This document shows positions 1 through 32,114 of a DNA stretch of 32,114 nucleotides, piece by piece. Below the pieces are notes generated by a model. It worked only from the letters and a program-made list of their open reading frames with translations. It had not been told where the DNA came from and ran no database searches. The first letter of the stretch is position 1. The number at the start of each line of letters is the position of its first letter. The translations under genes were made by a program, and so were the position numbers. This DNA is from Oscillospiraceae bacterium (GTDB lineage Bacteria > Bacillota > Clostridia > Oscillospirales > Oscillospiraceae): positions 1 through 32,114 of the forward strand of contig JAFSLL010000205.1 in the NCBI GenBank assembly GCA_017448455.1. Direction: 5' to 3'.

Positions 1-134
1 ATCGCCGCGATGGCGCTCTGCTCGGAATTGATCTTGCTCTTAATGGTGGTGTCGGCAACCATCTTGCCGTTCTCGTCCAGAATGACTGCTTTGGTGTAGG
101 TGGAGCCTACGTCGCATCCGCCGAAATACTTCAT
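1..134 (-). CDS. 2-hydroxyacyl-CoA dehydratase activator ATPase (HgdC/BadF-type), 5' part only
   Basis: The gene runs off the left edge of the window; only the first 44 codons are visible. They read MKYFGGCDVGSTYTKAVILD..., the phosphate-1 loop (G-x-D-x-G-S-T-x-T-K) of the ASKHA-fold activator family. In known systems this homodimeric [4Fe-4S] ATPase hydrolyses ATP to drive one electron at very low potential into the dehydratase. The start is set by a GGAGG sequence 8 nt before the ATG. It lies 38 nt downstream of the dehydratase subunit and is surely in the same operon. The family is confident; the cluster-binding cysteines and the substrate are outside the window. Confidence 0.9.
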   Translation of the reverse strand, partial: MKYFGGCDVGSTYTKAVILDENGKMVADTTIKSKINSEQSAIAA

Positions 135-172
135 TGATAATTCCTCCAAAGAAATAGTTTAATTAAGATAGA

Positions 173-1969
173 TTACATGCAGACTTCGTCTTCGAACTCG
201 ACCAGGGACGGATCAACCGGCTCGGCACGCATAACGGTGCGCATATACTCGTTGACCTTGTCACGCATGGTACGGCGGGAGACAGTACGGGGATCCATCA
301 GGTCGTGCTCAACCCAGATCAGGTCGTAGCCGCGCTGACGGCCCTGCTCATCGAGCAGGCCCTGAACGGTTGCCATGTTCTTGCAGGCGACGTTCTGGTA
401 CATGATGACGAGCTTGGCGTTCCAGGCTTCGCACTGACGCCAACACTCGTCCACGACGTTCTGATAGCCGCCGTTGGTGTGACGACGCATAACCATACGC
501 TCATACAGACGGGCCAGGTCACGCAGCGCCTCTTCCTTGTCTTCCGTCTCCAGGTGCTTGGTGTAGTTCAGAGACTCCATCTCAACCAGGACATCGATGC
601 CCCAGCAGTTGGCAAGCCAGTTGGAGAAGTTGGCGTAATAGTGGGCCGGGCAGGACCAGACCAGCGCGCGATACTTCATCTTTCTCTCGGGCCAGGCGGT
701 CTCGCCGTTCTCATAGGCCTTGTGAAGCATCTTGTTCATCTTCTGCATGGCGGGCAGAACACGCGGGTCAATGCCGCCGTCCATCTCGTAGTTCCATTTA
801 CGGAAGAGCTCATAGCTCGGTCCGATGAACTGCGGACGGGAAGTCTTGTTGATCTCCCACTTCTGGAGCTCAAGATCCGTCTCCTGATTGAAACGCTTCA
901 TGCAGGTGAAGTAATGATCCCAGTTCCACTTGGCTCCGGTCGCATCCTCAATTGCCTTAATGCAGGCCTTGATGTCATCGGCGCCCATCTGTACGGTTTC
1001 CTCATCCGCATAACGGACCGGGAAGCAGAGATGGAAGACCGGGATGTTCGGGAAGCGGCGGGCGAAGTAAGAGCTCGCCATGGTGGAGCCGTCGCAGGGC
1101 ATGGAGGAGGAAATAAACAGGGAGCCCATATCCGGCAGCGCGTCAATGACCAGCGCGCCGCACTCGGAAGACGGCACCGGGCAGGTGTCGGAAGGAAGGC
1201 CGTAGCTCTCAACCGCGTCGATATAGGGGATGCAGACGAGCTGGTCAATTTCGGAGACCAGGAACATCGGGAGCAGCTGATGCGGGATAGCGAGCAGATC
1301 GGGGAAACCGGCAGCGATCTGACCCATGGTCATCTCGTCAAAGGTGAAGAGCATCTTATTGAGCTCGTCACTGTTGCCGTTTTTGCGGTCCGCCTTGGAG
1401 AGGAAGACCAAGTTCTCCGCGACGTAGCGGAAAATCTCATAGGTGGCGGCGTGGCTCATACGAAGGTTGGAGCCGCGCAGACCGAGGATGTTCTTATCCA
1501 TGAAGCCGTGGCAGCAGAAATAGGAAATCATCCAGCGATACCACAGCGCGCTGTTCATGGCCGGGATCAGGTCCTTCGAGAAGGTCATGAGCAGCATGCC
1601 CCACATGCGGGCCCACTCATAGAAGTCATACGCGGTATCCTTGATGCCGCGCCACTCACGGCGGACAGTCGCCATAGCGCCCTTGCGGTAGAGACGGCCG
1701 AGGCTGCGCTCACCGTTCAGGATGCGGTCCACCTTATTGGCAGTGTCGAGCGCCATAAAGTCGTTGAACTCTTCCTTAACGCGGACGCCGTCCTGCTTCA
1801 GACCGTCGACCATGCCTTCGCCGAAGGCCTTCCAGTCGGTCTTCGCGAGCATGCCGCCGAAGATGCCCATGACTTCCATCAGGTTCGCGCCCTGCTTCTT
1901 CCAGTCAATATTATCTTTCGCTTTCCAGAATTTTGGATTGGGGTATTGCACTTTCTGCGCTTTAGCCAT
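173..1969 (-). CDS. 2-hydroxyacyl-CoA dehydratase family subunit, long form (HgdA-like)
   Basis: The protein has 598 residues. The part from about residue 190 on resembles the D-component family of 2-hydroxyacyl-CoA dehydratases and benzoyl-CoA reductases. Candidate cluster cysteines are C263 in a DTCP motif, C292 in a MPCDG motif, and later cysteines in WSCPAHYY and NVACKNM. Family members usually have about 380-480 residues, so the first 190 or so residues are an extension; it is rich in aromatic residues and has a hydrophobic stretch near 120-155. The start ATG overlaps the stop of the upstream subunit by one base (TAATG), which implies translational coupling and probably a heterodimer. 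The family is well supported. The substrate is not known, and no CoA-transferase is visible. Confidence 0.85.
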   Translation of the reverse strand: MAKAQKVQYPNPKFWKAKDNIDWKKQGANLMEVMGIFGGMLAKTDWKAFGEGMVDGLKQDGVRVKEEFNDFMALDTANKVDRILNGERSLGRLYRKGAMATVRREWRGIKDTAYDFYEWARMWGMLLMTFSKDLIPAMNSALWYRWMISYFCCHGFMDKNILGLRGSNLRMSHAATYEIFRYVAENLVFLSKADRKNGNSDELNKMLFTFDEMTMGQIAAGFPDLLAIPHQLLPMFLVSEIDQLVCIPYIDAVESYGLPSDTCPVPSSECGALVIDALPDMGSLFISSSMPCDGSTMASSYFARRFPNIPVFHLCFPVRYADEETVQMGADDIKACIKAIEDATGAKWNWDHYFTCMKRFNQETDLELQKWEINKTSRPQFIGPSYELFRKWNYEMDGGIDPRVLPAMQKMNKMLHKAYENGETAWPERKMKYRALVWSCPAHYYANFSNWLANCWGIDVLVEMESLNYTKHLETEDKEEALRDLARLYERMVMRRHTNGGYQNVVDECWRQCEAWNAKLVIMYQNVACKNMATVQGLLDEQGRQRGYDLIWVEHDLMDPRTVSRRTMRDKVNEYMRTVMRAEPVDPSLVEFEDEVCM

Positions 1970-3165
1970 TATGCCTTGCCCTCCTCTTTATGAATGCGTT
2001 TGATTTCAAGCGATTCCACGAAGGCCTGAACACGGGTCCGAAGCTGTCCGGAGTTACCGTTGTTATACAGTCTGTCGACAGAGAGAACCGGCCAGCCGTA
2101 CTCGTCGTGCATAATATGGCTGACGAGCGCACGCTCGAATCCCCAGTAATCGCAGTACTTCATCTGCTCATAAATGATGCCTTCCGCACCGAATTCCTTC
2201 GCCAGTCTGTCGGATGTCTCACGGCGCTGCAGAACCTTCTCATCGGAAATGTAGCGGGCGCACTCGGAAACTTCCATGTAATGGCGGCAGATCTGGGTCA
2301 GCGCGTCTTCCTCATCATTCAGCTCGATGACCTCGCGGCCGGGTGTGGAACCGAAGCAGTAACGGTCGGAAACAACCAGCGCGCCGCAGCCCTCGATCAG
2401 CTTGGTCAGGCTCGGATCGTCAATTTCAGAACCGACAATCGCGACTCTGGCACGGAACGGGTTCTTCTTGTCGGGCTTTCTCTTCTTGAGCTCTTCCAGG
2501 GTCTCCTGCAGATAGGGAAGAATCTCGCTCTTCGGACAGACATAAGTGACCAGGTCCAGAACATGGAACTCATAGCCTGTGATAACGGGGTTCTCCTTCT
2601 TGCGCATCTCGCTGATCTCGGAGATGATCCTGCAGACTTCGTTATGCTCCTCCACCGCTTTGCGGATGGCGGCATCCGAGGTATCGACGCCGAACACTTC
2701 CGTCAGACGGTCCAGAACGCGCACGCGCATCTGTCTTCTGTAGCCTTCAATGGTGTAATCGGTGATTTTGAAGGGCATGTCGGTGTGCGTGACAAAGAAG
2801 TTCGGCTTGCTGTTGACCTGGAGAATCTCAAAGTGCTCCATGGAGCGGTTCATCATGGAACATGCGTCAACACCGATCAACGCGTCCAGAAACTGATATC
2901 CGCCCTCAATGGCGCGCTCGAGAAGAGCACGGGCATACTCGCAGGTATAGTTGGACATATAATAGGTGGCGATGTCAATGGAGCCGGTGTTCGGGGCGCG
3001 GAGTCTGGTTGAGAAGCAGCGGTCAACATTGAGAAGAACTTCCGGAATGTGGAAGCAGGTATATCCCAGGCAGATATTCCCATCCGCCTTCTTCTTTTCG
3101 ATCAGCTCATTGTCGGCGTTCTCAAGCAGGCTCTCAAAGTAGATCAGATGCTTAAGATCTTTCAA
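1969..3165 (-). CDS. 2-hydroxyacyl-CoA dehydratase family subunit (HgdB/FldC-like)
   Basis: The protein has 398 residues, the usual length for the small subunit. The three expected cluster cysteines are visible: C75 (SNYTCEYAR), C102 (DACSMMNRSME) and C338 (MKYCDYWGFE). The C-terminal signature SVDRLYNNGNSGQLRTRVQAFVE is typical of the family. In characterised members the subunits carry [4Fe-4S] or double-cubane clusters and receive an electron from the activator ATPase. The only plausible start is a TTG at 3163-3165, preceded by GAGGTG at 6 nt. It lies 18 nt after the CooC-like gene and overlaps the next subunit. The reaction could be dehydration of a 2-hydroxyacyl-CoA, but a reductase or double-cubane-protein role is equally possible. 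Confidence 0.9.
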   Translation of the reverse strand: MKDLKHLIYFESLLENADNELIEKKKADGNICLGYTCFHIPEVLLNVDRCFSTRLRAPNTGSIDIATYYMSNYTCEYARALLERAIEGGYQFLDALIGVDACSMMNRSMEHFEILQVNSKPNFFVTHTDMPFKITDYTIEGYRRQMRVRVLDRLTEVFGVDTSDAAIRKAVEEHNEVCRIISEISEMRKKENPVITGYEFHVLDLVTYVCPKSEILPYLQETLEELKKRKPDKKNPFRARVAIVGSEIDDPSLTKLIEGCGALVVSDRYCFGSTPGREVIELNDEEDALTQICRHYMEVSECARYISDEKVLQRRETSDRLAKEFGAEGIIYEQMKYCDYWGFERALVSHIMHDEYGWPVLSVDRLYNNGNSGQLRTRVQAFVESLEIKRIHKEEGKA

Positions 3166-3183
3166 ATGTTACACCTCTTCTTT

Positions 3184-3948
3184 TCATAGAATTTCTATTT
3201 TTTGGAGTGCTTCCTTCACTCCCTTGAGCATAGCGGAATCCGCAGGCAGCTCCAGAACGCTCTTGCCCTTGATATCATTTGCGGCAAAAGCACCGTCCGC
3301 GGGGATCGCCGTGAGAACATCAACCCCCGGAAGCTGAATCAGCTCCACCAGTTCGGGATTTGTCACACGGTTAATAATGACACCGATACGGTCATAGGCA
3401 ATCAGCTCATCGGCAACGCTCTTGATGGTGGCAATCACCTGCCCGCCCTTCTTGCTCTGATCGGTGATCAGAAGCAAATGGGTAACCTTTTCCATCACAC
3501 GCCGCTGAATCTGCTCGATACCGGCCTCACCGTCAATTACGACATAATCGAAGCTGCCGGCAAGCATGCCGATGACTTCCTTGAGATAGGAGTTCACCTT
3601 GCAGTAGCAGCCGGAACTCTCCGGACGGCCGATCGCCAGAAAGGCAAAGCCCGGCATCTCCACCAGCGCATCGAAAATGCGGAAACGCGCTTCACTGAGA
3701 AGCTCCAGGGCCTCCCGTGTCTCGCCGTTTTCAACACTGTCCACAATACTCATGCGGATATCATCCAGTGTCATCTTCACATCCACGCCAAGCGCTACGG
3801 ACAGGCCGACAGCGGGATCCGCGTCAATGGCAAGAATCTTCTTATCCGGGTACTGTTCAACCAGAAGGCGAACAATAGACGCACAGATCGAAGTTTTGCC
3901 AACGCCGCCCTTGCCGGCGACCGTAATAATCTTGGCTTTATTCTCCAT
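3184..3948 (-). CDS. CooC/AcsF-type P-loop ATPase
   Basis: The protein has 254 residues of the MinD/ParA (SIMIBI) class. A deviant Walker A, GKGGVGKT, lies at residues 12-19. IDADPA at 41-46 and VVIDGEAG near 136 form the switch and Walker B regions. A Cys-Tyr-Cys at 114-116 matches the CxC motif through which CooC dimers bind metal during nickel insertion into CO dehydrogenase and acetyl-CoA synthase. No nickel enzyme is encoded here. The gene is first in the operon with two dehydratase subunits and their activator, so I infer a role in cluster assembly or metal loading of that enzyme. GGAGGG 6 nt before the ATG fixes the start. Confidence 0.88.
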   Translation of the reverse strand: MENKAKIITVAGKGGVGKTSICASIVRLLVEQYPDKKILAIDADPAVGLSVALGVDVKMTLDDIRMSIVDSVENGETREALELLSEARFRIFDALVEMPGFAFLAIGRPESSGCYCKVNSYLKEVIGMLAGSFDYVVIDGEAGIEQIQRRVMEKVTHLLLITDQSKKGGQVIATIKSVADELIAYDRIGVIINRVTNPELVELIQLPGVDVLTAIPADGAFAANDIKGKSVLELPADSAMLKGVKEALQKIEIL

Positions 3949-4042
3949 ATACTTCCCTCCTTCCTCATCCGAATCAGGAACCGCTGCCTTATAAAAACAG
4001 CTGTTTCCGTGATAAAGAGCATACTACTTCACTATCGTTGGT

Positions 4043-4071
4043 ATTTTAACACAGTGCCCCGAAATATGCAA
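4043..4071 (-). promoter_or_regulatory. Sigma-A promoter of the CooC-dehydratase operon
   Basis: Read on the minus strand, TTGCAT (4066-4071) and TAAAAT (4043-4048) are separated by exactly 17 bp. The transcript would have a leader of about 85-90 nt before the CooC-like ATG. The rest of the gap 3949-4258 contains this leader, the promoter and the polC terminator; I see no gene in it. Confidence 0.7.
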
Positions 4072-4159
4072 GATATACACTCAGCGAATCCCAAGATCTG
4101 GTTTTTTCGTGCAATTTGCAAATGACTTTCCCCTGTTTAGACAATTTTTGAAATCCTGT

Positions 4160-4201
4160 TAAAAAATTTCTCTCCGATCAGCTGCCGGCCGTCGGAGAGA
4201 A
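4160..4201 (-). terminator. Rho-independent terminator after polC
   Basis: A perfect 10-bp stem (4168-4177 with 4192-4201) is followed on the minus strand by ATTTTTTAAC. It lies 57 nt past the polC stop and separates the housekeeping cluster from the dehydratase operon. Confidence 0.85.
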
Positions 4202-4258
4202 GTCGTTCTTTTCGCAATGTGCACAAATACAGAATATAATTTTTGTAAATTCTGCCAG

Positions 4259-7200
4259 TTAAAAATCAAACAGAGAAACCTGCGCGCTGTCCGGAAGGTT
4301 CCCAAACGCCCCCAGCTCTTTCAATGCCTCAATATGGCTCTGAGAAACCTTTGGGCAGGCGGATGCGATTTCCTCCACGGAGAGGAAGTCTTCCTGCTGT
4401 TCCCGGCAGTGCTGGAGATCCTGTGCCGCGGATTCACCCAGGCTGGGAATGGAAACAAAGGGCGGAATCAGCGCGTCGTTCCCGTCCGGGAGAAAGCGCG
4501 TCGCATCTGAGGATGCAAAGGTGATGGGTGAAAAGCGGAAGCCACGCATGTTGAACTCGTACACGGCCTCGAGCGTAACCAGGAGGTCCTCCTCGTTTGC
4601 CGTCAGGCTCGCCGCGCGGCGCATGTCGGAGATCTTTCTCCGGACGCTTTCCGTTCCGCCGGTCATGATGCTGGCGTCAAAGCCGCCTTTCTGGCTGCGC
4701 CGATAAAAATACGCCGAGTAGAAAGCGAGCGGATGATGCACCTTGAACCACGCAATCCGAAACGCCATCATCACATATGCCACGGCGTGCGCCTTCGGGA
4801 AGAGATAGGCGATCTTTCTGGCGGATTCGATCCACCACTGCGGAACCTCCATATCCTTCATCTGCTCTTCCGCGTCATCGGGGAACTTGCCGGAACGCTT
4901 GACCTTTCCCTTTCGGACCGCCTCCATGGTCTTGAAAGCGAGAGAGGGCTTCATTCCCTTGTCAATCAGATAGATCATGATATCGTCGCGGCAGCCGATC
5001 GTCTCGTCAACCGTCGCGGTTCCGTTCACGATCAGGTCGTGAATATTCCCCGCCCAGACGTCCGTGCCGTGGGAAAAGCCGGAAAGCCTGACCAGCGTGT
5101 CAAACTGACGCGGAAGAGTGTCCACCAGCATCTGTCTGGTGAATCCGGTTCCGAATTCCGGTACGCCGATCGTGCCGGTTTTCCCGATAATCGGGTCATC
5201 GTCCGGAAGCCCGAGCGCGGCAGGACTGGTAAAGATGGACATGGTATCCGGATCCGAGAGAGAGATTTCCTGCGCGTTTTCACCGGTCAGATCCTCCATC
5301 ATGCGGATCATGGTCGGATCATCGTGACCGAGCTCGTCGAGCTTGAGGAGGTTGTCCTCCATGCAGTGGTATTCAAAATGGGTCGTGATGATATCGCTGT
5401 TCGGGTCGTCCGCCGGATGCTGGACCGGGCAGAAGTCCGTCACGTCCTTGTCCTGCGGGATGACAACCAGCCCGCCGGGGTGCTGTCCGGTCGTACGCTT
5501 GATGCCGACCAGGCCTTTGGCCAGACGGTTCTCTTCCGCCTTGCTGACCTGAATGTTCCGCTCTTCCAGATACTTTTTGACATAACCGTAGGCTGTCTTC
5601 TCCGCGAGGGTGCCGATCGTCCCGGCGCGGAAAACGTGATCGGAACCGAAGAGCGTCTCGGTGTATTTGTGGGCTCTCCCCTGATACTCTCCGGAGAAGT
5701 TCAGATCGATATCCGGAGTCTTCTCATTTCCCGGGAAGCCAAGGAAGGTCTCAAACGGGATGTCGAAGCCGTCCCGGCGAAGTTTTTCTCCACAGCAGGG
5801 GCAGTTCTTTTCCGGCATATCCGCTCCGCAGCCGTAACGGGTCTCCTCCGCTTCCTGCTGTTCTTTCATCGGCCGGTAGGCCTTGAACAGCTTCTGGTTG
5901 GGAAACTCGGTATAGTGGCATGCGGGGCAGACATAATGCGGCGGCAGAGAGTTAACCTCCGTGATGCCTGACATGTAGGCAACGATGGAGGAGCCGACGC
6001 TGCCGCGGCTGCCGACCAGATAGCCGTGTTCCAGAGAATTCTGCACCAGCTTCTGGGCGGACATGTAGATGACATCGTAGTTGTGATCCAGAATGGTATT
6101 CAGCTCGGTATCGACACGTTCCTGAATCAGCGGCAGCGGATCCTCGCCGTAAATCCGATGGAGTTTTCCGTAAACAAGGTTCTTCAGGTCCTCTGCGGAA
6201 TGCTCAATCTTCGGCGGGAACAGGCCTTTGGGCAGCAGGTCGAATTCCTCAATCTGATCCGCAATCGCCCTGGTATTGGTAACCACCAGCTCATAGGCGG
6301 TTTCCTTGCCGAGATATGCGAATTCGTCCAGCATTTCCTGCGTGTTGCGAAAATAAATCGGGCAGCTGCGGTCCGGGTCGGAGAACTTCTTTGCCGCCTG
6401 CAGGATGTGCCGGTACTGCTCATCCTCGGGGTCCAGGAAATGGACATCGCTCGCGGCGATTACGGGCTTGTTCAGATCCCGGCCGATCTGCAGAATTTTC
6501 CGGTTGAAATCCTGCAGGACCTTCTCATCCTTAACCCTGCCGTTCTCAACCAGGAAGGCGTTGTTGCAGATGGGCTGGATCTCCAGATAATCGTAGAACG
6601 AGGCGATTTTTTTCAGTTCCTCGTCGCTCTCGCCGCGCATCACGGCCCCGTACAGTTCGCCCATCCCGCAGGCACTGCCGATCAGCAGTCCTTCCCGATG
6701 CTGGACCAGAAGACTCTTCGGCACATTGGGCGTACGGTAATAATGCTTGAGATAAGACTGTGAAATCAGCTCATACAGATTCTTCAGGCCGGTCTTGTTT
6801 TTGACCAGCAGAATCATATGGTATGTTTTCGCGATGTCGGTGCGGCGGAGGCGGTGATGGATTTCTTCCACATCGTTCAGGGTCTTTGCGCCCTCCGCGC
6901 GCAGCATGGGAATGAACTTCTCCATGATTCTTTCGACAACCATCGCGTCGTCCGTCGCGCGGTGATGATGGAAAGGCGGAAGTCCGAGCCGGTTTGAAAC
7001 GATATCCAGTTTAAACTTCTTCAGGTCCGGAAGCAGCGCGTGCGAAAGCGCGAGGGTATCCAAATATACGCGATTAAAGCGGATGCCGTGACGGGAAGCC
7101 GTCGCAGTCAGGAAACCGACATCAAAATGCGCGTTATGCGCGATCAGGGGACGCTCCCCGATATAATCGAGGAACTGCTTCAGCGCTGTCAGTTCATCGG

Positions 7201-8413
7201 GCGCGTCTTTCACATCGGCGTCCGTGATGCCGGTCAGCCGTGTAATCTCAGTGGGAATCGGCATTTCCGGATTGACAAAGCAGGAAAAGGTGTCGATCAC
7301 CCCGGCAGCAACCGAAAAGCGGATGGCACCGATTTCGGTAATGCGGTCACGCTGGGCGTTCAGGCCGGTTGTTTCCAGGTCAAAGGCGATAAACTCGGTG
7401 TCCAGCGGGAGGCGGGAAGAGCCGATCAGCGCGGAGTTGCCGTCCAGATCGTTCTTGTAATAGGCCTCCAGACCGTAGATGATCTTCACTCCGTATTTTT
7501 TACCGTACTTCGACATATCCGGGAAAGCCTGCGCCACGCCGTGGTCCGTGACCGCAATTGCGGGCATGCCCCAATAGGCGGCACGTTCCACCACTTTTTC
7601 AGGGTCTGTCAGCGCGTCAAGGGTGGAAAAGCGGGTATGGAGATGGAGCTCCACGCGCTTTTCCTTCGCGTCGTCGGTCCGCACTGCCTTTTTGCCCTTG
7701 TTGATGCTGCGCGGTTCCAGAACCATCTGATCGTCGTATTTGGAATAGGTGATATCCCCCTGAATGCGCAGATGGTCCCCTTCCTTGATTCGGTTGATGA
7801 CGGCTTTGTCATCCTCCGGTCTCAGATACTTTGTGACAGTAATCGTAGAGGTCAGGTCCGTCAGATCAAAGGACAGGACCGCCGCGGAGTTTTTCTGGAT
7901 CAAGCGGCTCCCAACGCCAATCACGTCGCCTTCCACCGTCACGCGTCCCGAAGTCAGGGTGATGTCACGGATCGGTGTATTCTCCGCTGTTTTGATAGCG
8001 CGGCCGAAGAGGACCGGGGAACCGGACTGTACGGGAGCCGTCTGGACCGGAGCCGGGAGCTCGCGCAGAACGGGGTGAAACACGGTTTCCGTCGGCAGGG
8101 GCTCCGTATCGTTCACCGGTTCCGGCGAGGCAGTTTCCGCCGGCGCTGCCGGGACAGGCGCCGGAGCAGGCTGCTCAGCCGCATGATCTTCCTGCGCAGC
8201 CAGATGAATCCGTACAGAAAGCAGGCCGTATCCTTCGATGATGATGTTCTGAATCTGCGTCAGTTCCTCCGCTGAAGGAGCTTCCGGAAAATCGGCGGTA
8301 ATCTCGAGAGAGCGCTCCTTTTCCTTCACCAGCACCTCAACAACGGAAGCCCCCTGCAGACACCGGAAGGTACCGCAGGAGGGAAAGATAGTCAAAAAAG
8401 GTGTATTGCTCAT
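4259..8413 (-). CDS. polC: DNA polymerase III alpha subunit, PolC type
   Basis: The protein has 1384 residues and is the replicative polymerase with proofreading typical of low-GC Gram-positives. Visible in order are an N-terminal domain, an Ala/Pro-rich linker at about 75-130, an OB-fold region near 150-235, the PHP domain starting at VELHLHTRF (HLHT 257-260), an inserted DEDD exonuclease (FIAFDLETTG at 341-350), a zinc-binding region (CPACHY and CPCCGEKL), the polymerase core with PDIDLNFSGEYQ, and a C-terminal QVSLFDF. That last motif fits the sliding-clamp binding consensus. The length is slightly under the usual 1430-1450. It is the last gene of the pyrH cluster, 12 nt after ispG, and is followed by a strong terminator. 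Confidence 0.97.
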   Translation of the reverse strand: MSNTPFLTIFPSCGTFRCLQGASVVEVLVKEKERSLEITADFPEAPSAEELTQIQNIIIEGYGLLSVRIHLAAQEDHAAEQPAPAPVPAAPAETASPEPVNDTEPLPTETVFHPVLRELPAPVQTAPVQSGSPVLFGRAIKTAENTPIRDITLTSGRVTVEGDVIGVGSRLIQKNSAAVLSFDLTDLTSTITVTKYLRPEDDKAVINRIKEGDHLRIQGDITYSKYDDQMVLEPRSINKGKKAVRTDDAKEKRVELHLHTRFSTLDALTDPEKVVERAAYWGMPAIAVTDHGVAQAFPDMSKYGKKYGVKIIYGLEAYYKNDLDGNSALIGSSRLPLDTEFIAFDLETTGLNAQRDRITEIGAIRFSVAAGVIDTFSCFVNPEMPIPTEITRLTGITDADVKDAPDELTALKQFLDYIGERPLIAHNAHFDVGFLTATASRHGIRFNRVYLDTLALSHALLPDLKKFKLDIVSNRLGLPPFHHHRATDDAMVVERIMEKFIPMLRAEGAKTLNDVEEIHHRLRRTDIAKTYHMILLVKNKTGLKNLYELISQSYLKHYYRTPNVPKSLLVQHREGLLIGSACGMGELYGAVMRGESDEELKKIASFYDYLEIQPICNNAFLVENGRVKDEKVLQDFNRKILQIGRDLNKPVIAASDVHFLDPEDEQYRHILQAAKKFSDPDRSCPIYFRNTQEMLDEFAYLGKETAYELVVTNTRAIADQIEEFDLLPKGLFPPKIEHSAEDLKNLVYGKLHRIYGEDPLPLIQERVDTELNTILDHNYDVIYMSAQKLVQNSLEHGYLVGSRGSVGSSIVAYMSGITEVNSLPPHYVCPACHYTEFPNQKLFKAYRPMKEQQEAEETRYGCGADMPEKNCPCCGEKLRRDGFDIPFETFLGFPGNEKTPDIDLNFSGEYQGRAHKYTETLFGSDHVFRAGTIGTLAEKTAYGYVKKYLEERNIQVSKAEENRLAKGLVGIKRTTGQHPGGLVVIPQDKDVTDFCPVQHPADDPNSDIITTHFEYHCMEDNLLKLDELGHDDPTMIRMMEDLTGENAQEISLSDPDTMSIFTSPAALGLPDDDPIIGKTGTIGVPEFGTGFTRQMLVDTLPRQFDTLVRLSGFSHGTDVWAGNIHDLIVNGTATVDETIGCRDDIMIYLIDKGMKPSLAFKTMEAVRKGKVKRSGKFPDDAEEQMKDMEVPQWWIESARKIAYLFPKAHAVAYVMMAFRIAWFKVHHPLAFYSAYFYRRSQKGGFDASIMTGGTESVRRKISDMRRAASLTANEEDLLVTLEAVYEFNMRGFRFSPITFASSDATRFLPDGNDALIPPFVSIPSLGESAAQDLQHCREQQEDFLSVEEIASACPKVSQSHIEALKELGAFGNLPDSAQVSLFDF

Positions 8414-8425
8414 TTCAGCAGCCTT

Positions 8426-9484
8426 TCAGGATTCCGAGGATTCACGGATCAGGTCAAGCAGTCGGGGCAGCAGTTCCTCATAGGGATAAGTGCCGAGCAC
8501 CTCTCCTTTCCGAAACAGCAGGCCGCGATCCTTTCCGCCGGCAATGCCGAAATCCGCTTCTCTGGCTTCACCGGGGCCGTTCACCACACAGCCCATGACC
8601 GCAACCGTGATCTCGCGGTCAAGGTCTCTGACCGCGGCTTCGGTTTTCTCCGCCAGAGAGATCAGGTCAATCTCCGTTCTTCCGCATGTCGGACAGGAGA
8701 CAAAGCGCACGCCGCCCTTACGCAGACCGGCGGCCTTCAGAATGGCGATGCCGGCGCTGACTTCCCGGACGGGATCCGCCGTAAGAGAGACGCGGATCGT
8801 ATTGCCGATCCCCTCCATCAGAAGGGTACCAATCCCAACCGCGGACTGTATGGTCCCGTTCCATTCCGTGCCGGTCTCCGTAATTCCGAGGTGAAGCGGA
8901 TACGGAAAACACTCCGACGCGAGGCGATACGCAGCGACAGTCAGCGGGACAGAGGAAGACTTCATCGAGAGGCAGATATCCTCAAAGCCGTTGGCAAGCA
9001 GAAGGTCAATATGCCCCTGCGCGCTTTCAACCAGTGCCTCCGGGGTCGGATGGCCATATTTTTCAAGCAGACGGCGTTCCAAACTGCCGGCGTTGACCCC
9101 GATGCGGATCGGGATCTGCCGTTCCCGGCATGCAAGCGCAACCTTCCGGACATTCTCCGCGTCACCGATATTTCCGGGATTAATGCGGATCTTGTCGATC
9201 CCGCGCTCGGCGCAGAGCAGCGCAAGGCGGTAATCGAAATGAATATCCGCAACCAGCGGCACGTCCACTTCCGATTTGATCTGCTCAATGGCCATCGCGG
9301 AACGGGTATCCGGAACCGCAAGACGCACAATATCCGCGCCCGCGGCGCGCATAGCCCGGATCTGTCTGACTGTCGCCTCTACATCCCATGTTTTGGTGTT
9401 GCACATGGTCTGCACCGTAACCGGAGCCGATCCGCCGATATGGAGAGAAGGTGTCTGGAGTTCCCGCGTGTTTTCGCGTTTCAT
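8426..9484 (-). CDS. ispG: 4-hydroxy-3-methylbut-2-enyl diphosphate synthase (flavodoxin/ferredoxin)
   Basis: The protein has 352 residues. It converts methylerythritol cyclodiphosphate to HMBPP, the penultimate step of the MEP pathway, using a [4Fe-4S] cluster. The N-terminal TIM barrel begins with SLHIGGSAPVTVQTMCNTKTWDV. The C-terminal cluster domain has SCPTCGRTEIDL and GCVVNGPGEA, which supply the conserved cysteines and the NGPGEA motif. AGGGG 7-8 nt before the ATG supports the start. It sits between rseP and polC, with dxr of the same pathway two genes upstream. Confidence 0.97.
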   Translation of the reverse strand: MKRENTRELQTPSLHIGGSAPVTVQTMCNTKTWDVEATVRQIRAMRAAGADIVRLAVPDTRSAMAIEQIKSEVDVPLVADIHFDYRLALLCAERGIDKIRINPGNIGDAENVRKVALACRERQIPIRIGVNAGSLERRLLEKYGHPTPEALVESAQGHIDLLLANGFEDICLSMKSSSVPLTVAAYRLASECFPYPLHLGITETGTEWNGTIQSAVGIGTLLMEGIGNTIRVSLTADPVREVSAGIAILKAAGLRKGGVRFVSCPTCGRTEIDLISLAEKTEAAVRDLDREITVAVMGCVVNGPGEAREADFGIAGGKDRGLLFRKGEVLGTYPYEELLPRLLDLIRESSES

Positions 9485-9494
9485 TTTCTGTCCC

Positions 9495-10550
9495 CTAACG
9501 GAATAGTTTTACAATATCCTGGAACATGATCACAGCCATCAGTGCCAGGAGAAGAACCATGCCTGCCGCATGGATATAGCCCTCGTATTTGGGGTCAAGC
9601 TTTCTGTGAATCAGCAGCTCAACCACAGACGTCACAATCAGGAGGAAGACGCGTCCGCCATCGAGCGCCGGGATCGGCAGCATATTCATCATCGCCAGGT
9701 TCACGGCGATAAAGGCGCCGAGATACAGGATATTATAGATCGCGTCAGAAGTGCTTTCCGCCTGCTCGCCCGTCTCCGCCATCATGTCAACGATCCCAAC
9801 AGGACCGGACATGTCTTTAATCCCAACCTCTCCGTGAAAGAGCTGGCTCAGGCCCATCCAGACCATCCGGCAGAATTCCATCGCGGTATCCCAGGTGTAT
9901 CGGATTTTCACACCGAGAGTCGCTTCCTCATAGCCGAACACGAAACCGAACAGTTCACGGTCCTGATCGGGATAGAGCTGTCTGGTCATCTCAAAATCGT
10001 TCAGCACAACCCGTTTTCCGCTGCGCTGAAGGACCAGATCATAAGTACCGTCACCGCGGTCGAGGAAATCGCCGACATCGTAGTACTGCCAGATGCGATG
10101 ACCGTCAATCCTGACAAAGCGGTCCCCTACCTGCAGCGCGTTCTCGCCTTCATAGGGGCAGCCTTCGATAAAACCGCCGATGGTCGGAGAGATAAAGGCA
10201 GTCGCGGAGAGATACAGACAGAAGATGACGATCAGGCCAAGGAGAAAGTTATTAAAGGAACCGGCAACCAGAATGATAATCCGTTTCCATGCGGGCTGAC
10301 TCGTAAAAGCGCGGGGATCCCCCGTCGCCTCGTCCTCGCCTTCCATCGCGCAGTAGCCGCCGAGCGGAATCGCTCGAAGCGCGTACAGGGTCTCTCCCTT
10401 CTGTTTTTTCAGCAAAGCCGGTCCCATACCGACGGAAAATTCATTTACCTTCACGTTGCAGAGCTTTGCCGCGAGAAAGTGGCCAAATTCGTGTACCGCG
10501 ATCAGGACGCCGAAAATAAGAATTGCCAAAAGGACATAAACGATGGTCAT
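9495..10550 (-). CDS. rseP: Site-2-type intramembrane metalloprotease RseP
   Basis: The protein has 351 residues and is a polytopic membrane zinc protease. The HEFGH motif is at residues 20-24 within the first membrane helix, and the second metal-ligand motif NMLPIPALDGGR lies in a late helix. A PDZ-like region sits in between, around 115-200. The last segment is hydrophobic. In Firmicutes this family cleaves membrane anti-sigma factors and signal-peptide remnants. An AGGAG in the end of dxr precedes the start; the gap to dxr is 8 nt. Confidence 0.95.
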   Translation of the reverse strand: MTIVYVLLAILIFGVLIAVHEFGHFLAAKLCNVKVNEFSVGMGPALLKKQKGETLYALRAIPLGGYCAMEGEDEATGDPRAFTSQPAWKRIIILVAGSFNNFLLGLIVIFCLYLSATAFISPTIGGFIEGCPYEGENALQVGDRFVRIDGHRIWQYYDVGDFLDRGDGTYDLVLQRSGKRVVLNDFEMTRQLYPDQDRELFGFVFGYEEATLGVKIRYTWDTAMEFCRMVWMGLSQLFHGEVGIKDMSGPVGIVDMMAETGEQAESTSDAIYNILYLGAFIAVNLAMMNMLPIPALDGGRVFLLIVTSVVELLIHRKLDPKYEGYIHAAGMVLLLALMAVIMFQDIVKLFR

Positions 10551-10558
10551 GGGTAGTG

Positions 10559-11734
10559 TTATGCTCCTATCTTTTCATGGACAAAATGACGGGCAGCGGA
10601 ATCCGCGTCCAGGATCACATCCAGCGTGTCGGCATTATCTGCTCCCAACGCTTCGACCGTTTCCGCAGTCACATCGTAAATCTGATTAAAGCCAAGCTTT
10701 TCCTTCAGGAAGAGATGCACGGCCTCCTCGTTTGCCGCGTTCATGACGCAGCCGAAGGTTCCGCCTTTTCGGGCACAGTCCTGCGCGAGCTGCAGACATG
10801 GAAAGTTCACCAGGTCAGGCGCTTCGAATGTCATTGCCCCCAGGGAGGTGAAATCCAGCCGGTCAAACATCGAAGGCATGCGCTGTGGCCAGGTCAGCGC
10901 ATACTGGATCGGAAGTCCCATATCCGGGACGCCCAGCTGAGCAATGACCGTTCCGTCCACCAGTTCTACCATGGAATGAATCACACTCTGCGGATGAACA
11001 AGGACCGTAATGTCATCCGGATCTACCGCGAACAGCCGCATCGCCTCTATAAATTCCAAACCCTTGTTCATCAACGTCGCGCTGTCAACCGAAATTTTGG
11101 CGCCCATATTCCATCGCGGATGACGTACGGCCTGCGCCGGCGTGATGTCATGGAGCTCCGATCTCTGTCTTCCGCGGAAGGGGCCGCCGGAGCAGGTCAG
11201 GAGAATCTTTTTCAGCTCGGGATTTCGACTGCCGGTACGATACGGATCCTCTCCCCGTCCGGAAAGGCACTGGAAGATGGCGGAGTGCTCCGAATCCACG
11301 GGGATGATCTCCGCTCCGCATGCTTCCGCTTCCCGCATGACGATTTCGCCGGCACAGACCAGCGTCTCTTTATTCGCCAGAGCGATTCTCTTCTGTTCAC
11401 GAATCGCGGACAGCGTCGGCTTCAGGCCTACCGCGCCGGAAACCGCCGTCACAACACAGTCGGTGGAAGACAGTGTCGCCGCTTCGAGGAGTCCCGTCAT
11501 TCCGCTGCCGACCCGCACATCCGTGTCCGCAAGCGCGATCTTCAGCGCGTTCGCTGCGGATTCTTCATAAACCGCGACAAACTCCGGGTGAAAGCGGCGT
11601 GCCTGCTGTTCCAGCAGCTCCGTCTGCCGATTTGCCGTCAGCGCGGCAACACGCAGGCCGAGATGCTCCGCAACGGCGGCGGTCTGACGGCCGATAGACC
11701 CGGTGCTGCCCAGGATGGAGACAGATTCTACCAT
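10559..11734 (-). CDS. dxr: 1-deoxy-D-xylulose 5-phosphate reductoisomerase
   Basis: The protein has 391 residues and catalyses the first committed MEP-pathway step (DXP to MEP, NADPH-dependent). The N-terminal NADPH-binding ILGSTGSIGRQT, the catalytic region PVDSEHSAIFQCL, and the KISVDSATLMNKGLE and VHPQSVIHSMVEL segments are all present. The length is normal. GAGG about 8 nt before the ATG supports the start. It follows uppS by 15 nt; most Firmicutes have cdsA in that position. Confidence 0.97.
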   Translation of the reverse strand: MVESVSILGSTGSIGRQTAAVAEHLGLRVAALTANRQTELLEQQARRFHPEFVAVYEESAANALKIALADTDVRVGSGMTGLLEAATLSSTDCVVTAVSGAVGLKPTLSAIREQKRIALANKETLVCAGEIVMREAEACGAEIIPVDSEHSAIFQCLSGRGEDPYRTGSRNPELKKILLTCSGGPFRGRQRSELHDITPAQAVRHPRWNMGAKISVDSATLMNKGLEFIEAMRLFAVDPDDITVLVHPQSVIHSMVELVDGTVIAQLGVPDMGLPIQYALTWPQRMPSMFDRLDFTSLGAMTFEAPDLVNFPCLQLAQDCARKGGTFGCVMNAANEEAVHLFLKEKLGFNQIYDVTAETVEALGADNADTLDVILDADSAARHFVHEKIGA

Positions 11735-11749
11735 AGTTTGATCCTCTTT

Positions 11750-12490
11750 TTACGCTTTTACTCCGCCGTAACGGCGATCTCTTTTCTGGAATGCCGCAAT
11801 CGCGCGGTCGAGCTCCGCGGGGGAAAAATCCGGCCAGAGAACATCGGTAAAGTAAAACTCGGCATACGCGCACTGCCAGAGCAGAAAGTTGGAAATCCGC
11901 TGCTCCCCTCCCGTCCGGATCATCAGGTCCGGGTCGGGAACGCCGGAAGAATACAGATAATCGGAAAACAGCTCTTCCGTGAGCGCTTTCTCCGGGTCCC
12001 TGCTGTAGTCTTCCGCATAGCGCTGTGCCGCCTGCAGGATTTCCGCCCGGCCACCGTAGTTCAGGCAGATATTCGCCTGAAAGCCGTCAATATGCCGGGA
12101 AATCTCATTTGTTTTCGCAATCATGCCCTGGAGCTCCGGATGCAGACCGGTCACATCGCCAAAAATCCGCATCTTCATTTTCTCGCGCTCCATGGTCTCG
12201 ATCGCTTCCTGCAGATACTTGCCAAGGAGGCGCATGATGGTGCCGACTTCATCTTCCGGCCGCTTCCAGTTTTCCGTAGAAAAAGCGTATACCGTCAGAT
12301 ACTCCACGCCGATATCCCGGCAGTGGAGAGCGATTTTCCGAAACGCTTCCGCGCCGACCGCATGCCCTGCCGTTCTGGGCAGGCCGCGTTTTTTCGCCCA
12401 GCGGCCGTTGCCGTCCATGATAACGGCAATATGGCGGGGGACATAAAGCTCCCCCGCCTTCCCTGTCTGCTGTGAAGTGGTAATAGCCAT
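11750..12490 (-). CDS. uppS: Isoprenyl transferase (undecaprenyl diphosphate synthase)
   Basis: The protein has 246 residues, a cis-prenyltransferase that makes the C55 lipid carrier for cell-wall synthesis. The catalytic block HIAVIMDGNGRWAKKRGLPRTAGH, the YAFSTENWKRP segment, and the late IRTGGEQRISNFLLWQCAYAEFYF block are intact. The ATG overlaps the frr stop by one base (TGATG), so translation is probably coupled. Confidence 0.97.
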   Translation of the reverse strand: MAITTSQQTGKAGELYVPRHIAVIMDGNGRWAKKRGLPRTAGHAVGAEAFRKIALHCRDIGVEYLTVYAFSTENWKRPEDEVGTIMRLLGKYLQEAIETMEREKMKMRIFGDVTGLHPELQGMIAKTNEISRHIDGFQANICLNYGGRAEILQAAQRYAEDYSRDPEKALTEELFSDYLYSSGVPDPDLMIRTGGEQRISNFLLWQCAYAEFYFTDVLWPDFSPAELDRAIAAFQKRDRRYGGVKA

Positions 12491-13041
12491 CAGATTTCCG
12501 TAAGTTCCTTTTCCTTCTTGTCGGTGATCTTATCAATTTCCTTGATATAATCATCCGTCAGTTTCTGGATATCCTTCTCAGCGATCTTGTAGTCGTCCTC
12601 GGTAATCTCCGAGGCCTTCTGCTGCTTTTTAAACTTTTCGATCGCGTCACGGCGGATATTGCGGATCGCGACTTTGCTCTCCTCGCCGTACTTGCGGGTC
12701 TGTTTGGCAAGATCACGACGGCGTTCTTCGGTCAGCGGCGGAAAAACGAGGCGAATCGCACGTCCGTCATTCTGCGGATTGATGCCGAGATCGGAAGCCA
12801 GGATGGCGCGCTCGATCCCCTTGAGGACAGACGCATCCCAGGGCTGAATCAGCAAGGAACGCGGATCCGGTGTCGCAACCGTAGCCAGCTGCTGAATCGG
12901 CGTTGGAACGCCGTAATAGTCGACCTGGATCTGATCCAGAACCGCGGCATTGGCTCTGCCCGCGCGGATCGTCGCGAGCTGAGAACTCAGCGCATCACAG
13001 GTCTTCTTCATTTTGTTTTCAAATTCCGGATAGTCAGCCAT
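12490..13041 (-). CDS. frr: Ribosome recycling factor
   Basis: The protein has 183 residues and releases ribosomes after termination together with EF-G. LSSQLATIRAGRANAAVLDQIQVDYYGVPTP and the C-terminal helix DDYIKEIDKITDKKEKELTEI are characteristic. An ATG 15 nt further upstream (13056) is in frame. However, the GGAGG site begins inside that codon (ATGGAGGATGAAATC) and is correctly spaced for the ATG at 13041, so I place the start there (MADYPEFENK). The stop overlaps uppS. Confidence 0.96.
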   Translation of the reverse strand: MADYPEFENKMKKTCDALSSQLATIRAGRANAAVLDQIQVDYYGVPTPIQQLATVATPDPRSLLIQPWDASVLKGIERAILASDLGINPQNDGRAIRLVFPPLTEERRRDLAKQTRKYGEESKVAIRNIRRDAIEKFKKQQKASEITEDDYKIAEKDIQKLTDDYIKEIDKITDKKEKELTEI

Positions 13042-13104
13042 GATTTCATCCTCCATTTTCTATCAGTATCATTTGAATAAATTCAGGCAAAAGCTGCCAG
13101 ATGT

Positions 13105-13803
13105 TCAATGAACGTAGGTGCCGACCTTCTCACCGTTGAGAACACGCAGGATATTGGTCGGGTCAGCCAAAGCAAAGACAATGACGGGAAGCTCATTATC
13201 CATGGCGAGGCTTGTCGCGGTGGAATCCATCACCTGCAGGCGTCTCGCAAGTACCTCCGTATAGGTGATCTCGTCCAGTTTTACCGCGCTCGGATCCTTT
13301 CTCGGGTCCGCCGTATAAACTCCGTCAACATTCTTCGCAAGGAGAATAGCGTCTGCCCCGATCTCCGCTGCGCGCAGGACCGCAGCCGTGTCCGTGGAAA
13401 AGAACGGATGTCCCGTTCCGCAGGCAAACAGAACGACTTTGCCGCTTTCCAGGTACTCCACCGCTTTTCGGACATCATGGCGCTCACCGACGCCCTGAAT
13501 ATCAACCGCCGTCATTACACGGGCATCCACGCCGCACTGCCGGAACACATCCGCAACCGCGAGACAATTCATGGCGGTGGCCAGCATCCCCATGCGATCC
13601 GCGCTGACACGCTCAACCTTGCCCGCGCCATCCTTCACTCCGCGCCAGAAGTTCCCGCCGCCGATGACAATTCCGACCTGCGCGCCGCCGGACAGCGCCT
13701 CACGCACAACATTGCAGACCGAGGTAACAAACGCGAAATCAAAGCCCGTTCCCTTCTGACCGGACAGAGCCTCTCCGCTGACTTTAATCAATACTCTCTT
13801 CAT
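13105..13803 (-). CDS. pyrH: UMP kinase
   Basis: The protein has 232 residues of the amino-acid-kinase fold and phosphorylates UMP to UDP. KRVLIKVSGEALSG, the IVIGGGNFWRG glycine loop, SADRMGMLATAMNCLAV and CGTGHPFFSTDTAAVLRAAEIGAD are all present. It is the first gene of the cluster and has its own consensus promoter close upstream. Usually rpsB and tsf precede it; here an unrelated ABC exporter does. Confidence 0.97.
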   Translation of the reverse strand: MKRVLIKVSGEALSGQKGTGFDFAFVTSVCNVVREALSGGAQVGIVIGGGNFWRGVKDGAGKVERVSADRMGMLATAMNCLAVADVFRQCGVDARVMTAVDIQGVGERHDVRKAVEYLESGKVVLFACGTGHPFFSTDTAAVLRAAEIGADAILLAKNVDGVYTADPRKDPSAVKLDEITYTEVLARRLQVMDSTATSLAMDNELPVIVFALADPTNILRVLNGEKVGTYVH

Positions 13804-13837
13804 CTTTGATTTTTTTCCTTATCTCTAAGATGGTTTC

Positions 13838-13866
13838 ATATTAGCACAAGTGAGAAAGAATGACAA
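13838..13866 (-). promoter_or_regulatory. Sigma-A promoter of the pyrH-polC cluster
   Basis: On the minus strand TTGTCA (13861-13866) and TAATAT (13838-13843) are spaced by 17 bp, a near-consensus promoter. It lies 34 nt upstream of the pyrH ATG and past the end of the ABC gene, so the seven housekeeping genes can be transcribed independently. Confidence 0.8.
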
Positions 13867-13894
13867 GTGAATTTCCCTCGCGCCGGGTCCCGCG

Positions 13895-15643
13895 TCAGCT
13901 TCCCTGCAGCAGTCTGGCGGTTGACTCGTCCGTAAACTGTCTGGAATACAGGCGGTAATACTTCCCTTCCGCCTTCATCAGATCAGCGTGTGTTCCGGAC
14001 TCAACGATCTTCCCCCTGTCCACCACCAGAATCAGATCGGCGTTTCGCACGGTCGAGAGCCGGTGCGCAATCACGACTGAGGTTCTGCCTCGGATGATCC
14101 TGTCGATTGCCGCCTGAAGCTTTGACTCCGTCACGGTATCCACCGAGGCAGTCGCCTCATCCAGAATCAGAATCCTGGGATCCGCCAGAACCGCTCTGGC
14201 AAAGGATATCAGCTGCTTTTCTCCCACAGAGAGGAGGTCTCCTCCTTCTCCGACTTCGGTATCCAGGCGGTCCATCATGGATTCCGCGGAAACCAGACGC
14301 AGCGCCTCCCGGATCTCCTCATCGGAGGCATCCGGATTTCCGTACAGAAGGTTTTCACGGATTGTGCCGGAAAACAGATGCGGCGTCTGAAGAACGCAGG
14401 CGATCGCGCTTCTCAGCCAGGACTGGCTGTGTTCCCGCGCGTCAACCCCGTCGATCAGGAGCGCGCCTTCGGTCGGTTCATAAAAGCGGCAGATCAGGTT
14501 AGCCAGTGTGGATTTTCCCGCGCCGGTTTCCCCGACAATCGCCAGATTGGTACCGAAAGGAATCCGCAGATTAAAATGTTCGAGGACAAGATCCTCCCCA
14601 TCCGGATATTGGAAGGAGACATCGCGAAACTCAAGATCTCCCTTCAGTTCCTCCCAGTTCTCCGGCTTGGGATCAAACACATCCCCCTCCCGGAGCAGAA
14701 CATCTTCCCTGTCGGTCACATCACTTTTTGTGTTCAGCAGCTTACGCAGACGTTCGATATTAACACGGGTCGTGATCAGATCCGAAATCGCGTCTACAAC
14801 CCAGCGGACCGGTTCCATCAAGCCCTGCGCATAGGACATGAACAGGGAGAAGGTCCCGATCTCCTCTTTCACGATCAGACCGCCCCGCCAGAGTACAATG
14901 GCAAGCGCGATGGAAGAGGCGAAACTCATCGTGACGGCAAACATGCCTCTCAGCCGCGCGCCGTGAAGCGACGTGCGCCGCATCGACTCGGTACCCGCTT
15001 TGAAGTCCGCCGCCATTCGGTCTTCGATCACCAGCGTCTTGATGGTCCTTGCTCCCATGATGCCTTCATTGAAATCCCCGGTGATCCGGGAATTCAGTTC
15101 CCGCACCCTGCGGTTGACGGCAAGAAGCCCTTTCTGGAACACGGCATACAGCAGTACCGTCAGAGGCAGAACCGCGGTAATCAGCAGCGCGAGCTTCGGC
15201 CGCAGGGTAAACATGACTATCTCCGCCCCGATGATATAGCCCAGCTGCCAGACACTGTCCAGGAGTGTCCAGGACACCAGAGCGCCGATCTTCGAAGTGT
15301 CGCTCATAACCCGGGAATGAATGTATCCGACGCTGTTCTGATTGAAGTAGGAAAAAGACAGCGTCTGGAGATGGGAAAAGGCTCTGTTGCGCAGGTCCCG
15401 GTCAACTCCGACCTCCACTTCCATCCCATACATGCAGGCAACATAGTTGGCACCGGCAGCGGCGACGAGAGCCGCGAAATAAATCAGGGCAAAAACCGGC
15501 AAGGTGCGGAGATCGCCCTCCGCAACAAAGCGATTGAGCGCATAACGCTGAAACAGCGGAACGCCAATATCAATCAGGCTTCCGACCGCGCTCATCAATA
15601 TCATTAAAAAGATCTGGCGGCGCCATGCAAGAACTGTCTTCAT
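13895..15643 (-). CDS. Heterodimeric ABC exporter, half with consensus catalytic glutamate
   Basis: The protein has 582 residues: six predicted membrane helices (to about residue 300), then a nucleotide-binding domain. The NBD has Walker A VGETGAGKST, a non-canonical signature LSVGEKQL, and Walker B ILILDEATASVD with the catalytic glutamate, followed by an H-loop (IAHRLST). An ATG 24 nt upstream (15667) is in frame, but AGGAG 8-9 nt before the ATG at 15643 favours the shorter form. That ATG overlaps the upstream stop as ATGA. With its partner it forms one consensus and one degenerate ATP site. The substrate is unknown; multidrug, lipid or peptide export is possible. Confidence 0.9.
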   Translation of the reverse strand: MKTVLAWRRQIFLMILMSAVGSLIDIGVPLFQRYALNRFVAEGDLRTLPVFALIYFAALVAAAGANYVACMYGMEVEVGVDRDLRNRAFSHLQTLSFSYFNQNSVGYIHSRVMSDTSKIGALVSWTLLDSVWQLGYIIGAEIVMFTLRPKLALLITAVLPLTVLLYAVFQKGLLAVNRRVRELNSRITGDFNEGIMGARTIKTLVIEDRMAADFKAGTESMRRTSLHGARLRGMFAVTMSFASSIALAIVLWRGGLIVKEEIGTFSLFMSYAQGLMEPVRWVVDAISDLITTRVNIERLRKLLNTKSDVTDREDVLLREGDVFDPKPENWEELKGDLEFRDVSFQYPDGEDLVLEHFNLRIPFGTNLAIVGETGAGKSTLANLICRFYEPTEGALLIDGVDAREHSQSWLRSAIACVLQTPHLFSGTIRENLLYGNPDASDEEIREALRLVSAESMMDRLDTEVGEGGDLLSVGEKQLISFARAVLADPRILILDEATASVDTVTESKLQAAIDRIIRGRTSVVIAHRLSTVRNADLILVVDRGKIVESGTHADLMKAEGKYYRLYSRQFTDESTARLLQGS

Positions 15644-17352
15644 GCCGTCATCTCCTGTATCTCGCAAACCTGTCTGTAGAGACCGGGCTGCCGGCTGAGC
15701 TCCGCGTGACTTCCCTCCTGAACCACATGACCGTCATCCAGGACCAGAATATGATCCGCCGTGCGCAGCGTCGCAATACGATGGGAGATAATGATGACCG
15801 TTCTCCCGCTTCCCTTTTCCCGGAGATTGGCCCGGATGGCGGCATCGGTCTCGGTATCAACCGCCGACAGCGAGTCATCCAGAACCAGGATCGGCGTATC
15901 GCGAACGAGCGCGCGGGCAATTGCCGCTCGCTGCTTCTGGCCGCCGGACAGCGTAACACCGCGCTCTCCCACAAACGTCCCGGGATCAACATCCGTCAGG
16001 CACGCAGCCCGGAGCGCTTCCTCCGCATCGTCTCCGCCGGAGATGGCAATATTATCCGCAAGACTACGGGAGAACAGGAATGGTTCCTGCAGAACCATGG
16101 ATACATGCCTGCGCAGTTCTGCAGCATCCAGATCCTGCAGATCCACGCCGCCGATCCGGATGCTCCCCCGATCCGGAGCATACAGTCTGTCCAGGAGCAG
16201 CGTCACGGTACTCTTTCCGGAGCCGGTTCCGCCGAGAATCCCCAGCGTCGTTCCTCCCGGAACCGTAAAGCTGAGGTTCGAGAGCACATCACGCCCTCCA
16301 TAGGAGAAAGAGACCCCCTCAAATGTGATATCACCGGAATAGTCCGTCGTCGCCGGGTTTTCGGGGTTCTTCTCGACCTCGGCGTTCAGGATTTCCGACA
16401 GGCGGTCCAGAGAGACTCCCGCCTTGCTCATCTGGGAGATCATCCTGCCCAGCATGCGAACCGGCCAGGTCATCAGAGCGGCATAGGAAAGAAACGCAAT
16501 ATAGGCCCCCGGCAGCATCTCACCGCGGACGCACAAAACCGCGCCGTAACAGACCGTCAGAAGGATCTGGGTGCCGGAAAGCACATCTCCGATCGACCAG
16601 AACGACGCGAGCGGGCGGGCAAGCTTCATCCACATCTGGGTATAATGCTCGTTCTGCCTGTAGAAACGGTCGCGCTCAAAACGCTCCCTCCCGAACGCGC
16701 GTACAACCCGAACACCTGCCAGATTCTCCTGCGCGATCGAGGAAAGGATGCCTTCATTCTCATCACAGGCGAGAAAGGCCTCGCCGATCTTTCTGTGAAA
16801 AAAGAACGAATAGGCTATAATAACGGGAACCGGGCTGAGCGCCACAACGGAGAGCTTTGTGTTCATGCTGAACATGAACACAACGGACAGCGTCAGCAGG
16901 ATCAGGATCCGCAGGATTCCCGTCATCTGCTCGGATATGAAACCGCGCAGCGTCTCCAGATCGGAGGTGCAGCGCTGAATAATGTCTCCGGTACGGTGCT
17001 GTGTATGCCAGCTGTACGGAAGATGCTCAATATGCTCAAACAGCTGATCCCGGGCGGTCTTTACAAGGCGTTCCGAGGCTGCCGTATTGGCAACGCGAAA
17101 CCCATACTGCGCAAACGCCTTCGTCAGCGCCACAAGCAGGATCGCAAGCGCGCATGCGCCCATACCGGTGAGATGCCCCGCCAAAGCGGTCGCGAGCACG
17201 CCCTCCGGTGCGGAATCGCCCAGAACCACATCGACCGCAACACGAATAATCTGTGGGGACAGCATATCGCAGAGAGCGGAGGCAGCGGAGCAGAGCATGC
17301 TCAGCACAAACAGAAACCGGGATCCGCGCAAAAGCGGATGTAATGTCTTCAA
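15640..17352 (-). CDS. Heterodimeric ABC exporter, half with degenerate Walker B
   Basis: The protein has 570 residues: an exporter-type membrane domain with six helices, then an NBD. The NBD has Walker A LGGTGSGKST, canonical signature LSGGQKQR, and Walker B ILVLDDSLSAVD, where Asp replaces the catalytic Glu. This is the asymmetric pattern of BmrC/D- and TM287/288-like exporters. I choose a TTG start at 17350-17352 because AGGAGG lies 9 nt before it. A further in-frame TTG at 17370 would place that ribosome binding site inside the gene. The stop overlaps the second half-transporter by 4 nt. Confidence 0.9.
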   Translation of the reverse strand: MKTLHPLLRGSRFLFVLSMLCSAASALCDMLSPQIIRVAVDVVLGDSAPEGVLATALAGHLTGMGACALAILLVALTKAFAQYGFRVANTAASERLVKTARDQLFEHIEHLPYSWHTQHRTGDIIQRCTSDLETLRGFISEQMTGILRILILLTLSVVFMFSMNTKLSVVALSPVPVIIAYSFFFHRKIGEAFLACDENEGILSSIAQENLAGVRVVRAFGRERFERDRFYRQNEHYTQMWMKLARPLASFWSIGDVLSGTQILLTVCYGAVLCVRGEMLPGAYIAFLSYAALMTWPVRMLGRMISQMSKAGVSLDRLSEILNAEVEKNPENPATTDYSGDITFEGVSFSYGGRDVLSNLSFTVPGGTTLGILGGTGSGKSTVTLLLDRLYAPDRGSIRIGGVDLQDLDAAELRRHVSMVLQEPFLFSRSLADNIAISGGDDAEEALRAACLTDVDPGTFVGERGVTLSGGQKQRAAIARALVRDTPILVLDDSLSAVDTETDAAIRANLREKGSGRTVIIISHRIATLRTADHILVLDDGHVVQEGSHAELSRQPGLYRQVCEIQEMTA

Positions 17353-17406
17353 CTGGGAAATCCTCCTCAAAAAAGGAACGAAAAATCCATCCCGCGCGGC
17401 AGACGG

Positions 17407-17631
17407 TCAGTCACCCATTCCTCCGCGCATCACCTTGCCGATATTCCACAGGTGCGCGGCATGCGCTGCCGCCTGAAGCCGCTCCGCTGGAGAGCGGAAC
17501 TCAAACGCGGCAGTCTGGGCACCGCAGTCCATGCACATTACATACCAGCACCAGTTTCCCTCTTCTTCCAGAAGCGCCGCTCCGCCGCAGTAAGGGCAGT
17601 CCTGCAGTTCAAATTGTTCATGTATCTCCAT
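17407..17631 (-). CDS. Small zinc-ribbon protein, Lar-like
   Basis: The protein has 74 residues. CPYCGG at 12-17 and CMDCGA at 33-38 form a zinc ribbon, and the C-terminal helix ends in AAHLWNIG. This layout (CPxCGG, about 20 residues, CxxCGA, then a helix with WN) is that of Lar-family small proteins, named for restriction alleviation in phage and plasmids. Many chromosomal copies have no known function. GAGGAGG 7 nt before the ATG at 17631 excludes longer in-frame starts. It is first in a likely operon with the two ABC genes. A direct role in export is not shown. Confidence 0.65.
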   Translation of the reverse strand: MEIHEQFELQDCPYCGGAALLEEEGNWCWYVMCMDCGAQTAAFEFRSPAERLQAAAHAAHLWNIGKVMRGGMGD

Positions 17632-17703
17632 CGGGATCCTCCTCAGTCCGGGCCGGCAGACACGGATCTGTCCGCCGGACCTCATTCTTTTCCGTGATTT
17701 TGT

Positions 17704-17732
17704 ATTGTATCACATTCTTCCGGGGCGAACAA
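17704..17732 (-). promoter_or_regulatory. Promoter of the zinc-ribbon/ABC exporter operon
   Basis: On the minus strand TTGTTC (17727-17732) and TACAAT (17704-17709) are separated by 17 bp. A TGA directly before the -10 gives an extended -10 element. It is divergent from the oxidoreductase gene. Confidence 0.65.
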
Positions 17733-17776
17733 CCCGAAGTTTTCCCCCTTGGAAGTTCTGAAAACTTTTCATGAAA

Positions 17777-17805
17777 TTTCGTCACTTTCACCCAATCTGT
17801 ATAAT
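17777..17805 (+). promoter_or_regulatory. Possible promoter of the oxidoreductase gene
   Basis: A perfect TATAAT occurs at 17800-17805, 62 nt before the ATG. The hexamer at -35 spacing (TTTCGT, 17777-17782) is poor, so the promoter may depend on an activator or be elsewhere in 17740-17850. Confidence 0.4.
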
Positions 17806-17867
17806 GACAGTCTCTCCATTTTATGATAAACTGTATAAGTAAAATTATGCTCTGAAAGGAGATTAAT

Positions 17868-20570
17868 ATGGCAAGAGAGATTCTTTTTGACCTTGGCAAA
17901 ATGATCACTGACCGACTCCCGTATAAATTTGGCATCAAACGTCTGACCGAAACCGATCCGGAATACATCATTCTTGATCGCGCATGTTCCAATGATGAAA
18001 TCGCGGAAATCATGCTGAAAATGGGCCTCCGCAAGCCCAAAACAACCGCTGAAATCGCGAAGATCACCGGCAAAAGCGAGGAACGTGTGACGGAGCTGCT
18101 GACGGATGCCGCGATGCACGGCATCGTTGAGTACAACTGGGAGAACCCGCAGCACGAGAAGCAGTGGTACGTCCAGCTTTTCGTTCCCGGCATTGCCGAA
18201 ATGACCAACATGGTTCTCGCACAGGTTGAGAAGTATCCTGAGCTCGCAGATTCCTTCGACAAGATGACGTTCCTTCCTCTGGAGGGCAAGACCCACCTGA
18301 TCCCCCCCGGCGGCGACGGCATCGGCATGCATGTTCTGCCTGTTGAGAAGGCGATCCCCGCGCACAGCCAGTCCGCTTCCATTGAGCATATTTCACACTG
18401 GCTTGACAAGTACGACGGGAAGCTTTCCGTCGGCTACTGCTCCTGCCGCAATGCCCGCCGTCTGTACGGCAAGGGTTCCGGCGAGATTCAGGATGACTGC
18501 TGCATCGGTCTCGGCGATTTCGCGGAATACCTTGTTGAAACCGGTAAGGGCCGCCCCATCACCAAGGAAGAAGCATTGGCGATCTGCAAGCGGGCGGAAG
18601 AGAACGGCTATGTCCATCAGGTGACGAACATTGACGGTTCGGACAAGATCTTCGGTCTCTGCAACTGCGATGTGGGCGTCTGCTTCGCGCTGCGTACCAG
18701 CCAGTACTTCAACACCCCGAACCTCTCCGCGTCGCCGTATCGTGCCCACGTCAACAAAGACAACTGCGTTGCCTGCGGCAAGTGCGTAGAGGTATGTCCC
18801 GCCGGCGCCGTCAAGCTCGGGCAGAAGCTCTGCACCAAGAAGGGCGAGGTGAAGTATCCCCGCCAGGAGCTCCCGTCCGGTCTCAAGTGGGGCGAGGACA
18901 AGTGGAACCCGAACTACGTCGTCGACAACCGCAAGAACTGCCACGAGTCCGGCACCGCGCCCTGCAAGACCGCATGTCCTGCGCACATCGCCATTCAAGG
19001 CTACATCCAGCTGGCGAAGGAAGGCCGCTATCTTGATGCGCTGAAGCTCATCAAGCAGGACAACCCCTTCCCCTCCGTCTGCGGCTATGTCTGCAACCGC
19101 CGCTGCGAGGACGCCTGCACCCGCGGGAAGCTGGACAAAGCGCTGGCGATTGATGAAATCAAGAAGTTCATTGCCGAGCAGGATCTCAAAAGCGAAGCCC
19201 GCTATGTTCCGGAACCGCTCTTCCGCCGTCCCATTGACAAACCCTACGAGCAGAAGATCGCCATCATCGGCGCCGGCCCTGCCGGTCTCAGCTGCGCGTA
19301 CTACCTGGCCCGTATGGGTTACCTGAACGTCACTGTTTTCGACCGCAACGCGGAGCCCGGCGGCATGCTCGTTATGGGCATTCCCAGCTACCGGCTGGAC
19401 CGCAGCGCACTGAAGGGCGAGATCGAAGTTCTCAGGCTGATGGGCGTACACTTCCGCATGAACACGGAAGTCGGCAAGGATGTCACCATCGAAGAGCTCC
19501 GCGCTGAAGGATACCAGGGATTCTATGTTGCTATCGGCGCGCAGAAGAGCTCCAAGCTCAATATCCCGGGTGAAGAACTGAACGGCGTATACGGCGGTGT
19601 TGATTTCCTGAGAGAAGTCAACCTTGGAAACAAGCCCGACATCGGCAAGAAGTGCGCTGTCATCGGCGGCGGCAACGTGGCGATGGATGTCTGCCGCACT
19701 GCTGTCCGTCTCGGAGCGGAAACCTATGTCATCTACCGCCGCAGCGAAGAGGAAATGCCGGCTGACAAGGAAGAAGTCAGCGAGGCGAAGGCAGAAGGCG
19801 TGAAGTTCTGCTTCCTCAACGCCCCGACAGAGATCCTTGGTGCTGACGGCAAGGTCTGCGGACTGAAGGTTGAGCTGATGGAACTCGGCGAGCCGGATGA
19901 AAAAGGCAGACGGAAACCGGTCGGAACCGGCAAGTTTGAGACCATCGAGGTTGATTCCGTTCTCGCAGCAGTCGGTCAGGCGATCGACTGGGGCGGACTG
20001 GACATCGGCGATCTGAAGGTCGGCAAGAAGGGCAACGCGATCGCGGATCCCGTCACCTACCAGACGGAGCAGAAGGACATCTTTGTCGGCGGCGACGTGT
20101 TTACCGGTCCCAAGTTCGCCATTGACGCCATCGCTGCCGGGCGCGAGGGTGCCGAGAGCCTGCATCGCTTCGTCAATGACGGTCAGAGCCTCACTGTCGG
20201 CCGCAACCTGCGTGAGTTCTATGAGCTGGACAAAGACAACCTCGTCTTCGGAATCGACAGCTTTGACCGTCCCGCACGCCAGCCGATTCTCCATGACGAG
20301 AAGAAGGCCAGATCCTTTGAGCATGACAGGCTCACCTTCACGGAAGAGCAGGTGAAGGCGGAGGCCAGCCGCTGCCTGGGCTGCGGTGTCAGCGTGGTCG
20401 ATCCCAACCGCTGCATCGGCTGCGGTCTCTGCACAACCAGATGCATGTTTGACGCGATTCACCTCGAGCGGGATGTTCCGGAAGCTTCCAACATGGTCCG
20501 CTGCGAGGACAAGGTCCTTCCGATGCTCAAGCACGCGGCGAAGCAGATCCGCATCGTGCGGCGCAAGTGA
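17868..20570 (+). CDS. Iron-sulfur FAD/NAD(P) oxidoreductase (GltD/NfnB-like), 900 residues
   Basis: The protein is modular. Residues 1-100 include a winged-helix-like segment (TTAEIAKITGKSEERVTELL). Residues 190-275 form a cysteine-rich module (YCSCRNARR, DDCCIG, GLCNCDVGVC). A ferredoxin motif CVACGKCVEVCP lies at 300-311. The GltD-type N-terminal iron-sulfur domain follows at 357-435 (CKTACPAH, CGYVCNRRCEDAC). FAD binding is IIGAGPAGLSCAYYL (466-480) and NAD(P)H binding is VIGGGNVAMDVC (598-609). A second ferredoxin-like region closes the protein (CLGCG, CIGCGLCTTRC, 836-859). It probably moves electrons between NAD(P)H and ferredoxin-type partners, as glutamate synthase small subunits and NfnB do; the physiological partner is unknown. 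AAAGGAG precedes the ATG. A HypA-like gene follows after 6 nt. Confidence 0.85.
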   Translation: MAREILFDLGKMITDRLPYKFGIKRLTETDPEYIILDRACSNDEIAEIMLKMGLRKPKTTAEIAKITGKSEERVTELLTDAAMHGIVEYNWENPQHEKQWYVQLFVPGIAEMTNMVLAQVEKYPELADSFDKMTFLPLEGKTHLIPPGGDGIGMHVLPVEKAIPAHSQSASIEHISHWLDKYDGKLSVGYCSCRNARRLYGKGSGEIQDDCCIGLGDFAEYLVETGKGRPITKEEALAICKRAEENGYVHQVTNIDGSDKIFGLCNCDVGVCFALRTSQYFNTPNLSASPYRAHVNKDNCVACGKCVEVCPAGAVKLGQKLCTKKGEVKYPRQELPSGLKWGEDKWNPNYVVDNRKNCHESGTAPCKTACPAHIAIQGYIQLAKEGRYLDALKLIKQDNPFPSVCGYVCNRRCEDACTRGKLDKALAIDEIKKFIAEQDLKSEARYVPEPLFRRPIDKPYEQKIAIIGAGPAGLSCAYYLARMGYLNVTVFDRNAEPGGMLVMGIPSYRLDRSALKGEIEVLRLMGVHFRMNTEVGKDVTIEELRAEGYQGFYVAIGAQKSSKLNIPGEELNGVYGGVDFLREVNLGNKPDIGKKCAVIGGGNVAMDVCRTAVRLGAETYVIYRRSEEEMPADKEEVSEAKAEGVKFCFLNAPTEILGADGKVCGLKVELMELGEPDEKGRRKPVGTGKFETIEVDSVLAAVGQAIDWGGLDIGDLKVGKKGNAIADPVTYQTEQKDIFVGGDVFTGPKFAIDAIAAGREGAESLHRFVNDGQSLTVGRNLREFYELDKDNLVFGIDSFDRPARQPILHDEKKARSFEHDRLTFTEEQVKAEASRCLGCGVSVVDPNRCIGCGLCTTRCMFDAIHLERDVPEASNMVRCEDKVLPMLKHAAKQIRIVRRK

Positions 20571-20576
20571 GACGGG

Positions 20577-20921
20577 ATGCACGAGCTCGGAACCATCTAT
20601 TATGTCATTGACACGGTAGAACAGCTGATGGTGGAAAACCAGCTGACCAAGGTTGCGTCCATCACACTGGAAGTCGGAGAGGTCAGCGGGATCGTTCCCA
20701 GCTTTCTGATGGACTTCTGGGAATACGCCAAGATGAAGACCGAACATTTCCAGGAGACGGAACTGAAGATCGAGGAGCTCAAGGCGGTTACCTACTGTCA
20801 GAACTGCGCGAAGACCTATCCGACCATGGAGTACAAAAAGATCTGCCCCTACTGCGGAAGTGACAATACGTTTCTTGTGACGGGGAACGAATACAACATC
20901 AAGGAAATTGAAGCAAGTTAA
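20577..20921 (+). CDS. HypA-like nickel metallochaperone/zinc-ribbon protein
   Basis: The protein has 114 residues, normal HypA length. The N-terminal Met-His-Glu, whose His2 binds nickel in HypA, is present (MHELG). The zinc ribbon has C74-x2-C77 and C90-x2-C93. HypA normally delivers nickel to [NiFe]-hydrogenase or urease maturation. No hydrogenase, urease or other hyp gene is visible. It is co-transcribed with the 900-residue oxidoreductase, so it may serve that protein or a distant enzyme. The family assignment is strong; the function in this setting is inference. Confidence 0.85.
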   Translation: MHELGTIYYVIDTVEQLMVENQLTKVASITLEVGEVSGIVPSFLMDFWEYAKMKTEHFQETELKIEELKAVTYCQNCAKTYPTMEYKKICPYCGSDNTFLVTGNEYNIKEIEAS

Positions 20922-20927
20922 ACAGCT

Positions 20928-20960
20928 ACTCCTCCGGCGATGAACCGGAGGAGTTTTTTT
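20928..20960 (+). terminator. Rho-independent terminator after the HypA-like gene
   Basis: A perfect 10-bp stem (20928-20937 with 20945-20954) with a 7-nt loop is followed by an uninterrupted run of seven T (20954-20960). Confidence 0.93.
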
Positions 20961-21020
20961 GCTCTTATGAACAATTATTAAATTTTGAAATATTTTGTAA
21001 GTTTTTCGTCATTTTTTATA

Positions 21021-21049
21021 TTGCTAATTTTCATTTTTTATGGTAGGAT
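21021..21049 (+). promoter_or_regulatory. Promoter of the 63-residue zinc-ribbon gene
   Basis: TTGCTA (21021-21026) and TAGGAT (21044-21049) are 17 bp apart, with TGG before the -10 (extended -10). The surrounding A+T-rich tract 20965-21045 fits an upstream element. The rest of the gap 20961-21121 shows no gene. Confidence 0.6.
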
Positions 21050-21121
21050 TGCAACTGCACCGCAAATGACGGGCCGCTTCTTTCCCACAGAAGCAACAAT
21101 CCAACATGTTGGAGGACAATC

Positions 21122-21313
21122 ATGATCACCTGCAAACTGTGTGGTACCAGTCTGAATCGGAAATCTCTGCGCAGAGATGGCTCTCTGCTGTGTCCGGTAT
21201 GCGGACAGATCTATTGGAAGTCCGCTTTGGAGAAAGCCGGTTTTTCAACAGAAAAGCAGCAGATGGAAGCACCGAAGCATGTCGTCAGAAAACCCGCTTT
21301 CGGAAGAGTATAA
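21122..21313 (+). CDS. Small zinc-ribbon protein of unknown function
   Basis: The protein has 63 residues. CKLCG at 4-8 and CPVCG at 24-28 form a single zinc ribbon with the first pair almost at the N-terminus. The remainder is basic and ends in a short tail. GGAGGA 5-6 nt before the ATG, its own promoter and the cysteine pattern support a real gene. I do not recognise a specific family. It could bind nucleic acid or protein; nothing here decides. It lies between two terminator-like hairpins. Confidence 0.7.
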   Translation: MITCKLCGTSLNRKSLRRDGSLLCPVCGQIYWKSALEKAGFSTEKQQMEAPKHVVRKPAFGRV

Positions 21314-21318
21314 GATGC

Positions 21319-21348
21319 CAGGCAGGTCATACGGCCTGCCTGATTTTA
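21319..21348 (+). terminator. Terminator-like hairpin
   Basis: An 8-bp perfect stem (21319-21326 with 21335-21342) is followed by ATTTTACTT. It lies between the zinc-ribbon gene and the phosphatase gene, so it may reduce read-through rather than stop it. Confidence 0.55.
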
Positions 21349-21376
21349 CTTATTAATCACGAAATGAGAAAGACCA

Positions 21377-22108
21377 ATGAAGCTGATACTGATCCGTCAT
21401 GGGGATCCGGATTATAAAAACGACACTTTAACGGAAACCGGCAGAAGAGAAGCCGCGATGCTGGCGGAACGAATTTCGCCGATGGACATCAACGCTTATT
21501 ATGTTTCTCCTCTGGGGCGGGCACGGGATACCGCCGAACCGACTCTGAAGGCAAGCGGAAGAGATGCCCGAACCTGTGAATGGCTTCAGGAATTCTCCAT
21601 CCCGGTGCTCCGTCCTGACAAAGACGGTGAACTCAGCCATGTCCCCTGGGACTGGCTGCCGCAGGACTGGCTTCAGGATCCCCGGCTTCTGGATCCCATC
21701 CGCTGGCGGGAGAATGAAGTGCTCCGCAGCGCCGATGTCGGTTCCGCGTACGATTCCGTCCTGTACGCTTTTGACGCCCTGCTGTCCGAGTATGGATATA
21801 AACGGGACGGACTGTTCTACCGGGTAGAAAAACAGAGCACCGCCACACTCGCCTTCTTCACACATTTTGGGCTCTCCTGCGTCCTCCTGAGCCATCTGAT
21901 GAACTGCTCCCCCATGGTTCTCTGGCAGGGACTCTGCATGGCCCCATCCTCCGTAACCACCATTTATACAGAAGAGCGCCGGCCGGGAATCGCTTCTTTC
22001 CGCGCTGCCGCTGTCGGTGACATTTCGCACCTGACATGCAAAGGAGTGAAGCCCTCTTTCGCGGCGAGATTCTGCGAAATATACGGAAACGGCGACCGTG
22101 TCGACTGA
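21377..22108 (+). CDS. Histidine phosphatase family protein (phosphoglycerate-mutase fold)
   Basis: The protein has 243 residues. LILIRHGDPDY at residues 3-13 is the RHG catalytic motif with the phospho-accepting histidine. YVSPLGRARDTAEPTLKA supplies the second arginine and FFTHFGLSCVLLSHL near 165 the second histidine. The ribosome binding site is weak (GAGAAAG). Members hydrolyse diverse phosphates, including sugar phosphates, nucleotides and phosphoproteins, and the substrate cannot be read from sequence. It may be transcribed from the upstream zinc-ribbon promoter. Confidence 0.85.
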   Translation: MKLILIRHGDPDYKNDTLTETGRREAAMLAERISPMDINAYYVSPLGRARDTAEPTLKASGRDARTCEWLQEFSIPVLRPDKDGELSHVPWDWLPQDWLQDPRLLDPIRWRENEVLRSADVGSAYDSVLYAFDALLSEYGYKRDGLFYRVEKQSTATLAFFTHFGLSCVLLSHLMNCSPMVLWQGLCMAPSSVTTIYTEERRPGIASFRAAAVGDISHLTCKGVKPSFAARFCEIYGNGDRVD

Positions 22109-22201
22109 TGCCGGTTTCTCTCAGTTTTCCGTCGAGGAGGCACAATTGCGGATTTGCCGCTGAATGTCTGAATCACCGCAGGGCTTTGTTCCCTGTAAGC
22201 C

Positions 22202-22239
22202 ACTGCTCCCGGCTGCCGATGACGGCAGCCGGGAGCAGT
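22202..22239. terminator. Long hairpin between convergent genes
   Basis: A perfect 17-bp GC-rich stem (22202-22218 with 22223-22239) with a 4-nt loop sits between the convergent phosphatase gene and the 131-residue gene. It is followed by TTATATT on the plus strand. It probably stops transcription mainly from the left; the minus-strand side lacks a T-run. Confidence 0.7.
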
Positions 22240-22260
22240 TATATTACGCCGGGAAGTCCG

Positions 22261-22656
22261 CTACGGCTTCCACACATAGAGTCCCTCTCCGGCGGAGAGC
22301 GCCCTGATCAATTCCAGCAGCCCGTCATCCGGGTTGTAGACCGTCAGATATGTGGAATCCGGTTCCGAAACGATCAACGAGCCGCCCACCATGATACTGA
22401 CATAGCTCTCAGAGAGCTTTTCGGCAAGCTGCTCCGGCGGCGGATTGACAGGACCGTCCTCGTCCAGCGCCAGATCCCGGTAGCAGTTCAGTTTGAGGAT
22501 CAGATCGATATGCTTCTGTTTGACCGCGCTGAACCGCGGCTCAGAGAGATAATACTCCTCTATGGCAAAATACTGGCCCGGACTGTCTTCCGGAACCTGT
22601 TTCGGCAAAATGTCCACAATCCAATACGGCATTTCCAGCAGTTGATCAATCGTCAT
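22261..22656 (-). CDS. Uncharacterised 131-residue protein
   Basis: The sequence starts MTIDQLLEMPYWIVDILPKQVP and continues with GQYFAIEEYYL. It is acidic and soluble, with a C-terminal part resembling a small beta-rich domain (VSIMVGGSLIVSEPDSTYLTVYNPD). I know it only as a type of uncharacterised protein in Clostridia and assign no function. Longer in-frame starts reach back to 22734, but AAAGGG before the ATG at 22656 makes this start more natural. It lies 77 nt after the YhfC-type protease on the same strand and could be in its operon. Confidence 0.7.
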   Translation of the reverse strand: MTIDQLLEMPYWIVDILPKQVPEDSPGQYFAIEEYYLSEPRFSAVKQKHIDLILKLNCYRDLALDEDGPVNPPPEQLAEKLSESYVSIMVGGSLIVSEPDSTYLTVYNPDDGLLELIRALSAGEGLYVWKP

Positions 22657-22733
22657 TTTCGTTTTTCCCTTTCCCAGCTTTCTGAAGCTATTTTGCCGCA
22701 TGGGTATTGGTTCAGCGGCACCGCCTGATACCA

Positions 22734-23573
22734 TTATAAACTATCGGACGAAGCCGACATCTCCATTTTCCTGTATAGCTTCCCGGCAACGCATACGATC
22801 AGAAATGTCCAGAAAGCGGCCCAGCATTCAACTGCCCACAGCGGCATAATGCCTCTCTGATACAGCGCCGGGAAGGTATCCGTCAGCATATGCAGCAGAA
22901 TTGCCATCGGCAGGCAGCCCCTCTTTGCACTGACAACACCGTAATAGACAATGACCGTGAGCCCGATATGAAGAAACATCGCGAATAGACGTTCCATGAC
23001 GTTCATCGCCATCATGGCATAATCAAACGAGACTGCAGCCTGCACGGACGGAAACGCTGCAGCGGCGGTTTCCTCCGTAATCTTCAGGGCACTGAGTGCG
23101 TTTTCCACGTCTCCCCTGGAAAACAGAACCGTGATGGCGAGATAACTGATCATGCTCGGCAGGAGGACGGCCAGGATCTCAATACCGCCGTGGCCGATCC
23201 CGTACAGGACCGCGTTTTCACGGGTACGGTTCTTCCTCATGATGTATTTCAGGATGACATGCCGGCCGCACTCCTCGAAAACACCTGCCATGAGGGTTCC
23301 GTAAAGGACATAGGCAGCTGTATTTCCAGTAATGAACCGAGAGACCGGATTGTCCGCCAGGATGCAGAAATAATGCACTCCAAGCTCCAGCACACGGGCG
23401 GAAACGATAAATCCGACTGCACCTGCAATGAGCCAGCTTATCCTTGTCTGTTCCTTATGCTTTCCGCACCAGCAGATGCAGAAAACTGCGGGGATCGCGA
23501 TCATCAGAATAATCGTGATCATCAGAGCAGGAATACTGCTCCTGCCAATGACGATGTTCTCAAAAGCTTTCAT
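22734..23573 (-). CDS. YhfC-family intramembrane glutamic-type protease
   Basis: The protein has 279 residues with about seven or eight membrane segments. The candidate catalytic motif GVFEECGRHVILKYI has Glu100-Glu101 and Arg104, followed by YGIGHGGIEIL near 125-134, MERLFAMFLHIG near 193-204 and LLHMLTDTFPAL near 227-238. These are the conserved Glu/His-bearing helices of the YhfC family, related to PrsW and Rce1-type proteases. The start overlaps the stop of the MerR gene by 4 nt (ATGA). That placement suggests the two products act together. Proteolytic activity is predicted from the family, not shown. Confidence 0.8.
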   Translation of the reverse strand: MKAFENIVIGRSSIPALMITIILMIAIPAVFCICWCGKHKEQTRISWLIAGAVGFIVSARVLELGVHYFCILADNPVSRFITGNTAAYVLYGTLMAGVFEECGRHVILKYIMRKNRTRENAVLYGIGHGGIEILAVLLPSMISYLAITVLFSRGDVENALSALKITEETAAAAFPSVQAAVSFDYAMMAMNVMERLFAMFLHIGLTVIVYYGVVSAKRGCLPMAILLHMLTDTFPALYQRGIMPLWAVECWAAFWTFLIVCVAGKLYRKMEMSASSDSL

Positions 23574-24295
23574 TCTCCTGTGCCTCCCCAGACCTCCACA
23601 CAGAAGCCTTTGCGGCCGCAGGAAGTGCAGGTAAGCTTCCGGGCGGTCGGCGTGTGGTTTGCCCAGAAGGCCTCTTTCATTGTCGGTTTAAATACTTCAT
23701 GGCATTCCGGGCAGATGTATTTTACATGATCGAAATAATACCGGCTGATCAGGATCGCCCAGGGAATCGCCACCAATACCCAGACGATGAACGGCCACCA
23801 GATGCCCTTGACGATCCAGAAGATGATGGAAAACCATTGTAATGCCGTGACCGGGATCCCGGTCAGGACCATCATCAGGTGCAGTTTTTTCAGTTTTTTC
23901 CTGCCTTCCATAATGGCGGCTATGTCACCGATGGTTTCGAGAGAGAATTCTGTTTTGCCTTTCAATCCGTTTTTCAGCTCACGGAGTTTATCCAGCTTTT
24001 CCTGTTTCCCGGAAATCTCCTCGGAAAGAGCGGTTTCCTGCTGTTCGATCAGCAGGGATATCACTTTTTCGGGATGCTCTTCCTTCAGGATCTGAGAAAC
24101 AGCGTCGATGGAAAGATCCAGTTCCCGCAGAAAGCAGATGATCTTCATGCGCTTCAGATCGTCGTCCGAATAGAGCCGTCGTCCACCTTCGGAAAGCTCA
24201 CTGGGGATCAGAATGCCTCTGGTATCGTAATACTGAACCGTTCGTACCGTGACGCCGCAGAGCTTTGCAAGCTCTCCCGTCGTGTATTTTGACAT
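23570..24295 (-). CDS. Membrane-anchored MerR-family regulator with C-terminal zinc ribbon
   Basis: The protein has 241 residues. Residues 1-70 are a MerR winged helix (YTTGELAKLCGVTVRTVQYYDTRGIL, GGRRLYSDDDLKRM). A coiled coil with many Glu and Lys runs over about 75-130. Two membrane helices follow at about 138-162 and 164-186. The C-terminus carries CPEC (195-198) and CTSC (223-226), a zinc ribbon. Ordinary MerR proteins are soluble, with a ligand domain after the coiled coil. The gene overlaps a YhfC-type protease gene, and its own promoter has the 19-bp spacer of MerR-controlled promoters. AAAGGAGG precedes the ATG. Confidence 0.88.
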   Translation of the reverse strand: MSKYTTGELAKLCGVTVRTVQYYDTRGILIPSELSEGGRRLYSDDDLKRMKIICFLRELDLSIDAVSQILKEEHPEKVISLLIEQQETALSEEISGKQEKLDKLRELKNGLKGKTEFSLETIGDIAAIMEGRKKLKKLHLMMVLTGIPVTALQWFSIIFWIVKGIWWPFIVWVLVAIPWAILISRYYFDHVKYICPECHEVFKPTMKEAFWANHTPTARKLTCTSCGRKGFCVEVWGGTGE

Positions 24296-24319
24296 AGCCT
24301 TCGCCTCCTTTCGCCATGT

Positions 24320-24350
24320 ATCCTACAACATGACGCCGCGTAACAAGCAA
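24320..24350 (-). promoter_or_regulatory. MerR-type promoter with 19-bp spacer and dyad
   Basis: On the minus strand TTGCTT (24345-24350) and TAGGAT (24320-24325) are separated by 19 bp, the over-long spacing typical of promoters untwisted by MerR activators. The spacer contains an imperfect palindrome, TnACGC-G-GCGTnA, at about 24329-24342. The promoter lies 25 nt before the merR-like start, so autoregulation is likely. Confidence 0.65.
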
Positions 24351-24354
24351 TACC

Positions 24355-24531
24355 TTACGCAGGGGGATTTTTCAAAACAGCAGGCATGATTTCAATGCTC
24401 TGATGATGAGGCCGGCCTGCGATCGGGCCGACATCCGGATCTTTGGCATATTCAAATAGCTTTTCTGCGTCATTCTCCTCCCAGCGACGAAGGATCAGTC
24501 TTTCGGTCTCAAGCATCATACCCGTAATCAT
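24355..24531 (-). pseudogene. Truncated GNAT acetyltransferase remnant
   Basis: The 58-codon reading frame begins MITGMMLETERLILRRWEENDAEKLFEYAKDPDVGPIAG, which is the N-terminal motif of RimJ/RimL-type GNAT acetyltransferases. After residue 40 the sequence departs from the usual GWPPH continuation, shows a shortened segment, and stops at NPPA. The acetyl-CoA-binding region is missing, so the product cannot be an active enzyme. GGGAG precedes the ATG. The remnant lies directly upstream of the merR promoter, so deletion of its 3' end may have occurred here. Confidence 0.7.
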
Positions 24532-24554
24532 TTCTCCCTATGTGCTGTGTTGAT

Positions 24555-24577
24555 CGTACAGCTGCCTGAGCTGTACG
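24555..24577. other. Perfect 9-bp inverted repeat
   Basis: A perfect 9-bp stem (24555-24563 with 24569-24577) with a 5-nt loop lies between the hydrolase stop and the GNAT remnant. No T-run follows on the minus strand, so a terminator role for the hydrolase is uncertain. Confidence 0.4.
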
Positions 24578-24607
24578 GTTTTCATGTGATTTCTCTGCTT
24601 CTCCTGT

Positions 24608-25408
24608 TTATCTGCAAAAATCCGAAACGCGCTTCAGGAAATCAGGCGCCTCCTCATACAGTCCATGTCCAAAACCGTCGTACATGGTTAGCTCGCAGTC
24701 GGGAATTCTCTCTGCCATTTCTACAGAGGCCTGCCCAGTTACAATTCTATCATCTTTCCCGCCGATCACCAGCGTGGGACATCCAATCTGATCCAGCAGA
24801 TCATAAGTATCATGTGTCACACAAGATGCTGCCTGTATCTGAAAACGTTCAAAGGACTTTGGCTTACCGACGCTTCCGAGCAGCCGATATTCCAGGCGAG
24901 ACTGTTTCAGGCGTTTTTCAGAATAAGAGCGCTCTGCCGTATCCAGCATTATGCCTTTATAATCGTCGCGATCGGACATCCTGATCCATCCGGCGATCAC
25001 ATCCTGCACCGTTGCGTTCGGACGGCTCAGCGTCACGGTCAATACCAGCTTTTCCACTTTGTCCGGGTGATCGATGGCCAGCCACTGCGCGATCATACCG
25101 CCCTGAGACACCCCTACCAGCGCTACGGAAGACAGCCCCAGCGCATCCAGAGCGCTGTTCAGGTCTTCCGCCATGTCCCGTGTCGTCATACCCGGAGCCA
25201 GAATTCTTCGTCTGCTGAACACATACACCGTAAAGTCCTTTGCCAGACTCCGGTACAGAAAAGCGAAAGGCAAAGCCATGCCCTTGACGGTTTTCAATCC
25301 ATCGCCCACGCCGGGGATCATTACGAGGGGTTTGGGGCCATTGCCAAAGCGGATATAATCAACCGTTCCGGTTGGTAAATCAAGAACACAGTTTTTTGCA
25401 TGCAGCAT
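24608..25408 (-). CDS. Alpha/beta hydrolase
   Basis: The protein has 266 residues with no signal peptide. The nucleophile elbow is GVSQGG (about 119-124). The acid is in VIGGKDDRIVTGQASVEMAERI, and the catalytic histidine in YDGFGHGLYEEAPDFLKRV. This is the pattern of esterase/peroxidase/dienelactone-hydrolase-like proteins acting on small substrates. The natural substrate is unknown. GGAGGA lies 5 nt before the ATG, and it has its own promoter just downstream of the VanX-like gene. Confidence 0.88.
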   Translation of the reverse strand: MLHAKNCVLDLPTGTVDYIRFGNGPKPLVMIPGVGDGLKTVKGMALPFAFLYRSLAKDFTVYVFSRRRILAPGMTTRDMAEDLNSALDALGLSSVALVGVSQGGMIAQWLAIDHPDKVEKLVLTVTLSRPNATVQDVIAGWIRMSDRDDYKGIMLDTAERSYSEKRLKQSRLEYRLLGSVGKPKSFERFQIQAASCVTHDTYDLLDQIGCPTLVIGGKDDRIVTGQASVEMAERIPDCELTMYDGFGHGLYEEAPDFLKRVSDFCR

Positions 25409-25501
25409 AGTCTTCCTCCGATCCTCATCACCATATGAACGGAATTAATTCTGGATGGGCGTCGATCGCCGCCAATGATGGCAGTGTGAGTGCCGTAGTA
25501 T

Positions 25502-25530
25502 ATATTACAATCGGGATTTTATCGACTCAA
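25502..25530 (-). promoter_or_regulatory. Sigma-A promoter of the alpha/beta hydrolase gene
   Basis: On the minus strand TTGAGT (25525-25530) and TAATAT (25502-25507) are 17 bp apart, giving a leader of about 90 nt. It lies just past the stop of the VanX-like gene. Confidence 0.7.
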
Positions 25531-25536
25531 CCCGGT

Positions 25537-26292
25537 TTACGCAGCATTATCCAACTGACCCAAAAGAGAATCGCTGTTGATTGGGAAAGTAAAGTAGGTA
25601 TCAGGGTAGGGTTCATTATCCAGCGTGAAGTGCCACCATTCTTCCGCCAGGGGCCGGAAGCCGTGTTTCATCATAACCTCACGCAAAAGCATACGCATGG
25701 CATACTGTTCTTCCGTGATACCCGTATAATCCGGATGGCTGAGTTCTCCAAAGAAGTCAAATGTTCCGCCCATGTCCACCTCACGCTCTGTGTTCATATC
25801 GAAAAGCGTCAGGTCAAACGTGCTGCCGCGGCTGTGACCTGAGTGTTCCGCAATATAGCCCTGGGGGAAGAGAACGTCCTTATCCAGATCCGGGTAGAAG
25901 TATTCCTTCATGCGGGTATCCTCTGTATCCAGAGCCCAGTTCATGAAATGCGTTACAGCCATCTGTGGACGATAAGCATCAAATATCTTCAGACGATATC
26001 CTTTCCCCATGAGCTCGTCGCTGACCTCTCTCAGTGCAGCGGCCGCCTCAGATGTCAGCATTGCCAGCGGCTCTTCATATCCGTCGATCCGATCTCCCAC
26101 GAAATTATACGTGGAATAGTATCGAATCTCCAGAATGGCATCGGGCACGGCTTCACTCAGCAGGACAAAGTCCGAAGCGTCATCCGAGAAAACGATATCT
26201 GCTTCCTGTTCAGCAAACCAGGCAGCTGTGCGGGCAGCCACGTTTTCTTTCAGATTCGTGAAAAAGAACATAAGCTGAATGGCATTCTTCAT
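25537..26292 (-). CDS. D-Ala-D-Ala dipeptidase, VanX-like (M15D)
   Basis: The protein has 251 residues. The zinc dipeptidase residues are in place: Arg108 (AYRPQ), His153 and Asp160 (SGHSRGSTFDLTL), Glu218 and His221 (EWWHF). The spacings (45, 7 and 3) equal those of VanX Arg71, His116, Asp123, Glu181 and His184, an offset of 37 residues. The first 37 residues are therefore extra. They begin MKNAIQL, which resembles the start of AbiEii toxins. Such dipeptidases hydrolyse D-Ala-D-Ala in cell-wall turnover or, in van clusters, in glycopeptide resistance; no other van gene is here. GGAGG precedes the ATG, which overlaps the AbiEi stop by 4 nt. Confidence 0.87.
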   Translation of the reverse strand: MKNAIQLMFFFTNLKENVAARTAAWFAEQEADIVFSDDASDFVLLSEAVPDAILEIRYYSTYNFVGDRIDGYEEPLAMLTSEAAAALREVSDELMGKGYRLKIFDAYRPQMAVTHFMNWALDTEDTRMKEYFYPDLDKDVLFPQGYIAEHSGHSRGSTFDLTLFDMNTEREVDMGGTFDFFGELSHPDYTGITEEQYAMRMLLREVMMKHGFRPLAEEWWHFTLDNEPYPDTYFTFPINSDSLLGQLDNAA

Positions 26293-26882
26293 AGCAGCAC
26301 CTCCAGATAAGATCTCAGCTTTTCCTCTACTTTGAGAATCCCCGCATACTCTGACAGTAAAGGAATGTTTTTTTCCTTCCTTGAAGCATATCGCTTAAAA
26401 GCATCTGTGACGATCTGTACGTCCGTATGATTTCTAGGTTTTAATATATCGCACAGTGTCCGCTCGGCACAGTAACCTCTGACAGCATTCCCTCCCGGCG
26501 TTATCAGTTCTGTTAATCCCAGGCTGTAATAAGGTTCCTTTGCCCCGCTACAAAGGATGCCGTCCCGTTTCGGGTTTGATAAGTTATAAGTAGATGGGAA
26601 TACCATACGGAATTTCAGCGGAGTCCTGTCCGTCAGGTCACAAAGAAACAAAGCCGTATCAAGGGCATAGATTCCCCTTTTATACCGGCTTTGAACGCTG
26701 ACAAATTCATCTTCCCAGCTTTCCGGAAGTGTGTAAACCCCGCGGGAAGTGCGTTCAAGCCTGCCTGTATCCGACAAATATTTAAGGCTGCCTCGGGAAA
26801 AGCCGGCTTCTACAACCATAGCCGTTGTGACCACACCGTTATTCTGTTTTGCCAATTCCATAATCTGTTTAGAATCTGTCAT
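26289..26882 (-). CDS. AbiEi-type antitoxin (type IV toxin-antitoxin), orphan
   Basis: The protein has 197 residues. The N-terminal winged helix (MELAKQNNGVVTTAMVVEAGFSRGSLKYLSDTGRLERTSRGVYTLP) is followed by the antitoxin C-terminal domain, with ALDTALFLCDLTDRTP, MVFPSTYNLSN and the YCAERTLCDILKPRNHTD segment. In AbiE systems AbiEi represses its own promoter and counteracts the nucleotidyltransferase toxin AbiEii, whose gene overlaps its stop. Here that position is taken by a VanX-like gene and no AbiEii is found in the window. GGAGGTGA 5 nt before the ATG is an excellent ribosome binding site. Confidence 0.87.
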   Translation of the reverse strand: MTDSKQIMELAKQNNGVVTTAMVVEAGFSRGSLKYLSDTGRLERTSRGVYTLPESWEDEFVSVQSRYKRGIYALDTALFLCDLTDRTPLKFRMVFPSTYNLSNPKRDGILCSGAKEPYYSLGLTELITPGGNAVRGYCAERTLCDILKPRNHTDVQIVTDAFKRYASRKEKNIPLLSEYAGILKVEEKLRSYLEVLL

Positions 26883-26921
26883 GCAGTCACCTCCATCTAT
26901 GTTTTTACTTTCTTGCTTGAT

Positions 26922-26950
26922 ATTATAGTGTGTACAAGCATAAAAGTCAA
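26922..26950 (-). promoter_or_regulatory. Sigma-A promoter of abiEi
   Basis: On the minus strand TTGACT (26945-26950) and TATAAT (26922-26927) are spaced by 17 bp, the most consensus-like promoter in the window. It is 40 nt upstream of the AbiEi ATG and would also drive the VanX-like gene. Confidence 0.82.
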
Positions 26951-26980
26951 CAAAAATAACCCCAACCTTTGCAAGTTGGG
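26951..26980 (-). terminator. Terminator after the minus-strand recombinase tail
   Basis: CCCAAC and GTTGGG (26975-26980 with 26961-26966) form a 6-bp stem, extendable with a one-base bulge. On the minus strand it is followed by GTTATTTTTG. It lies just past the recombinase stop and just before the abiEi promoter. Confidence 0.6.
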
Positions 26981-27008
26981 ATTAAAATTCGAAATAATAT
27001 AGGGAGCC

Positions 27009-27219
27009 TTATGCATCCACCTCAATCTGCAGTCCTGATTTAAACTCGACTGTCATCTTCTCATCGTAAACCGTGATCTTCTCGATCTGTTTATCGCTGT
27101 TTCCGGGCTTTAGAAGTTCAGCCTGCCGGAGTTTTATCTCTTTATCGATTTCCTCGACCTTGCCGCTTATGTCCTCTCCGAGGATGGATCTTATGTTTTC
27201 CTTCAGGATCGGCAGGAAC
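27009..27219 (-). pseudogene. C-terminal remnant of a large serine recombinase (minus strand)
   Basis: Read on the minus strand from about 27219, the frame gives RFLPILKENIRSIL, GKVEEIDKEIKLRQAELLK, then IEKITVYDEKMTVEFKSGLQIEVDA and stop. This is the end of a large serine recombinase. The segment that normally separates the RQAELLK helix from the KITVYDEK strand is missing, so the fragment also carries an internal deletion. It is too short for the track of longer reading frames and has no start. Its 5' end abuts another recombinase tail on the opposite strand. Confidence 0.7.
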
Positions 27220-27222
27220 CTG

Positions 27223-27891
27223 GCTCAGGAGGAGCTTGCGCGGAGACGGCTGGTGCATACCACCGAGAATGGCAAGCGGCGCTGCTACTCCTGTAATCAT
27301 TGCTTTGCGCAGATGGTTTTCTGCGGTGACTGCGGTGAATTCTTCCGGCGCGTCCACTGGAACAACCGTAGCTGCAAATCCATTGTCTGGCGTTGCTGCA
27401 GCCGATTGGAGTCTACCGGCAACGTCTGCCATGCACGAACGGTCAATGAAGAACTCCTGAAAGAAGTGGTTCTTCAGCCCATCAACCAGGTGCTCTGTCA
27501 AAAGGACGATTTTCTGCAGGCCCTTCAAACCAACATCGCCACGGTGGTCAAACAGGGTGATACCCTATCGCCGGAAGTCATCGACGAGCGCCTCTGGGAG
27601 CTGCAGAAGGAGCTCGTGAAAAAGGCCAATCAGAAGGCTGACTATGACGCCATCGCTGATGAATTTCTCCGGCTCCGGGACATGCGAAAGCAGGCCGAAG
27701 TCGACAGCGTGGTCAAGGACGAACAGATGCGCCTGATCCAAGACCTGCAGGATTTCATCAAGAGCCAGCCCACCACGATCACAGAGTTTGACGAGACGCT
27801 GGTCAAACGCCTGATCACGAAGATCACGGTTTTCGAGGATCACTTCACCCTAGCCTTCAAATCCGGAGTCATCATCGAAAACGAGGCATAA
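27223..27891 (+). pseudogene. C-terminal half of a large serine recombinase (plus strand)
   Basis: From about 27223 the frame reads AQEELARRR, then a zinc beta-ribbon (CYSCNHCF, VFCGDCGEFFRRVHWN, IVWRCCSR...CHARTV), a long coiled-coil helix (about 130-215 of the open frame), and the C-terminal FDETLVKRLITKITVFEDHFTLAFKSGVIIENEA. These are the DNA-binding and coiled-coil parts of TndX/phiC31-type integrases. The N-terminal catalytic resolvase domain with its serine is absent. The frame stays open upstream to 27073, but that part is the antisense of the other recombinase tail and is not protein-like. It is a remnant of a lost mobile element. Confidence 0.82.
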
Positions 27892-27894
27892 AGC

Positions 27895-27934
27895 AAGGCT
27901 CCTTCACCGCCGCTGATGGCAGTGGGGGAGCCTT
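27895..27934 (+). terminator. Hairpin after the plus-strand recombinase tail
   Basis: An 8-bp outer stem AAGGCTCC/GGAGCCTT (27895-27902 with 27927-27934) begins 4 nt after the recombinase stop. The T-run is poor. The GGCTCC element also follows the stop of the minus-strand tail at about 27001-27008, so the two genes share their 3' flank. Confidence 0.45.
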
Positions 27935-27979
27935 GGTGGTGTCTCTATTATCGTTATTTCCTCTATCACATCTTGTCAT

Positions 27980-28017
27980 AGGAGCCATCACGTCGCTAAG
28001 ACACATCGGCTCCTTTA
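27980..28017 (+). terminator. Second hairpin before the MFS gene end
   Basis: A 7-bp stem AGGAGCC/GGCTCCT (27980-27986 with 28008-28014) is followed by TTATATT. It may end transcripts from the left; on the minus strand it lacks a T-run after the MFS stop. Confidence 0.4.
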
Positions 28018-28019
28018 TA

Positions 28020-29300
28020 TTACTCTTCTTTATACCGGTATTGCTTCAGTTTTCTTCCTGAAACAAGGCACAGAACGGTTCCTGCCACCCCGAGCAGGAA
28101 CATCATAAGTGCTGCACCAGAACCCTTTCCGCTGCCAAACAGCATAGTCAGCCATTGTCCCGATCGAATGGATGCCATAAACGGCTCACAGACATAATCT
28201 ACCATAAACCCGCCCAGAGCAAGGCCAATGGGTATCGTGAAAAACTGCAGCGTGTTGCGACATGCATACACTCTTCCCTGCAATTCAACCGGGATCGTAT
28301 TACGCATGATCACATTCTGGTTGGCACTCATCACTGGAACAAATAACCATCCCAGCACTTGTCCGATACACCATATGAGCGGATTTCTGGAAAAGGCAAG
28401 AAGGAAGTTTTCAGTCCCAAGCGAGAAGAGCATCGTCAGGTAAATTGCCATGACCCGATCCTTCGGTTTTGGCATGCCTGTTGCGATCAGACTTCCCATT
28501 ACCATCGCAATTCCTGAGCAGGATGTCACGATCCCAAGCATGCTGTTTCCGCTTCTGGGAATGACCAGGGCAGGCAGCACTGCATCAAAGGCTGATGCGA
28601 TCAGATTGACGCCCGACATGAAAAGGATCACACACAGAACCAGGGGATTTCCTTTAAGAAACTCCAAGCCCTCCTTTGCCATCTCCAGCATGTTTTTTTC
28701 TCCTGTAGAATCCACAGGAATATCCGGAAGGAAGATAAAAAACAGTAGGCTCAGAAAAGCAATTCCGAAAGTGGTCAGATCAACTATCATTACTGCGTCC
28801 AGACCGAGGTTCCCATACACTGCAGACGCGATCAGCGGATTTCCAATGGATATCAGGGAGCGTGAAAGCGACTGCAGCCCGCTTGTTCTTTGATACTGCT
28901 CCTTTGGTACAATCAGCGTATAGGCGACTTCTGAAGCCGGCTGCTGGACAGTATTCATCAGCCCGGAAAAAGCATTGATCGCATACAGGTGCCATATCGA
29001 AAGCGCATCTGTCTTGTACAGTATAAAAACCAGGATCGTGGTAAATGCCGCCAGCGCGTCACACGTAAGCATGGTGTTCTTCTTGTCGTACCGGTCTGAG
29101 ATCGCTCCGGCAAAAATACTCATGATCACATACGGCGCATAGGTACATATCGTAAGTGCCGCCGTGCTGAGTGCTGATCCGGTCTGCTCATACAGCCACA
29201 ATGTCAGCGCAAAACCGGTCATCGCGCTTCCCAGCTGCGACAGACTCTGTGTACTCCAGAGTATATAAAACTCCTTTGGTCCTCTATTTCTATTTTTCAT
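28020..29300 (-). CDS. MFS transporter, macrolide-efflux-like
   Basis: The protein has 426 residues with about 12 membrane helices. The N-terminus (KEFYILWSTQSLSQLGSAMTGFALTLWLYEQTGSALSTA) and the loop AGAISDRYDKKNTMLTCDAL (motif A, between helices 2 and 3) are those of the Mef/MFS_3 drug-efflux group. The C-terminal half includes PVMSANQNVIMRNTIPVELQGRVYACRNTLQFFTIPIG, also typical of that group. It probably exports a drug or natural product by proton antiport. AAGGAG lies 8 nt before the ATG. The leader contains a short peptide gene and competing RNA stems, suggesting antibiotic-dependent control. The real substrate is unproven. Confidence 0.88.
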   Translation of the reverse strand: MKNRNRGPKEFYILWSTQSLSQLGSAMTGFALTLWLYEQTGSALSTAALTICTYAPYVIMSIFAGAISDRYDKKNTMLTCDALAAFTTILVFILYKTDALSIWHLYAINAFSGLMNTVQQPASEVAYTLIVPKEQYQRTSGLQSLSRSLISIGNPLIASAVYGNLGLDAVMIVDLTTFGIAFLSLLFFIFLPDIPVDSTGEKNMLEMAKEGLEFLKGNPLVLCVILFMSGVNLIASAFDAVLPALVIPRSGNSMLGIVTSCSGIAMVMGSLIATGMPKPKDRVMAIYLTMLFSLGTENFLLAFSRNPLIWCIGQVLGWLFVPVMSANQNVIMRNTIPVELQGRVYACRNTLQFFTIPIGLALGGFMVDYVCEPFMASIRSGQWLTMLFGSGKGSGAALMMFLLGVAGTVLCLVSGRKLKQYRYKEE

Positions 29301-29303
29301 TGT

Positions 29304-29393
29304 CTTTGCTCCTTATCGTTTATTCTTCTGATATAAGAGCAAAGCCTGAGGAATTCATTTCCTCCACACAGTCTCCTCAGGCTCTGCGTGGAG
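29304..29393 (-). promoter_or_regulatory. Candidate translational attenuator before the MFS pump
   Basis: Five arms can pair in mutually exclusive ways on the minus-strand transcript. Arm A (29384-29393) pairs with C (29362-29371), 10 bp with one G-U. Arm B (29374-29387) pairs with D (29339-29352), 14 bp with one G-U. Arm D' (29333-29344) pairs with E (29304-29316), 12 bp with one bulge, and E contains the AAGGAG of the MFS gene. A overlaps B, and D overlaps D'. A:C leaves D' free to hide the ribosome binding site, whereas B:D exposes it. Arm A lies within the leader peptide codons. Confidence 0.72.
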
Positions 29394-29415
29394 CAAAAAC
29401 AATGCAAAGAATCAT
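29377..29415 (-). CDS. Leader peptide MILCIVFAPRRA
   Basis: This 12-codon frame is preceded by GAGGAG 8 nt before its ATG and ends in TGA inside attenuator arm B. Its codons 8-11 overlap arm A. Position, ribosome binding site and overlap match the leader peptides of erm, msr and mef resistance genes, in which a drug-stalled ribosome remodels the RNA. The sequence does not match a leader I know, so the inducer is undetermined. It is too short to be found by ordinary gene calling. Confidence 0.65.
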   Translation of the reverse strand: MILCIVFAPRRA

Positions 29416-29453
29416 TTTCTCATCTCCTCGAATCATTTGAATCTATTGCCATA

Positions 29454-30005
29454 CTATCGTTCTGACCTTAGCAAGGCATACCAGCTTGCATCACAGATAC
29501 CCTGGTTGTTTCTATCTGAGCTTCGCAAAGTGCCTTCATATTTCATACCGCACTTTTTCATGACCATACCGGAATGCGGATTCCTGGGATCATGACGGCT
29601 TTCAATACGGTTCGCTCCAACCTTATCAAAAAAGAAGTCCATTGTAGCTTTCAGGGCCTCCGACATGATTCCCTGATGCCACCAGGTTTTTCCGAGGCAG
29701 TAGCCGATATGAACCATATCGATGTCATCATTTATTTGCACTGCATAAATACTTCCGACCGGATCGCTTCCATGTTCTTTCAGGACAATTGCCCACTGAT
29801 AAAAACAATCCTTTGAATAGTATGAGATCCAGTCTTCCAATACTGCCTTACTGACACCGATATCGGTATGTGCAGGCCATGTCAGATATTTTGTAACATT
29901 GGGATCAGAAGCCCAGTTTCTGAACATTGCTTCCGCATCATCGGTTTCAAATTTTCTCAGAATCAATCTGTCTGTTTCCAATAGTTGAGTACCACAGTGT
30001 CGCAT
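29454..30005 (-). CDS. GNAT acetyltransferase, RimJ/RimL type
   Basis: The protein has 183 residues. LLETDRLILRKFETDDAEAMFRNWASDPNVTKYLTW is the N-terminal motif, and IGYCLGKTWWHQGIMSEALKATMDFFFDKVGANRIESRHDPRNPHSGMVMKKCGMKYEGTLR contains the acetyl-CoA loop and the NxxS/GMVMKKCGM helix. GGAG 8 nt before the ATG at 30005 is preferred to a longer in-frame start at 30050, which would overlap the upstream gene. It acetylates an unknown amine; ribosomal-protein or small-molecule substrates are both possible. Confidence 0.88.
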   Translation of the reverse strand: MRHCGTQLLETDRLILRKFETDDAEAMFRNWASDPNVTKYLTWPAHTDIGVSKAVLEDWISYYSKDCFYQWAIVLKEHGSDPVGSIYAVQINDDIDMVHIGYCLGKTWWHQGIMSEALKATMDFFFDKVGANRIESRHDPRNPHSGMVMKKCGMKYEGTLRSSDRNNQGICDASWYALLRSER

Positions 30006-30018
30006 TTTTAATCTCCTG

Positions 30019-30351
30019 TCATAACCCCAGATTTCGCCGGGCTTCCTCATTGTTCTTAAGGATCATCCCTGCCTTCTCACAAGTCATAACCTCCAAGCAG
30101 CTGCCGCAGGTTTCAACCCTTTTGCTGGAAGCGCACCGGCGGATCGGGCAGAGTGATTCACAGTACGGAGTTTTCACACCGTCGATCCGGCATCCAACGC
30201 AATTGATCATCTCCGGTGTAATCTCCACGCCGTTCAGTTCCGACCAGAGTTTTGCAACCTTTTTCCGCAGCGTGTCGTCGTTATTCATCGTAGCCATCCG
30301 GGCTTCGCAGGTTTCACAGTTAAGGCCACAATAGGCAATGAATTCTTTCAT
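30019..30351 (-). CDS. DUF3795 cysteine-rich protein
   Basis: The protein has 110 residues. FIAYCGLNCETCEARMAT at the N-terminus, CVGCRIDG and CESLCPIRRCASSKRVETCGSCLEVMTCEK later are characteristic of the DUF3795 family, whose cysteines probably bind metal or an iron-sulfur cluster. The function is unknown. An ATG 6 nt upstream (30357) is in frame, but the GGAGG there is only about 3 nt away, whereas it is 9 nt from the ATG at 30351. It follows the flavoprotein gene directly, which suggests a shared redox role. Confidence 0.8.
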   Translation of the reverse strand: MKEFIAYCGLNCETCEARMATMNNDDTLRKKVAKLWSELNGVEITPEMINCVGCRIDGVKTPYCESLCPIRRCASSKRVETCGSCLEVMTCEKAGMILKNNEEARRNLGL

Positions 30352-30353
30352 TT

Positions 30354-31037
30354 TCATACTCCTCCGTTCACAATTGCGGCGTACTGCTCCTCCGGAATCA
30401 TGGGGGTGCCGATCTCTGCCAGCAGTGATTCATTGATCTCGCCTGTCTCGGCATATTGCCTTCCGGCCTGTTTCACAAGCGCCAGCCGCGGTTCAGTCAC
30501 AGCAGCCGCCTCCGGCGCGTTGAACATGGGGCTTTCCGGGACGGTGATGATGGTATGGCTGCCCGGAAAACATAGTTTGAACCCCGCCACTGCAGGCTCG
30601 AAGTTGTGCCTGCTGTTGGGGAATCCGCAGCCGCAGATCATCAGATAACGCAAATGGGAAAAGTCCGCCTGACCGACATGCTCGTACCGATCGCCGACCT
30701 TCTGCATTGCCATGCTGCTGAGGGGAAGTGTCCGATCCAGCAGAGCCTTCAGCGGGGCGGGCATCCCGTAGCAGTATAAGGGAAAGCTCCAGATCAGCAG
30801 ATCGCTTGTCAGGATCTCCTCCAGTATCTCCCGCATATCGTCATCATGGACACAGGTCCCGCCGTTTCTCATGCAGGAAAAACAGCCGGTACAGAATTCG
30901 ATGTGTTTGTCGATCACTTGGATGATATGTATATCATGTTTAGTTGCTTCGTTCATCCCCTCCAGAAAGGCTCGCGTGATGTGCATGGTGTCGCTGTGCT
31001 CTCGCTTGGGGCTGCCGTTCAAAACAAGTATCTTCAT
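30354..31037 (-). CDS. NADPH-dependent FMN reductase / flavodoxin-like protein
   Basis: The protein has 227 residues. MKILVLNGSPKREHSDTMHITRAFLEG is the FMN-phosphate loop, and FCTGCFSCMRNGGTCVHDDDM carries the cysteines seen in iron-sulfur-flavoprotein-like members. LIWSFPLYCYGMPAPLKALLDRTLPL is the second flavin loop. GGAGG 7 nt before the ATG at 31037 decides against a longer in-frame start at 31058. It is next to the DUF3795 gene with no real gap, so the two probably form one operon. The substrate is unknown. Confidence 0.87.
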   Translation of the reverse strand: MKILVLNGSPKREHSDTMHITRAFLEGMNEATKHDIHIIQVIDKHIEFCTGCFSCMRNGGTCVHDDDMREILEEILTSDLLIWSFPLYCYGMPAPLKALLDRTLPLSSMAMQKVGDRYEHVGQADFSHLRYLMICGCGFPNSRHNFEPAVAGFKLCFPGSHTIITVPESPMFNAPEAAAVTEPRLALVKQAGRQYAETGEINESLLAEIGTPMIPEEQYAAIVNGGV

Positions 31038-31061
31038 TGACTTTCCTCCAAAAAGCATTTT

Positions 31062-31271
31062 CTATTTCACAGCCCATCTGATAAGCATTCCGCCGGCCAA
31101 TGCGAATACTGCTCCCAATACCCTCATGAGCACCGCATAGCCTTTCGAAGGCTGGCTGCTGTCTTTCGTTTTCCATTTTTCCGTAAGTGCCCACAACCTT
31201 GCCGGCGGCACTGCCACCAGACTCAATCCGATAACACCCAGGATGATGCCGGCAACAAGTTCCTGCTTCAT
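31062..31271 (-). CDS. Small two-helix membrane protein (DUF6199-like)
   Basis: The protein has 69 residues. The N-terminal hydrophobic segment AGIILGVIGLSLVAVPPARLW is followed by a polar loop TEKWKTKDSSQPSKGY and a second helix VLMRVLGAVFALAGGMLIRWAV. The P-x-x-x-W-x-x-T-E-K-W-K pattern resembles small proteins annotated as DUF6199; the function is unknown. It starts just after the hydrolase stop, with GGGAGG a little upstream. Confidence 0.7.
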   Translation of the reverse strand: MKQELVAGIILGVIGLSLVAVPPARLWALTEKWKTKDSSQPSKGYAVLMRVLGAVFALAGGMLIRWAVK

Positions 31272-31272
31272 A

Positions 31273-31884
31273 TCACGCCTGCCTCCCTTTTATGATCCAG
31301 TTATCCAGAAATCGCATCTGCTCTTCCGTATGGAACCAGTGCTCGCCCTCTTCCATCACGGTCAATTCAGCGCCATGAGTCTTTGCAAACGCAGCGATCG
31401 TTTCATAGGATGTCAGGTTATCCTGGCTGCCATACAGAATCCTGGTCGGAACAGTCCAGCAGACAGGGTGCTCACGGACATAACACAGGTAATTCAAGGA
31501 CAGGTCTTCACCAAACGTAGTGGGGATCACGCCTTTCTCTTCCAGCTCCTTCTCCGTGACGCCAGCCCAAGACATCATGTTAAGAATCAGCTGCTCCATA
31601 TCAACCACGGGAGAAATGAAGTATGCACAGCGGATCATCGTATTGATACCTGCGTTCATGCTGAAAAATGCGCCTATGCTATTGGCGATCAGGGTGATGC
31701 TGTCATATTCGTCATTCAGCTTTGTGACCGCCTCCCGGATTTTCTTCCCGGTTTCCCATGGTGTAAAGGTCTGATAATCCAATCCAATAACTTCACATTC
31801 AGGAAACAGCGGCTTGTAGTGTTCACTCTCCCCGGCGCAGCCGCCCTTGCCGTGGATATACAATACCACCTCATTTATATGCAT
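31273..31884 (-). CDS. Alpha/beta hydrolase, short form
   Basis: The protein has 203 residues. LYIHGKGGCAGESEHY is the oxyanion region, LIANSIGAFFS the nucleophile elbow (Asn replaces the first Gly of the usual GxSxG), RILYGSQDNLTSYETIAAF holds the acid, and MEEGEHWFHTEEQ the histidine. It is a compact serine hydrolase without a clear cap domain. The substrate is unknown. GGAGG lies 13 nt before the ATG, longer than optimal. Confidence 0.85.
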   Translation of the reverse strand: MHINEVVLYIHGKGGCAGESEHYKPLFPECEVIGLDYQTFTPWETGKKIREAVTKLNDEYDSITLIANSIGAFFSMNAGINTMIRCAYFISPVVDMEQLILNMMSWAGVTEKELEEKGVIPTTFGEDLSLNYLCYVREHPVCWTVPTRILYGSQDNLTSYETIAAFAKTHGAELTVMEEGEHWFHTEEQMRFLDNWIIKGRQA

Positions 31885-31928
31885 AATGATCCCATTTACC
31901 TCCAGATCTTTTCCTCTCGTTCTTCTAT

Positions 31929-32019
31929 TAGCGGTGGACGTACATCCTTGTCATCCCCGGCTCGCCGTCACCCTGCACCATACAGAAAAACGCCCAGCCG
32001 TAACGCTCATAGAAACCGG
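31929..32019 (-). pseudogene. C-terminal fragment of a GNAT acetyltransferase cut by an IS
   Basis: On the minus strand the frame reads GFYERYGWAFFCMVQGDGEPGMTRMYVHR and stop, the end of a GNAT acetyltransferase (GFYExxGW is its last core motif). Coding continuity ends at about 32019, where an IS3-type end begins. The N-terminal part must lie beyond the inserted element, outside the window. Confidence 0.68.
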
Positions 32020-32114
32020 TGGGAGGTGCGGACATTATTTTAGACTGCCACACCCATCCTCCTTCTGTAGTTAATAGGGCTGAGCCCACCGAGGGATAGT
32101 TTTATCCGATCTTC
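32020..32114 (-). mobile_element. 3' end of an IS3-family insertion sequence
   Basis: The minus-strand frame from the window edge to the stop at 32040-32042 reads EDRIKLSLGGLSPINYRRRMGVAV, the C-terminus of an IS3-family OrfB (DDE integrase) transposase. The following tract up to 32020, which on the plus strand begins TGGGAGGTGCGGACA, resembles an IS3-group terminal inverted repeat. The rest of the element is outside the window. Confidence 0.72.

Follow-up and report, generated by a model that had tools for sequence, protein, structure and literature searches.

A candidate BzdNO-like reductase operon of gut and rumen Bacillota with a predicted AcsF-type ATPase and an acetyl-CoA synthase A2-domain protein

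Class I benzoyl-CoA reductase BzdNO (8s02) and 3-methylbenzoyl-CoA reductase MbdNO (9g87) each combine two different subunits of the HGD-D family with a BcrAD-type activator, and the ligands of the [8Fe-9S] and [4Fe-4S] clusters of BzdNO are listed in the accessible part of PMC11971306. The 2-hydroxyacyl-CoA dehydratases, among them 2-hydroxyisocaproyl-CoA dehydratase HadBC, are likewise made of HGD-D subunits with an activator, and a CoA-transferase gene is expected beside them. AcsF and CooC are nickel-insertion ATPases, the former found with acetyl-CoA synthase (ACS). Here we describe an operon, referred to below as the module, in which elements of these systems are brought together. No account of this gene arrangement was found in the literature searched; in the part seen of one paper that shares three COG numbers with it, CooC and DCCP appear in separate tables with locus tags far apart.

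The operon and its conservation

The window, meaning the whole stretch of 32,114 nucleotides that was analysed, is an entire contig (G000:C184), so that its left edge is a contig end and the operon is truncated there. Four genes of the operon lie on the minus strand. The first encodes a P-loop ATPase of the AcsF/CooC type (3948-3184, 254 aa) with the Walker A motif GKGGVGKT and a CxC motif, C114-Y-C116. It is followed by two HGD-D family subunits, B (3165-1969, 398 aa, TTG start) and C (1969-173, 598 aa), and by the first 44 residues of an ATP-dependent activator of the BcrAD/BadFG family (134 to the contig edge, 1..134), which is 264 aa long in relatives. The original prediction, made from the DNA letters, had placed two such subunits and an activator on the same strand as a CooC-like, CxC-bearing ATPase, spaced by 18 nt, a 1-nt overlap and 38 nt, and the reading frames, the CYC motif and the spacings were all as described. 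The single promoter that it proposed was not borne out, since a minus-strand scan upstream of the ATPase gene returned no sigma-70-like site. An intrinsic-terminator-like stem with a T run (minus strand, approximately 4201-4159; -21.5 kcal/mol, z -2.8), which is missing from the consensus terminator scan, parts polC from the ATPase gene and thus fits a transcription unit separate from polC. A scan of 18 other window proteins, all from outside the operon, bears out the reported lack of a CoA-transferase gene.

In relatives the operon continues beyond the activator, usually with a one-helix membrane peptide and then with an ACS-like protein of about 244 residues. The order ATPase-B-C was kept in all 12 orthologous same-genus loci fetched, which represent 12 of the 27 other same-genus genomes listing a C subunit at least 70% identical, and the ACS-like gene came after the activator in all six same-genus loci whose contig reached that far, one of them the source of the query. 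A wider search with the ACS-like protein found 226 encoding stretches, and 80 loci, a few of them near-identical, were retained. The activator lay at most 700 nt upstream of the ACS-like gene in 44 of the 50 loci with enough sequence. Of 34 loci, 28 had the ATPase no more than 6.5 kb upstream, and in 26 B and C lay in between. Two of these 34 loci had the order ATPase-activator-ACS-like with no B and C between, and six had no ATPase upstream. Pairing of HGD-D subunits with a CooC-type ATPase is not confined to the source genome, and the whole set is found again in Bacillota of gut and rumen whose records carry the labels of several families. The distant genome G219 holds all five components in a rearranged order, with the ATPase and ACS-like genes adjoining and with two activator genes where the module has one.

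Within the genus, the ACS-like gene occurred in four genomes where no ATPase was matched, and the reverse held for eight, these being incomplete MAGs, and G018 (95% complete) is missing the ATPase, the module-type C subunit and the ACS-like gene together. No ACS-like gene turned up in the MAG of the window itself (92% complete), which holds three additional C-type genes and a single ATPase match, and the ACS-like protein gave no match on plasmids. Based on the family membership of each gene, the gene order and the conserved cysteine sets, the window appears to show half of a conserved operon for an AcsF-type ATPase, B, C, an activator, a one-helix membrane peptide and an ACS A2-domain protein.

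Family relationships of the encoded proteins

Pfam assigns the ATPase to the CbiA/MinD-type P-loop proteins, and its top solved relative by sequence is a CooC (3kje, E 9e-16); the two align at the CYC motif. When a profile of the module ATPases was compared with the ATPases of ACS loci, one kind scored 127-171 bits and the other 68-74, and the spacing around CYC in the module ATPase is that of the higher-scoring kind. The nearest relatives come from CODH/ACS loci, and by these sequence comparisons the ATPase belongs to the AcsF type, in a clade of its own (support 0.996). ACS was present in 13 of 20 other CooC/AcsF-type loci compared, and B, C or an activator was near the ATPase in none of the 20. 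The proposal of an ATPase dedicated to metal or cluster insertion for this enzyme still stands, since the adjacency is kept well beyond the source genome and the ATPase is apparently AcsF-type.

Both subunits match Pfam HGD-D, with 299 and 114 bits (cut-off 28.4). Six cysteines of B (37, 75, 102, 270, 302 and 338) sit at the BzdN [8Fe-9S] ligand positions and are invariant in 16/16 rows, G219 included; this double-cubane pattern is common to BzdN and DCCP. HadC has no cysteine at the position aligned with C270 and only offset ones at C37, two before and three after. The label "dehydratase" that was first given to these subunits is thus probably wrong, and the cysteine layout of the pair, judged by alignment, is nearer to BzdNO. 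The NCBIfam scores of B are nonetheless alike for HadC (79.1 bits) and BzdN (77.6 bits, equivalog cut-off 453.8), and double_cubane gave 136 bits (cut-off 350). In C, the cysteines 263, 292 and 529 are invariant (17/17 rows) and lie at or adjoining the BzdO ligand positions of the open-site [4Fe-4S] cluster, C292 being one column off BzdO C128. The C profile matches BzdO and MbdO, its best match among solved structures is DCCP, and the protein has an N-terminal extension of about 85 aa that is absent from aligned paralogues. In G219 the best NCBIfam match of C is HadB, a subunit of a dehydratase (53.8 bits); double_cubane scored 49.2, and neither comes near its cut-off.

Three further cysteines of C were considered as a target site and rejected. 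After removal of duplicates from 40 module and 23 other rows, all 35 module C subunits had C270, C336 and C440, as against 6, 5 and 16 of the 21 others (Fisher p 3e-9, 5e-10 and 0.005, the rows not being independent). G219 was counted among the others, and four sequences with more than 50% identity and no ATPase in view (L132, L110, L081 and L074) were excluded from both sets. As G219 carries the module and its C subunit has none of the three, these cysteines cannot be a general target site.

The ACS-like protein consists of the ACS A2 domain and three cysteines, C-x2-C-x5-C, which are invariant in 43/43 sequences and also in G219. Its CxxC aligns with the A-cluster CxxC of ACS, but the protein stops shortly past the third cysteine, the rest of the A-cluster domain is missing and so is the complete ligand set of four cubane cysteines plus CGC. 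Pfam CdhC (PF03598, the A2 domain; cut-off 24) scored 25.0 bits for P0005 and 53.9 bits for the G219 protein; across 26 locus genomes searched with this profile the ACS-like gene fell below cut-off in three and was not found in two. An ACS gene just beyond the left edge had been named as an observation that would count against the proposed special ATPase: relatives do carry a piece of ACS there, but one in which some of the A-cluster ligands are missing.

Of 27 searched genomes carrying the ACS-like gene, only three gave a true ACS. A search for ACS by A4 overlooked the one that PF03598 detected in G219. In the window's own genome the CODH profile PF03063 had a single match, which from its N-terminus we take to be a hybrid-cluster protein. 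The corrinoid iron-sulfur protein profile PF03599 was over cut-off in none of 37 same-genus genomes, which lowers the case for an alternative acetyl-CoA synthase; eight of the 37 gave weak matches below it, in presumably MetH-like frames 551 to 837 aa long, and G041, from the same order, was positive (288 bits). That the window's genome has no ACS rests mainly on the PF03063 and PF03599 searches of a 92% complete MAG. FTHFS was present in 50/60, which was uninformative.

Possible roles of the ATPase and the ACS-derived protein

The reading we prefer, to which we give slightly less than an even chance, is that the ATPase and the ACS-derived protein supply metal or a cluster to an ATP-driven, BzdNO-like reductase. 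B and C would pair as a heterodimer like BzdNO, and the activator would drive low-potential electrons, at the cost of ATP, into the double-cubane [8Fe-9S] cluster of B; these would pass on to the open-site [4Fe-4S] cluster of C, where a substrate, probably CoA-bound, would be reduced. With less confidence, an ATPase dimer may bind at its CxC either a cluster precursor or a metal, for which the analogy of AcsF and CooC points to nickel, and may use ATP to pass this cargo to the ACS-derived protein at its C-x2-C-x5-C site; the latter might then be the carrier or the scaffold from which the reductase is loaded. The one-helix peptide may tether the complex to the membrane. Several findings count against the loading of the reductase: the cysteines and HadB match of the G219 C subunit, the parity of BzdN and HadC scores, the exception loci and the gap in the window's own MAG. 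In addition, BzdNO was produced in E. coli from a plasmid carrying bzdNO, according to the part of the source available, which suggests that double-cubane clusters in themselves can be assembled without helpers of this kind. A more specific version is rather doubtful: a benzoyl-CoA reductase/double-cubane family member with a heterometal centre, probably nickel, which the ATPase loads by way of an ACS-derived carrier, and with it a branch of the ATP-driven radical reductases that depends on nickel and is spread across gut and rumen bacteria.

Since the fragment follows the activator and membrane peptide in relatives, the client of the ATPase may be this fragment rather than the reductase, or the fragment en route to the reductase. 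It is unlikely, on balance, that the ATPase serves the ACS-derived protein alone, the latter being itself a working subunit (such as a reductase partner that binds CoA esters or transfers electrons) and no carrier for loading the reductase. In acetogens AcsF is said, after Gregg et al. 2016, to act on ACS, and the module retains both an AcsF-type ATPase and a piece of ACS; the two genes adjoin in G219, and L076, L086, L087 and L088 have both with the activator and with no B and C between. However, the fragment has neither the fourth cubane cysteine nor the CGC motif, and B and C intervene in most loci. Nor do we think it probable that the ATPase and the three-cysteine protein are a nickel-free aid that builds or repairs a double-cubane or [4Fe-4S] cluster. 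C-x2-C-x5-C could hold a [4Fe-4S] cluster and the ATPase likeness extends to MinD, NifH and NUBPL-type proteins, but it is closest to homologues of AcsF and CooC that carry CxC, and same-family HGD-D pairs elsewhere in these genomes sit without ATPase or ACS-like genes.

Co-transcription with no joint function would suit the six loci where the ACS-like gene stands apart, but is very improbable given the recurrence of the set across family labels and, rearranged, in G219, and the joint absence of three of its members from G018. Least credible is a stand-in for the missing CODH/ACS that makes CO or acetyl-CoA in gut bacteria with partial Wood-Ljungdahl pathways: an ACS A2 domain, an AcsF-type ATPase and a low-potential reductase do share one operon, and the part seen of PMC7000372 reports a Lachnospiraceae enrichment with acetogenic labelling and CO dehydrogenase activity but lacking the canonical genes, but the PF03599 and CODH searches and the incomplete A-cluster speak against this.

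The conserved set hints at an unrecognised way to build or use a metal centre, and bears on how the double-cubane [8Fe-9S] cluster is assembled and whether this enzyme family may use metals other than iron. Both questions become testable, with a handful of genes, in an operon where a BzdNO-like pair stands beside an AcsF-type ATPase and a remnant of ACS. The locus also flags an uncharacterised reductase in many ruminant and horse gut genomes, and suggests that the ACS A2 domain can persist without the ACS reaction.

Comparison with known systems

With the AcsF/CooC ATPases the module ATPase has in common its Walker A motif, its CxC and an AcsF-like CYC spacing; it differs in its separate clade, and neither CODH nor a complete ACS stood alongside in the loci seen. 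The ACS-like protein shares the A2 domain and the first A-cluster CxxC with the ACS beta subunit (CdhC/AcsB), which additionally has a fourth cubane cysteine, the CGC motif and an N-terminal domain. The isoprene reductase operon isr, with HypA/HypB, is likewise a reductase operon with nickel-insertion proteins, although, in the part seen of PMC10134865, its reductase is FAD-dependent and its metallochaperones are different. DCCP with its reductase (6eno, 7yyl) resembles the module in the six-cysteine B subunit, whereas the module has two different subunits; the C. maritimus entry is listed, in the portion seen, as DCCP plus reductase. HadBC shares the HGD-D subunits and activator and scores like BzdN against B, but departs from it at the positions of C37 and C270. 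BzdNO and MbdNO share with the module the two HGD-D subunits and a BcrAD-type activator, and their six- and three-cysteine sets are aligned with or adjacent to those of B and C. Compared with these, the module falls far under the bzdN cut-off and has a single activator gene, and it adds an ATPase, an ACS-like protein, a membrane peptide and the N-terminal extension of the C subunit.

Organization of the operon and its missing end

The original prediction named four frames at the left end of the window, and all of them are present on the minus strand with the spacing claimed: an ATPase, two HGD-D subunits (B and C) and a BcrAD/BadFG-family activator. The window is an entire contig (C184, 32,114 bp). 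Its source, a metagenome-assembled genome of 3.5 Mb in 308 contigs, has a completeness of 91.9% and a contamination of 7.3%. Positions 1-151 of the window are 98% identical to positions 1-154 of contig C72 of the same genome, and both contigs stop inside an activator gene. The assembly break is therefore probably due to the repetition of the activator start within this genome. Elsewhere the window encodes polC, gcpE, an M50 peptidase, dxr, uppS, frr, an amino-acid-kinase-family gene, ABC transporters and others; as predicted, no CoA-transferase was found among the 18 proteins scanned outside the operon. An AbiEi-type antitoxin domain protein lies at 26289-26882.

The operon part missing from the window is a remnant of acetyl-CoA synthase (ACS). 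In all six fetched same-genus loci whose contig extends further, the activator is followed by a protein of ~244 residues, which Pfam assigns to CdhC, the beta domain of acetyl-CoA synthase, at 25.0 bits (cut-off 24). Searched with a profile built from 43 relatives of this ACS-like protein, the PDB gave 17 sequences with E no higher than 1; the top 15 are ACS, and the best match (E 9e-6) covers the A2 region. The original prediction held that a CO dehydrogenase/ACS gene immediately beyond the left edge would refute it. What relatives carry there is an A2-domain piece, collinear with 15 aligned ACS proteins as far as the CxxC at the start of the A-cluster, but it stops shortly past the third Cys and so lacks the CGC motif and the greater part of the A3 domain. 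The CxxC is presumably equivalent to Cys506/509 of Moorella ACS, in which the CGC motif binds the distal nickel. Three residues (C216, C219 and C225) are conserved in every one of the 43 rows as well as in G219, a distant genome with a rearranged module. A search of the window's own genome, 91.9% complete, did not find the ACS-like gene. A second, partial copy (C-terminal third) occurs at L042:15502-15741, downstream of a complete one.

A membrane peptide of a single helix is encoded between the activator and the ACS-like gene in 41 of 49 loci; its core is NLD(Q/M)K and its sequence typically VLFVVYFWNLDQKLLGWAY..VN.IFDRK. The one peptide tested for hydropathy reached 2.57 across 19 residues, and one scanned against Pfam gave no match.

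Distribution and relation to the canonical pathway

We scanned 84,980 species genomes, obtained 226 stretches encoding ACS-like relatives and kept 80 loci. Their record titles name Oscillospiraceae/Ruminococcaceae, Lachnospiraceae, Mogibacterium, Crickella, Erysipelotrichaceae and Holdemanella, and many refer to ruminant or horse gut samples. The operon in one record titled Bacteroidaceae (L092, horse faeces) reflects either mis-binning or transfer. Where enough upstream sequence was available, the activator lay no more than 700 nt upstream of the ACS-like gene in 44 of 50 loci and the ATPase on the same strand within 6.5 kb upstream in 28 of 34, with B and C between the ATPase and the ACS-like gene in 26 of 34; the predicted association of the ATPase with the dehydratase-family pair is real and conserved. 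Two loci (L076 and L088) carry ATPase, activator and ACS-like genes alone, as do L086 and L087 on shorter contigs, and in six (L091, L094, L095, L125, L131 and L149) the ACS-like gene has no accompanying ATPase.

Of the 37 genomes of the genus, 31 carry the ATPase and 27 the ACS-like gene; four genomes have the latter without the former, and eight, including the window's own, the reverse. One genome (G018, 95% complete) lacks the ATPase, the ACS-like gene and the module-type C subunit all together. Among 23 genomes of other genera in the order, one has the ATPase (AcsF-like, G041) and none the ACS-like gene. In the phylum, profile A4 matched 16 of 398 genomes; 15 of the matches, in frames of 396 to 748 aa, resemble real ACS, whereas the one in G219 is a true relative. 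There B and C come first, followed by two activators, the ACS-like gene (53.9 bits) and the ATPase; upstream of them lie a 593-aa protein without a family and two acyl-CoA-dehydrogenase-like genes. The one dehydrogenase scanned is nearest to cyclohexanecarbonyl-CoA dehydrogenase, with a score far under its cut-off.

A PF03598 search covered 27 genomes with the ACS-like gene (G219 and 26 reached through loci, that of L095 lacking an adjoining ATPase). True ACS occurred alongside the ACS-like gene in three (G470, G471 and G219) and was not found in 24, completeness being unstated for the 26. In none of the 37 genomes of the genus did a corrinoid iron-sulfur protein exceed the PF03599 cut-off. 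For the most part, the module is thus independent of the canonical pathway. The single PF03063 match in the window's own genome is a hybrid-cluster protein. A link between the module and the acetogenesis puzzle of 'Ca. Galacturonibacter', as set out in excerpts of PMC7000372, is possible.

An AcsF-like ATPase

We fetched 20 loci with other homologues of the ATPase, 11 from module-profile matches and nine from ACS genomes. ACS is present in 13, and none of the 20 contains B, C or the activator. Nine of the 13 ACS loci have two kinds of ATPase, and the other four show the second kind alone in the fetched stretch. The first scores 68-74 bits against the module profile and mostly reads KMG..GG..CYCREN; the second scores 127-171 bits and reads VMGGPQGPGCYCYPN or similar. 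From their positions we take these to be CooC and AcsF, respectively. The module ATPase has the spacing of the AcsF kind, and in a tree rooted on the CooC type, with eight of 14 module rows included, it forms its own clade with that of G219 (0.996), beside the AcsF type. The original label of CooC-type ATPase stands as to CooC/AcsF homology, and by spacing, tree and profile bits the protein is better called AcsF-like.

ATPases of the AcsF type are not confined to ACS loci: those of L193, L194 and L195, for example (no ACS within the fetched stretch), lie next to what are presumably MoxR-like AAA and VWA-like genes. Two loci (L185 and L186) each contain two ACS genes, together with a divergent CooC with a CVC motif and a Walker A ending in KS.

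The enzyme pair and comparison with known systems

Both B and C belong to the HGD-D family. All 16 rows of B, G219 included, share Cys 37, 75, 102, 270, 302 and 338, and all 17 rows of C share Cys 263, 292 and 529. In BzdNO, according to the part of PMC11971306 consulted, the [8Fe-9S] cluster is held by Cys 36/73/100/263/293/327 and the [4Fe-4S] cluster by Cys 95/128/380. In alignments these ligands match the invariant positions of B and C, though C292 falls a column away from BzdO C128. HadC has no Cys at C270 of B and, around C37, Cys solely at offset positions. Family membership as originally predicted holds, but with these six- and three-Cys sets BzdNO-like is a better name for the pair than dehydratase.

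Against the named subfamilies that it matches, the pair scores far under every curated cut-off. BzdN and HadC score similarly on B, the best profile match of C is DCCP rather than BzdO, and the closest NCBIfam match of the G219 C subunit is HadB. These caveats leave our confidence in the main claim unchanged, because it rests on gene order and family membership.

Pairs 30-38% identical elsewhere in these genomes carry the same B and C Cys sets, and those in the window's own genome have no ATPase alongside. With duplicate rows removed, Cys 270, 336 and 440 of C are shared by all 35 distinct C subunits of the module and occur in 6, 5 and 16 of 21 others; the G219 C subunit lacks all three. Further C-type genes (32-38% identity) lie on contigs C104, C105 and C72 of the window's genome (L038, L039 and L040), with a B partner on C105 and C72 and none matched on C104, where a nearby gene is presumably Old-Yellow-Enzyme-like. 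Same-genus genomes have up to six C-type matches each, counting fragments.

Family membership, gene order and conserved Cys sets of the module are demonstrated by these comparisons. We propose that ATP-driven electrons would pass from the activator via the double-cubane to an open-site cluster and, more tentatively, that the ATPase may deliver metal or a cluster by way of the ACS-derived protein. The consulted parts of PMC13056359, PMC11338639 and PMC6006190 do not mention an operon of this kind, and the word dehydratase is absent from those of the first two. E. coli with a bzdNO plasmid produced BzdNO (PMC11971306), which suggests that something differs in the module, but also that helpers of this kind are dispensable for forming the basic clusters. 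A precedent is isr, described in excerpts of PMC10134865 as a reductase operon with nickel-insertion proteins.
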